This document shows, one piece after another, positions 1 to 64,000 of a DNA stretch of 64,000 nucleotides. Origin of the DNA: Bidens hawaiensis (taxonomy: Eukaryota > Streptophyta > Magnoliopsida > Asterales > Asteraceae). The notes below the pieces were generated by a model, which searched no databases, was not told the DNA's origin, and was given only the letters and a program-made list of their open reading frames with translations. The translations under genes were made by a program, and so were the position numbers. The stretch's first letter is position 1. Each line of letters begins with the position of its first letter. The stretch covers positions 868,001 to 932,000 of the forward strand of contig JAIQDT010000059.1 in the NCBI GenBank assembly GCA_021521415.1. The letters run 5' to 3'.

Positions 1-486
1 CGTGTACGTGCGTAACATTACACAGTATGATCTTAAAAGACGATGGTAACGCAATATCACCGGTCTACATAAGAGATCCTCTGGTCGAGTCACATTGTGA
101 TGATAGTGTGATGGATGAGTTATAAGCAGTTGCTTGTGGATAGCGCAACCCAGACAAACGGTCGGGGTACTTACTTTTCAGGGGCACAAAAAGTTATATA
201 TATATATATATATATATTAAATTTCTTTATAGAATAGAAATAAATCTTAAAACCCTAATTACATATTTTTCGCCCAATTTTTGTGTTCCCATAATCCATT
301 TGTGGTATTGGGCCCAAACTAATTAAAAAAAATAAAATTAAAAAGATAATAATCAATAAACCGATGAAATTTAATAGCCCTATTGAAGTTTTAAAGCATT
401 TGAACGAGACCCGAGGAAATTTCCCAAATGCAAGTATTTTATATAGAATATTGTTAACTATTCCAGTCACAGTGGCAACCGCATAG
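1..486. other. AT-rich intergenic DNA with a (TA)n microsatellite
   Basis: No coding similarity is recognisable. A pure TA run lies at about 195-218. The rest is AT-rich and unassigned. Confidence 0.6.
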
Positions 487-723
487 AGAAGTTTTTAAAA
501 GTTGAAGTTATTAAAATCTTATTTACGATCCACAATGTCCCAAGAAAGACTTAATGGATTGGCGATGATAGCCATCAAGAGCGAAATCCTAGATAATATA
601 CACTACGAAGAGGTGATCAAACAATTTATTGTCAAGAATACTAGGAGAGCTTCACAAATCATCGATCAGGCATTAGCTATTATTGTATTTGAGTTTATTA
701 CTATGCTCTGCCTAGGTATTTGA
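487..723 (+). pseudogene. hAT transposase C-terminal fragment
   Basis: The reading frame contains SYLRSTMSQERLNGLAM followed by an acidic/hydrophobic helix. This is the conserved hAT C-terminal dimerisation block of plant hAT and MYM-type zinc-finger transposase proteins. In an intact transposase it mediates dimerisation and closes the RNase H-like catalytic fold. Only about 60 residues are recognisable. The zinc finger, the catalytic DDE residues and the rest of the 600-800 residue protein are absent, and the frame ends after an unrelated hydrophobic tail. This is a dead fragment, not a gene. The family call comes from motif recognition; the boundaries are approximate. Confidence 0.7.
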
Positions 724-1418
724 ATTCTCGGAGACAGCTCTAGTTACAAGATGTGACAGCTCATTTCCAACTACGATCGGATCTTGTAGATCATATTGAC
801 TCTCTAAATCTAGCGTACCTCGACAACGAGTAGTATTTTTATTTTCTTATTTTTTTCTAAATTTTTTTTAGTTTGTAATTTGTAATCTTTATTTTTATTT
901 ATATAATGAAAGTTCTTATTTATGTATAATTTTTAATTAAAAATTAAATTTTTTAGGGTAGTTGGGATACACCACTGCCAGCCTTAGGATAATCCAAGAT
1001 ATTTCAGGGTAAAATTAATGTGACAGTGCATTATTTGTCAGTGTTTAAGATACTTTAGGTACCGCACCATCCACCCTAACAAGCAAATGGCTTTTGAACG
1101 CTAGTTGTACGAGTATGTGGGTTTTTAAGGCTATCTACGTTGGGTTATTTATGGGTGCACCTTTCTCATATGTGTGTGATATGTGTGAAGGGTTAATTTG
1201 TAATAGCTCGTAACTGAAATGGTTAAATGTGAATAATCGTGAAGCACAAGGTTATGAATCAAATAAAGAGATTAAAAACAAAAGAAAATAAAGGTTAAAG
1301 ATAAAATTAAATACACCTATCACCTGGAATCCAAAATTTACGAAGAATTCATTAGGATTAAGACGAAGAATAAAGGGTTAATCCAAATAGTTCATAAAAA
1401 TGGTTTCCTTACTGGTAA
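724..1418. other. Intergenic, nothing recognised
   Basis: AT-rich sequence with T- and A-tracts around 840-960. No convincing ORF, RNA gene or repeat ends were seen. Confidence 0.5.
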
Positions 1419-1794
1419 AGGTGTACAAAACCGGTTTTAAACCCAAACCGAACCGGTTTATAAACCGAACTGGTAGAGGTAGTCAACGGCTGGTCAAAAC
1501 CAGTTTGACTCAAACCGGTTCGGTTTACAAACTGGTTTAGACACAATATAAACCTGCCTAGTCACGTAGGTTCGGTTCGGTTTATAAACCGGTTTTAACC
1601 GGTTAAAACCGGTTTTAGACGGTTTTAAACCGTTTTTCCTCAAACCGGTCTGGTAGATCTTAAGAGGAACCGGTCCTGAAACTGGTGGTCTGGCTCGGTC
1701 TGGGAACCGGTTTGGGTGAAACCGGTTTTAGACCCAAACCGGTTCGGTTCGGTTTGCCTAAAACTGGTCCCAAACCAATTCTTTTTGTACATCT
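1419..1794. mobile_element. hAT-like MITE rich in ACCGGTTT
   Basis: The left end AGGTGTACAAAAC (1419-1431) is the near-perfect inverse of the right end TTTTTGTACATCT (1782-1794). The interior is packed with ACCGGTTT/AAACCGGT words in both orientations, so most of it can fold on itself. Plant hAT MITEs often begin with a GGTGTNCAAAA-type terminus followed by AACCGG-rich sequence. No clear 8-bp target duplication could be identified. GGGTT/ACCGG-rich sequence continues to about 2080. Open frames across it on both strands arise from its low complexity and are not genes. Confidence 0.6.
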
Positions 1795-2785
1795 CTACTT
1801 CCCGGTTAGTCTTCGTGTTAACCGGATGGGCCTCAAGCCCAATTTTTTCCCATTGGTTTTTATCCATTTCTGTGGGCTTGTTCTTCCGAGAAAGTGTGGC
1901 CATTTACTTATCTTCAAATATCGCCTCTTTTGACTAGAGTTGCATCCACAAACCGGGTAATTTTAGAAATCGGAACTGGGTAAAAGCGTTTCGAGTATAA
2001 TCACCAAAAGTCAACAATCGGGTTGGGTAAGAACCGGTTTCAAGTATGGTTGGGTTTTTGACCAAGTTTGCCGGGTTTTTATGTTACCCTATTCCCGGAT
2101 ATTGATCCATTTGTTGAAGTACCCTTATTAGTGTATCTCGAGTGGCTCTCGTCCCCTCGTAATAGGAACCCATAGTGGCTGCCAATTAATTAGTGGTTAA
2201 AAATTATTAGTTAGCTGGAAGTTAGTATTTGGGAAGTCAGTATTTGGTTCTTTTTTTTTAATACGTTCTTAAAGTATTCTATTTATTTTACCTTTTTATT
2301 TATTATTCATGTTAGAAACCTTAAGTAACAAGCTTTATGTTAATGGTCCCATCTATCTACATGCCAGTGACTTGCAATTTTACTATCGTAACAAAAAATC
2401 AAAAGAACTGAAAAGTGAACACTACAGTATTTGAGATAAGTCTTTCACTCTTTCTTTGCAAGCAAACAAATAAAACTGGTTTTGTAAATAGTACTTGCAA
2501 AAAATCTTCTTTTAGTGAAATCCTAGCCGCCCAATGAGATAGGTGTAACTCTTTTCTTCTTACTTGGATTTCAAATTATGTGTGTGAATAATTATATGTA
2601 GGGCATGTGTAACACAAACATGCTTTCGAAGTTTAGGAGGATTTAAAAGTAAGTTATGACAAAGTGGATGGGTCTATTGTGTTTAACTACTAAAAGAAAA
2701 TTAATTCCATGTCTTAAAATGGTAGTCATGTCTCTATTTATCACAAATTAAGCACCTTATATAAACAAGGAAAAGTTAAAATATA
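1795..2785. other. Intergenic, nothing recognised
   Basis: Degraded ACCGGTT-like sequence to about 2080, then AT-rich DNA with no identifiable gene or repeat boundary. Confidence 0.5.
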
Positions 2786-2789
2786 AAGA

Positions 2790-3385
2790 AAGACAAAAAT
2801 GAGAATTTTGAGAAGGATTTATGGTCACATAAAAAACCTTAAAAAAATTTCAAAAAATTAATAAAAAAATCATTACTCAAAATATAAATAAAAAAAATAA
2901 AAATGTTTCCCTCATCATTCTCGTTCCAAAAAAAAAACACAAAAAGACACAATGCAGAGACAAAAGACACAATGACAAGAATGAACAAAAGACAAAATTA
3001 TAACTAAAAAAACATAATAATTCGCAAAATATAACACAATGCCGAACAAAATATAACACAATGTTGACAAATATAACACAATATCAAGAAAAAAATACAC
3101 AATGTCAAGAAAAAAGACACAATCAATGACGAAAATAAATACAAAACACAATGATAAACAAAAAGACACAATGGTCTTTTTCACTCAACATTGTGTCTTT
3201 TTTTGAGTTTTTTTTAAGAACGAGTAAGATGGTTGAAACATTTTTGTGTTTTTACATTTTTTATTTTTTTATTAAATTTTGAGTTAAGATTTTTTATTTA
3301 TTTTTTTTTTAATTTTTTCGAAAGATTTTTTTGTATGGCTATAAATTATTTTCATCCTTCTCATTTTTGTCTCATTTTGTAAAAT
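2790..3385. mobile_element. Foldback element with internal ACACAATG minisatellite
   Basis: The left flank (GACAAAAATGAGAA... from about 2796) reappears as its inverse at the right (...CATCCTTCTCATTTTTGTC to about 3372), giving degenerate long terminal inverted repeats of well over 100 bp. The centre (2935-3175) is an array of irregular 10-18 bp units ending in ACACAATG, and the first inverse unit (CATTGTGTC) lies at 3190. Long inverted repeats around a variable tandem core are typical of foldback or Mutator-like MITEs. The two hydrophobic minus-strand ORFs across it are translations of the tandem array and are not genes. Confidence 0.55.
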
Positions 3386-4099
3386 AACTTAGACCGGTAT
3401 AAACAATTTGTTGCTATGGTGCAATTATTAACTTGTTGGCTTTTTCTACATCAAAATCAAATTCAAACACTTTTTTAAAACTATTTTTTAATGAGTCATA
3501 AATCATTAAGTACTTTTAACAAAAAAAAATAACAATAATAAGCAATCTCAAACTCCCTCTAAACCTCATATAAAAATAACCAATTGGGGATGTCTGCTGT
3601 TGTTGTTGTAACATGTGCATCTATTGTTTGATCGGACAAGGGGGGGGGGGGACAGATTGTAAATATAAAAAACGTGTCTATGATCGGACAATGGTAAAAC
3701 AACACTAAAATCGATCATCTCCATCTAACCAGTTGTGTTACCATCCTCACTTCGCTTCCGTCGACCAGAGATAGAGAGAGGAGTCAACACAACATACATA
3801 AACACAAGAGCTGGGGACGAATCCACCGTTGCCTGTGGTGGCAACGGTAATACAAAATCCATGTTGGAGGTCGTCTTTTCTTCTTTGTTTGATGTATGTC
3901 TTCTTTTAAGTTTTTGCTTATTTCCTTTCTTTTTTGTTAACTAGCTACGATTACCAGTTTTATCATCAATCACGAATCCGGTATGGATTTCAATTATTCT
4001 TCATCGATTGCTTAGTTTAGTCTGTTGTACAGTACATGTTACAAACAGTTTACTCAGTTGACTTTTGTTAAATTACACTTTGCTTACACTGAATATTAT
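3386..4099. other. Intergenic with a G-tract
   Basis: No gene was recognised. A G-run lies at about 3641-3651. A 69-codon open frame at 3735-3944 has no recognisable domain; it could be debris of the 5' part of the neprosin gene whose exon fragment follows. Confidence 0.4.
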
Positions 4100-4286
4100 T
4101 TGGCATATGCAGTTGCACATGTGGAAGGAGAGTCTAATGGAGCAAAAGCAACTATGAATGTTTGGGACCCTCAAATACAACAGTCTAAAGATTTTAGCTT
4201 TTCACAAATACAGTTATTGTTGGGGTGGGGGGGGGGGGGGGGTCGTTTGCTTTAGATCTCAACACCATTGAAGCGGATTGACAGGT
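4100..4286 (+). pseudogene. Neprosin-domain (DUF239) gene fragment
   Basis: The frame reads YAVAHVEG, then GAKATMNVWDPQIQQ and FSFSQIQLLLG. After a G homopolymer (4226-4242) it continues in another frame as LNTIEAD-stop-Q. In order these match the conserved Y-A-V, GAKA-INVW-P, FSLSQ-W-L-GG and DLNSIEAGWQ blocks of the plant neprosin C-terminal domain, a secreted glutamic peptidase fold. The exon would end at CAG|GTACAT (4286/4287), a plausible donor. Damage: the G-run has expanded and shifted the frame, and the Trp codon of the GWQ motif is TGA. No other neprosin exon was found nearby, so this is a relic, probably carried or stranded by transposition. Confidence 0.65.
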
Positions 4287-4552
4287 ACATTTATAATTTT
4301 CTGCACACTCATAGGAAGGTTGTCAACTTAATGTTTATTGATTTGTTAACCCCTAAAAGTAAATGTTGATATTCATGTGATGTATTTGAAGGTTTAATCA
4401 AGTAATTTCTTGCTTTTCTTCGTTCAATGGTTGGATTGCTACATGGCAAGGTTGCTCGAACTGTTGAGGATTTATAATTTACAAGGTCCAAAATCCATAC
4501 TTGCTTCATAGTAGATGCAGACTTATAAACAATTTTCATTCATTGGTTAATT
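4287..4552. other. Intergenic, nothing recognised
   Basis: Sequence between the neprosin pseudo-exon and the SINE target duplication. No coding signal was seen. Confidence 0.4.
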
Positions 4553-4568
4553 TTCACTTGGAATTTCA

Positions 4569-4954
4569 TCATCATCATCATCGTACTCAGTATATCCCAC
4601 CAATAGCAATGCTATGGTAGGGTCTGAGGAGGGTAAGATGTAGACAGCCTTACCTCTATCCCATAGGGATAGAGAGGCTGCTTCCGGTGAGACCCCCGGC
4701 TCGATAGTAGTTTTGAATCAAGCCTTGGACATAAGACACATAACACTCAATCATCGGGACACCGGCTGATTGGTGCATGTGCCCTTGTCTTTCGGCTATC
4801 AACGCCACCACATGATGCCTGATTAACCTTCCGCCACTTTTAACGTTATTTTCACGTGATTAGTAAAATAACGTCAAAATTAGTGCAATTTTACTTTTGC
4901 CCTCCCAAGGGTTCACACATATATACATTATATGTGCGCACCGCAAGCAGGGCG
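4569..4954 (-). mobile_element. Plant SINE with 16-bp target duplication
   Basis: The sequence TTCACTTGGAATTTCA occurs exactly at 4553-4568 and again at 4955-4970, a perfect 16-bp direct repeat flanking the element. On the minus strand the element ends in a GAT-rich tail (the plus strand begins ATCATCATCATC at about 4568). Its body contains AGGTAAGGCTGTCTACATC and GACCCTACC words that I recognise from a very common plant tRNA-type SINE family. A long duplication plus a simple-repeat tail is the signature of LINE-mediated target-primed reverse transcription. At about 386 bp it is long for a SINE. A clean Pol III box A/B pair was not confirmed by eye. Confidence 0.8.
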
Positions 4955-4970
4955 TTCACTTGGAATTTCA

Positions 4971-5153
4971 GTCTGCAGGAAATACTTCAAATGTGCATGC
5001 TAACAAGGTATGAAAATGCTGGTCTTTTGTATGGCAGAGATAATTATATGGGTTATAACAGTGAATGGTAATTTTACATAGGTTGATTTTGGCCTGTTTG
5101 TTGGAAAGTAAAATAAGTCATTTTGAAAGCATGGATTAATGAGAAATTACCTA
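4971..5153. other. Intergenic, nothing recognised
   Basis: Short AT-rich stretch between the SINE and the interleaved inverted repeats. Confidence 0.4.
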
Positions 5154-5460
5154 AAATTTTAGCTGCATCCATTATCTGTTATTAAATACTAAAGTACTAG
5201 ATATAAGTCATAATATTACACAAAAAATATGAGAAGTTAAACTTATAATATACAGCATGCATTTAATAATTTAATTATTAAAAGAAGTTTACCATCTTCT
5301 TCAATAATATAATGGATGCAGCTAAAATTTATTAAGCTTATTGTTGTTACTCAGTTTATGAAAAAAAAAAAAAACATTTATGTTTGTTGCAGATTGTGGT
5401 GAACCAAAATTTTAGTGATTTAACTTCTCATATGTTTTGTGTAATGTTATGATTTATATC
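5154..5460. repeat. Two interleaved inverted repeats (A-B-A'-B')
   Basis: A 22-bp sequence at 5154-5175 is perfectly inverted at 5309-5330. A 42-bp sequence at 5200-5241 is inverted with only a few mismatches at 5419-5460. The arms alternate (A, B, A', B') instead of nesting, so a simple hairpin cannot satisfy both. It may be a rearranged MITE or two overlapping MITE insertions. No target duplication was identified. Confidence 0.7.
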
Positions 5461-6149
5461 TCTCTTTAGTGTTTCGATTCTTTATCGGGTATATATCTAT
5501 ATTTAATAGCTTTATATCTACTCCTATCATCTTATACTTCGTCATGTTTGTGTAACCTTTCTGTAAACAGATGCCAACGATAATCCTACGACTACTGAAA
5601 ATTAGGCAAAAAATGCAGAACCGCAGATGACTCATCTTCCTCCAACAACGCCTTACCCAAAAACTACAACATCAAAGAGGTCGTATTCAGATTCACCAGG
5701 TATAATTACATATCTAACTCATGTAACACATGCATGAATATTGACAATGGTTTTGGGTCAGTTAAGAAAATGAACTCATTCATATATGACCTCTAACTTG
5801 AACCATTTCTATCCAGATACAAGCCAATTAAGGACAAAAACGAAAGAATAAACGGGGACATGAAGCAACCACTTCTTTCGACATTGGAGCATCAACTTTT
5901 TAACTTTATGCAAAAAGTATCTATCTTGAACCTACAACCACTTCCATTTTATAATGGAAATGCAAACTGCAAAGACCCAAGGTCAAGACGCAACCAAGTT
6001 TTGTATATTGTAAAAATAACACTGCTAAGATGTAGCTGCAGATGTTTTTGTTCAGTGCAGCATCACAAGAGTAACATTTCAGTGAATATTGTAGTGTAAT
6101 AAACATGTTCGGTGAATTTTAACAATTGTCTATGGTGTTTAGTCATCTT
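5461..6149. other. Intergenic with possible exon-like debris
   Basis: A segment at about 5571-5700 sits between CTGTAAACAG and CCAG|GTATAA, so it resembles an exon, but its frame is stopped and encodes only a Pro/Thr/Ser-rich stretch. A second open stretch at 5860-6099 has no recognisable domain. No function is assigned. Confidence 0.2.
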
Positions 6150-6410
6150 AACTCTTCATACGAACTTGCTATCTCAACTTATCTTACAATACAGGTCCGA
6201 AACCTGAGTTAAGTTAAATAAATGTTATCTGTTATAAATAAATGTTATGAGTTATCGAACTTGTTATGAGTTAAGTTATCGAACTTGCTATCTTAACTCT
6301 TCATACGAACTTGCTATCTCAACTTCAAAAAACTAGTTGTATAACAAAACTAGAAACAAAATGTTGATATTTGTTATAAATAAATGTTATGAGTTAAGTT
6401 ATCGAATCAT
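6150..6410. repeat. Irregular tandem repeats (GAACTTGCTATCT / ATAAATGTTATGAG units)
   Basis: The words GAACTTGCTATCTCAACTT and ATAAATAAATGTTATGAG recur three or four times each in mixed order (for example at about 6162, 6228, 6243, 6289, 6307 and 6376). This indicates local duplication. There is no coding potential. Confidence 0.6.
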
Positions 6411-6795
6411 GCCCAAGCCAAAAAACAAAACAGTGATAGATCTGTAAATAACCTAAATCTAATTCTGTGATCAAAATCAACTAATTCATCAAGCGTCGTC
6501 CAATAATCTGATGCCTATTTCCAATACCTAACTAATAAACGAATGACACGTAAACTAATAAGCTTAATACATCGTCTCCTTCGTAATTTTAAATAGCAAA
6601 TAATTAACCTACAAATTGCGTCTGTCTTTAATTGATAAATAACCCTTGCAATTTGAAACTTTCATTGATTGCGATTGCTACAGTTACGTTTAAAATTATA
6701 AAAGAAATAAAAAAAAAGCATTTATGCATTTATGTTCAACGAAAAGAATATACGCCCAAAAAATGTCACTGGATATGTATTTCTCTTTTGGACAT
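6411..6795. other. Intergenic, nothing recognised
   Basis: AT-rich flank of the candidate Tat LTR. An 83-codon open frame starting at 6632 runs across the proposed LTR edge and has no recognisable domain. Confidence 0.35.
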
Positions 6796-7247
6796 TGTAT
6801 CCAACTTTATCGATGTTGAACCTATTCCGGGTGAACGGGGAAGGTTCCTAACAATCACTAGAATGGAGATCAAAGATGAGTAAATAGTGTTTTTGTATTG
6901 ATTGTGGATGTGTTACAATGTTAATCCCCCCTCTATTTATAGGAGGAGATGTTCATACATATTATCTATTGGTTTATCTACTCTGGTTACGCCCTTTGGT
7001 CCGGTCTTCTTTCCTTCGGGCCTTGCTGGTTCGAAGATCTTTACCTTCTGGCTCTTGTCTCCTAATCCCGGATCACGCGTGCCTTGGGCCACCCATTAGA
7101 TCGGACGTGACATACGGAGTTTTCCCTCGCAAATGGTTTCCCTCCAAACCGTTCTTCTAGAATCTCTTGTGTTATTAAGCCTGTCTTTATTGGGCTTCGT
7201 TTGGATTATTGGGCTGGGGCCTACCCATCTCATGGGTAGGCTCTTCA
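6796..7247 (-). repeat. Candidate 3' LTR of the Tat-type gypsy element
   Basis: The Tat-type element reads on the minus strand. This segment lies beyond its antisense ORF, directly past a G-tract, where a 3' LTR should be. On the minus strand it would begin TGAAGAG (from 7247) and could end ...TACA (6796). It carries a minus-strand TATA box CCTATAAATAG at 6933-6943. Near the start is a perfect 10-bp hairpin (GCCTACCCAT / ATGGGTAGGC, 7219-7241). The matching 5' LTR is not in the window, so the left edge and any target duplication (GACAT would be the left copy) cannot be verified. Confidence 0.45.
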
Positions 7248-7250
7248 AGT

Positions 7251-7272
7251 CCCCCCCCCCCCCCCCCCCCCC
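7251..7272 (-). repeat. G22 tract, probable polypurine tract of the Tat element
   Basis: Twenty-two C residues on the plus strand, that is G22 on the element's sense strand, lie three bases from the proposed LTR start. The position fits a plus-strand primer (PPT), probably lengthened by slippage. Confidence 0.45.
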
Positions 7273-7585
7273 GCAGTCTGTTGTTCTCGTTATTTATGAC
7301 GAGGACAATAGACTCACATTGTTCTTTCCGGCCTTTTCTTGATTGTGCTTAAATTGGGCTTTTTCTCTTATCGACCTACTTGTAATGCTTCTATGTTATT
7401 TTCTTTTTTGGCCCACTTGAAGGATCCGGCCCAATCACTTTTGATTTTGACAGTTGTATGTTCCCCATGTTAATAATTAACCATCCTTCCTTGTCACTTC
7501 ACCATAATTGCTCTTCCCCTTTCCGATAGCTTCTTCGGCGTTCTCTTCTTTGCACATGTTTGTCATCTTCTTTCTTTGCTTCATT

Positions 7586-9626
7586 ATGAGTCGCGACGGT
7601 CGTTCCACCATAACCTCTACCATGTCCTCTGTCAAAATGGCCTCCTTATGTTCAATTTATCATATTCCCCTTTCCTTGTCTCCTACCCTTCCTGGTCTAG
7701 GAGAGGCAGCTTGCAGTCGCCCTGGCTTTATTGCTTTGTATGCGAAAAACTTTGAGTTTTCAAATATTCATTACCCTTTGACTGAGTTCAAATTAGCTTT
7801 GTTGAAACATCATCGAGTGTGCTTCTCCCAGGTTCATCCTTTAGGGTTTCTTCGTGTGACCCATTTCAAAGTTGCTTGTCGCGCTCTCGGTGGAGATGCT
7901 TCGGTTACCTTGTTCCATCGATTTTATCGTTTGAAGGCGGATGGTGACTAGTTCACTTTCGAACGACGGGCCAGTGGTAAGCATCCCCCATGTGTGTCTC
8001 ATATTCCTTCTGGGTTCTACCCTCGAGAATGGAGGGATGATTTTTTCTTTGTTTTTGCCTCTTTTGCCCCCGGTCTCACTCGCCGTCGTCACATTGGTTC
8101 CCACGTCGATGATCCTGCCCCCTTGTTTTCCTACTAGTCATGATTCGCTTTAAAAATTGTTGATTCAAAATCCAACTGAGGCCGCTACTTATCCCGAACC
8201 GTTGCTGTACATGGCGGGGCTCAGTCAGATTTGGTCGGATCGTTGACTCGCCCAACTATGTTTGACGGGGACCGAGGTTGGTGACCTTATGCCTCCTTTT
8301 TTATTTGTATTTTCTTTTACTCGTGCTTAATGTCTTTAACTTTTCTTTGTTGTTCCTTTTCAGAGATGGACTTGATGGAGATCCTTCAGAAACGTCCCTT
8401 GAAAAGTGCTGAATTTGTGACTCTCCCGGCGTCTGCTAATGCTTCTACCCGACCGCTCGCACTGTTGATGCCTCTTCCGACTCCGTTGTTCCTAGTTTTT
8501 CATCTGTGGTTGTCCAAGATACTCTGAAACGCAAGAATGTTGCATCTGATCTGTTTGACTCCTCTATGAATAGTCACCTACGTAATTCCAAGCGTACTTA
8601 TCTGGGTTCTGCTGGTCAAGGTTCTTCCACTGCCCATGAGGTTATTGATGTGGATGATGATTTTTCCTTCAAGGTTTCTGATGTTACTTCTAACCCAGTC
8701 GTTGTTCTTACTTCGGTGGATAAATGTCCTGTTGCTTCTGAGGCTGATCCCAAAGGTAAAGCTCCCCTTACTCCTGAAGCTCCCTTGAATCCCTCATCTG
8801 GTGGTCTGCCCCCGCTGATCTATTCATCCCTAAATGGTCTCTGACGGTTAATTCCTCCGTGAATACCCCCCACCTTGCTCACGAGTTCTTGACATGTGTT
8901 GTTCCCCCCGTTGATTATGCTCATGTTCAAGCCATGCTACCAGATAGTTTGGTTGAGGAGTTTGGTACGTACCTGTATCGAACCTTGGTGCTAGGTTCTT
9001 CCCTTCATCAGGCCTTCGTGGATACTAATGTGGCTTATCACAACAGTTAAGAGGAGGTTGCAATTTTAAAGAAATCCCGAAGGCTATACTCGACGGGTCA
9101 TGGAGATGAGGAAAAGGGTTACATTAGCCGAAGAGCAAAGTTTGGAGGTTCCTTGGCTGAAGGCTGCACTGGAGTCTTCGAAAGAGCAGATTTCCAATTT
9201 AACTGCTGATCTCAAGCTTGCCCAAGAGAAGATTGTGGATTTTGATGTTGTTCGGTCTTCCCTCTTGAAGCTCAAGCTAAAATTTCTAAGGTTTGCTTCC
9301 CCTCCTTCCTCTTATTCTCTTCACCTTTTTTTGTAACTTTACATTATGTACCTTTTGTAGCTTGAAGAGACTCCCTCTCTTGTGAGGATTCATGAGTTGG
9401 AAAATTTACTGGATCGTGAACGTTCCGAACATAAATCCACTGTGGAGCAGTTAGAGGTTGCCAGAAGTCAGGAGGAATAAAAGGTTGATGGTTTTTCCAA
9501 GGAGGTTGAGTGGCTGAGAGGGGAATGTTCCCACTTGCAGGGGGTCGTCACGAAACACGAAGGGGATCGGAAGTGGATCGTTTCTTAAGGCTTTCGACAG
9601 GTATATGACAGGGCTTTAGGTTGCAG
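7586..9626 (+). pseudogene. Antisense ORF of the Tat element, N-terminal part (Transposase_28-like)
   Basis: The likely start is the ATG at 7586 (MSRDGRS). The frame then reads YPLTEFKLALLKHH, FSQVHPLGFLRVTHFKVACRAL and FHRFYRLKADGD. This is the domain annotated in plants as a putative gypsy-type transposon protein (Transposase_28/PMD-like). It continues after a TGG-to-TAG stop (7949-7951) as FTFERRASGKH. Two introns look plausible: one ending ...TCCTTTTCAG near 8363, the other between about 9290 and 9360 ending TTTTGTAG. A Ser/Thr-rich segment (8506-8844) and a coiled-coil part (9100-9480) follow, with several frameshifts and stops. At 9626 the ORF is split by the Tekay-like insertion and resumes at 33785. 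It runs opposite to the Tat pol at 34.3-35.6 kb, as known for antisense extra ORFs of Tat elements. Its function is unknown. Confidence 0.7.
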
Positions 9627-12600
9627 TGTCACACCCCGACTAGCACAATGCGGAAGCGTAAAACGGGAATGTAACAGACACCTCTGGTATCAACCACATT
9701 GTTTATAAAGAACTATACAAACTAGTTTACAATATTTACATCGATCTAACTTTGTTTACAACTAGGTGATACAAACTAAATCCAGCCCATTAAGCGACTT
9801 TACTTCTTACTAGCACACTTGCATCAATTCACCCAACATTGATCACAAGTCAAACACGTAGCACATTCACTTTCTAATCGAATCCAGTACCTGAAAACCA
9901 TGTTAAAACGGGTCAACTACAAATAGTTGGTGAGTTTCACGAGTTTCAAGAAAATCAGTTGTGCGTACAACAATCACAGTTGTAAATACGCGAGTATGTA
10001 TGTATGTACGTTCACAAGTACGTTTGTTTGTAGGTTTATGATGTAATTTTGCTAAGCTACAGTGAAGCCTTGACTGTCTGTGCTGTGTGCATCCATTTCC
10101 CACGCTCAATCAACCACTGTGGCTCCCCTTCCGCCCACAACATGCCCCAGTAGCTATGTCTAACATTACATAGCCTGTTTGTATAAGTATGGTCATGTGC
10201 AAACGGCGCTATGTGACACGGCAACCATGCCGATTCCGTTTTGGTTTGTCAAACCAATAGTACTATTCACAAGCCACCGACTCGAAGTTAATCACTATAT
10301 TAGTGGGGACTTTCATGTGTTAGCACTTAGATAATTCCTATCAACAAACAGTTCAGAGTATATATAGATATGTATTAACATGTTTTTCACCCCAAAAGTT
10401 CGTAAAAGCAGTTTAAAAGTGGGGTCATGAAACTCACTGTTTAGTAGATAATCAGTAGCACGTCGGTTCGAGGTTTGTATAACTTGCAATCACGGTTTCC
10501 TATAATCAATATTATAATAATATTAATATTTTAATATTATGATAATCTCAATACTAAACTGGGCTGTATAACTAATCTGGGTATAGCTGGAACGCCTAGA
10601 AAGTGGCAATAGGCTTAGGTTGTGATGTTGTTCAATGTCTGATACTTAAAACCGAACTTGGCTCAGATTCCCGTTTTCTCAGCTGGGCCAAGTTGTTCGT
10701 TTACGCGTTCATAAAACAGTTATGGGAAAATAAGCTTGGGTAAATGCATTGGACAATAAAATGATTAAGTTATAAAGAAGGATCACATACTGGGGTCCCG
10801 GATTAGCCCGGGGCCCGTTTCCGCTTATTCAGTTTGATTTAAGAAGAAACGCGCACAATCCACCCGGATTGTCCAGGTTTCTCATAGAAAAGTTCGTTTT
10901 TACTTAATTAGTCCAAAAATATGATTTTTGATCACTCTTGGTGTTTTGATATTCCCGCAGGTTCGTTAATCGCGAACTTGCTTTTATGAACACTAAATTT
11001 GTTTAATCTTTAAATTAGCATAATTAATTAACCGTTATCATTAAATTTTGAAAATTTAGCCACTTATCAATTAAAATATGTAGATTTTTATTAAAATATT
11101 TCTGGAATTATTTACTGATTTATTAATTTATAAAAATTCATTTTATCAACTATGTTTCGCCTGAAAATCGTCCGTTTATCCCAAACAATATCCAAAAATT
11201 CTACAAAAATTCTCAAATACTCAAATTATGTCCCAACACAACCTATATCAATTCTAAAATGTAAAAAGCTTGTGCAATATTCTTTTCGGCCCAAATTCGG
11301 CTATAAAAATTCACACGAACGCATATACACAAAACACCTTTAGACTTCTCCAAATGATACCAAAATTCATATGTGATCAAAATACATCAAATGTGAGTTC
11401 CAAAAAAAATTTCATAATTTTTGAAGTATTTTAGCTATTTTTCCCAAATAAACGTCCTAATTCGGTAATAAATTCGCCAAATATTCTCAGATGGTCGAAA
11501 AATTACCAATTTGAAAAGGGACTCAATGACATGGTCCCTGATGTCCATGAAAATTTCAAGGCCTAATAATATGCACATCACAACCTTAACCTAAACAGCC
11601 CGTAAGCGAGTGTTTCGGCATTATCTTAGCGGTTTTGGTTCGTTTCCGCCTTTCTAATCAACTTTTCAAGCTCTTGTGCTCCTATGTAGTCTATATAAAA
11701 GTCCTATATCACAAACCAAGAAATTTTTCATCAACATAAAAGCCCTTAACTTAGGGTTTCAGCTAGTGCACAAAAACGAACTTTTGAACCGTAAAAACGC
11801 TGTTTCAACCTTTTAATCCGTGTTTATGGCCAAAAAAACTATTAAACCAGGTCCTCACCATGTGTATGTTTATGGACCATTTTTAAGGTTTTTACACGGT
11901 TAGAAATGATTTTTGGCAATCAAACTATGTTTATATGGTATTAATCAAGTTTAAACGAGCCGAAAATCGATTATTTATGACATGTTTACCTAGTTTCTTG
12001 CTGGTTTTTTATGAAGAGCAGCTTGTGTCCAGAATTTTCATGAAAGGGATGTTACAAAAATATCTTAGAATTGTTTTATATTTAAAGGAAAACCAAGGGG
12101 AGGGGTTTCCTCTTTAGCGGCCGCCCCAAAAGGTGAGGTCCATGGGCCCCCTATTGCTCTTTTGTCTCGTTTTTCGTGACCTTACGTGAAATCCCGACCC
12201 CAAATTTATTTCAGGTTCAGTTTTTGGCGTTAAAAACTTATCGGGTGCGACAAACAGCGCGAAAACGAGTGTTTTTCGGCTAGTTTTGTGTAAATTTATA
12301 AAAACATACTATATATTTGTAAAAATCAAAAATATTTTCACGGATCGCTTAAAACATTTCAAATAAGTGTTTGGTAAGTCTTTTTCGGCTTAACGGATGA
12401 TACAATGCTTGGTTTGTAGTTATCTTTCGCGTTTAAATCTATAGCGGGTAGTTAAGCAAGCATGTTTTCGTTTAACTTGTTTGCTATCGAACTAAGGCCA
12501 TATTACTAATATTTTAGCTTGTATTAAACGTATATCACTTTTAGATGGCCCCCCGGGATATCTGGGTCATAAACCGACCCGTTCGGTTAATCGTTCGTTT

Positions 12601-12676
12601 GTTACGCAAAAAACGTTTATTTACTTAATCGATAAATACGTACTGAGGTATATCCGGTTTTGTCACGAATGTCACA
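9627..12676 (-). repeat. 3' LTR of the Tekay-like element
   Basis: It starts TGTCACACCCC and ends GAATGTCACA on the plus strand. It aligns along its whole length with 30749-33779, with scattered substitutions and a larger length difference near 12090-12160. The TSD copy TGCAG lies at 9622-9626. Strand is set by the PPT at its inner edge. Confidence 0.92.
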
Positions 12677-12690
12677 TTCTCCCCCTGTTA
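12677..12690 (-). other. Polypurine tract of the Tekay-like element
   Basis: The plus strand reads TTCTCCCCCTGTTA, so the sense strand is TAACAGGGGGAGAA, immediately upstream of the 3' LTR. It primes plus-strand DNA synthesis in LTR elements. Confidence 0.85.
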
Positions 12691-13833
12691 AGAAATTTGG
12701 TCCCCAAAATTCAATCTGCCAATTATACGTTCCTTAGGGACAAATAGAGGTATTTGTTTTCGTTTTCAAATATATTTGTTTTCCCGTTGTGGATTTTACC
12801 GAACTTTAATCCTTAAAACTTTTATTGAGCCGTAACTGTTTGATTTTCCCATTCATTATTTATACATGTTATTCACAAATTCAGTTACGTGAAAGTTTTC
12901 AAGTGGTATTATCTCTGTCTCATCAATAAGGCACTTGTTTGTTTCTGTTTATATGAAATTTTCTAGTAGAATTAAAATTGGGAATGAACTCAATTCTAGA
13001 GATAGTTTATTCACTATGTTACGGGTTTAATTCTTGAGGTAATCTCGTATAGTTCTATGTATTTCGCTGTCAACTTATTAGTTTCCTCAAGTCGAATAGC
13101 ACTTTTCAAAGGTCAACAATTCAGTACGTACCTCGGTATAGTTCTTTTATTAGTCTTATGCGAATTTTCAATTTGTTTAAATTCTACAAGGTTTACCTAT
13201 GATTTCTGGAATCGAATTGGATTTTACATTTGAGCGTTGCTAACTTATAGCCTATTAAGGTAACAATTTATACTCTTGCTTGTATCGTACCAGTTTTAGT
13301 GTCGCTCGTATAATACTATGGTAATTATTATAATACGAGGATTAAACCAGTGGAAAATGCTAGCCTTAATTTTCTTCAAGATTTAATATACATTTGCAAT
13401 GTAATTATCCCAATATTTGTATAGTTCGCCCAGCTCAATCTGTTAATTGGAAATGATAGGTTGTGCTCAAACCGATTGGGTTTCTTAAGTTTTGCCAAAG
13501 ATTAAGAGGTCATATGACTATTTTAGTCTGAAGTAATCGAAATAGACATACCATGTCGAGGTATGATTTTGTTGACATAATTGTAGGTGCGCCTTTCAGT
13601 TGTGAAATTGTTATGGATCGAAAGAGAGTATACAATTTAAGTTAGCCGGCCAATTAGTACCCAGGCCATACTATGCTCCCGGAATGATTTACGAAAGTGT
13701 TTTATGAAACTCATAGTAATGTGTTCCCAGTTCCCTTGGGTGTTTTCAGTTGTTATGACATTACCGAGTAGTTTTGATATTCTGCCTTAATTTTAAATTG
13801 AGTCAGGCATTTATCAACATGTATAGTTACACC

Positions 13834-13869
<36 letters not shown>

Positions 13870-16601
13870 GGCCACCAATTATATTTATTTGAATGTTTGT
13901 GCATCTTATCGGCATCTAGATGAATAGAATCTTTGGACTTATGCGCTTCATCCAAGATCAGGCCACATAGTTTAACAAAAGTTGAAATCTAGACTCGGTT
14001 TGTTGGAGGTATAGAATTTCATTGGTTTCCTTTCCGAAATTATTATCGTTTCCTTACAAGATTTTGTTTTCGAAATGTTATACTCTTAAGGCTTTCTTCT
14101 GGGCGATATGAATATGCCCGATAATGTTTGTCTAACAATCGTTTCAAGTACCCGTACTTTCCAATGTTTAACTTAATCCCTTCATCTTAAGGCATCGTTT
14201 TTTTTTTTTTTTTTTTTACAATTGTTCCACGCCTCCACTCGTCCTTCCTAACCCATAGTCAGTTTTGTTAGATCAATTGTAGGTCATAGGCTTCTGTAAT
14301 TCATGTAATTTGTTCATTTTGGGGCATAAAAGTTGTATTCCCATGACATAGGTGTAAAAGAAATCGTTCCATACTCCGGGTGAAGGAAAATGTAATTTTC
14401 TTGTGTGTTTTCGATTGTCAGGAAGTGTATTTTATACCGTTGTTTCTTTGCATTAGTACGCATTCTAATTCTTCTCGGGACGTATCACAATAGATTACAA
14501 GATCATTAGCCCCCTTTTGGGAGGCCTAGCATAGGAGTTTGCCAAAGTTTCTATCTCAACAATTGAAAAACCATTTCTTGTCCTTCTTCCCAATCATAAA
14601 CTAAGTTCTTTTTGGGTTAAGAGGATTAAAGGTTGGGCGATACTGGATTTCCAATAAGGCGTCGGTAATACCCAACTACTTCCAAAATTTGTCGAATTTC
14701 TTTTAGTGACTCTGGTGTTTACCTATTTTGCTCAGGTGTATGTGAATTCCGTGTCAACTAATAACGTGTCCTAAGAATCATACTACTCATAGCCAAAATT
14801 CACACTTGAACATCTCGATATACAATTTCTCCTGCCCTAAGATCTCCAAGATTGTTCATGAATGTTGCTCGTGCCCCTTCTTGGTCTTCAAAATATTAGA
14901 AGGTCATTAATAACGTTATAAGGAATTTGTCAAGTTACAATTTACTAACTCGGTTCGTGAGATTCATGGGAACTGTGGGTGCATTAGTCAGTCCGAGTGG
15001 CATAACTAAAGGTTCATAATGACCATACCGAGCTCGAAACTCCGTTTTAGACACATCTTCCTCTTGGATTTTAACTTGAAGATAGCGGGGTCAGAGGTCG
15101 ATTTTCAAGAATTAGGTTCGCCTCTTGGAGTTGATTGAACCAACCACCTAATTATGGGAGGGATATTGGTGTTTGATGGCAATTTGTGTAGTTTCCAGTA
15201 ATCAATGCACATCCTAATCTTTTATCCTTCTTCTTTACCAACAACACTGGTGCTCCCTACTGATGGTACCTAATTCTCATAAAGCCCTTATTTAATAATT
15301 CTTGTAACTGAGTAATTAGTTCTTGCGTTTCGGAGAATGCCAGACAATAAGGTGCCTTGGTAAAAGGAGTTTCCCCTAAGGTTAGGTCAGTTCGGATTTC
15401 AACTTGTCGGATAGTGATATTCCGGGTAGTTTATTAAAAAGGACATAAGAGTATTCATATACGTCTTCTATGTGTTTTTCATCGGGATTCTTTACGGTTA
15501 TGTTTATTAAAGACGCCATACACCCTTGGCGTAAACACTTCAACATTTTGAGATGGGACACGAGAGGTAATATTGAACCAGACTTTTATCCCTATACCAT
15601 GATCATTTCGTAATCCGAGAGACGAATTTTAACTATCTAGTCATTACACACGATTTTCGCTTGCCATTTAACTAATCAGTCCATACTGATAATTATATCA
15701 ACGCTTCCCAACTATAGCGGGAGTAAATCAATAAAATGGTTGTTTGTTTAGGTTACTAAGATCGTTTTAGAATATTTGGTTAATAGTTATAATTTTATCG
15801 TTAGCAGATTCGATAGCATAGGGATCTGTTAATCCACTAACCGGTATATTTTCCAAGGATAAGAAGTTAGTGGAAATAAGACTTCTATCGTTTCCTATAT
15901 CAACCGAGACTGAGGCGTTTTAATCATAAACTACAAATGTATCCTTTCACCACAATTAAGTCTTGTCGTGCTCTATCTGATCCAATCACTAAACACGGCC
16001 TCCAGTCGAGTTAGACGTTGATGTTTGTTCTTGGCTTAACTGGGGACAGTTCTTTTGGAGGGCCTCATACAACCACACTCATAGTATCATGATGGTTTGT
16101 TGTAGGCGGTGGATGAATTAGTTATGATTAGGGTAACTGTAAGTGGTGAGGTTATAATGATCGGTTTACAGTGTTCATAAAGGTTCCACAGGTACAAACA
16201 TAGTATCGAATCCTCCTGCTTTTAAGACATGCCTTTATTTGACGTACCATTTGGCGAAAGTTCATTGTATACGTTTCATTCTGAACTAAAGTTAATCGCC
16301 ATAGTATTTTGAGTTATAGGTCGCGCACGTTTAATTTGTTTTAGTTCTTGTACCCCTGATTCGTGATAAGTTCGTTTTGTATTGGATGAATTTCCCAAGC
16401 TTCCTCCATATCCAATTTCTAACCAAATCAGAATCTATCACAGCAGCTCGTATCGTAGCATTCTCATAAGCTAAGTAGTTAACTGAAATAGCTAAAGTCT
16501 TTACTTTCGAGCTACCAACCATGGCACCAGTCGAGTCGGATCGTTAAAACCATTCACATATCCCAATTAATCCGCACCTTTCGTTTTCAGTTTCCCAAGT
16601 T
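12691..16601 (-). pseudogene. Tekay-like pol remnant (protease to integrase)
   Basis: On the minus strand, about 14950-15420 translates with interruptions into a Ty3/gypsy reverse transcriptase. The recognisable pieces in order are FTKAPY, ELLNKGF, GAPVLLVKKKD, then after a disrupted catalytic-proximal part [13 protein letters not shown] and [10 protein letters not shown]. Upstream on the element (15.5-16.6 kb) should lie protease and the end of Gag. Downstream (12.7-14.9 kb) should lie RNase H and integrase. These parts are too degraded to delimit by eye. Frameshifts and stops are frequent and no open frame exceeds 65 codons. A (TA)n run at 13839-13867 and a T-run near 14200-14217 lie inside. 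The other half of the element's coding region lies beyond Copia-A at 28.3-30.7 kb. Confidence 0.75.
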
Positions 16602-16606
16602 CATAT

Positions 16607-17648
16607 TGTTGGGTCGGATTTTCTACAAGGAAGATTGGAATCTTCTCAACCCCCTCAGAAAACGGATAAGTATGGAATTCAAGCAAGCCCAGACGATCGA
16701 GCATGGTTTTTACTACTTCGAGCAAGGTTCTGAACCTTAAATGGTTGATTCTTCTAAGTGTTGAAGGCTTCGAGCAAGCTACACTTCAACGAGCAAGAGT
16801 ATTCTTCTATCGAGCATGGATTGCCAATCGAGCAAACAGCTTGATCATACAAGTTCCAGCCAAGTGTTACGAGCACAGGATGATCGAGCACATAGGGACG
16901 AGCATGGATGCAATAAGAGGATGTCACGTGAATCAAAGCAAAGACTTCGAGCACAGTTCAGTTACTGAGCAAGATTTACATCCGAGCATGCTAAAGATTG
17001 CTGAATAAGAAAAGCTGAAGACATCAAAAAGAATGAGCTTGCTCGATGGACTTATTCGAGCAAAGTTTAAACAAGTCAAGAGGAATTAAGCTTACTCAAA
17101 AGGAATATATATTCTTCGAAAGAGAATATATTCCAAGTAAAGTCTGCTCGAGGACATTCACCGAGCACACCTAGTATAGGAAGTTTGCTCGAGCAAGGTA
17201 TGTACCTTGCTCGAGGACTGTAACACTTGTATTAGATTTATCTTTCATTATGTAATGACTAGGACTTATAGAAGGAATGCCAGAGTCTATAAATTGACGT
17301 CCTAGGGTACCTTTAGGGTACAGATTTCGAGACAGAGGCTGGCACGCACTGATTACGAAAACATTCCATTTTGTTCATCGTACACGAGCCGCCACCGTCA
17401 CACAAAACCCTAGACATTCCATTCACTGTTCCATTGACGTATCATTAAATATAGTGAATCTTTGTCTCTGAATAAGCCTTTACTGATTATCATTTACTAT
17501 TTTGTGTTTGATATCTGCTCACAATCTTCATTCTCAATCATTGGATATCCTGATTCCGCCGGGATATTCAATCTGTCTTTTGAGTATTTGAGTCGGTGTG
17601 TTCTTGTCAAACCTTTGTTAAGGTTTCACCCGACTGACGGTTCTGACA
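16607..17648 (+). repeat. Copia-A 5' LTR
   Basis: It runs TGTTGGG...TCTGACA, 1042 bp. It contains many CGAGCA/TGCTCG words and a TATA-like CTATAAAT at 17288-17295. The iMet PBS follows two bases after its end. Its right half (17127-17648) is repeated at 27750-28271. Confidence 0.92.
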
Positions 17649-17650
17649 AG

Positions 17651-17662
17651 TGGTATCAGAGC
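17651..17662 (+). other. Primer binding site (iMet) of Copia-A
   Basis: TGGTATCAGAGC, complementary to the 3' end of initiator methionine tRNA, two bases after the 5' LTR. Confidence 0.9.
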
Positions 17663-17757
17663 TTGAGTAAGCTCACTGAAGACCACGGGACTGAGGGTTT
17701 GTGAAGAAGCTTGAAGATTCACTGTGCTCTACTGCTGAAAAACTCAGATCTGGTGAA

Positions 17758-20700
17758 ATGGAAGACCAGGAAGTGTCAACCAACAAGATTACAAGGCTGC
17801 TTGGACAAGAGAACTTCATAAAATGGAAAGTGCTATTTGAAGCTGCGGTGAACTATAACGATCCAGAACTTTGGATGGCCATCACTGAAGGGAACTATAT
17901 TCCTTCAGCAGCTCCAAACAACAACGTTGCGGTTGATTTGAGAATGAAAAAGAAGGATGATAAAGCACTGTCAATGCTGAAGTTGGGTCTCTTATGGGAA
18001 ATTTTAACCACTGTAAATCATCATAAAAATGCAAAGGATATGTATGATGCAGTGATTGAAATGTTTGAAGGGAACATTGAGTTGAGAGATATTAAGAAAG
18101 ACCGACTGAAGCAGCAGTTGGACAGATTTAAGTTTAAAGAAGGAAAAAGGTTGAAGTCAGTGTTACAAAGGTCATGACCATTGTAAATGAAATTAGGACC
18201 ACTGATTTGCAGATTTCCGATTTTAAGCTTAACAAGAAGCTTCTGTCATCTCTATATGGAGAATGGTACACTGCCAGCAAGTTCATCAAAGAGAAGACCA
18301 ACTTTCCTAACTTCAAGTTAGATGATGTGATAGCTTTCCTCAAGGCTGCTGAACATAAAATGATTGAAAACCATATGATTCGAGAGGACAAGCCAAGTTT
18401 TCAAATGAACAATGCTCTTGTGGCACCCATGGGATATCTCTTGGTCAAGAATCAACAGCCTATCATTGAGGAACCATCAGAAGCAAACTCATCTTGTAAC
18501 AGTCAGTCAAGATTGAAGGTGCAGCTGGTTGAAGATGACAATCAATCTACTGGAAATGGGCAGTCTACTTTCGCACAACACAATCCAACTCAAGGAACAG
18601 ATTACCAGGCATTATTCTCAATGTTCACCAAGTCTTACCATGCCTTTGTCGCCAAGAACCTGATCAACACAAGTTTTGTGCAGGAAGATCTTGAGCAAAT
18701 TGATGCTGATGACTTAGAAAACATGGATATAAAGTGGCAGGCAGCTATGTTGGCAGTAAGAAGCAAAAGGTTGTATAACAGAACTGGCAGAACCAGTTTC
18801 AATGGACCCAATGAAAGGATTGGATTTGAAAAATCCAAAGCCATCTGTTATAACTATCAACAACTGGGATACTTTGTAAGGGAATGCAACATGCCAAGGC
18901 AGTCTGGCAATCAAGTTAACCAGAATCAGTTCTATCAGAATCAGAACCAAAACTTTCAGCAGCAAAGGAATCAAATGCCCAACCAAAATCCCTATCAAAA
19001 TCAGAATAGAACCCAGCAACAAACATTTCAACCTCAGAGAAATAATCAGATGCAGGTTCACACAAATCAAAACAGACCATCTCAAAATGGTGTGAACCAG
19101 CAAAGGGATCAAGGGAATGTAGTTGTTACAAGGGTGGCTCAGGATGGAGAGTTTGACTATCATGCTGCTGAGATGGAAAGGGCAAATGTTGCATTCATGG
19201 CCAAAATAAATGACAAGGCTGAATCTTCCAACACTCAGGTACATTCTGATACTTCTATTTATGATCTTCTTGCTACAATTGATGAATTAAATCAGGAGGT
19301 TGGAAAATGGAAAACTGAACGTGGAAGGAAGGATGTCTTTCTGAATATGTATGAGGCTAGTGAGGCTACATATGAAAGTTAAATCAAGGGATTGGAAGAT
19401 GATTGCATGGTATCATATCAAGCTCAATCCAGAATGAAAATTGAGATAGAAGGACTAAAGAAGATGCTTGCTGAAGAAAAACTCAAGAATGCAGAGTTAT
19501 TGATTGAAATTGAGTTTTGAAAAACCTTGTCTCTACAGGAAACATTATTGATCATGTTGAAAAGATGACAGAGGAAGAGAATTACAAGAAGGTACCACCA
19601 CCATTCTGTGACAGTTACCCATTAAAAGTTGATAAAGAGAGCAGAAGTGAGTATCTTAAACAGTTCAAAAATGTGTTTGATGATAAGCCTGAATTTATCA
19701 AGCAGTATGATGATGTGATTGTAGATCAGGATGGAGAATTTGTGATGAAACAGACTGATAAGCAAGAAACTGTGGTTGATGAACAGCTTCAAGGAGTGAA
19801 AAAGAAGTGGAGTGAATACTCCAGTGAAGAAAGCAATTGTAGCTGTGGAAGCTCTAAGTCATCAAAGAGGAAGAAGAAGAAAATAACAAATAAGAAGAAA
19901 AGTGAAAAATTCCTCTTCTGCCACCTATGACATCATAGGTAAGAAAGCACCACGAAAGAATGAGAAGAGAGCATGTTCCATTTGATATACGTGCTAGACC
20001 ACAGCCAGTCATCAAGAAGAGAACAGAACTACAGCCAGTCTTCAAGAAGAAAACAGAACAACCAATTAAATCTTCTTATGATCAGAGTCATCCACCAATC
20101 TACCCAGTTTTTTCTAATCATGAATTATTTGATGTTGGTGATGTGGATCATGCTCCAAGAAGAAGACATTCAAAAGAAGAAGAGGGAAGTTCTTCAAAAA
20201 TGCCATCCAAGCTGAAGAATATTGTTTCTGTCAAAGAAAAATATCCACAAGCAATTGATCTCAGCAAGCCAATCAAGATGGATTTCTCCAACACTTTGAA
20301 TCCAAAGACATCTTTAGGATTTGACTTCCCTAAACCAAGTGACAAGATTAAGGACAAGAAACTCCTTGAAGACTTGGGAAGCTTTGCTAAAGTATTCTGC
20401 ACGAAATGTGATGCATATGGGCATCACACTGACTCTTGCTGGGCTCTTGAGGATATTTTTGAAATTCCAGATGTGGTTAGTGGCTATGACATGAAAAGCT
20501 ACAAAGAAATGTATGAGAGATACTTGAATGGAAATAAAAACCCATATGAAGATAAGAACCATCAGCCTATGTTGGAACAAAGGCTCAAAACAATGATGAA
20601 GATCAAAGAAAATGACCAAATCCTGACAACAACAAATAAGAACAGAAGGTCACCAAATGAAGAGAAAGTCAAGAAGAGATCAGGTGTTCTAAATGGTGAT

Positions 20701-20970
20701 GAGAAGTTTCTGTTAAAACAAGGATTTGAACCAAGAGGATTCAAGTGGAAGATAAAGAAGGAAGTAGAAGAAGGGAAGGATAAGGTGATTGAGGAAGTTG
20801 ATAGTTGCACTAAAGTGTCTGCAGTGCACTTTAGATCAGAATACGACATTGATGAAGATTGTGAAGTCATATATGAAGATCCACCACCTGTTCCAATCCA
20901 AACTTCTGATGCATCCTCCACTATCTTTGAATTACAAACTGATGGAGTTTGTAACTCAGAATCAAACTGA
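17758..20970 (+). pseudogene. gag: Copia-A Gag
   Basis: The start is the ATG at 17758 (MEDQEVSTNK), matched by MDD-stop-EVSTNK in Copia-B. In order: a UBN2-type gag domain (FIKWKVLFEAAV, ELWMAI); a linker; a first zinc knuckle at 18846-18887 that is broken (Cys and His both replaced by Tyr); an Asn/Gln-rich stretch; a coiled-coil region; and an intact second knuckle (CTKCDAYGHHTDSC, 20398-20439). Gag forms the virus-like particle and packages RNA. Damage: a one-base deletion near 18170, a stop at 19380-19382 where Copia-B has CAG, and frameshifts near 19515 and 19930. The final stop is the TGA at 20968-20970, 21 bases before the pol acceptor-like AG. Confidence 0.85.
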
Positions 20971-20991
20971 TTCCTTTTTGTGTGTGTGCAG
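19239..20991 (+). other. Putative gag-pol intron of Copia-A
   Basis: The donor-like CAG|GTACAT (GT at 19239) follows a complete codon. The acceptor-like tract TTCCTTTTTGTGTGTGTGCAG ends at 20991, directly before the pol frame, also at a codon boundary. The position matches the stronger pair in Copia-C. Not proven; see findings. Confidence 0.5.
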
Positions 20992-23897
20992 GAACAGTCC
21001 ATGAGTAGCAACGATTTATGGTATATGGACAGTGGATTTTCAAGGCACATGACATGTGACAAGTGTGCATTGATTAATTATGTGAAGAAATATGAGGGAC
21101 CAGTTGCATTTGGGAGTGATGAAAATGGAGGAAAAATTGTTGGAAAGGGAACACTCACAAATGGCAAATTATCCTTTGAGAATGTTCTACATGTCGAAGG
21201 ACTACAGTACAATTTGCTGAGCATTTCTCAAGTGTGTGACAAGGGATACAAGGTTGCATTCAATGATGAACATTGCCTGATTTTGAAGCCAGAGTTTGTG
21301 ATTCCAACCGAAATGATTATGATGATGGCTCCAAGAAATGGCAACCTCTATGAACTGAGAATGAATACTGCAACTTCAAGAGGTGGTTCATGCTTTGTAT
21401 CAAAGGCAACTGAGAATAAAACTGTGCTATGGCATAGGAAGATGTGTCATGTAAATTTGAAGAACATGAACAAATTAGTGAAAGGTGAACATGTTGTTGG
21501 CCTTCCCACAAGAGAGTTCAAGCTAGAAGAAAAATGCACATCTTGCCTAAAAGGAAAACAACACAAATCCTCACACAAGAGTAAATTGATAAACACAATA
21601 GATGAGGTATTGGAATTACTTCACATGGACTTGTTTGGTCTAGTGAGTGTTCCAAGTGTTGGAAAGAAGAGATACTGTCTAGTGATAACTGATGATTTTT
21701 CAAGATTCACTTGGGGTATATTTCATGAGCAACTAGGATGAAACCCCAAACCTGATCAAAACTTATGTACTCAAGATGGAAAATCAACTTGACAGGAAAG
21801 TGAAGGTAATTAGAAGTGACAATGGGTCATAATTCAAGAATGAAACGATGAGTGAATTCTGCACTTCTAAGGGTATTTTCTAGCAGTACAGTGCTCCTAG
21901 AACCCCTGAACAAAATGGTGTTGCAGAAAGAAGAAATAGAACTTTAATTGAAGCTGTAAAAACCATGATTGCTGATGCTATCCTTTCTGTTACCTTCTGG
22001 GTAGAAGCAATAAATACTGCATGTTATGTGCAGAACAGGGTTCTACTTAACAAGGCTCAAAACAAGACCCCATATGAAATTCTCTACCAGAGAAAGCCTT
22101 ATGTGAAGTTCTTGAAGCCTTTTGGATGTAAATGCTCACTATTGAACACAAAGGACTACTTGAACAAATTCCAGTCCAAATCACTGGAATGCTTCTTTGT
22201 GGGCTATTCATCTCATTCAAAAGCTTATAGAGTGTATGTGAAAGAGCACATGGTGGTCATTGAATCATCTGACATAATCTTCAATGAAAACCAGTTCAAC
22301 AATTCTGAGGGTCCAAAATGGCTATTTGATCTTGAGAAAATGATCAAATCATTTAAAATCTATAGTGAAGACTTGGATGATAGTATGTACAGAACCAGCT
22401 TTGAAGAAAAAGAAAAAGCAAAACAAGTTGATCTGGATAAACTATGGACCTCAGTTGCTCCTGAAGCAAATGGTTTTGACTTTGGTAGAAACATCCAAGA
22501 AGAAGATGTAGTAGAGAGAGTTGGACAAGAGGCTGCAGTTGAAATCTCAAATGAAGGTCCAAGTGTTATTGAAAGTAAGCCCATCCAAAGTCAACAACCC
22601 TCTCAGACTGAAGAAATGTCTCAGTTGCAGACCCTGTTTGACTCATTGCAGCTAGGAGGAAATGAGGCATCTACATCAAAACTCAATGATGTTCAAAACT
22701 CTACTGAAAATCAAGACAGATCTGAAGATGAATCTGCTGAGATGAATATGTCAAATCTAGAAGCAGAACTGTTTGTATCACCAGTTGTTCAAACTACCAC
22801 TGTAGAAAGATATCACCCTGCAGAGAACATAATTGGAGATCTACATGAAAGAGTTACCAGAAGTGCATCTGAAAGAGCAAATATCTGCCTGTATGCCTGT
22901 TTTCTATCCCAAATTGAACCAAAGAATATCAATCAAGCTTTAAAGGACAACAACTGGCAGGAGGAATTAGCTCAGTTCAGAGACTTACATGTGTGGGACT
23001 TAGTGGACAAGCCTAGAGGCGAGTATGCAGTTGGTACAAAATGGGTCTTTAGAAACAAGAAGGATGAAAGGGGGATAGTGATTAAGAACAAAGCTAGATT
23101 GGTGGCTCTAGGGTGTCTACAAGAAGAAGGAGTAGATTTTGAAGAGGTATTTGCTCCTGTTGCAAGACTAGAGGCTATCAGGATTTTTCTAGCATATGCA
23201 GCATCAATGAACATTAAAGTCTATTAGCTTGATGTAAAATCTGCATTTCTGAATGGAAAGATAGATGAATAAGTTTAATGTTACTTAACCTCCTGGATTT
23301 GAAGATCCAATTCATCCAAACAAAGTCCAAGGTGTCACATATGCTAGCAGTGAAAAGAATATTCAAATACCTGAAAGGAAAACCAGACTTGGGAATTTGG
23401 TATCCAAAGAACTCTTCCTTTAAATTGATGGCTTATACTGACAGTGAATATGATGGTTGCAACATGAATCGAAAATCAACTTCAGGAGGATGTCAGTTTC
23501 TTAGGAACAGACTCGTGTCATGGAAATGCAAGAAACAAACCACAGTGTCAATCTCTACTGCTGAAGCAGAGTGCATTGCTGCATCTGCCTGCTGTGCACA
23601 GGTTCTGTGGATTGAAAACCAACTGCTGGATTATGGTATGAATTTCTTACTCACACCTATTTTAATTGATAATACTGCTGTTATGTTCATTGTTAAGAAT
23701 CCAGTCCAACATTCTAAGACTAAGCACATTGAAATTAGACATCATTTCATTAGGGATTGTCAGGAAACAGGGCTTATAGAAATGAAAAGGGTAGACACAT
23801 CTGATAATTTGGCTGATTTGTTCACCAAACCATTAGATAAAACCAGGTTTCACTTTATGTTAAAATGCCTAGGAATGATTAATGCTGATGAGGTTTA
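20992..23897 (+). pseudogene. pol: Copia-A Pol (PR-INT-RT-RH) with internal RT deletion
   Basis: The frame opens after CAG at 20991. Protease active site is MDSGFSRHMT (about 21027). The integrase zinc region has WHRKMCH and CTSCLKGKQHKSSHKS. Catalytic residues appear in LLHMDLFG, RSDNGS and [16 protein letters not shown] starts at [12 protein letters not shown] and runs to VY-stop-LDVKSAFLNG, then PPGFEDPIHP-like codons jump straight to the RNase H lead-in HMLAVKRIFKYLKGKPDLG. About 550 bp including the YVDD box is missing compared with Copia-B. RNase H follows (AYTDSEYDGC, STAEAECIAAS) to the end LFTKPLDKTRFHFMLKCLGM. Stops and a frameshift near 21735 also break it, so the enzyme cannot be functional. 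Confidence 0.9.
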
Positions 23898-26074
23898 ATT
23901 TAGGATGTGTGCTTAAGTGAGGTGCTTACTGATGATCTATGTTACTCACTTTGAATGTTTGCATGATAAAATTGCTATGCTTGAATGATTACTCAAATTG
24001 CATGAATCATGTTTGTGACTGTTCTTGTGTGGAATTTCTGTTAACCTTGAGAATTACAGCTGTTAGTACTTTGATCTGTGCTTGCATGATAAATTTTTAT
24101 GATTCTAAGTACTTCGAGCATGAATTTGTGCTTGATGATGTGCTTATTTCTCTTCGAGCACAAGCATAGGCTTCTGAAAGACTATTCTAAGTCACTTGAG
24201 CACAAATGTCATTGCTCAACTGCTCGAGCAAAGAATGCAGTCTTGAAAACTTTTGCAAGTGTTTCGAGCATGCTTCTATGAAAGATGGGTGTTTAATGCT
24301 TTTAGAGCACAAATAATCCATACTTGGAAGTTCAGGATAACTTATTCCTTGCAACTTACTGCTCGAGCACAAAGTTAAGTCTCTCGAGCACAATCATTCA
24401 ATTGATTCACTTCTAAGGTTGCTCGATAGATTTTTGAGCATGCTCGATGAAGTTCTGAGCATGCTCGACAGACTTAAGTGATACTTTGTTGTTTCTATGT
24501 TATCTGAAAGTCTGTGTTTTGATTCTGTGAAAGTGTGTGCTTAATTTCAAATGCTTAAATGACAACACCATCTTTAAAGTCAGTGTTCTTAAATTGAATT
24601 TTCAGAGGAAAATGAATTTTAAAATGGTAAAGAGTTTTTGATTAGGCAACATGGTTTTGGTGATCATACAAGAGAGATGATAACATTATCCAGGTTCCTA
24701 ATCAGGAGTGAAAATTTTTTTCAAGTGGAGATTGAATCCAACTAATTTGGGAAATGATAGTATATTGTCTAATCTCCTAACTCATGGATTATAGGCTTAT
24801 AAGATTTCTGTTCAGTAAACTGACAATTTGTGTAGCCTCTTCTCATGAGTGTAGTGATCTATATGATACAAATACTATAATCATGCTAAGTTTGATGTGG
24901 TGATTCATTTGAAAACTAAGGTATGTTTCCTTGCACATCTTTCCGAATGATAGGCAGAAAGGCAATTATCCAATCATACACGAGCTTGTTGATGTTTTGG
25001 TCTACCAAAAACAGTTTATCAAATTATGAGCAGCTACTATATAGCTATATATATATATTTGAAAGTTTATAAACAGAAAATGAAGCAAATGGAAAAGCTT
25101 GAAAAAGAAAATTAAATATGCTTCACAATCATTAATGATAAATAAATATATTATAACCTTAAGGGGCACTAACAGAACTACAAGAGTGGGGCATTCACAT
25201 AAGTCCTAAACACTCTGAATGAAAGGCATGTAAGTCCGGATGGATTGTAAGTCCAACGTTCAACCTTATGGTTTGATATCTATGTATCTTATTACTAAAT
25301 AAACTGCTCGGACCAAAAAAAATTATTATTGACCAACGCATCAGGGGGTCGAAGTCAATTCGGGGTGATTCGGAGAAAGCTAAATAAGCTTTGAGAAGAG
25401 ATAAGGAACAACTAAAGTCTAAAATGTGACCATTCTTACTCAAGCAACTAATTGAACCTTAAGAATATCACAAAAAGTCATAAGAATCATGCTAAGAGCA
25501 TACACCTAGTGTCAGCCTGACTTAAGTCATAATACGGCTGACAATGAAGTGGTGTGACAGCTATTGGACAATCTGATCCCATGTTGAGATCTTTCCAATT
25601 AATTGACATAACGTTTTGAACTGGATTTTGATCTCTTGTTCACCTCAAACCCAAGCTTGAGCAAACGGAATGATTTCATTAACTTGTAATCTTAATTATT
25701 GCAAAGTTTGAGTGTGATCTTTGTCTTAACTTCTAGGCAAATGATATTGAATTCACCAATGTTATCTGTGTTTGTTCTAAGTATTTTCGAGTATGATCTA
25801 GGAATTAGACTGTACTTCGAGCTTGCGTTTGATGTGTTTTGTTATCTTTGATATACGAGCACGAAGATATACTTTGTTATTTTACTAAGTATCTTCGAGC
25901 ATGATTGCATGAGTAAGTATGATTTCAGGTCTACGAGCACGAGAACTGAATGATAGGAAACATTTTAGTGTTTCGAGCAAGGTCTGTGCAAGGTGTCTTA
26001 GAGAGATGATTAAGTTTCGTACACACTATGGTACCAGATTTTTGTCTTAGAGAGATGATTGAGTTTCCGCGAGC
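23898..26074 (+). other. Copia-A 3' noncoding region
   Basis: No coding signal. CGAGCA words are frequent at 24110-24480 and 25790-26070. Blocks shared with Copia-B and Copia-C lie at about 24747-24835, 24931-24990, 25343-25407 and 25518-25600. The stretch TGTCTTAGAGAGATGATTRAGTTT occurs twice (about 25996 and 26044) just before the Athila junction. Confidence 0.7.
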
Positions 26075-27709
26075 ACGAGCAATTCATGAGGAATCAGGCA
26101 GCGTCGATTAAGAATATCGAGCGGCAGATGGGAGAGATATCCAGTCGATTAAATGAGAGGCCGCAGGGTACGCTGCCGAGTAATACCGAGCAGAACCCGA
26201 GAGGATTCGTGAAGGCTGTGAGGACAAGGAGCGGTGCAGGGGCACGAGATGAGCCCGTGATCCAGCAGAGATCTAGAGAGGAGTAGGTGGATGAGGAGAT
26301 TCAGATGGAGTCTCCGCCGGCCCAGGTGCATCAGAGGATCACCCAAGGAGTTCAGCACAGGCTGAGAAACAGCAGTCACCGAGCGAGCCACCGAGAGTTT
26401 ACAAACACCGATTGCCATACCCCGGGAAAGTCCGTAGAGATAGAGATGAGGAGCAGAACTCCAAATTCGTTGATCTTTTGAAGAAGTTTTACCTCAATAT
26501 CCCATTCCTTGAGGCACTCACTCAGATGCCCAAACATGCGAAGTTCCTTAAGGATATTCTCTCGAACAAGGAGAAGTTAGCTGAGGCCGCTTCCACCCCT
26601 TTGAGTGCTAATTGTTCTGCTATCTTACAGAGGAAGTTACCAGAGAAGAGAGCCGATCCAGGGAGTTTCACAATTCCCTGCACCTTGAGTGATGATACAG
26701 TGGTTCATGCGCTGGCTGATCTTGGTGCCAGTATCAATCTCATGCCGTATTCTGTGTATCGCAAGCTGGGTTTAGGCGAACCGAGGCCTACCAGGATGAG
26801 TATCTAGCTTGCTGATTGTTCCATGAAGTATCCGCGTGGGATTGTTGAGAACATGCTCATTCGTATTGGTAAGTTCATTTTCCCGGTGGACTTCGTTATT
26901 CTTGACATGAATGAGGATGATAATGTTCCACTCATTTTGGGCAGACCTTTTCTGGCCACCGCACATGTGTTGATCGATGTTCGCGATGGCAAACTGATCC
27001 TTCGAGTCGGGGATGAGAACGTCACGTTTGACGTTCGACAGTCATCTAAGCATCCCAAATCGACTGATGACTCCCTATGCTTCATTGATACGATCATGAC
27101 TCATGTGGGGGAGTTTTCCAGTGACCTCGGTGGAGGCCCCGCCTCAGCCACACATATCCTAGATAGGGAGACCTAGATGGTCGCCTTGACTGAACACCCC
27201 CTGATGCTGACATTGAGTCGTCTTCCTTTGATTCTGAGTTATCTACCGGAGATCATCGTGGTCATCAGTTGTTTGAGTTGGAGGAGTTACGAGACCGTAC
27301 TTATGCGCAGTCAGATGGTTATAAGCAGCAGGTGAAGGAACTGCAGGATCGTAAGTTAGAGGGTATTGAGCAGTTTAAGTGTGGGGATATGGTCTTATGG
27401 CATAATTCCCGGTTGAGGTTATTCCCGGGAAAGTTGAGATCCCGTTGGTCAAGTCCTTTTATGATCACTCAGGTCTTCCTGTACGGCACTGTTGAGATAG
27501 AGGATAAAGGCGGGAAGTTTAAGGTGAATGGTCACAGACTGAAGCACTACATTGGAGAGCCGCTGACTGATCAGACGGTCGAGGTATTCTACCTTGACTC
27601 GCTCTATGAGACGTAGACGTGATGGATGCACCACTCGGAATCCTGCCCGAGTTGTAGAGTTTGTACTTATGTTATATGTGTGTGTTATCTGTTTTCTTTA
27701 TTTTGTCAA

Positions 27710-27741
<32 letters not shown>

Positions 27742-27749
27742 TAAAAATT
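26075..27749 (+). pseudogene. Captured Athila (Ty3/gypsy) fragment: gag end, protease, integrase C-terminus
   Basis: The fragment opens with the end of Athila Gag (FMRNQAASIKNIERQMGEIS, then VKAVRTRSG). It continues through RLPYPGKVRRD, FLEALTQMPKHAKFLKDILS and KLPEKRADPGSFTIPC to the aspartic protease motif ALADLGASINLMPYSVY, with GLGEPRPTRMSI, and later LILGRPFLATAHVLIDV. Soon after the protease the sequence switches to the integrase C-terminus (LFELEELRDRTYAQ, LRLFPGKLRSRW, KFKVNGHRLKHYIGE). RT, RNase H and the integrase core, several kb in a normal Athila element, are absent. Stops interrupt it at 26284, 26804 and 27174. An AAATAAAAATA-rich tract (27709-27749) joins it to the truncated Copia-A LTR. 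It sits between the LTRs of a copia element, in its sense orientation. Confidence 0.85.
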
Positions 27750-28271
27750 TATATTCCAAGTAAAGTCTGCTCGAGGACATTCACCGAGCACACCTAGTAT
27801 AGGAAGTTTGCTCGAGCAAGGTATGTACCTTGCTCGAGGACTGTAACACTTGTATTAGTTTATCTTTCATTATGTAATGACTAGGACTTATAGAAGGAAT
27901 GTCAGAGTCTATAAATAGACGTCCTAGGGTACCTTTAGGGTACGGATTTCGAGACAGAGGCTGGCACGCACTGATTACGAAAACATTCCATTTTGTTCAT
28001 CGTACACGAGCCGGCGCCGTCACACAAAACCCTAGACATTCCATTCACTGTTCCATTGACGTATCATTAAATATAGTGAATCTTTGTCTCTGAATAAGCC
28101 TTTACTGATTATCATTTAGTGTTTTGTGTTTGATATCTGCTCACAATCCTTCATTCTCAATCATTGGATATCCTGATTCCGTCGGGATATTCAATCGGTC
28201 TTTTGAGTATTTGAGTCGGTGTGTTCTTGACAAACCTTTGCTAAGGTTTCACCCGACTGACGTTCCTGACA
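27750..28271 (+). repeat. Copia-A 3' LTR, 5'-truncated
   Basis: It matches 17127-17648 of the 5' LTR, so the first 520 bp are missing and replaced by the A-rich end of the Athila fragment. It keeps the TATA box TCTATAAATAG (27908-27918). It ends CCTGACA followed by the target duplication CATAT. Confidence 0.9.
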
Positions 28272-30725
28272 CATATTCTAATTTCTAGATTTCAATCCTT
28301 GGACGAAAATGTTTTAATAAAAGGGTTTCAAGTTTTGTCCAAGTCATGTGGATAATTGTCTTTTGTTCCCGAATTCGTACAAGCGTATTCTACCACATAA
28401 GGACGTGGCCAAGAAATGTAATAGTACATAATTAACACTACAATTTAATGGGAAACTATTGGTATGGATAACAAACATTATTATCTCGATCCATTTTACT
28501 AACTCATTTGATTCTTTAGTACCACCAGAATTTACATGTCTACACGACTTAAATCGTTTAAATAAGTATTCCCGTTGTGAAGGATCACGGTTGTTACGAC
28601 TAGTATTCATGTTCGGTAAAAGATTTTTGTTGCCAACGGCATCTAGTGGGGGAAACTATTGTTATTGGCAGTATCACCAGTGTTCAGTGGGAGAGTATTA
28701 TTTGTGACAATGTTCGTATTTATCAAGAAAATAACATTTGTACCTGTATTGGTATTGGGCGGCGAAATAATATTTGCGGCCGTATTAGTGTTTGGCATTT
28801 GATTTGTTTTCATTATCGTATTAATGCCGGCAGCGAATCGTGCTGCGATTGTCAGAGTTACCAACTGCAGTTGCCGAACAATCATTTCGGCCACAATTGC
28901 CTCAAATCACATGTGTGTTTTATTCGGGGCCATCATATAATGATAAACGACTATACTTCACTTAATAGTAATTCCCCCTATACCCGTCACGCAGGGAATT
29001 ACATTAGCTAATACTCAAGTATTTCAAATAGCACATAGTATCTCACACATCAAATCCTGTATCCATATACTAAGGTTAGTACGTAGATTTAGCCTAATAA
29101 GGCCATTGTTTGCATGTATATATCGAAAGTCGTTACCCGGTGACAAGAAATTTTAACCCGGTAAGGGTCAATGTTTGGATTATTAGATCCAAATCGTCTT
29201 CCATATCAGCATAGCACACTACCAAATGCTTTCATGTGGTATCGAAACTATACACAACAATGTCATACTATCCTTTTCTATCCGAGAACACATTACAACA
29301 ATCACGAATAGTTCACAACTTGTACAACAATTATTCAGATGTAATCCCACCATTGGGTAACTGTTTTATCATATCTCTCTCGTAAGTAGACATTTGTTCG
29401 TTATGAGTTTAAACAGTATGTTGTAGTTGGGAGACATTTGTATATTCCTCTTGACCTTTGGATGTTATTAAATATAATTAGAAAATATTCTTTCACCGGA
29501 TTAGTCAGTACCCGCAAGTATCCTGAGTCTACCACAAATGATGATTTATTAGTTGGGAGTAAGTATGTTCTCTACAAGCCAAGACACGTCATTGGTCCGC
29601 AAGCGTGGGGTCTCTCTTCTATGCTAAATCAATCGGAGTGGCAACAATATAGGAGTGGTTAGAGATACTCGTACACAGGTGTTTTGATAAGTTTATTAGT
29701 TAAGGAGGGTTAATCAAGGTCGGTGATACTAGTGAGAAATAAAGGAATTATTATTTTTATAGTTGGTGTATGATATATGTAGGGGGTCACGGTTTGTTAT
29801 ATTATTGAAAATTCAATAAGATAATTATTATATTTATAATTTGATAAACCATATACTTTACTAGGTATTTTCTTAGAAGTAGTGCTTATTTTTAGACAAC
29901 GGAAGTGGAAAGATGACTAGAAAATAGTTCAGTTTACTATTAGAATCTGGTATATGAGATAAAGATTAGGCCCGAATCGAGAAGTGTCGAGTTCCCTTGA
30001 GATGGACGTACGTATATCATACCTTCCACGGTTCCTTTTTGGGCCTTATATTTACGCTCAGTCTGTGAATCAAACATACAATGAAGTTTAGTTTGGACTC
30101 ACTAGAACGTCCTCGCATTCCCATTTACAAGCAACATCAGTTCTTTACCCGATATGAGGCTACCAATTTCGACACCTTTCGGTTCCATGATTTGTTATAA
30201 AAATAATATTTTTCAATAGTAGGAATTAGAGTAGAGAATATTATTACTTAAGGCCAAATATTTTATTTGTTATGGTCAGCTACAATATTAATTAGGATAA
30301 AATATAATATTATTTTTAATAAAATACCATTTTAAATTAATATTGATTATAATCGAATATAATATTCGTTACACGGAAACTTAGTATTATTGACAGTACA
30401 GTACGTACACGTATTCGTACACCTTGTTCCAAATAAGCACGTATACATGTTATATATATATATATACATATACATACTCAGTATTACTCTTTAAACACAT
30501 ATGTTGCCATTTTTACCTACCCGTACGTTCCGCGACTTCTGCCCCCGAATTCCCTCGTACAAGCAAGTCTGTTATTATGTTCCAAACCACAATAACTTAC
30601 TTGCCCTACAAGTTCATCCCGGCATCCATCAGTATATAATATTAAATTATTATTTATTTTTCTAGTGTTAATCGAGCCTACGGTTATATTTTAGGTATCC
30701 TAAGGGACAACCTAATCCTTTATAA
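28272..30725 (-). pseudogene. Tekay-like gag remnant and leader
   Basis: The minus-strand frame at 28344-28610 reads YLFKRFKSCR, GGTKESNELVKWIE, LNCSVNYVLLHFL. This is the chromovirus Gag core pattern (FxxCxPxxFxGTEGxxxLxxWxExxE...). Gag makes the particle shell. Frames further right (28643-28894) read as Asn/Thr-rich low complexity, as in a Gag N-terminal tail. The segment from about 29000 to 30725 is the leader between PBS and gag; no coding is seen there. It includes an AT-rich stretch (30200-30370) and a short (TA)n near 30450. Frames are stopped throughout. Copia-A inserted at 28272 separates this from the pol remnant. Confidence 0.65.
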
Positions 30726-30743
30726 CCAATGGCTCTAATACCA
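30726..30743 (-). other. Primer binding site of the Tekay-like element
   Basis: The minus strand reads TGGTATTAGAGCCATTGG, one substitution from the iMet primer site TGGTATCAGAGCC. Five bases separate it from the LTR edge at 30749. It fixes the element's orientation. Confidence 0.88.
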
Positions 30744-30748
30744 ACTTC

Positions 30749-33700
30749 TGTCACACCTCGACTAGCACAATGCGGAAGCGTAAAACGGGAATGTAACAGA
30801 CACCTCTGGTATCAACCACATTGTTTATAAAGAACAATACAAACTAGTTTACAATATTTACATCGATCTAACTTTGTTTACAACTAGGTGATACAAACTA
30901 AATCCAGCCCATTAAGCGACTTTACATCTTACTAGCAAACTTGCATCAATTCACCCAGCATTGATCGCAAGTCAAACACGTAGCACATTGACTTTCTAAT
31001 CCAGTACCTGAAAAACATGTTAAAACGGGTCAACTACAAATAGTTGGTGAGTTTCATGAGTTTCAAGAAAATCAGTTGAGCGTACAACAATCACAGTTGT
31101 AAATACGCGAGTATGTATGTATGTACGTTCACAAGTACGTTTGTTTGTATGTTTATGATGTAATTATGCTAAGCTACAGTGAAGCCTTGACTGTCTGTGC
31201 TGCATGCATCTATTTCCTACACTCAATCAACCACTGTGGCTCCCCTTCCGCCCACAACATGCCCTGGTAGCTATGTCTAACACTACATAGCCTGTTTGTA
31301 TAAGTATGGTCATGTGCAAACGACGCTATGTGACACGGAAACCAGGCCAATTCCGTTTGGGTTTGTCAAACCAATAGTACTATTCACAAGGCACCGGCTC
31401 GAAGTTAATCACTGTGTTAGTGGGGACTTTCATGTGTTAGCACTTATATAATTCCCATCATCAAACAGTTCAGAGTATATATAGATATGTATCAACATGT
31501 TTTTCACCCCTAAAGTTCGTAAAAGCAGTTTAAAAGTGGGGTCATGAAACTCACTGTTTAGTAGATAATCAGTAGCACGTCGGTTCGAGGTTTGTATAAC
31601 TTGCAATCACGGTTTCCTATAATCAATATTATAATAATATTAATATTTTAATATTATTATAATCTCAATACTAAACTAGGCTGTATAACTAATCTGGGTA
31701 TAGCTGGAACGCCCAGAAAGTGGCAATAGGCTTAGGTTGTGATGTTGTTCAATGTCTGATACTTAAAACCGAACTTGGCTTATATTCCCGTTTTCCCAGC
31801 TGGACCAAGTTGTTCGTTTACGCGTTCAGAAAACAGTTATGGGAAAATAAGCTTGGGTAAATGTATTGGTTAATAAAATGATTAAGTTATAAAGAAGGAT
31901 CACATACTGGGGTCCCGGATTAGCCACGGGGCCCGTTTCCGCTTATTCAGTTTGATTTAAGAAGAAACGCACACAATCCACCCGGATTGTCCAGGTTTCT
32001 CATACAAAAGTTCATTTTTACTTAATTAGTCCAAAAATATGATTTTTGATCACTCTTGGTGTTTTGATATTCCCGCAGGTTCGTTAATCGCGAACTTGCC
32101 GGTTTTTATGAAAATTAAATTTGTTTAATCTTTAAATTAGCATAATTAATTGACCGTTAATCATTAAATTATGAAAATTTAGCCACTTATCAATTAAAAT
32201 ATGTATATTTTAATAAAAATATTTTTGTTATTATTTACTGATTTATTAATTTATAAAAATTTATTTTATCAACTATATTTCGCCTGAAAATCGTCCGTTT
32301 ATCCCAAACAATTTCCAAAAATTCTACAAAAATTCCTAAATACTCAAATTATGTCCCAAAACAACCTGTATCAATTCCAAAATGTAAAAAGCTTGTGCAA
32401 TATTCTTTTCGGCCCAAATTCGGCTATAAAAATTCACACGAACATATATACACAAAACACCTTTAGAATTCTCCAAATGATCCTAAAATTCATATGTGAT
32501 CAAAATATATCAAATCTGAGTTCCCAGAAAAAGTTCATAATTTTCAAAGTAATTTGGCTATTTTTCCCAAATAAACGTCCCAATTCGGTAATAAATTCAC
32601 CAAATATTCTCAGATGGTCGAAAAATTACCAAATTTGAACAGGGACTTAATGACATGGTCCCTGATGTCCCTGAAAAATTTCAAGGCCTAATAATATGCC
32701 TATCAAAACTTTAACCTAATCAGCCCGTAAGCGAGTGTATCGGCATTACCTTTGCGGTTTTGGTTCGTTTCCGCCTTTCTAATCAACTTTTCAAGATCTT
32801 GTGCTCCTATGTAGGCTAGATACAAGTCCTATATCACAAACCAAGAAATTTGTCATCAACATAACAGCCCTTAACTTAGGGTTTCAGCTAGTGCACAAAA
32901 ATGAACTTTTGAACCATAAAAACGCCGTTTCAACCCTTTAATCCGTGTTTACGGACAAAAAAACTATTAAACCAGGTTCCTCACCATTTTTATGATCAAA
33001 AAATGTTTATGGACCATTTTTAGGGTTTTTACACGGTTAGAAATGATTTTTGGCAATCAAACTATGTTTATATGGTATTAATCAAGTTTAAACGAGCCGA
33101 AAATCGATTATTTATGACATGTTTACCTAGTTTCTTGCTGGTTTTTGAGGGAGAGCAGCTTGTGTCCAGAATTTTCTTTAAAGGGATGTTACAAAAATAT
33201 CTTGGAATTGTTTTATATTTAAAGAAAACCAAGGGTGTGGTCCATAGGCCCCCCTCTTGCTCTTTTGTCTCGTTTTTCATGCCCTTACGTGAAATCCCAA
33301 CCCCAAATTTATTTCGGGTTTGGTTTTTGGCGCTAAATACTTATCGGGTGCGACAAACAGCGCGAAAACGAGTGTTTTTCGGCTAGTTTTGTGTAAATTT
33401 ATAAAAACATACTATATATTTGTAAAAATCAAAAATATTTTCATGGATCACTTAAAACATTTCAAATAAGTGTTTGGTAAGTCTTTTTCGGCTTAACGGA
33501 TGATACAATGCTTGGTTTGTAGCTATCTTTCGTGTTTAAATTTATAGCGGGTAGTTAAACGAGCATGTTTTCGTTTAACTTGTTTGCTATCGAACTAAGG
33601 CCATATTACTAATATTTTAGCTTGTATTAAACGTATATCACTTATAGATGGCCCCCCGGGATATCTGGGTCATAACCCGACCCGTTCGGTTAATCGTTCG

Positions 33701-33779
33701 TTTGTTACGCAAAAAGCATTTATTTACTTAATCGATAAATACGTACTGAGGTATATCCGGTTTTGTCACGAATGTCACA
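30749..33779 (-). repeat. 5' LTR of the Tekay-like element
   Basis: It aligns with 9627-12676 over its full length. It starts TGTCACACCTCG and ends GAATGTCACA, followed by the TSD copy TGCAG at 33780-33784. Confidence 0.92.
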
Positions 33780-33784
33780 TGCAG

Positions 33785-34192
33785 AGAGACTTTGGAGGTT
33801 CGAGATAATTTGAGCCGAGCAGTGTTCACCTCTGGGTTCCAGCATGGTCTTTATGCAGGCTACGAACATTGCTCCTATGGGATTTCATTGCAGGAGTCTC
33901 CCTCGTTTTCTTCCACTGCAGAGACGGAGGCTCAGGATTCATGGCCCTTACCGCTCATGTTCCTCCCGTCCTTGTACAAGTTTCATCGAACCCTGATATT
34001 TCCATCGAAGATATCCAAGCCCTTGCTTCAATTGTTGATCCTCCTTCCCCCCCTGCCGTAGTGTTTGTTTTGTGGTTGATTTCGAAAAATTATGCTTTGT
34101 GTTTGCTGGTTTGTTGTTGGGTGTTTTTAGACAATGGTGTCGTTTTTTGCCTTTATGTGGGCGTATTTGAACTTTGTTTGCCTTCGTGCTAA
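33785..34192 (+). pseudogene. Antisense ORF of the Tat element, C-terminal part
   Basis: This continues the ORF interrupted at 9626; one TGCAG copy belongs to the original sequence. It reads LEVRDNLSRAVFTSGFQ and HGLYAGYEHCSYG, then in the next frame AHVPPVLVQVSSNPDISIED and ALASIVDPPSP, followed by a hydrophobic tail. Two overlapping frames share the sequence, so a small indel near 33890 is likely. It lies on the strand opposite to, and just beyond the 3' end of, the Tat integrase. Its role is unknown. Confidence 0.65.
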
Positions 34193-34319
34193 GATATAAA
34201 TGGTTATGCTTGGTGTTTGCCCTTGCATTTTAGTGTTTATGTTTGATTGTTGGTTAACCATGTAGCCTATCGGCGAGGCCTTCCCCTTTTGGGGAGTGTT
34301 GCATGAGCATTTACGAGAC

Positions 34320-35638
34320 GGACTCGTGTGTTATACTTATTACACATTACAGTCTCCGGCCCAAATTACTTGATAGGGCCCTTCCCATTTAAGCCCTAAT
34401 TTCCCTTGGTCTTCCTTTCTAGTTGCCTCGTTCTCTCTTAACACCAAATCCCCTTTTTTAAATTTGACTTCTCTAACTCTTGCATTGTAGTACTTCTTAA
34501 TCTTTTTTTGTGTATTCTATATCCCTTCTTGCTGCTTCCTCCCTTCTTTCTTCTGCTAGATTCAGATTCAACCGTAAATCTTCCTCATCTCCCCTTTCCC
34601 CTTGCAGAGTTCGTCGGGTTGGTGCTCCAATCTCCGCAGGTATCATAGCCTCTATCCTGTACGTTGGGCTAAAAGGTGTTTCCCCATTGCTCATTTTAGG
34701 CATGGCTCTGTGTGCCCATAAAACGTGAGGCAATTCTTCCACCCACGATCCCTTTTCCCTTCCTAGCCTTCCTTCAATTCCCTTTACCACACTTTGGTTT
34801 GACCGTTCTACTTGGCCATTGGCTTGGGATGAGCCACTGACGTAAATGTTTGCTTGATCTTCAATTGTAGGCACCATTCTTGGAATGGGTTGTTGGCAAA
34901 CTGCTTCCCGTTATCACTGATTATGGAAGATGGCAGTCTACATCTGCAAACAATGTTTTCCCATACGAACCTCTTGATTTATTCCCCTGTGTTAGTTCAA
35001 AGCGGCGTGGCTTCCACCCATTTTAAGAAGTAATCAATTGCCACTACTAAAAATCTTACATTCCCTGTTCCCTCCGGGAAAGGTTCCACTATGTCTATCC
35101 CCCATTTTTTGAAGGGCCACGAGAGAGCTTACCTGTATTAGGCTTGATTTTGGTTTCCTTCCCACCGGGGCGTGTATTTGGCAGTGATCACACTTTTGTA
35201 TCTTTTTGACAACGCTGAGAAACATCGCTGGCCAGTAATACCCAGCCCTCATTGCTCGGGCCACTACCATTTTGGCTCCTATGTGCATCCCACAAATCTC
35301 TTCGTGTATCTCCCTTACCACGTATTCCGCCTCCCCTTCATCAATACACTTTAGGGAAGGCCCTAAATAGCACTTTCTGTATAAACCTCCCTCAATCACT
35401 TTGTATTGTAAGGCCTTGATCCTTAGTTTCCTTTCTTCTTCTTTACTTTCTAGCACCTTTCCCTCCTTGAGGTATTTGATGAGGGGTGTCATCCAACTGT
35501 CCTCACGGGTTCCCACCTAGGCGACTGATACTTCCGTCAAAGATGGTTGCCTGAGGGTTTCCACCTTCACTTCTTTAGCTAAGTGATCGAAAGCAACCGC
35601 AGCTAACTTGCTTAGGGCGTCAGCTTTTTTTTTTTTTT
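34320..35638 (-). pseudogene. Tat-type gypsy RNase H end and integrase
   Basis: From 35638 leftwards on the minus strand: the RNase H end (KADALSKLAAVAFDHL), then WMTPLIKYLKEGK, LRIKALQYKVIEGGLYRK, the zinc-binding region (REIHEEICGMH ... KCDHCQIHAP), a degraded first catalytic block (FPGGNRECK), a block matching SDNGKQFANNPFQEWC near 34910, and the Glu block GQVERSNQSVVKGIEG. A GPY/F-type C-terminal piece lies at 34350-34480. The wording is that of the Tat lineage (Ogre/Retand/TatIV) rather than chromoviruses. Integrase inserts element DNA into the host genome. Frameshifts divide it into at least three frames. RT and everything upstream are missing from the window because another element interrupts at 35639. 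Confidence 0.85.
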
Positions 35639-35643
35639 GAGCC

Positions 35644-37160
35644 TGTAACATCTTGGTTTTTTCGTATTTGTTTAAACCGATTCGGGAACGTAATTCGGAT
35701 CTTTTGAACTATTTAAAACTTGTATTATTGGTATTTAACTTAGTTTAACTTATTTTATGATTTCATAACTTTCAATTATGCCCAACAGCCCTTGGAAACC
35801 TTTAAAATCGCTTAAGCTCCAGGGACTAATTTTGCCAATTCTTTCCTATTTTCAATTAAATTAACGAAACTTAAGCTCCAAGATATCTCAACTAATTTTA
35901 TAAAACATTCCAATTTCGTTTTATTGTTGTCCAAACCGAAATCTTTAAGTTGTTATACCTGATTTTGTCATTAATTGACTATTCGGTTTTCTAAAATAGC
36001 TATTTCCTAATAAACAAGTCTTAACCCTTAATATTTAAACAAGGCATATCATAAAACCCTAAATTATTACTTCAATACCAGCCCCCATAGCTACATCCAC
36101 GAAATTCCTTTCCCCATTGTAGGTTTCTTCAAGAATTTATCAAGTTCGTATTGCTTCGTTGACTTTCAAGCTTCAAGACCCTTTGACCTCGATTATCTCT
36201 TGTTTCGTTCATCGTTCGGGTAACTTGTCTTTTTCAATATTGTAGATTTTTATCTGTAGAACAAAAGACCTCAATCAATTTTGCCAATTGAGGGAGTCTC
36301 GGTGGTCAATTGGACTCAAACCCGTTAAGGACATAATAGTCAACAACTTTGACCAATCAACTATTCATACTTCTGGTCAGATTCAACGTTTGGTCCAGAA
36401 GACTTTTATTCTCGTAACGAAATTATAAGGTTACTTATCAAAAGCCAACTTCTGACTCGCTGTTAAGATTCTGGTCAGTACCAGCTCGCTTAAATTTTAA
36501 AACAAACATAACTTAAATTCTAAACGTCCGTTTAGATTGATTCCAGTGGAAACGAGTTCGTATTTATTTATATTATCATATCTATAAGTTTCTGATTCTT
36601 AATTGCTTAAATCGTTTGACATGTAGTGGACGACTCGTTTATTCGTTAGCTCGCTTATTAGTATTTATATTCGTTTCTCTTTAATCTAAAGTGAGTTTAT
36701 CATTCCCCTATTATACCAACTTTTCTAAACATTTTGGGGTCATATGCGTACCTATCCGTATTTCATACTATATATATATATATATATATATTCAAACAAA
36801 TACATACGTGTAATTGTGAGTAACTTAATCAAATATACGTGCTACTTGCTTACTTGTGTTACCATTCCTTCATTCGTCTATTGGGATTACTCTTCATTCA
36901 TTCGTATAGTGGGTGCTCCTGCTATTGACCAACGCCCGATTCGCTTGGCAACGGTCTACATACTTGTTTATGGTTTGATTATATTTACCGCACTTATCAG
37001 GTTATGCTTATTTATATTGTTGTGTTAAAACTGGTGATATTATCACTCAACTTTACGTTGACAAAACTCCATTTTCTACGCATACGCAGGTTGCTTGTAT
37101 TGAAGATTGAAGTTGGACACGTAGACAAGACTTTAGAATATAATCAAGTTAATCGTTATT
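35644..37160 (+). mobile_element. Fragment of another LTR element (probable LTR)
   Basis: The Tat RNase H coding sequence stops at a T14 run (35625-35638). Five bases later TGTAACATCTTGG begins, a TG-initiated start typical of gypsy LTRs. No coding similarity was found in about 1.5 kb. A (TA)n run lies at 36768-36790. The sequence is cut at 37161 by Copia-B, and its other end is outside the window, so LTR status and the target duplication (GAGCC would be the left copy) are unproven. Confidence 0.4.
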
Positions 37161-38197
37161 TGTTGTGTCGGATATTTTCTAAGGAAGATTGGAATCTTCT
37201 CAACCTCCTCTGGAAATCGGCTAAGTATGGACTTCGAGCAAGCTTGGACTATCGAGCACGGTTTACTACCTCGAGCACGGTCTTCAGAACCATTTCTGGT
37301 AAATTCTTCTAACTGTTGAAGGCTTCGAGCAAGCTACACTTCAACGAGCAAGAGTGTTCTTCTATCGAGTATGGATTGTCAATCGAGCAAACAACTTGAT
37401 GATTCAAGTTTTAACCAAGTGATCCGAGCACAGGATGTCCGAGCACATTGGTGACAAGCATGGATGCAATAAGAAGATGTCATATGTTCTAAGCAAGGAC
37501 TTCGAGCATGGTTCAATCCTCCGAGCAAGATTTACATCCGAGCATGCTAAAGATTGTTCAATAACTCTCAAGACTGGATTGAAGACATCAAGAAGAATGG
37601 GCTTGCTCGAAGGACAAGTTTGAGCAAAGCAAGGATTAGTCATGAAGAATGAAGCATGCTATAGGAGAATATTTTCTATGTGAAAATATTCTAAGTAAAG
37701 CATACTCGAAGACACTCATTGAGCATACCATGCATAGAGTCTGCTCGAGCAAGATACATATCATGCTCGAAGACTATTACACTTGTATTTATATTTGTCT
37801 TTCATTATGTAATGATTAGGGATTCTAGAAGGAATTTCAGGGTCTATAAATAGCGTCCTAGGTTTCCATTTTAGGGGATGCTGGGAGCGCAAGCAATACG
37901 AGAGCAAAACATTACAAAGAATATTCCTTTTGTTTCCACGTACCGCCGCCTCCTTCATGAAACCCTAGACATTCCTTTCACTGTTACATTAAATGTTATA
38001 TTAAATTCAGTGAATCTTTGTCTTTGATATTGTTCTTTTAGACTATATTTTATTGTTTCGTCGTAAATAAATCACACCTTCATTCCCATCCATTGAATAT
38101 CCTGATTCCGCCGGGATATTCGATAGGCATTTGGGTTATCGGATCTGTGTGCTCTTGTTGACCTACCTAAGGTTGCACCTGATCCCCAGTCCTAACA
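37161..38197 (+). repeat. Copia-B 5' LTR
   Basis: 1037 bp, TGTTGTG...CCTAACA, aligned along its length to the Copia-A LTR. It is dense in CGAGCA/TGCTCG words. TATA box GTCTATAAATAG at about 37842-37853. PBS follows at 38200. Confidence 0.88.
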
Positions 38198-38199
38198 AG

Positions 38200-38211
38200 T
38201 GGTATCAGAGC
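38200..38211 (+). other. Primer binding site (iMet) of Copia-B
   Basis: TGGTATCAGAGC two bases after the 5' LTR. Confidence 0.9.
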
Positions 38212-38933
38212 CATTGGAAGCTCGCTGAAGGCCACGGGACTGAAGGTTTGTGATAAAGCTTGAAGCTTTAAAAGGTTTTCATCTGTGAAAGCTCATATCT
38301 GAGAAGATGGATGACTAAGAGGTATCAACAAACAAGATTCCAAGGTTAATCGGACAAGAAAACTTCATCAAATGGAAAGTACTTTTTGAAGCTGCAGTAA
38401 ACTGTAATGACCCTGAGCTGTGGAACTCTATCAAGGATGGACAATACATTCCCTCTATCGCTCTGAATAATAATGCCACCATTGAGAGCAAGATGAAGAA
38501 ACAAGATGATAAGGCACTATCTATGTTGAAGTTAGGTCTCTCTTGGGAAATATTAACTAGTGTCAACCATCACAAAACGGCAAACGAGATGTATGATTCA
38601 GTTATTGACATGTTTGAGGGAAACACAGAGCTCAGAGACATCAAGAAGGACTGATTGAAACAACAGTTGGATAGATTCGAGTTCAAAGAAGGTGAACGAC
38701 TAAAGTCAGTATTGCAGAGGTTCATGACCATAGTGAATGAAATCAGAACAAATGATTTACTGATTTCTGACTTCGAACTGAACAAGAAACTTCTGTCTTC
38801 ATTATCTAGAGAATGGTACACAGCCAGTAAATTCATCAAAGAGAAAGCAAGGTTTCCCATCTTCATGTTGGATTATGTGACAACAATTCAGAAGGCTGCT
38901 TAACATGAGATGATAGAAAATCATATGATAAGA

Positions 38934-40601
38934 GATGGTGTGCGTTGGATAACCCTCACAACTAAGCTTTAAATATAAAACCAAAATCCTAAACCACACA
39001 CAACCGGCAAGTGTACCGGTTGCAAGTATTATAAACCTAGGAAGTTCGAGTATCGAACACGAAGACACGTAAGGACGCTAACGATCACTAACCCTAGACA
39101 AGACCTACCTAAGAATAATATTTAATTGATTTTTGATTTTTAATTACTTAACTAGACTAACTAGACTGACTGATAAAAGTTACCAAAAATAGAAAACTTA
39201 ACGGGGAACTAACTGTGTTAACTTCGGATGGAGAAAAACGTCTACCTAGGTCTGAATCAAACTGTAGGCCTAACAAGTAAATGGATTGGATGATATCAAG
39301 ACACCGGTTCCTAAAGATGACACAACTAAGGATCGCTCAGGCTCACTGGATTACCTCTCGGTCTCACTCAACAAGCCTAAACTACTCAAAATCGGCTAAA
39401 ACAACCAAACCGGGAAACAATCGTTAACGTGTTCTAATGTTGACTCACCTCTCGGTCTCACCAACACTCGACCCTAATGGTAATGAATACTAGAAACCAA
39501 GGATAGAGGAACAATCTAACTTAAACCAAAATAGATCAACTAGTCGCTCAAAACACCTAAACCGGACAAGAAACGAACTCGCTCTCGCGCAATCCTTATT
39601 CTAGCATGCAAAGGTAATGAGACGACCCTAACTTCTTATCACCTCTCGGTCTCTAAGAAGGTGCCTAACCGCTGTACTTTAACCAAATAATCACGCAACA
39701 AAATCCTACGGTTGTACCTACCGCAAACAAACCCTAAACATAAATTCTAGAATCAAGCAAGCACCGATCAATCAATACAAAACTAATTAACTGACACAAG
39801 GGGTTTAAGCAATGAATTAACCCATTTTCCAGCCATTAAACACAACCTATTTCATGTCTAAATCAAACTTTACAATAGCAATTAACATCTATCAATCAAA
39901 CAATCCAATAAACTCATCAAAACCTAACAATAATCATCATTCTTAGGTAGAACCGACAAGTTTAGCCTCTAATCATTTTTGGACAGCAGCTATTTAACAA
40001 TAAAAACATTGTGTAACTCATCTCAAACATCAATTCAAGCATTCAATGATCAACAAATATCATAAACAAGTCAATATCTCAAGCAATTGCAAAACTACTA
40101 GTCAATTGAACAAGTAAATCAAAGTGTATGAACAATGAAAAAGATGTAAGGATATGAGATGTTCCGGGGCTGCTCTCTGCTGTAAAAACGGATGGTAAAC
40201 GATCCCGAGGCTTGTTCTTGACTCCTTCTTCCTTCCTAAGCCGCCACAACCTCCAAACCCTAAGCCGAAAAAAGATTTTTCTTCCTTGGTTCCTCTTACC
40301 TGCTGCCGATCGGAGCTGCTGTTGGGGCTTAGGGTTTAATTTTTTTTTTTATATTTTAATTAATATAAAACTTGGGCTTGTCCAACATGTAATCGGGCCG
40401 GGCCTTGAGTTGTTTCTTGAAATCCTATGCGTAAAAGGCCTGTAAAATGCTCAAGAAGCTCGGTTTTTTCTTCCTTGTAACCCATAACCTACAATATGAA
40501 TAAGATTATGTAAAACCTATATAAAACAAGTTAAAATACATAAAATATAATATAATACGTAGATAAAAGGTGCGGAAAATAAGTGTGTTTTACAACACAT
40601 C
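38934..40601. mobile_element. Unclassified 1.67-kb insertion in Copia-B gag
   Basis: Comparison with Copia-A gag shows an interruption here. The flanks carry AAGA(G) on both sides (38930-38934 and 40602-40606). The right end holds a perfect hairpin TGTGTT-TTAC-AACACA (about 40583-40598). The ends are weakly inverted (GATGGTGTG versus GATGTGTTG). The words ACCGGCAAGTGTACCGG and GAGTATCGAACACGAAGAC near the left end are familiar from repetitive plant sequence, but I cannot name the family. There is no coding region above 77 codons and no recognisable domain, so it is nonautonomous. Confidence 0.7.
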
Positions 40602-41478
40602 AAGAGTGGAGAAGCCCAACTTCCCAATGACAAATGCTTTAGTGGCACCTATGGGAAACCTCACTCTTAAGTCTAATCAACAGCCAATTGTGGAAGAATC
40701 AACTGAAACAAGCTCAATGTGTGAAGGAAGTCAATCAAGATTTAATATACAAATTATTGAAGATGACACTGCTTTTACAGCCAGTGGACACCCTCCTTAC
40801 ACATAAAACAATTCAAGTCATGGAACAGACTACCAAGCCTTATTTTCAATGCTCACTGATTCCTACCATGCTTTTGTGGCAAAGAATCTGATCAACACAA
40901 GTATAGTGCAAGAAGACCTTGAACAGATAGATGTGGTAGATCTTGAAGATATAGACATCAAATGGCAAGCTGCAATGTTGGCAGTTAGAAGCAAAAGACT
41001 ATACAACAGGACTGGGAGATCATCTTTCTCAGGACCTAACGATAGGATTGGATTTGACAAATCTAAAGCTATCTGCTACAATTGCCAACAGCTTGGACAT
41101 TTTGCTAGAGAATGTAATCAACCAAAACAGTTTGGTAATTAGGTGAATCAGAATCGGTTCTATCAAAACCAGAATCAGAATTACCAAGGAACTCATCAAA
41201 GCACTCAGATGGCTAATCAGAATCCATATCAGAACCAGAACAGACCCCAGCAACAACAGATGTAGTCATAGAGAAACAATCAGCTTCAGATTCAGAACAA
41301 TCAGAGCAGAGGAAACACAAAGGCTGTGAACCAAGCTAGAGACCAAGGAAATTTTGTGGTAACAATGGAGCCACAAGACGGAGGGTTTGACTGGAGCAAC
41401 CATTCCGCTTAGATGGAGAAAGCAAACGTTGCATTCATGGCTAAGATACAGGAGAGGGGAAAGTCTTCAAGATCACAG

Positions 41479-44428
41479 GTACAATCTGTACTTTCTATTT
41501 GTGATCTTCTTTTAACAATTGATAAACTTAACATGGAGATTGGAAAGTGGAAATCTGAATGTGGAAGGAAAGAGGCTATTCTAAATGCTTTTGAAACAAG
41601 TGAAGCCACGTATGAAATTCAGATTAAGAGTTTAGAAGAAGATTGCATGCAAGCCTACATGACTCAATCCATAATGACAATTGAGATTGATGGGTTGAAG
41701 AAAATGTACACTGAAGAAAAACTCAAAAATTCAGAGTTACTAATTCAGATGGAATTTTTGAAAAACCTTGTACCAACTGGCAACATAGTTGGGTATGTGA
41801 ACAAGATGAGTGAAGAAGAAAAATACAAAAAATGTGCCACCACCTTTCGGTGACAAATATCCTCTAAAGGTGGTCAAAGAAAGAAGAAATTGTAACACCC
41901 CACCTGGATCCCGGGTGACAATGCACAATTGATGCACCTTAACAGCGGAAGAAAACAAAAAGTTTATTTTAAACTATAAAATATTCGAGTACATTAAGTC
42001 ACTATTTATAATAACATTAAAACTTAAGAACTTTTTGGTCTCCGATATCGCTCATCACCAAGTAGCTCTAAAGTTCCTCATGGTTCACCTGTGATACGTA
42101 TACTTAAAACAAGTCAGCTCTTGCTGGTGAGCTCATGAGACACGATTTATAAAACATATATTTATAATTATGCATACACAATATGGGTTGTGATAATTGG
42201 GTCCGGGAGCAACACGTGCCTACCATGGATTACCACAACCACCGGGCCATGGACATCACTGTCCCCCCAGCCATCGTGTAAGTATGGAGTCCGTTACTAA
42301 GCACATGGTTACCCCATGTTAGGCACCCCTCGTAACATATCCACTAAGTATACAAGGATCCTTTATACCCCCACCGATAAACGCATATTGCAGCATTCTC
42401 ATTATTACCAATTTAACAATACAAGTATACTATCACATTTTAAAAGTAGTCATGATAACTCACTGGTTTGATTGATGTTAATACGACAAGTATTGTCCTT
42501 TAGTCCTGTTACAAGTTAAGGTAACTTTAGGTTAAGCGATGCTATGCCTGACTAGTCATAACCATGGTTGACTTTGGATAACTCAACCTAGCTTAAGCAT
42601 AGGTGATCAGTCCATGCCTAGACCAAGGTTGATTTACTCAACGCCTACCCTATTATAACCCTAAATCCTACTCTTTATATTAAAAGATTATGTTCTATAA
42701 TTTAAACTAATATAATAATAGATATTAAGTTATAATTAAAATAAAGACTAATAGTTAAATATTTACCTACTTCGGAGAAGATTGAAAGTATTTGTAATTC
42801 ATCATTTGATTTTTATATATAGGCAAATTAAGCCGACCCTTTATGTCGGTTTTTATCATTAGTGACTTATGTTTGTTACACATGAATTTTGTGGATTCAA
42901 ATGAACAGCATACGTGCACTCTAATTAAATTTCTTTCTTTTTCTTATTGTTATATTAGTATTAGTTTTTATTGTTATATATATATATATATATCCATTTC
43001 AAGTTATTATAATTCTCTAATATATATATTAACTCTTGTTTAAACGTCTTAAGTTAAAACAGTTATTTTACTTTTCTCATTTAATAATATTTACAATATA
43101 TGTTTTATATATTTTATTTTTACCTATAAAACGGGGTGTTACAGAAATGAATATCTTAAGCAGTTCAGGAGTGTATTTGAAGACAAACAGGAGTTTGTAA
43201 AGAAGTATGAAAGTGTGACTATGAATGAAGGGGGTGAGTTTATCTTAAAGGAAAATACTGAATCAAAGGCTAGAGAAGGGGCTAAGTCTGCTGAAAGAAG
43301 AAATGGAGTGAATACTCCAGTGAAGAAAGCAACTGTAGTTGCAGAAGTGACAGATCCTCAGTTGACAAGAAAAGAAACAAGAAGACTGCAAAAGAATAAG
43401 AAGAACAATGAACAGATCCCAAAGCTGCCAAAAACAACCCCTAAGCTTCAGAAGCACTATGAAAAGATGAGGAGAGAACACAAGGTGTTTGATATATGTG
43501 GAAGACCTCAAACAAAGAACAAGAATGATAAATCAAAGATCTACACATATGATTAACATCCTCCAATTTATCCTGTGTTATCAAACCATGAGCTGTTTGA
43601 CATAGGGGATGTTGAATACACTCCAATTAGAAGGCATGCTGCTAATCAAAGGGAAAGTTCCTCAAGCAGTTTCTCTAAGATAAGCATGATCAAATTTATC
43701 AAAGAACAGTATCCTCAAATCCCTGATGTAAGCAAGCCTATCAAAATGTACTTCACCAACTCTCTATACCCAAAAACCTCTCTAGGCTTTGACTTTCCCA
43801 AGCCTAGTGACAAGTTCCAAAACAAACAGCTGCTTGAAGATATGGGAAGTTTTGCTAAAGTTTGGTGCAAGAAGTGTGATGCTTATCGTCATCACACTGA
43901 TTCATGTTGGGTTGTTGAGGAGATCTTTGAAGTTCCTGACATTGTCAGTGGATTTGATACGAAAGGATACAAATAAAAGTATGAAAAGTACTTGAGTGGT
44001 GAGAAGAATTCATCTGATCATGAGGAAAGGAGGCAAATATTGGAAAAGAGGTTGAAGTCAGTGCTAAATATCAGTGAAGAATCAAAAGTATCAGACAAAA
44101 CCCAAGAAGGAAAGAGGTCAAGTCCTAATGGAAGATCAAAGTTGAGCCCTGGAATCCTGAATGGAGATAAAAAATTTCTCCTAAAACAAGGTTTTGAACC
44201 AAGAGGTTATCAGTGGAAGATCAAGAAAGAGTTAAATAACTGGAAAGACTATGTGCTTGACAAAATTGAAGAAAGTATCAAGTCACCAGTTGAAGATGAG
44301 TCTGATTCTGATGAATCATGTGAAACAGTTTATGAAGATCCATTTCCATCTCCTGTTGAAGTTCAAAATGAAACTGATATAGTTTGTAACTCAGAATGTA
44401 ACTGATCTTTCTGTGTGTAATTGTGTAG
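41479..44428 (+). other. Putative gag-pol intron of Copia-B (contains solo LTR)
   Basis: The donor-like CAG|GTACAA (GT at 41479) falls at a codon end. The acceptor-like tract CTTTCTGTGTGTAATTGTGTAG ends at 44428, just before the pol frame at a codon boundary. Both sites align with those in Copia-A and Copia-C. The solo LTR 41891-43143 inserted inside. Confidence 0.45.
41891..43143 (-). mobile_element. Ty3/gypsy solo LTR
   Basis: The 1253-bp sequence starts TGTAACACCCC and ends GGGGTGTTACA, a perfect 11-bp inverted repeat with TG...CA ends. The target duplication GAAAT is exact (41886-41890 and 43144-43148). There is no internal region, so an element was removed by LTR-LTR recombination. The minus-strand orientation is inferred from GGAAG-type words near the plus-strand start, placed as in the Tekay-like LTR. 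It contains a (TA)n run near 42978. Confidence 0.85.
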
Positions 44429-47400
44429 GAACAATCCATGAATAGAAATGATATATGGTATATGGACAGTGGTTGTTTCAGGCACATGACTTGTGATAAG
44501 GAAGTACTAATGAATTATGAAAGAAAGTATGAAGGACCTGTTGCCTTTAGGAGTGATGAGAATGGAGGAAAGATTGTTGGAAGAGGCACTCTTACAAATG
44601 GCAAAGTATTTTTTGAGAATGTGCTGCATTTTGAAGGACTACAATATAACTTACTCAGCATTTCTCAAGTATGTGATAAAGGATACAAGGTTGCCTTCAA
44701 TGATGAACATCGCCTGATCCTCAAGCCTGAATTTGTCATTCCACCATAAATGATTATGATGATGGCTCCAAGGATAGGAACCTCTATCAGCTAAGAATGA
44801 ATATAGCAATTTCAAGAGGTGGTTCATGTTTTGTTTCCAAAGCCACTGAAAATGAAACAAAACTATGGCATAGAAAAATGTGTCATGTCAAACTCAAGAA
44901 CATGAACAAGCTAGTGAAAAACATGTTGTGGGACTTCCAACTAGAGAATTGAAACTGGAAGAAAAATGTTCCTCATGTCTCAAAGGAAAGCAACATAAGT
45001 CATCCCATAAGAGCAAAATGATAAATTCAATTGATGAAGTGTTAGAACTACTTCACATGGATCTGTATCGTCCTGTGAGTGTTTGGAAAGAAGAGATTCT
45101 GCCTAGTTATAATTGATGATTTTTCAATGTTTACATGGGTCTTCTTCATGGGAAGCAAGGATGAGACTTCAGAGCTAATCAAAACTTATGTATTGAAGAT
45201 GGAGAATCAACTTGAGAAAAGTTTGAAAGTGATTAGAAGTGACAACGGGACAGAAGTCAAGAATAGACTTATGGAAGAATTCTGCACTTCTAAAGGGATC
45301 TTTCAACAATATAGTGCTCCAAGAACCCAGAGCAGAATGGTGTTGTAGAGAAAAGAAACAGAACCATTAATTGAAGCTGCAAGGACCATGATAGCTGATG
45401 CAAACTTACTAATGACTTTCTGGGCAGAAGCTATCAACACTGCTTGCTATGTGCAAAACAGGGTTCTTTTGAAAAAGGCTCATAACAAGACTCCATATGA
45501 GTTTATCTTCAAAAGAAAGCGTTATGTGAAGTTCTTGAAGCCTTTTGGTTGTAAATGTTCATTACTGAGCACAAGAGGTTATCTAAACAAGTTTCAATCC
45601 AAATCTTTGGATTGTTTCTTTGTGGGTTATTCTACTCAATCAAAGGCATATAGAGTGTATGTTAAAGAGCACATGGTGGTCATTAAGTCCTCTGACATAA
45701 TCTTCAACGAAAATCATTTTAACAATGTAGATGGACACAAATGGTTGTTTGACTTGGAAAAGATGATCAAATCATTCAAAATCTACAATGAAGATTTGGA
45801 TGAAAGCATGTTCAGGACAAGCATTGAAGAGAAAGAAAAGCAAAAGCAAATTGACCTGGACAAGCTATGGTCAACTGTTGCTTCAGAGGAAAAGGATTCA
45901 ACTTTGAAAGAGGCAATGGCAGACCAACGGAAATGGAAGTAAATGATCAAGAAGCTGCAGTTGAAGTGTCAAATGAAGACCCAAGTGAAGTGGAGAGTGA
46001 ACCACTGCAAAGTCAACAGCAGAGTCAACTTGAAGAGACAAACAGGTTCCAGTCATTGTTTGATTCTCTTCAAATAGAACCAATGAAGCTTCATCATCAA
46101 CACACACTCTAGACCAAGTGACTACTGAATATGAAGAAGTACATGAGAATGAAACTGCTGATATGAATATGACAAATCTTGAATCATAAATGAGTGCACA
46201 TCAGATTGGTCAAACCAGTTCTATTGAAAGAAATCATCCTGCAGAGAACATCATTGGTGACTTGCATGAAAGAGTGATAAGAAGTTCTTCTAAAAGAGCA
46301 AACGTACGTCTTTATGCATGTTTTCTATCCCAAGTTGAACCAAAGAACATTAATCAAGCTTTAACACACAACAGCTAGGTGGAAGCCATGCAGGAAGAGT
46401 TAGCTCAGTTCAGAGACCTACATGTTTGGGATTTGGTTGATAAACCCAGAGGAAAATATGCAATATGCACCAAGTGGGTATTCAGGAACAAGAAGGATGA
46501 AAGAGGAATTGTCATCAAGAACAAAGCCAGGCTGGTAGCTCTAGGGTGCTTACAAGAAGAAGGAGTAGACTTTGAAGAAGTCTTTGCTCCAGTTGCAAGA
46601 CTAGAAGCAATCAAACTCTTCCTAGCATATGCAGCATCCATGAATATCAAAGTCTATCAGTTGGATGTCATGTCTGCATTTCTAAATGGGAAGATTGATG
46701 AAGAAGTTTTTGTGACACAACCACCTGGATTTGAAGATCCGATCCATCGCAACAAGGTGTACAAGCTAAGTAAAGCATTGTATGGATTACATCAGGCTCC
46801 TAGAGCTTGGTATGATGAGCTGGGAAATAACCTGTTGGATAACGGATTCTGCCGTGGAGCTATAGACAAGACTCTATTTTACAAGAAATGGAAGAAAGAT
46901 CTACTGCTTGTACAAGTGTATGTTGATGGCATCATTTTTGGTTCAACAAATGAACAGATGTGTAAGGACTTTGAACAAGTGATATAGTCAAAATACAAAA
47001 TGAGTTCTATAGGAGAAATGAATTTCTTTCTTGGACTACAAGTACAGCAGAAAGCAGATGGCATTTTCATAAATCAATCAAAGTATGTTCAAGACATTCT
47101 CAACAAATTTAAGTGCCAGGATTACAAGACAGTGTCCAAACCAATGGACACACATGAGAAGATGGTACCTAATGAAAAGGGGGAGCCAGTGGACCAACAT
47201 GAGTATAGGGCCAAGATAGGATCATTGATGTATGTGACAGCATCTACACCAGATATTATGTTTGATGTATGTGTCTGTGCAAGATTTCAAGCCAATCCAA
47301 AGGTCTCCCACATGTTGGCAGTAAAAAGGATATTCAGATATCTTAAAGGAAAACCAGACTTAGGGATTTGGTACCTAAAGAACCCCTCTTTTGACTTGAT

Positions 47401-47869
47401 GGCCTATACAGATAGTGACTATGATGGTTGCAACATGAGTAGAAAATCAACCTCTAGAGGATGTCAGTTTCTTGGGAACAGGCTGGTGTCTTGGCAATGC
47501 AAGAAGCAGGCTATAGTGTCAATTGCTACTGCTGAAGCTGAGTATATTGCTGCATCTGCTTGCTGTGCACAGGTTTTATGAATTCAGAATCAACTGCTGG
47601 ACTATGGTTTGAATTTCTTACTTTCACCTATTTTAATTGATAATACTGCTGCTATGTTTATTGTTAAGAATCCAGTCCAACATTCTAAGACTAAGCACAT
47701 TGAAATTAGACATCATTTCATTAGGGATTGTCAAGAAAAAAGGCTAATAGAAATGAAAAGGGTAGACACATCTGATAATTTGGCTGATTTGTTCACCAAA
47801 CCTTTAAATAAAACCAGGTTTCACTTTCTGTTAAAATGCCTAGGTATGATAAATGTTGATGAAATTTGA
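44429..47869 (+). pseudogene. pol: Copia-B Pol (PR-INT-RT-RH)
   Basis: It opens after TAG at 44428. Protease MDSGCFRHMT; integrase with WHRKMCH, CSSCLKGKQHKSSHKS, LLHMDLY, RSDNGTEVK and a damaged Glu block. [15 protein letters not shown] precedes RT. RT has [48 protein letters not shown] and VQVYVDGIIFGS, where the second Asp of YVDD is now Gly. RNase H has AYTDSDYDGC and TAEAEYIAAS, ending LFTKPLNKTRFHFLLKCLGM. In-frame stops occur near 44747, 46376, 46985 and 47579, and indels near 44900, 45110 and 45340. Loss of the catalytic Asp and the stops make it inactive. It still keeps the RT segment deleted from Copia-A. Confidence 0.9.
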
Positions 47870-48797
47870 TTGATGATGTGTGCTTAGGTGAAATGCTTAT
47901 TGACTATCTATTTGTTGCTCACTGTGATAAATTGCATGATTTGTTGATATATGCTTGAATGACCATCTTAATTATTTGAATCATGCTTGATATATTGTAT
48001 GTTTGAAATTTGATATGTCTTTGATATTCATGTCTCTGTTACTTAAATGTAGGCATGCTGGATATATTTTGTAGTTTTAAGTATTTCAAGCATGGATCTG
48101 TGCTTGATACTGTATTTGTTGCTCCTTGATCACTGGCAGTCATACTTGAGAACTTTCAAGTATTTCAAGCACAGATGACTTGTGTCTGATGTTCGAGCAT
48201 GAACATATGTCTTGCAAGCATGTCCTTGTCTTTAGAGCATATATCTGTTGTTCAAGCACCATGATTGTGTCTAAAATAATCTCTATGTATTTCAAGCACA
48301 CGTCTATTACTCGAGCAAAATGAGATGATGATTTTCAAGTCCATCGAGCACACGCAGTGACATGATATACTTCAAGTTTGCTCAATTGGATACCTGTGTG
48401 CTCGAGTGAAAGTTAACTCAAAGCTGTATGAGTTTGCTAATTGTGTGCAACTTGTGTGCTGTTTGTAAGTCATATGTGCTTAAATGACAAAATGTGTTTC
48501 AAAATTAAGCGCAACATGAATTTCTCAAAGAAACTAATGTTTGACACATAAATGATTTTTGACTAAGCAACCAGTTTTCGGTGAACTCATAAAAGAAATG
48601 ATAATACTATTCAGTTACAAGCTTTGAAGAAGCTTAAAATGTTTTTAAATGGAGATTGAATACAACCTTTGGGAAATGATAGTATATTGTTTAATCTCCT
48701 AACCCATGGATTATAGGCTTAAAGGATTTCTGATCAGTAAATTGACATTTTGTATGGTATCTTTTGATGAGTGTAGTGACATAAGTGATATAAATAT
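47870..48797 (+). other. Copia-B 3' noncoding region, left part
   Basis: Aligned to Copia-A 23898-24880. TTTCAAGCA/CGAGCA words lie at 48070-48410. A block shared with Copia-A and Copia-C (GGGAAATGATAG...) is at 48669-48760. Copia-C inserted at 48798. Confidence 0.7.
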
Positions 48798-49246
48798 TGT
48801 TAGGACATGAAATGTCATGTGTATGTCCCCAGTTCTATCAGGATGGTTCGATATGAAAATAACGATCGTGAAACCAAGTTAACGGACTGAAAATGTCAAA
48901 AGAAACTGATTCGATCGAATCAGTGACTGATTCGATCGAACCAAGACTCATTCGATCGAATGAGATACTCATTCGATCGAATCAGTATACGATATATAAA
49001 CGAAACTTAGGAAATTTCACAAGAGAGAGCACACATTACACACAGTCACGAACCTGCTACTGCCGAAAATCCTCTCTGCCCATCTTCGTCGTGTCGGTCT
49101 TTTCCTCCGTCCCTAGGTGTCAAACCGTCTTAGGAATCGTAACCGTGCGTTGTTGATCACCACCGAATCGCCGTGTTAGAGGATTCCGCACTCTAACACG
49201 TTGCCCCGTGAATCGTTGGGAAACCGTGTCCCGCACCGGTCCGACA
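48798..49246 (+). repeat. Copia-C 5' LTR
   Basis: TGTTAGGAC...GTCCGACA. Four TTCGATCGAA decamers lie at about 48911-48980, followed by a TATA box TATATAAA at 48993-49000. It differs from the 3' LTR only at an A/G in the CCAAGACTC word and a G/A in one TTCGATCGAA copy. Confidence 0.95.
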
Positions 49247-49249
49247 AAG

Positions 49250-49261
49250 TGGTATCAGAGC
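49250..49261 (+). other. Primer binding site (iMet) of Copia-C
   Basis: TGGTATCAGAGC, three bases after the 5' LTR. Confidence 0.92.
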
Positions 49262-50044
49262 CTTTGGTTCTAGATTCACGTTAGATTCGTGGTAAAATTC
49301 GTGTTTTTCTCGCGAAAATCGTAATTTTTGCCGGAAAATTCCGAATTTTTGGTGTTTTTGATCTTGGTGTTCGTCGTGTTCTTGTCAAAAACTGTTAAAA
49401 TTGTCATACTTTGGTGTTTTGATCTTAGAATTGTGTGTTAAAAGTTCGAGTTTCGTCAAGAACGTTCTTCGCGTTCTTCGTGTTCTTCGTATTTTTGGTG
49501 GTTTTGATCCGTTTTCTGGTTGGTCTTAAGTTGTTTTTGTGTTAAAAGTCATATTTTGATCTTAAGTTGCTTCTTGATCTTCCAAGATTTGTGTTTTTGA
49601 TTCAAAATTCGAAAATCCGTCAAAATCTTCTAATTTTGGAATTTCCAGATTTTCCGATCGAACGTGTCTATTTTTGGAACTCATTCGATCGAATAGCCTT
49701 CCTATTCGATCGAACAAGTTTAAACTTTGACCGAATCAGTTTTTTTTCCCGCCGAGAATTACTCCTAGTTCATTCGATCGAACCAGATTTGTTCGTTCGA
49801 TCGAATTAGTCACCATTCGATCGAATAAGTCTTTTATTCGATCCGCCGATTCGATCTTTGTCTTATTCGACTGTCAGAACCCGTTCGATTGAACCAGAAA
49901 CTCTTTCGATCGAACCTCTCAACCCATTCGATCGAACCAGATTCACATTCGATCGAATAACTTACAGATCAGCATTTCAGAGAGACATCCGATCGAATCA
50001 AACCCATTCGATCAACAGTTCAACGTTAAAGCAAAGAAACAAAG
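49262..50044 (+). promoter_or_regulatory. Copia-C leader with clustered TTCGATCGAA motifs
   Basis: Noncoding leader between PBS and the gag ATG. The first half is T-rich with GTGTTTTTGATCTT words. From about 49655 to 50010 there are roughly fourteen exact or near copies of the palindrome TTCGATCGAA, mostly preceded by A or C. The same motif occurs four times in each LTR. The open frames here are by-products of the motif. Confidence 0.7.
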
Positions 50045-53000
50045 ATGGCTGCAAGTTCGAGTACCAACAAGAGGATTCAATCGATTCTCGAAAGTGATTC
50101 TGAATCGGGAAGCTATAACAAGCCACCAAAGCTAATGACTTTAAACGATTTTACAACCTGGAAGACAAGATTTCAAATTCATATAACAGGTGTGAATCCT
50201 GGACTTTGGGAAGCTGTTCAGACAACTTGGGTGCATCCGACAAATGATGATGGTGAGACTTTGAGTTACTTTAGGCTGTCTGAAGATCAAAGGATAGCCT
50301 TTGATGCTGAGAAGAAAGCCTTCTCGTTACTGTCACAAGCACTTTCAAGCGATCTCTTCCATCAGTTTAACCAGTTTACAACAGCGTCAACTCTTTGGAA
50401 CGCACTGGTTGAACGATGTGAAGGATCTGACTCACTTAGAGAAATTCACGCACGGGAGCTCAAGCGTGAATTTGATTTGTTTGGTCCAGAATCGGGAGAA
50501 GACATTGAATCGTTACTGTCGAGATTCTATCATCTAATGTCAGAACTCAAGTCCTATAATGTCAAAACAACAGGGACTGAAAAGGTTAGATGTCTTGCTC
50601 AAGGACTTCCAACCAGCTGGAACACCTTCCTGACAGTAATGAGAAGAAGTCATCAGCTGGAGACGATTCTCCTGTCTGATTTTATTAAAGAAATCAGACA
50701 AGAAGAGGCTGAACTAAGAGCCTCCTCCAGAAAACCGAGATCAACTTCTGACAAATCACTCTACATGTCAAAACCTCCTATGTCAGATTCAACTGATCAT
50801 GCTCCGATGAAGACCGCTTTTGTCTCCTCAACATCAAATCAATCAAAGGGGACTGAAACGAGATCTTCCGTCCCACCATCAACTTCTGGAAACTCAAGTA
50901 TTAACTCCGGACCCAAGTCAACGGAGAAAGCAACGTTGAATACTGAAGGCTTGGGAACAGTAACAGTGGAGGTTGCCAAAGAACACATGGCAACTCTAGG
51001 CACGATAATTGAGTCCTACAGTTTAATGGTGGCGGGTAAGCTAGGAAATAGTCATCTGGACAGTGATGACTATGAACAGCTTGACGAAGATGATATGGAA
51101 CGCATAGACATTATGTGGGCTCTTGGCAGTGCGTTCCGAAGGGCCAGAAAGTGGACGAAGAAAACAGGTCAGGCCCTCTCAATAAACAACAAATCCAAGT
51201 TCGGCTTTGATAAAAACAAAGTAAAATGCTACAACTGTGGCGAACTTGGTCACTTTGACAAGGAGTGTTCGAAGCCAAGAAGGGAAGGTCACCAATATCC
51301 CTTCCGAACCACTTCATCATCATCCACTCCTGCTGCAGCTGCTGCAACTGTCAACCTTGAGAGACAACTGGTCCCTCAAAATCAAACCGCAGCAAACAAC
51401 GTCAACATCAACAATGAAACTGCTCTTGCAGTTCAAGGGGATGAAGGCGAGACATGGAACTTCAGCATCAACATGGCTGATGTCACAATAGTAGATGGAA
51501 ACTCTGAAACCGAGTCTGTTGTTTCCTCGACCAATGAAGAATATATTGTCGATGAACCAGCTGCTGAAGTCCATGAAGAAGAACCTGAGGTTGAAGTGGT
51601 ATCTTTGGAGATTAAGGAGGATCACGATAAAGAGTCAAATGTTCCTCAAATATCTCCATGTTCGACAATTCCCGCAGAGGCTGCTAAAGTTGAAGAAGTC
51701 AACGAAGTAGAGTCTAAAGCAACTTCTGCATCGTTTCTGGAAAAAGCTGGGAATCTTTGCTTTGCATTCATGGCAGAGACATCAAATGCCAAGGTAAGTT
51801 CTAACCCATCAACTCCCAAACCAGAAAATGTTAAATGTTTAAAATGTGAATTGTATGAACAAGAAATTCAATCTCTAAAAGAGAGAATTGAAGATCTCGA
51901 GGCTTACAAACAAGCAGCCTCAAGATCTTTAATGGAACTGACTGACGCGCTTGCACAGAATAAGGCTTGGAAGCAGAAAGAGTCTGCTTTTAAAGAAAAG
52001 ATTGATAGCCTTAAGCGTCAGAACAAGGAACTTGAAATATGTGTTCTGAATCAACAAGATTCTATCAATTTTCACATAAATAAGAATAATGTTTTAAAAA
52101 AAGAATTGGAAAACTTGAAAGCTGATTTTGAATCATTGAATTTCAAATTAAAAAGTTACTCAAATTCATCTTATTTATTAGAACACATCATTCCCGAGTT
52201 CCGAGGCAAAAAGGAAAAAGGCGTGGGATATAACAATGTCCCACCCCCGATCCTGAATCAATTTGCAAGCACACCAGGAGCTGTGCCGGATGATGAATCA
52301 AATGATTATATACCCGAAGACACAAACCAAATTTCTAAGTCTAAGGGAAAAGAAGTCATTGACCCGGCTCCTGAGTCCAAACAAAATGTTGTTGCCACAG
52401 ACTTAGGTTCCACAACTAAGTCGGGCCCACCACCATCTAAGTCAAAGGCAACAACAACAAGAAATTCTCAGAAGAAAAAGTTTAATCCTAAATCTGAGAA
52501 AGTCTATGTGGAACATAGTACCCAGTTTGTAAAGGAGGGTAACGTTAATGAAAAACATAATTTCCCAAAACACCCTCCTAGACAAACTACACCCCAAAAT
52601 ATCAAATCCAGGGGGTACTATGATAACCGACAAAAACAGAGTTATTTCTCTCCACCAAGTCAAAGGGGGAGAAACTACTGTTTTTCGTGTGGAGAGGTAG
52701 GGCATATAGCAAGATTTTGCTATAAGTACACGGATCCTAAGCAGTACATATCGACTCCGGATCCGAGGTATACCAAGTCACCTCCTAGGAGGCGACCGAC
52801 CATTGACGTTCAAGGTCAAGAACGGTTTCACACACCGAGGTCGGTTTCTCCTCGGAAACCTCAGCCAACCTCACCACACCAATCCCCAAACCCCTCAGAT
52901 CCAAATGTTTCCACTTCGACAAGTGAAACTCAGTCTTCAACCATCTATCTCAAACATGTTGAGAAGAAGACTGACTTTTGGAAACCAAAGAAAACTAACA

Positions 53001-53122
53001 CTGTTGACAACAATGTCAAACCAGAAAACAGTGTTAATGAGGGTAAATGGATTGAATTGTACATTCGTGATGAAAATGGAAAACCCAAGACCGTAAAGGC
53101 TTGGGTTTCCAATGATATTTAA
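50045..53122 (+). CDS. gag: Copia-C Gag (1025 aa)
   Basis: Starts at ATG 50045 (MAASSSTNKRIQ) and ends at TAA 53120-53122. Residues about 30-230 form a UBN2-type gag core (TWKTRFQIHITG, LWEAV, LVERCEG, ELKREFDLF). A CCHC knuckle, CYNCGELGHFDKEC, lies at 395-408. Then come an acidic region and, at about 600-720, a heptad-rich coiled coil (LYEQEIQSLKERIEDLEAYK). A second knuckle, CFSCGEVGHIARFC, lies at 879-892, followed by a Pro/Ser-rich tail. Gag builds the virus-like particle and binds the RNA genome. It is longer than most copia Gags. AAG|GTAAGT after residue 583 is a consensus donor, so residues 584-1025 may be absent from a spliced product. No stops or frameshifts. Confidence 0.93.
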   Translation: MAASSSTNKRIQSILESDSESGSYNKPPKLMTLNDFTTWKTRFQIHITGVNPGLWEAVQTTWVHPTNDDGETLSYFRLSEDQRIAFDAEKKAFSLLSQALSSDLFHQFNQFTTASTLWNALVERCEGSDSLREIHARELKREFDLFGPESGEDIESLLSRFYHLMSELKSYNVKTTGTEKVRCLAQGLPTSWNTFLTVMRRSHQLETILLSDFIKEIRQEEAELRASSRKPRSTSDKSLYMSKPPMSDSTDHAPMKTAFVSSTSNQSKGTETRSSVPPSTSGNSSINSGPKSTEKATLNTEGLGTVTVEVAKEHMATLGTIIESYSLMVAGKLGNSHLDSDDYEQLDEDDMERIDIMWALGSAFRRARKWTKKTGQALSINNKSKFGFDKNKVKCYNCGELGHFDKECSKPRREGHQYPFRTTSSSSTPAAAAATVNLERQLVPQNQTAANNVNINNETALAVQGDEGETWNFSINMADVTIVDGNSETESVVSSTNEEYIVDEPAAEVHEEEPEVEVVSLEIKEDHDKESNVPQISPCSTIPAEAAKVEEVNEVESKATSASFLEKAGNLCFAFMAETSNAKVSSNPSTPKPENVKCLKCELYEQEIQSLKERIEDLEAYKQAASRSLMELTDALAQNKAWKQKESAFKEKIDSLKRQNKELEICVLNQQDSINFHINKNNVLKKELENLKADFESLNFKLKSYSNSSYLLEHIIPEFRGKKEKGVGYNNVPPPILNQFASTPGAVPDDESNDYIPEDTNQISKSKGKEVIDPAPESKQNVVATDLGSTTKSGPPPSKSKATTTRNSQKKKFNPKSEKVYVEHSTQFVKEGNVNEKHNFPKHPPRQTTPQNIKSRGYYDNRQKQSYFSPPSQRGRNYCFSCGEVGHIARFCYKYTDPKQYISTPDPRYTKSPPRRRPTIDVQGQERFHTPRSVSPRKPQPTSPHQSPNPSDPNVSTSTSETQSSTIYLKHVEKKTDFWKPKKTNTVDNNVKPENSVNEGKWIELYIRDENGKPKTVKAWVSNDI

Positions 53123-53143
53123 ACCTTTTGTTTTTGTGTGCAG
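51794..53143 (+). other. Putative gag-pol intron of Copia-C
   Basis: GT at 51794 in AAG|GTAAGTT, a perfect plant donor. AG at 53142-53143 ends TTTTGTTTTTGTGTGCAG. The length is 1350 nt, divisible by three, and both exon ends lie at codon boundaries. Removal would delete the Gag stop codon and the second zinc knuckle and join Gag residue 583 to Pol in frame. Predicted from sequence only. Confidence 0.6.
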
Positions 53144-56100
53144 GTTGCTCTATATGATCCAAGATTCAACATGTGGATCATAGACTCAGGAGCTTCCAGG
53201 CACATGACTGGAAACATGAATCTCCTTTCAAGTGTCAGACAAATAAAAGGAGGTGCAGTTTCCTTTGCAGGAAATCAAGGAGGTTATATCACGGCCCAAG
53301 GAATTGTGTCTAATGGGCGAATTTCGTTTGAGAAAGTTAATTTCATCAAAGAGTTGGAGAACAACCTGTTGTCGATAAGTCAAATCTGCGACAAAGGTTT
53401 CAAAGTTATGTTTGACGACCGAGATTGCCACATCTTGGCTAAGGATTCCAACTTTCCTGAAGACAAGGTTTTAATGTCAGCTGCACGCCAGAGTGATCTC
53501 TACATTCTGGATATGGCTAAGGCAGGGTCATCGTCTCCAACGGCGACATGTTTTGTGTCCAAGGCATCCGAACGTGATACTGTCTTATGGCATAGACGGA
53601 TGGGACACATAAATGTCAGGAACATGAACAAGCTTGTGCACAACAGACTAGTTGAGGGAGTTAATCTGAGAAGCTTTCGTCTCCCTGATTCGTGTGTGCA
53701 GTGCAAAGCAGGAAAGCAAATAAAAAGGTCCCACAAGTCTAAGAGTTTCCACTCGATTGATATTCCGTTGGAACTCCTTCATATGGATCTTTTTGGCCCA
53801 ATAAGCGTCAAAAGTATCTCTGGGCACTCATACTGTCTAGTGGTTACTGATGAATATTCTAGATTCTCTTGGGTGTTTTTCTTGAAAGTAAAATCAGAAA
53901 CGTTTGGATGTATACAACTGCTGGTTACAACTATTGAGTCTCAATACAATCTGAAGGTTCGAAGAATGCGGTCAGATAACGGTACAGAATTTAAAAATGC
54001 GAATGTTGAAAATTTCTGCAAAGAAAAAGGGATCGTTCAGGAGTTCAGTGCTCCATATGTTCCACAAATGAACGGGGTTGCTGAAAGGAAAAATCGTACG
54101 TTAATCGAGACAGCAAGAACAATGTTAGCCGACTCAGTGTTACCTGTTACGTTTTGGAGTGAGGCAATTGCCAACGCCTGTTTCACATTAAATCGGGTAG
54201 GCATTGTCAAGCGCCACGGCAAGACAAGTTTCGAGCTTCTTCAACGACGAAGGCCTAACTTAGAGCACCTGGAACCATTCGGAGCTCTTTGCACGTTACT
54301 TAAAAGGCACGTTGATAATAAGTTCGAGGAGAAGATTATCAAGGGTTATTTTCTGGGTTACAGCGTACCTCTCAAAAGGGTCTTCAACAGAACAACAAAA
54401 TTAGTTGAAGAATGGTACCATGTCGATGTTCAACGCTACACAGAACCAGCCAAGGGGACAGGAGAAGACTGGTTGTTTGATTATGACAAATTGTTCAAGT
54501 CTTTCAATCTGTATGAGATTGCTATTCAAATGATGTATGAGGCGCAAAATGCACCTCCTGATGAATCTTTGCAATCTTCAACTCATCCTGGTCCGTCATC
54601 ATCTTCCTCCACAGAGTCTAGCGATCAAGTTCAAGAATCTTCCGAATCTGAATCTGAAGATGAATCTCCAGCAGATGATGTACAATCGGCACCAACTCAG
54701 GTTACTTCACAACCTTCATCGTCAAATCAAGAAGTGCCGAATGCAGATCAGCCTCTAACGTCTACTTCAGAGGCACCACAATCCGCTCCAGTTCCTGAGC
54801 CGAACTTAACTAACTTGGAACAAAATGTTGTCGTTCCTGACAATCCGGTTGTTAGGACTGAACGTGATCATCCACAAGACAACATTATAGGGGACATTCA
54901 ACAGGGTGTCAAAACTCGTCGACAGCTGAATTTTGGTCTCTACACAGAAATGATGGAGTCAGGATCAGTTGCTCTTAATGCCCATGAATGCTTCTTAGCA
55001 CAAGAAGAACCACACAGCACCACCGATGCGCTGAAAGATCCCAACTGGGTCTCAGCCATGCAAGAGGAATTATTGCAGTTTAAAAGACTTGGTGTGTGGA
55101 AGCTGGTGGATCTCCCCAAAGGACAGAAGAAAATTGGCACTAAGTGGGTACTAAAATGTAAACGTGACGATCGTGGAGTGATTGTTCGCAACAAAGCCCG
55201 CCTGGTGGTCCAAGGGTTTAGGCAAATCGAAGGCCTAGACTACAATGAGGTATATGCTCCGGTTGCTCGTTTGGAGGCAATCCGGATGTTCTTGGGGTAT
55301 GCATCTTTCAAGAAATTCAAAGTATATCAAATGGACGTCAAGAGTGCCTTTTTGTACGGTCACATCGAAGAGACCGTATATGTGGCACAACCTCCAGGTT
55401 TTGAAGACCCATATCACAAGGACAAAGCCTATCTGCTCAACAAGGCTTTGTACGGTCTTCACCAAGCCCCGAGAGCTTGGTATAAAGAACTATCCAAACA
55501 CCTTCTGAACAACGGGTTTAGAAGGGGAACCATTGACTGCACGCTATTCTCAAAAGAAAAAGAAGGAGATCTAATTATGGTACAAGTGTACGTGGACGAC
55601 ATCATCTTCGGGTCCAGGAATAAAACACTTTGTAAGGAGTTCGAACAAGTGATGAAAGAAAAATTTGAAATGAGCTCCATGGGTGAGATGAAGTTCTTCT
55701 TAGGACTTCAAGTTGATCAAAAAGATTCCGGTATCTTCATTCACCAGACAAAATACGTCAATGACATCTTGAAACGGTTTGAGATGTTGAGTTCTTCTTC
55801 ACAGGGAACTCCTTTAGAGGTTAATCACGGGATTAATCCTGACGAGAAGGGTGAATTGATCAATCCAACTCACTATAGAGGGATCATCGGATCTCTAATG
55901 TACCTGACTGCTTCTCGGCCAGACATAATGTTTGCTACGTGTCTCTGTGCACGTTACCAGTCAAAGCCGAAGGTCTCCCATCTGATTGCAGTCAAAAGAA
56001 TTTTGCGTTATCTGAAGGGTACTCCAGATTGGGGTCTTTGGTATCCTTATGATGACAACTTCGATCTTCATGCGTATAGTGATTCGGATTATGGTGGTTG

Positions 56101-56557
56101 TAAACTCGATTACAAATCAACAACAGCAGGATGTCAGTTCTTTGGAAGTCGTTTAGTAACGTGGCAATGCAAAAAGCAGACGTCAGTCTCCACTTCAACA
56201 GCTGAGGCGGAATATATTGCGGCTGCCAGTTGCTGTTCTCAAGTTATTTGGATTCAGCAACAAATGCGTGACTACGGTATTGAATGTTCTACTACTCCCA
56301 TATATATTGATAATTCTGCTGCAATTTCAATTACCAAAAATCCGGTCCATTTTAGCAAAACGAAGCACATCGAAATTCGATATCACTTCCTTCGTGACTG
56401 CTACGAAAAGAAGTTAATCGATGTGATAAAAATCCCCACTCAGGAACAACGCGCTGATCTCTTCACTAAAGCATTTGATAAACCACGGTTTTTATATTTA
56501 CTAGAGATCAACGGCGTTAAACGTATATCAGAAGATGTTCCTGAAGATATCATTTAA
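53144..56557 (+). CDS. pol: Copia-C Pol polyprotein (PR-INT-RT-RH)
   Basis: Numbered from 53144, the first codon after the acceptor-like CAG; no ATG is needed if it is made as a Gag-Pol fusion. Protease DSG at 14-16 (WIIDSGASRHMTG). The integrase zinc region has HRRMGH and CVQCKAGKQ, with catalytic D215 (LLHMDLFGP), D278 (RSDNGTEF) and E314 (NGVAERKN), a D-x62-D-x35-E spacing. A Ser/Gln-rich linker follows. RT runs from about 640, with D731 (YQMDVKSAFLYG) and YVDD at 816-819. RNase H has D980 (AYSDSDYGGC) and Glu residues in TAEAEYIAAAS, ending RADLFTKAFDKPRF. The frame is the same as gag, and a single TAA plus 21 nt separates them. Every catalytic residue is present, so it is probably functional. 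Confidence 0.95.
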   Translation, partial: VALYDPRFNMWIIDSGASRHMTGNMNLLSSVRQIKGGAVSFAGNQGGYITAQGIVSNGRISFEKVNFIKELENNLLSISQICDKGFKVMFDDRDCHILAKDSNFPEDKVLMSAARQSDLYILDMAKAGSSSPTATCFVSKASERDTVLWHRRMGHINVRNMNKLVHNRLVEGVNLRSFRLPDSCVQCKAGKQIKRSHKSKSFHSIDIPLELLHMDLFGPISVKSISGHSYCLVVTDEYSRFSWVFFLKVKSETFGCIQLLVTTIESQYNLKVRRMRSDNGTEFKNANVENFCKEKGIVQEFSAPYVPQMNGVAERKNRTLIETARTMLADSVLPVTFWSEAIANACFTLNRVGIVKRHGKTSFELLQRRRPNLEHLEPFGALCTLLKRHVDNKFEEKIIKGYFLGYSVPLKRVFNRTTKLVEEWYHVDVQRYTEPAKGTGEDWLFDYDKLFKSFNLYEIAIQMMYEAQNAPPDESLQSSTHPGPSSSSSTESSDQVQESSESESEDESPADDVQSAPTQVTSQPSSSNQEVPNADQPLTSTSEAPQSAPVPEPNLTNLEQNVVVPDNPVVRTERDHPQDNIIGDIQQGVKTRRQLNFGLYTEMMESGSVALNAHECFLAQEEPHSTTDALKDPNWVSAMQEELLQFKRLGVWKLVDLPKGQKKIGTKWVLKCKRDDRGVIVRNKARLVVQGFRQIEGLDYNEVYAPVARLEAIRMFLGYASFKKFKVYQMDVKSAFLYGHIEETVYVAQPPGFEDPYHKDKAYLLNKALYGLHQAPRAWYKELSKHLLNNGFRRGTIDCTLFSKEKEGDLIMVQVYVDDIIFGSRNKTLCKEFEQVMKEKFEMSSMGEMKFFLGLQVDQKDSGIFIHQTKYVNDILKRFEMLSSSSQGTPLEVNHGINPDEKGELINPTHYRGIIGSLMYLTASRPDIMFATCLCARYQSKPKVSHLIAVKRILRYLKGTPDWGLWYPYDDNFDLHAYSDSDYGGCKLDYKSTTAGCQFFGSRLVTWQCKKQTSVSTSTAEAEYIAAASCCSQVIWIQQQMRDYGIECSTTPIYIDNSAAISITKNPVHFSKTKHIEIRYHFLRDCYEKKLIDVIKIPTQEQRADLFTKAFDKPRFLYLLEINGVKRISEDVPEDII

Positions 56558-57488
56558 ATTGTTTTCATTTTTTCTTTTCTTAAAAATTTAAAAAAAAAAT
56601 CCAAAAAGATTTTGTTTTTTTTTTATAAATTCTAGGGGGAGAAAGGTTTCAAGAAAAACCAAAAATTTTCAAAATTTTGAGAAGTTGATCTTGTTACAAG
56701 AAAGGTGATAGTACACAGACGCTATCATACTGAGACATCAAAAAGATTTGTTATTTCTGTACAGCTTATTTTCATTTTTCTTATATTAAATTTTTATACA
56801 TCACTATCGCTTAAAATTATGTCGGTTACCTCAGTTTGATGGACACATTTTCGGATGTGTTTTGGTCCTTACTTCTACTAGTAGATTATGAGGATAGCCA
56901 TTAACCAGATGACTGAAAGTGATCGGGGCGGGTTTTGATGGGTTTTTTATTCTTTCGCTGAAAAATAGTCGGTTATACTTAGTTAGAAGGACACATACTC
57001 GTATGTGGTCGGTCCAGTTGATCCATTGGATCTTCAGGATAGCCGTTTACCTGAAGACTTTGACTTGATCGGGGCGAAATAATTTAAACGTTATTTTTTT
57101 TAAAAAAAAGGACATTCATATATATTCAGAAAATGAGAAATTGATCCAACCTTGGAAAATGATAGATACACTGATTCTGTGAGCTTAACTAGTGAAGTTA
57201 TTAGGCTTAAAAGGCTTTAGAACGGTCATTGTGTGTCATGGTAGCTTTTTATGGTGCGTAAAAGTAGATGTGATACAAACTAAATCTACTCGATTTTACG
57301 TGGAAACTCCTTAAGAGTTTTGTATGTCTTCATATATATCTTTCCGAATGATAGGCAGAAAAGCGATTACCCAGTCATACACGAGCCCATAAGTGTTCTG
57401 ATTCCTGTAAAGATAGTGTGTGAAGAAACTGCAGTGATCCAGATTCGGGACTTGCAATTGTTTACTACTCTGAAGTCTATGTAACATT

Positions 57489-57523
<35 letters not shown>

Positions 57524-57936
57524 ACCTTATGAGTGATTGAAACATTCTAGAGTTAACAATGTCAAGACTTCTCAATCATGGAGTAAGAAAGAAAACGGGA
57601 AGCAGATGAAGACACTTACAACCTTAATCAGACACTATGGGTCAAGGTCAATTCGGGGTGACTTGGGGAAAGCCAAATACGCTTTGAGAATAGATAGGAG
57701 GCATCATAATCTCTGAGTTGTTACCCACTTAAATTTTGAGACATAATTGAACCTAACTCGTATCACAGAAACGATGAAAACCATTTTAAGTTATTTACAT
57801 GCTCACAACCTGTTTCTTTATGTCATAATACAGCTAAACACGGATCTGTGTGACAGTCACGTAATTAGTATGATTCCTGTTCGGATCTTTCTCACAAAAA
57901 GAATATTCATTATGTCTTGTTTAACTTCGTATATTC

Positions 57937-57979
<43 letters not shown>

Positions 57980-58602
57980 CCCGAAAAGTCTCAGTAGATA
58001 GTCATATACGTCTGTATGATTTCTTATTATAGATCCTTCTCAACCAAAAATAATGTGTTTTAAATTTTTGTACAGTTGTTTATTTCAGTTTGAATATTAT
58101 AAAAAAAAAAAAAAAACATACAAAAAGATTTTTATTCTGAATTAATTTTTTTTAATTTTATTCTGTTTTTTTTAATGAGAAATCATCGTGACAGGTAGTC
58201 TGATCCCTGTCTGTTCCTACTAAATGTTTATCCAGTGTGTAGGAATGAAAGAAAACTTCATGCAGGTTGCTAAATGTTCATCTGTGCAACAGGCTGTGCA
58301 TGAAAGAAAGAATGAAGTGACAAGAAAACCCAAAGATGTTTGAGCCTGATATTTTTCCATTTGTTACTAATGTATTATGATCTATATGTTCTGTAGGAAC
58401 GAAGCTCTCAGGATATGCGGAACCTATGGTAAGTCTGACTGACTGAACCATTTGATCTTGAGAGAACTTCATGAAGAAAGGAGTTCGTGGATGCAACGTG
58501 CGCACCACTAGCTTTGAGAAAAGAGAGAGTGAGATAACTCCAAGGGGGAGTTACGATCGAGCAAGAGAACTCGATTGATTATAAGTAAATAGAACTGGAT
58601 CC
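56558..58602 (+). other. Copia-C 3' noncoding region
   Basis: No coding region. PPT-like tracts TAGGGGGAGAAAGG (about 56632) and CAAGGGGGAGTTA (about 58540) precede the terminal PPT; repeated PPT-like tracts are known from Sireviruses. Blocks shared with Copia-A and Copia-B lie at about 57151-57245, 57339-57388, 57638-57700 and 57818-57892. Two related segments with GGACACAT..TCGG and GATCGGGGCG words (56822-56935 and 56970-57080) look like an internal duplication. A-runs at about 57490-57520, 57940-57977 and 58101-58115. Confidence 0.75.
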
Positions 58603-58613
58603 AAGGGGGAGTT
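58603..58613 (+). other. Polypurine tract of Copia-C
   Basis: AAGGGGGAGTT immediately before the 3' LTR. It primes plus-strand DNA synthesis. Confidence 0.88.
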
Positions 58614-59062
58614 TGTTAGGACATGAAATGTCATGTGTATGTCCCCAGTTCTATCAGGATGGTTCGATATGAAAATAACGATCGTGAAACCAAGTTAACG
58701 GACTGAAAATGTCAAAAGAAACTGATTCGATCGAATCAGTGACTGATTCGATCGAACCAGGACTCATTCAATCGAATGAGATACTCATTCGATCGAATCA
58801 GTATACGATATATAAACGAAACTTAGGAAATTTCACAAGAGAGAGCACACATTACACACAGTCACGAACCTGCTACTGCCGAAAATCCTCTCTGCCCATC
58901 TTCGTCGTGTCGGTCTTTTCCTCCGTCCCTAGGTGTCAAACCGTCTTAGGAATCGTAACCGTGCGTTGTTGATCACCACCGAATCGCCGTGTTAGAGGAT
59001 TCCGCACTCTAACACGTTGCCCCGTGAATCGTTGGGAAACCGTGTCCCGCACCGGTCCGACA
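58614..59062 (+). repeat. Copia-C 3' LTR
   Basis: 449 bp, two differences from 48798-49246. The target duplication AATAT follows at 59063-59067. Confidence 0.95.
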
Positions 59063-59472
59063 AATATAATGATCATGCTAAGTCTGATGTGGTGACACAT
59101 TAGAAGACCAAGGTATGTTTCCTTGCACATCTCTCCAAATGATAGGCAGAAAGGTAATTATCCAATAATACACGAGCCTGTTGGTGTTTTGGTCTTAAAA
59201 AAAACAAATTTACAAAGTATCTGAGCAGCTATAAAAATATTGCTATATAAAAGCTTATCAAAAGAAAAGAAAGAAAAAGAAAAATATTAAAAAAGAGAAA
59301 TTCTTCAAAACATAGTATATAAAGAATAAGTTATAAAATATCATGACTTAAGGGGCACCAGGAGAACTACAAGGGTGGGGCAAACAAATAAGTTCTAAAC
59401 AATCTGAATGTAAGGCATGTAAGTCCGGATGGCATCTAAGTCCAATGTCAACCTTATAGTCTGATGTACACA

Positions 59473-59533
<61 letters not shown>

Positions 59534-60940
59534 TCAAATAAACTGCTCATAGTACTTAAAAAATAATTTTAACCAAGGCAACAGGGGGTTGAAGTCAAAT
59601 TGGGGTGATTTGGAGAAAGCTAAATAAGCCTTGAGAAGAGATTAGGGACAACCTGAAGTCCAAAATGTTTTTTCCATTCTTCACTTAAGCCTTAATTGAA
59701 CTTTAAGTATATCACCAATGTTATGATAATCATTATCATGCTAAGTGCTACTACCTAATGTCAACCTGACTTAGATCATAATAAGGCTGACTATGAATTG
59801 GTGTGAAAGATTTTGAACAATCTGATCCCATGTTGAGATCTCTCCAAAATGATTTGAAAAGATTTTTGACTGAATTTGATCTCTTATTCACCTTAAATTT
59901 GTGTTTAAGTTGCAAAAATGATTTAACTTATGCATTTAAGCAAGGTTTGTGTGTGCTGGACAAATGTTGGTGTGAGTCTGAAATGAAATTTATTTTTGAT
60001 CTAAGTAATTTCGAGTATGTTCTACGATTTAGAATGTACTTCGAGCTTACCTTTTACTTGTATGTGTTGTTTGTTGCTCTTTGAGCACAATGATACGATT
60101 TGAAAACTGTGATAAGAGTTTCGAGCATAGATATCTCATTTGTTGCTCTTCGAGCACAATGATATGCTTTGAAAACTTTGACAAAGTGTTTTGAGCATAG
60201 ATATCTCATTTTTTGATCTTCGAGCACAATGATATGCTCTGTATACTGTCTTAAGTGTTTCAAGCATAGATATCTCATATGTAGCTTTTCGAGCACATAC
60301 GTTCACATGATGAATTTCTGTTAAGTGTTTTCGAACATGATGTACTTCACGAGTAGAAGATATGTCAGGATAGATTTCTAAGTGTTGTCGAGCATGCATA
60401 TACTCTACGAGCACAGGTGTTCACAGGATTATCTAAGTATGTTCGAGTAAGAGTTGTTGAGTTGTTTTGAATGTGTCTCGAGTATGAATGATTGACTGAT
60501 TATTTCTTATCTACTTCGAGCATAAGCGTTGAGGGTTAGAAAATGTTTTAAGTGCATTCAAGCATGATATATATCACGAGCATACTAGTCAGCAGTATAT
60601 TAAATTTGAACACTCTCGAGTAAGATCCTATACTCGAGCATGTGTGAATTCATATTAGTTGGCGACGTTGGAAGTTGGTTAAGGGTCTCGAGTATGGATG
60701 TAGTCGAACACAGTATTGAAATATCTGAAAGGATAAACTTTTCTAAGTTTACTCGAATATACTGACTTTCGAGCAAAACATAAATGAAAATTTTTAAACT
60801 TAACCAAAGTTTTATTGTACATCGGGCATGTACTAAGATAAGTACTCGAGTACAGTGGGAGACAGCTGTTTATTTGGCTGTATACTCGAGCAAGGGTGGT
60901 ACAGTTCATTTGAATTAAATGACAACTGTCGTGCACTAGA
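59063..60940 (+). other. Copia-B 3' noncoding region, right part
   Basis: Resumes Copia-B after Copia-C. Shared blocks lie at about 59123-59178, 59581-59650 and 59764-59846. From about 60000 to 60900 the sequence is an irregular array in which CGAGCA, CGAGTA or TTTCGAGCATA words recur every 20-60 bases, with TTGTTGCTCTTCGAGCAC units repeated near 60066, 60140 and 60213. Open frames here only reflect the array. Confidence 0.7.
59469..59533. repeat. (CA)n(TA)n microsatellite
   Basis: Compound dinucleotide run inside the Copia-B 3' region. The aligned Copia-A segment lacks it, so it expanded after the copies diverged. Confidence 0.9.
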
Positions 60941-60974
60941 CGACAAAATGGTACCGTACCATCCAAACGTTAGG

Positions 60975-60982
60975 TATAAAAG
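60975..60982 (+). promoter_or_regulatory. TATA box upstream of the Copia-B extra ORF
   Basis: TATAAAAG about 250 bases before the first ATG of the extra ORF, followed by a pyrimidine-rich leader (TTTCCCTCTTTCTACCTC). It suggests an internal promoter. Confidence 0.45.
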
Positions 60983-61129
60983 GGGCACTGGAAACTTTTT
61001 CAACAATTTTTATTTCCCTCTTTCTACCTCAAACAAAATCTCTCTTACTCATGTATTTCCTGCTCACTCAAAATCTTATTTGTGCTTGACACTCTTTCGA
61101 ACTTAGCCATTAGCTCTGTTTCGACCTTG

Positions 61130-61219
61130 GTAAGATATCGTTTATCATTATCGTCACCCCAAGTTTCGAAATTAGGGTTTCTATCGTCAATTTACTGATT
61201 GTTTCCTTGATTTGTGTAG
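61130..61219 (+). other. Putative 5' leader intron of the extra ORF
   Basis: TTG|GTAAGA at 61130 and TTGATTTGTGTAG| ending at 61219 bound a 90-nt, T-rich segment, a common plant intron size. ATGACTACGG follows at 61228. Confidence 0.45.
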
Positions 61220-61227
61220 GTACGCAT

Positions 61228-63957
61228 ATGACTACGGAACAGGTTACTGAAGACGATTTTCTTCTTTAACTAACTCGCAACCACTAATTATGTGTTTATG
61301 GGCACTAACTATTCTTCTATTTTGCAGAACTGATGGCATTGAAATTCGAATAGTGACACAATATGTTTTCCTAGTAGGAGGTGGACAATGAAAATAGGGA
61401 GTTGGAGCTCATAATCAAATTTCTACATAACTCCAATCTACGAGTGGCATTGACAGAGAACCCAATTATATACAGGAATCACCTCACCGATTTCTGGAAC
61501 TCTGCTACTTATGTTGATGATGTTAATGGGAAAAGAATATAGGCCTCTGTCCTGAATCAAGATATTGAAGTCACTAAGGCATCAATCAGAGAGGCATTGT
61601 ACTTAAACGATAATCATGAGGTGCAGCCGTTGTATTCGGTCCAAAGACTTATAAGAATCTTTCAAGAAACCATGGGATATCAAGGGGGTGTAAATGAGGG
61701 ACAAATTCCGAAAGGAAGCTTTCCCTTGATCTACAGATTCCTAGTACATCATGTCATCCAGTCCCTGTCTCTAAGGAAAGGAACTTGGACTTTATTGAGC
61801 AGAGAGCTTGCCACCATGACAGTAGCCATCTTGTATCAACAACCATTCAATTTCTCAAGATTTATTTTCAATGGATTGGTTTTGAATGCAGAGAAGGAGG
61901 TGAATTAGAGATTTCTTATGTACTCAAGATTCCTCCAGATTCTCATCAACAGGTCTTTGCAAAATCTGCAATAGACAGGAGAGGTTCTCAGATTGCAGGA
62001 CCCTGATATCTGTCAAAGATTGAAGGATGCAAGGAGTAAGTTCACTGATAATGCCGATTGGGATGTTCTCCCTTGGTTACTTGTTCCGGGTTTTGGAGTA
62101 ATAGATGTACCTCTCACACCTTGTCACGATGAAAATGATGAAGATGTAGATGACAATGATGAAGGTGAAGATGATGCAGATGTCGGTGGAAATGATGAGG
62201 GTCCTAATGATGATGACAATCCAGATGATGGAAATGATGTTGCTGCTAATCAGCCTATTATTGAACTAGTTGCACCAGAGGCTGAAAATGTAGATGTTAT
62301 GGGTCAAAATGTTGGGATGAATTAGTCTACTGATGATCCAATTGGAACCAAGATAATCACATTTACAGGTGCTGGATCTGATATTCACATGGAGGATCCA
62401 GAGGGTGATACGGGACCAACAATTGAAGTTACTAAACCGGGGTGATGAACCTGTTGTGGGTCCTAGTAACATGGCAAGTGAGCATATAGATGATGATGTT
62501 TTTATTGCACAAGTGGTCTCAAATGTGACTGCAACTATTCAGAAGATAACATTCCCTCATCTCCTGCCACAACTGATCCCCTCAATTCAGATCCTAAACG
62601 AATTCATGAGTCACAAGTTCCAACACCACCCAAATCTCCTATACAAGAATCACTCATCTCATCACCACCAGCCAACACTACCCAAGAAACACATATCTCC
62701 ACACTACCAACCTCACCTCTAAAAAAGACTATACCTATTAAAACCATTCAAACTTCCCAACCCATCCCTAAAAAACCTAAATCCTACAGACTACCCTCAC
62801 CAGAAACCTCCTCACCCGAACCATTCTCAGAACCAGACTTTAAACCCACTCAAGAAACACCACAATCAAGCCTGAACATTTATGATATTATTTCTGAAAA
62901 TGCAGATTTGGAGTTTGAAAACATTATGTTGAAAGAGAAAAATGCAGTTCTGGAAATCAGGAACAAGGCTCTTGAGACTGCCCTGCAACAGGCTCTATTA
63001 AAAATTCGAACCCTAGAGCACTCTGAGGTTGAGAAGACCTCGGATGCACCAAAACAGGGGGAGAATATTGAAAATGAAAGTGGCTTGAAACTGATTGAAA
63101 ACATATATGCCAGTTCAGGTGATGAAACTGCAGAAGCTGGAACCTCAGATGCTCTAAAGGTGATAAATGAAGAGTATGAGGGAGATACTAGAGATGAGGG
63201 GGGGGGGTCGGAAGAGAAAGAGAATGATGCTGGAGAAGAGACCCCTAATCAAATTGCAAATATAAAATTTAAAGGCAAAGGGATGGATCTAACTAATGCA
63301 GATCTTCATCCAATATCTACTCATAAAGTAATATCTGGCGATGAAATTTTGTAAAAGGGTGATGAAATGGATATAGACATGGCTGAAGTGGAATATGCAA
63401 AAACATTGATGAAACTCATAAATGAAGAAATGGCCACAATGACTACAGAACATGAAGATGAAAAGGAAGTTCCTCAAGAAGCGCTGGAGGCACTGATTGA
63501 GATGAAGAGGAAAGAAGAGGAAGAAGAAAGGTTGAAGAAAGTAGCTAATGAGGCCATAGGGGCTGCATTGGAGGCACTAAAAGAAAAACAATTTGAACAA
63601 CAATTTCCAATTACACAAATAGATGATAAGCCCGAGCCTACATAATCTGAACCTAAGCTTGAAGAACCCGAATCTGAACCATCAAAATATCAAGAGCTCA
63701 GCATGGTTCCAATAAACCAAGAAGCAAGTGAAGAAGAAATGATAGAACTGTCTTATGGATCAGTTGTCAAATTAGTTGTTTTAAAGACTATGACAGATAT
63801 TCTGAAGAATCCTGCAAGGCATGCTCTTGACATTGTGAAAGCTGCTAAAAAGGCCCAAAAGGAATTTGAACAAAGAAGCAGTATACCAGAACCAAGAGTA
63901 GAAAAAGTAGTTGAGACTACAGAACCGATAATGAAGGAGGTTGTCGATGATGAATAA
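61228..63957 (+). pseudogene. Extra (env-like position) ORF of Copia-B
   Basis: The first ATG is at 61228 (MTTEQVTEDDF), then a stop; TTCTATTTTGCAG at 61327 may end a second intron. From about 61381 one frame reads ELELIIKFLHNSNLRVALTE, HLTDFWNSATYVDD, IREALYLNDNHE, SFPLIYRFLVHHVIQSLS, then FNFSRFIFNGLV and FLMYSRFLQILIN. This resembles a protein family I recall from Asteraceae annotations (sometimes auto-labelled longin-like), linked to copia elements. An Asp/Glu-rich stretch (62120-62250), a Pro/Ser/Thr-rich stretch (62560-62880) and a coiled coil (62905-63030) follow, then Glu/Lys-rich helices to 63957. No membrane segment was seen. Its place after pol matches the env-like ORF of SIRE elements. 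Stops at 61540, 61906, 61969 and 62323 and frameshifts near 62440 break it. Function unknown. Confidence 0.6.
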
Positions 63958-64000
63958 GCAAATGTGACTCATGAGCATATGGCAACTAAACCGATTATTA

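Follow-up and report, generated by a model that had tools for sequence, protein, structure and literature searches.

Gag–Pol expression in related plant retrotransposons

Sireviruses are abundant retroelements of plants. Published accounts describe a large gag with CCHC motifs and an interrupted gag/pol boundary, sometimes with the two genes in different frames, and treat the expression of pol as unsolved (PMC2829016, PMC5009743). The proposals printed in the relevant passages of these accounts are frameshifts or other recoding, internal entry, and bypass, with readthrough discussed for SIRE1 between pol and env; those passages make no mention of splicing as a route to pol. An earlier note on the DNA analyzed here had cited SIRE1 as an example of readthrough at the Gag–Pol boundary, which the corresponding passage of PMC2829016 does not bear out, as the printed case concerns the step from Pol to Env. 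A review from 2016 still treats the gag/pol boundary as a puzzle without a solution (PMC5009743).

In the Ogre elements of pea and Medicago, which belong to the Ty3/gypsy group, some transcripts have an intron spliced out, which opens the complete polyprotein to translation (PMC6317226). Facultative splicing is also described for two Ty1/copia elements, with the products assigned the other way round. In barley BARE1, Gag alone is made from the spliced RNA, with Gag–Pol coming from the full-length form (PMC3735527), and the shGAG form of EVADE/ATCOPIA93 is described in the same terms (PMC12786077), in line with the earlier note's statement that BARE and ATCOPIA93 use splicing to tune Gag against Pol. 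Attempts to amplify DNA copies of the spliced BARE1 RNA from barley were unsuccessful (PMC3735527). Bianca, another Ty1/copia element, has two ORFs with a region between them and is suspected of a "unique strategy" (PMC6317226).

Copia-C, the element described here, lies in a 64-kb window (the whole stretch of DNA that was analyzed) and appears to be a copia element in which the BARE/EVADE logic is inverted. In the proposed mechanism, positions 51794–53143 form a facultative intron. Unspliced RNA, which is presumably also the genomic RNA, would be translated up to the stop at 53120, giving a 1025-residue Gag with two CCHC knuckles. The host spliceosome would join 51793 to 53144, removing the stop and fusing Gag residues 1–583 in frame to Pol, and the splicing ratio would set Gag against Gag–Pol. 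The probability of this reading, with Gag from unspliced RNA and a Gag–Pol fusion from spliced RNA, is put at roughly 0.86 on the sequence evidence below.

In both Ogre and Copia-C, the intron, predicted in the latter, lies between an upstream and a downstream ORF, and its removal fuses, or in Copia-C would fuse, the upstream ORF to pol. Ogre differs in being a Ty3/gypsy element with GAG-PROT before RT-RH-INT and, in its published description, a mean inter-ORF region of 274 bp, whereas in Copia-C the division falls between Gag and the whole of Pol, and the predicted intron is ~1.35 kb long and encodes a constrained Gag tail. Membership in Ogre is ruled out by the copia gag and domain order of Copia-C, which would resemble Ogre only in how it works. 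With BARE1 and EVADE, as these are described, Copia-C shares its Ty1/copia affiliation and, apparently, facultative splicing that tunes Gag against Gag–Pol, but the roles are reversed, with the junction form joining Gag to Pol in frame. The shGAG type, in which the spliced form encodes only Gag, does not fit this product. The reversed logic claimed by the earlier note thus holds relative to BARE1 and EVADE, but it has a precedent in Ogre (PMC6317226).

Copia-C also shares a large CCHC gag and an interrupted gag/pol boundary with the Sireviruses, and two ORFs with a region between them with Bianca, in which the separation has a mean of 172 bp (PMC6317226). No report of Gag–Pol splicing in a copia or Sirevirus element appears among the matches listed from the open-licence literature, judged by title and the start of the abstract. 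Copia-C would offer a concrete, testable answer to the puzzle of the Sirevirus gag/pol boundary.

Organization of Copia-C

Copia-C is an LTR retrotransposon that spans 48798–59062 of the window, with near-identical LTRs (2 mismatches over a 452-bp aligned stretch) and the target-site duplication (TSD) AATAT on both sides. Its features are as follows.

48798–49246, + strand: 5′ LTR, TGTTAGG...CCGACA; TSD AATAT at 48793–48797
49250–49263, + strand: primer binding site, TGGTATCAGAGCC-like, putatively of tRNA-Met type by its motif
50045–51793, + strand: gag exon 1, 583 codons, with Retrotran_gag_2 and the first CCHC knuckle (51227–51268); from translation and Pfam
51791–51799, + strand: predicted 5′ splice site AAG/GTAAGT; from sequence, score, and conservation
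51794–53143, + strand: predicted facultative protein-coding intron; unspliced, 442 C-terminal Gag codons; absent from 25 junction copies
52679–52720, + strand: second CCHC knuckle, CFSCGEVGHIARFC, which splicing would remove; read in the translation, with no Pfam call
53120–53122, + strand: Gag stop TAA, within the predicted intron; from ORF reading
53123–53143, + strand: 21-nt spacer with a pyrimidine tract and a predicted CAG 3′ splice site; its length is 22 or 23 nt in 8 of the 38 copies in which it could be measured
53144–56557, + strand: pol exon 2, with Pol_BBD, gag_pre-integrase, integrase, SH3-like, and RVT_2 domains; from Pfam
58614–59062, + strand: 3′ LTR; TSD AATAT at 59063–59067

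The gag ORF (50045–53122) encodes 1025 aa and terminates at the TAA at 53120–53122, and the Pol ORF (53123–56557) lies in the same frame, so that the arrangement described in the earlier note, one frame split by a single TAA, is confirmed by ORF reading. In gag, Pfam identifies a copia-type domain together with one CCHC knuckle, at residues 394–410, and pol follows the copia domain order, with rve and then RVT_2 in the next stretch. Extra ORFs 3′ of pol, a trait of many Sireviruses, are present in the family: between pol and its 3′ LTR, copy C381 contains three stretches that are open from stop to stop, with 224, 259, and 426 codons, which the window copy does not have. Copia-C appears to be a Sirevirus-like Ty1/copia element.

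The 3′ region that holds these open stretches of 224–426 codons in C381 is common to the 3′ pieces of 12 of the 16 junction copies described below. The 3′ LTR of C1063 and C14292 is placed as in the window copy, and the readings of C75 and C222 are ambiguous. The loss of this region from the window copy seems to be located at a 12-bp repeat, AGCTCTCAGGAT, at 58403–58414. Many CGATCGAA-type repeats are found in the leader (49680–50000) and in the LTR (48900–49000).

Predicted splice sites and intron

The predicted donor, AAG/GTAAGT with its GT at 51794, and the predicted acceptor, TTTTTGTGTGCAG ending at 53143, delimit an interval of 1350 nt. Both ends fall on codon boundaries (phase 0), and 583 Gag residues lie 5′ of the donor. 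The sites are exactly as the earlier note gave them, and the translation agrees with its statement that removing the interval deletes the stop and the second knuckle and joins Gag residue 583 to Pol. Its further point, an interval divisible by three next to an in-frame spacer, describes the window copy but not the family, in which the interval measures 1319–1393 nt in the alignment, with one disrupted copy at 1281 nt, and the spacer varies among 21, 22, and 23 nt.

Within the window, the + strand contains AAGGTAAGT a single time, and relaxing the pattern to NAGGTRAGT adds no further site. The donor ranks first among 3630 GT and the acceptor first among 3911 AG on this strand in a rough scoring that combined an approximate plant donor matrix with a hand-made acceptor score. 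AAG/GTAAGT is kept in 99 of the 100 copies listed, out of 686 counted, as judged by eye in a sample chosen independently of the donor, and both sites remain near-consensus throughout diverged clades.

The family is abundant in the 3.47-Gb assembly to which the window belongs. Matches to a 20-nt donor pattern, with three mismatches at most, number 683 + 705 (reversed control, 39 + 58), and an anchored pattern independent of the donor gives 344 + 342, the 686 intact copies. The donor region occurs in three copies at ~2.88-kb spacing at G000:C52:3867844, 3870722, and 3873601, which suggests that part of the element was duplicated in tandem at this locus.

Typical plant introns are U-rich. The Copia-C interval is not, with a T content of 24.1% (exon 1, 24.0%; pol, 26.9%). 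Such a composition is expected for a coding intron but is of no help to the case for splicing, and no convincing branch-point candidate was identified in the interval. Exitrons, the protein-coding facultative introns of plant genes, are known for exon-like composition, an open frame, and coding constraint. The predicted Copia-C intron is likewise exon-like, open, and constrained; it differs in lying within a mobile element and in containing a stop that separates two genes.

Genomic copies that lack the interval

The predicted spliced junction is present at 16 places in the 3.47-Gb assembly in a direct search that allowed up to three mismatches: 14 are perfect, two have one mismatch, and the reversed-pattern control gives none. 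A wider anchored pattern, with 8–30 bases free on the exon 1 side and the exon 2 edge fixed, finds 25 places including these 16, all joined as AAG/GTTGCTC, again with no control match. Both patterns hold the exon 2 edge constant and are therefore blind to joins at any other acceptor. By reading, 15 of the 25 junction copies belong to the window's clade, three to a CACTTC clade, and seven to a GATGCC clade. They are rare next to the 686 intact copies, which were counted with a partly different anchor; for BARE1, as reported, none could be amplified.

Exon 1 and exon 2 adjoin without a gap in all 16 of the first-found junction copies. An Ogre-type fusion of the upstream ORF to pol is seen in Copia-C at the DNA level only: it is carried by the 25 junction copies, and 13 of the 16 first-found read without interruption to either side of the join within the sequence covered, with L054, L055, and L058 having a stop or frameshift. 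A 5′ LTR lies at the expected distance, in differing flanking DNA, in 14 of the 16 copies examined, and C14496 and C222 have no intact LTR start within the stretch examined. All four junction copies read at both ends have 5-bp TSDs: TGGTT (C1063), TGAAC (C381), AAACC (C955), and GTTAT (C13946). The junction copies look like transposed copies of the element.

Exact loss of this interval is what reverse transcription of a spliced RNA would leave, which supports splicing. The junctions would have been made by spliceosomal splicing, and the Gag–Pol fusion would be translated from the spliced RNA. The earlier note's proposal of splicing as the switch from Gag to Gag–Pol appears strongly supported, given 25 copies with exact interval loss, three clades, and the repeated origin described below. 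The genome itself serves as an archive of apparently spliced copies.

Repeated origin of the junction

The phylogenetic tree has 61 rows, made up of the 16 first-found junction copies, 44 fetched intact copies, and the window copy. The nine junction copies found only by the wider pattern are excluded, L043 and L044 are omitted from the 46 intact copies fetched outside the window, and L001 and L007 are replaced by longer stretches from the same places (L009 and L028). The junction label changes 14 times on this tree, against a shuffled mean of 14.2. Well-supported branches force at least nine label changes, with bootstrap values not fully settled, and a single clade of junction copies is rejected (p-AU 0.00013, at a cost of 1130 log-likelihood units) in a test that left three sets of identical rows free. 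Given these supported changes and the rejected clade, one founding deletion does not explain the data, and a single origin of the junction is rejected by the tree. Splicing has probably happened many times, as recorded by the junction copies; some of the changes on the tree may be template-switch exchange, not fresh splicing.

For 15 of the 16 junction copies, a single sampled intact copy matches both the final 300 nt of exon 1 and the initial 410 nt of exon 2, without gaps and at an identity of at least 98.7%. For L055, the exon 1 side is 70.7% identical in this ungapped comparison, probably owing to an indel. Clade-specific letters can be read about 9–20 nt upstream and 8–9 nt downstream of the join.

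A mosaic clade, L011 and L017, was observed in comparison with window positions 51695–51994, where identity is mostly 77–91% in exon 1 and about 92–99% past the donor. This jump in identity places a recombination breakpoint close to the donor.

The Gag stop and the spacer

The spacer between the Gag stop and pol measures 21, 22, and 23 nt in 30, 7, and 1 of the 38 measurable intact copies, respectively. In the other 8 of the 46 fetched copies, the gag frame ends ahead of the usual stop, leaving no measurable spacer. Among the 22-nt copies, L009, L010, L016, and L027 have gag open to the TAA and pol open within the sequence covered, and L020, L043, and L047 carry other damage. L009 and L010 belong to the GATGCC clade, defined by letters next to the donor, which also contains 7 of the 25 junction copies.

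Readthrough could act in the window copy, whose spacer is in frame, as the earlier note had allowed; it is not general, with 22 or 23 nt in 8 of 38 copies. The existence of intact-looking copies in which the Gag stop and Pol are out of frame weakens readthrough as a general route, and readthrough as the sole route is incompatible with the 22- and 23-nt spacers. One splicing event would yield an in-frame Gag–Pol in the 21-, 22-, and 23-nt classes alike.

Alternative explanations

The 1350-nt losses could instead be deletions, made by reverse-transcriptase template switching or by microhomology at AGGT, the only sequence that the two splice ends have in common. Another repeat-associated loss is present in the family, that of the window copy's 3′ region at a 12-bp repeat, and a survey with a fixed exon 2 edge is limited to joins at that edge. 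However, about 7805 pairs of comparable span have at least 4 bp of homology, yet it is the AGGT pair that recurred, on at least nine supported label changes, and a deletion at a 12-bp direct repeat with copies 1200 nt apart, which is the longest of comparable span, the strongest competitor, and the sole control deletion searched, was found 0 times. Deletion in place of splicing is very improbable. Alternatively, the junction may have arisen once, and the resulting intron-less lineage may have gone on to transpose and to recombine with intact copies. In their exons, several junction copies are nearly identical to one another, and the mosaic clade indicates that exons of this family recombine. 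Such a history is at odds with the rejection of one clade and the label changes on supported branches, with the clade-specific letters on both sides of the join, and with the match of both sides to the same intact copies in 15 of 16 cases, making it very improbable.

In a third reading, most Pol would come from recoding during translation of the Gag stop, whether readthrough or frameshift, and splicing would be a minor by-product. The 21-nt spacer is in frame in the window copy and in the majority class of 30, a +1 shift is formally possible in the 22-nt copies, and published Sireviruses include some with pol in the +1 frame (PMC5009743). Recoding would nevertheless require different events in the 21-, 22-, and 23-nt copies, whereas splicing serves them all, and a donor and acceptor kept near-consensus in diverged clades also count against it. 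Recoding as the main source of Pol is considered unlikely. We infer that splicing is the main route to Pol; translation of unspliced RNA could also yield Pol, with readthrough acting in 21-nt copies and a +1 frameshift in those of 22 nt.

Coding constraint on the interval

Comparison of the window copy with L009, L010, and L047 of a diverged clade gives a dS of about 0.33 for the interval-encoded Gag tail and a dN/dS of 0.25–0.29, against 0.08–0.10 for exon 1. In low-divergence pairs (dS at most 0.08), the tail has a dN/dS of 0.25 (L017), 0.34 (L011), and 0.5 (L002). Exon 2 ratios are unusable for L047, which is apparently frameshifted, and for L002, with only 54 codons. By these ratios, the protein of the interval is under constraint.

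Of 7986 candidates scored in a protein database search, a single weak relative emerged: P0001, a long Gag whose C-terminus is similar and, by reading, terminates in a similar DENGKPKTV.AWV peptide; no match was found in a viral contigs database. The coding constraint and the similar C-terminus of P0001 suggest that the unspliced Gag product is probably used. One DNA stretch would then serve both as an intron and as constrained coding sequence.

Copia-A and Copia-B

Two diverged families in the window, Copia-A and Copia-B, also have a stop in CTGAT, a pyrimidine-rich (T/G-rich) tract, and CAG/G or TAG/G directly before pol. In Copia-A, the stop is at 20968 and the putative acceptor ends at 20991, ranking third of 3911 by the same rough score. 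In Copia-B, the region lies at about 44405–44428, and its putative acceptor, ending at 44428, ranks 115th by that score. A Copia-A junction built with a guessed donor at 19939 has no match in the assembly. A search for AAG before Copia-A exon 2 gives one match, which reads as an unspliced acceptor with C changed to A.

It is conceivable, if somewhat doubtful, that splicing across the gag/pol boundary is the general Sirevirus way to Gag–Pol, with the odd boundaries being consequences of a 3′ splice site there; the two Copia-A searches count against this. If so, the stop codons, the +1 frames, and the UAG ahead of pol in Sireviruses would all follow from that site. In Copia-B, the TAG of the site is itself a stop in frame with pol and directly before it; this could be a mutation, Copia-B being a decayed copy.
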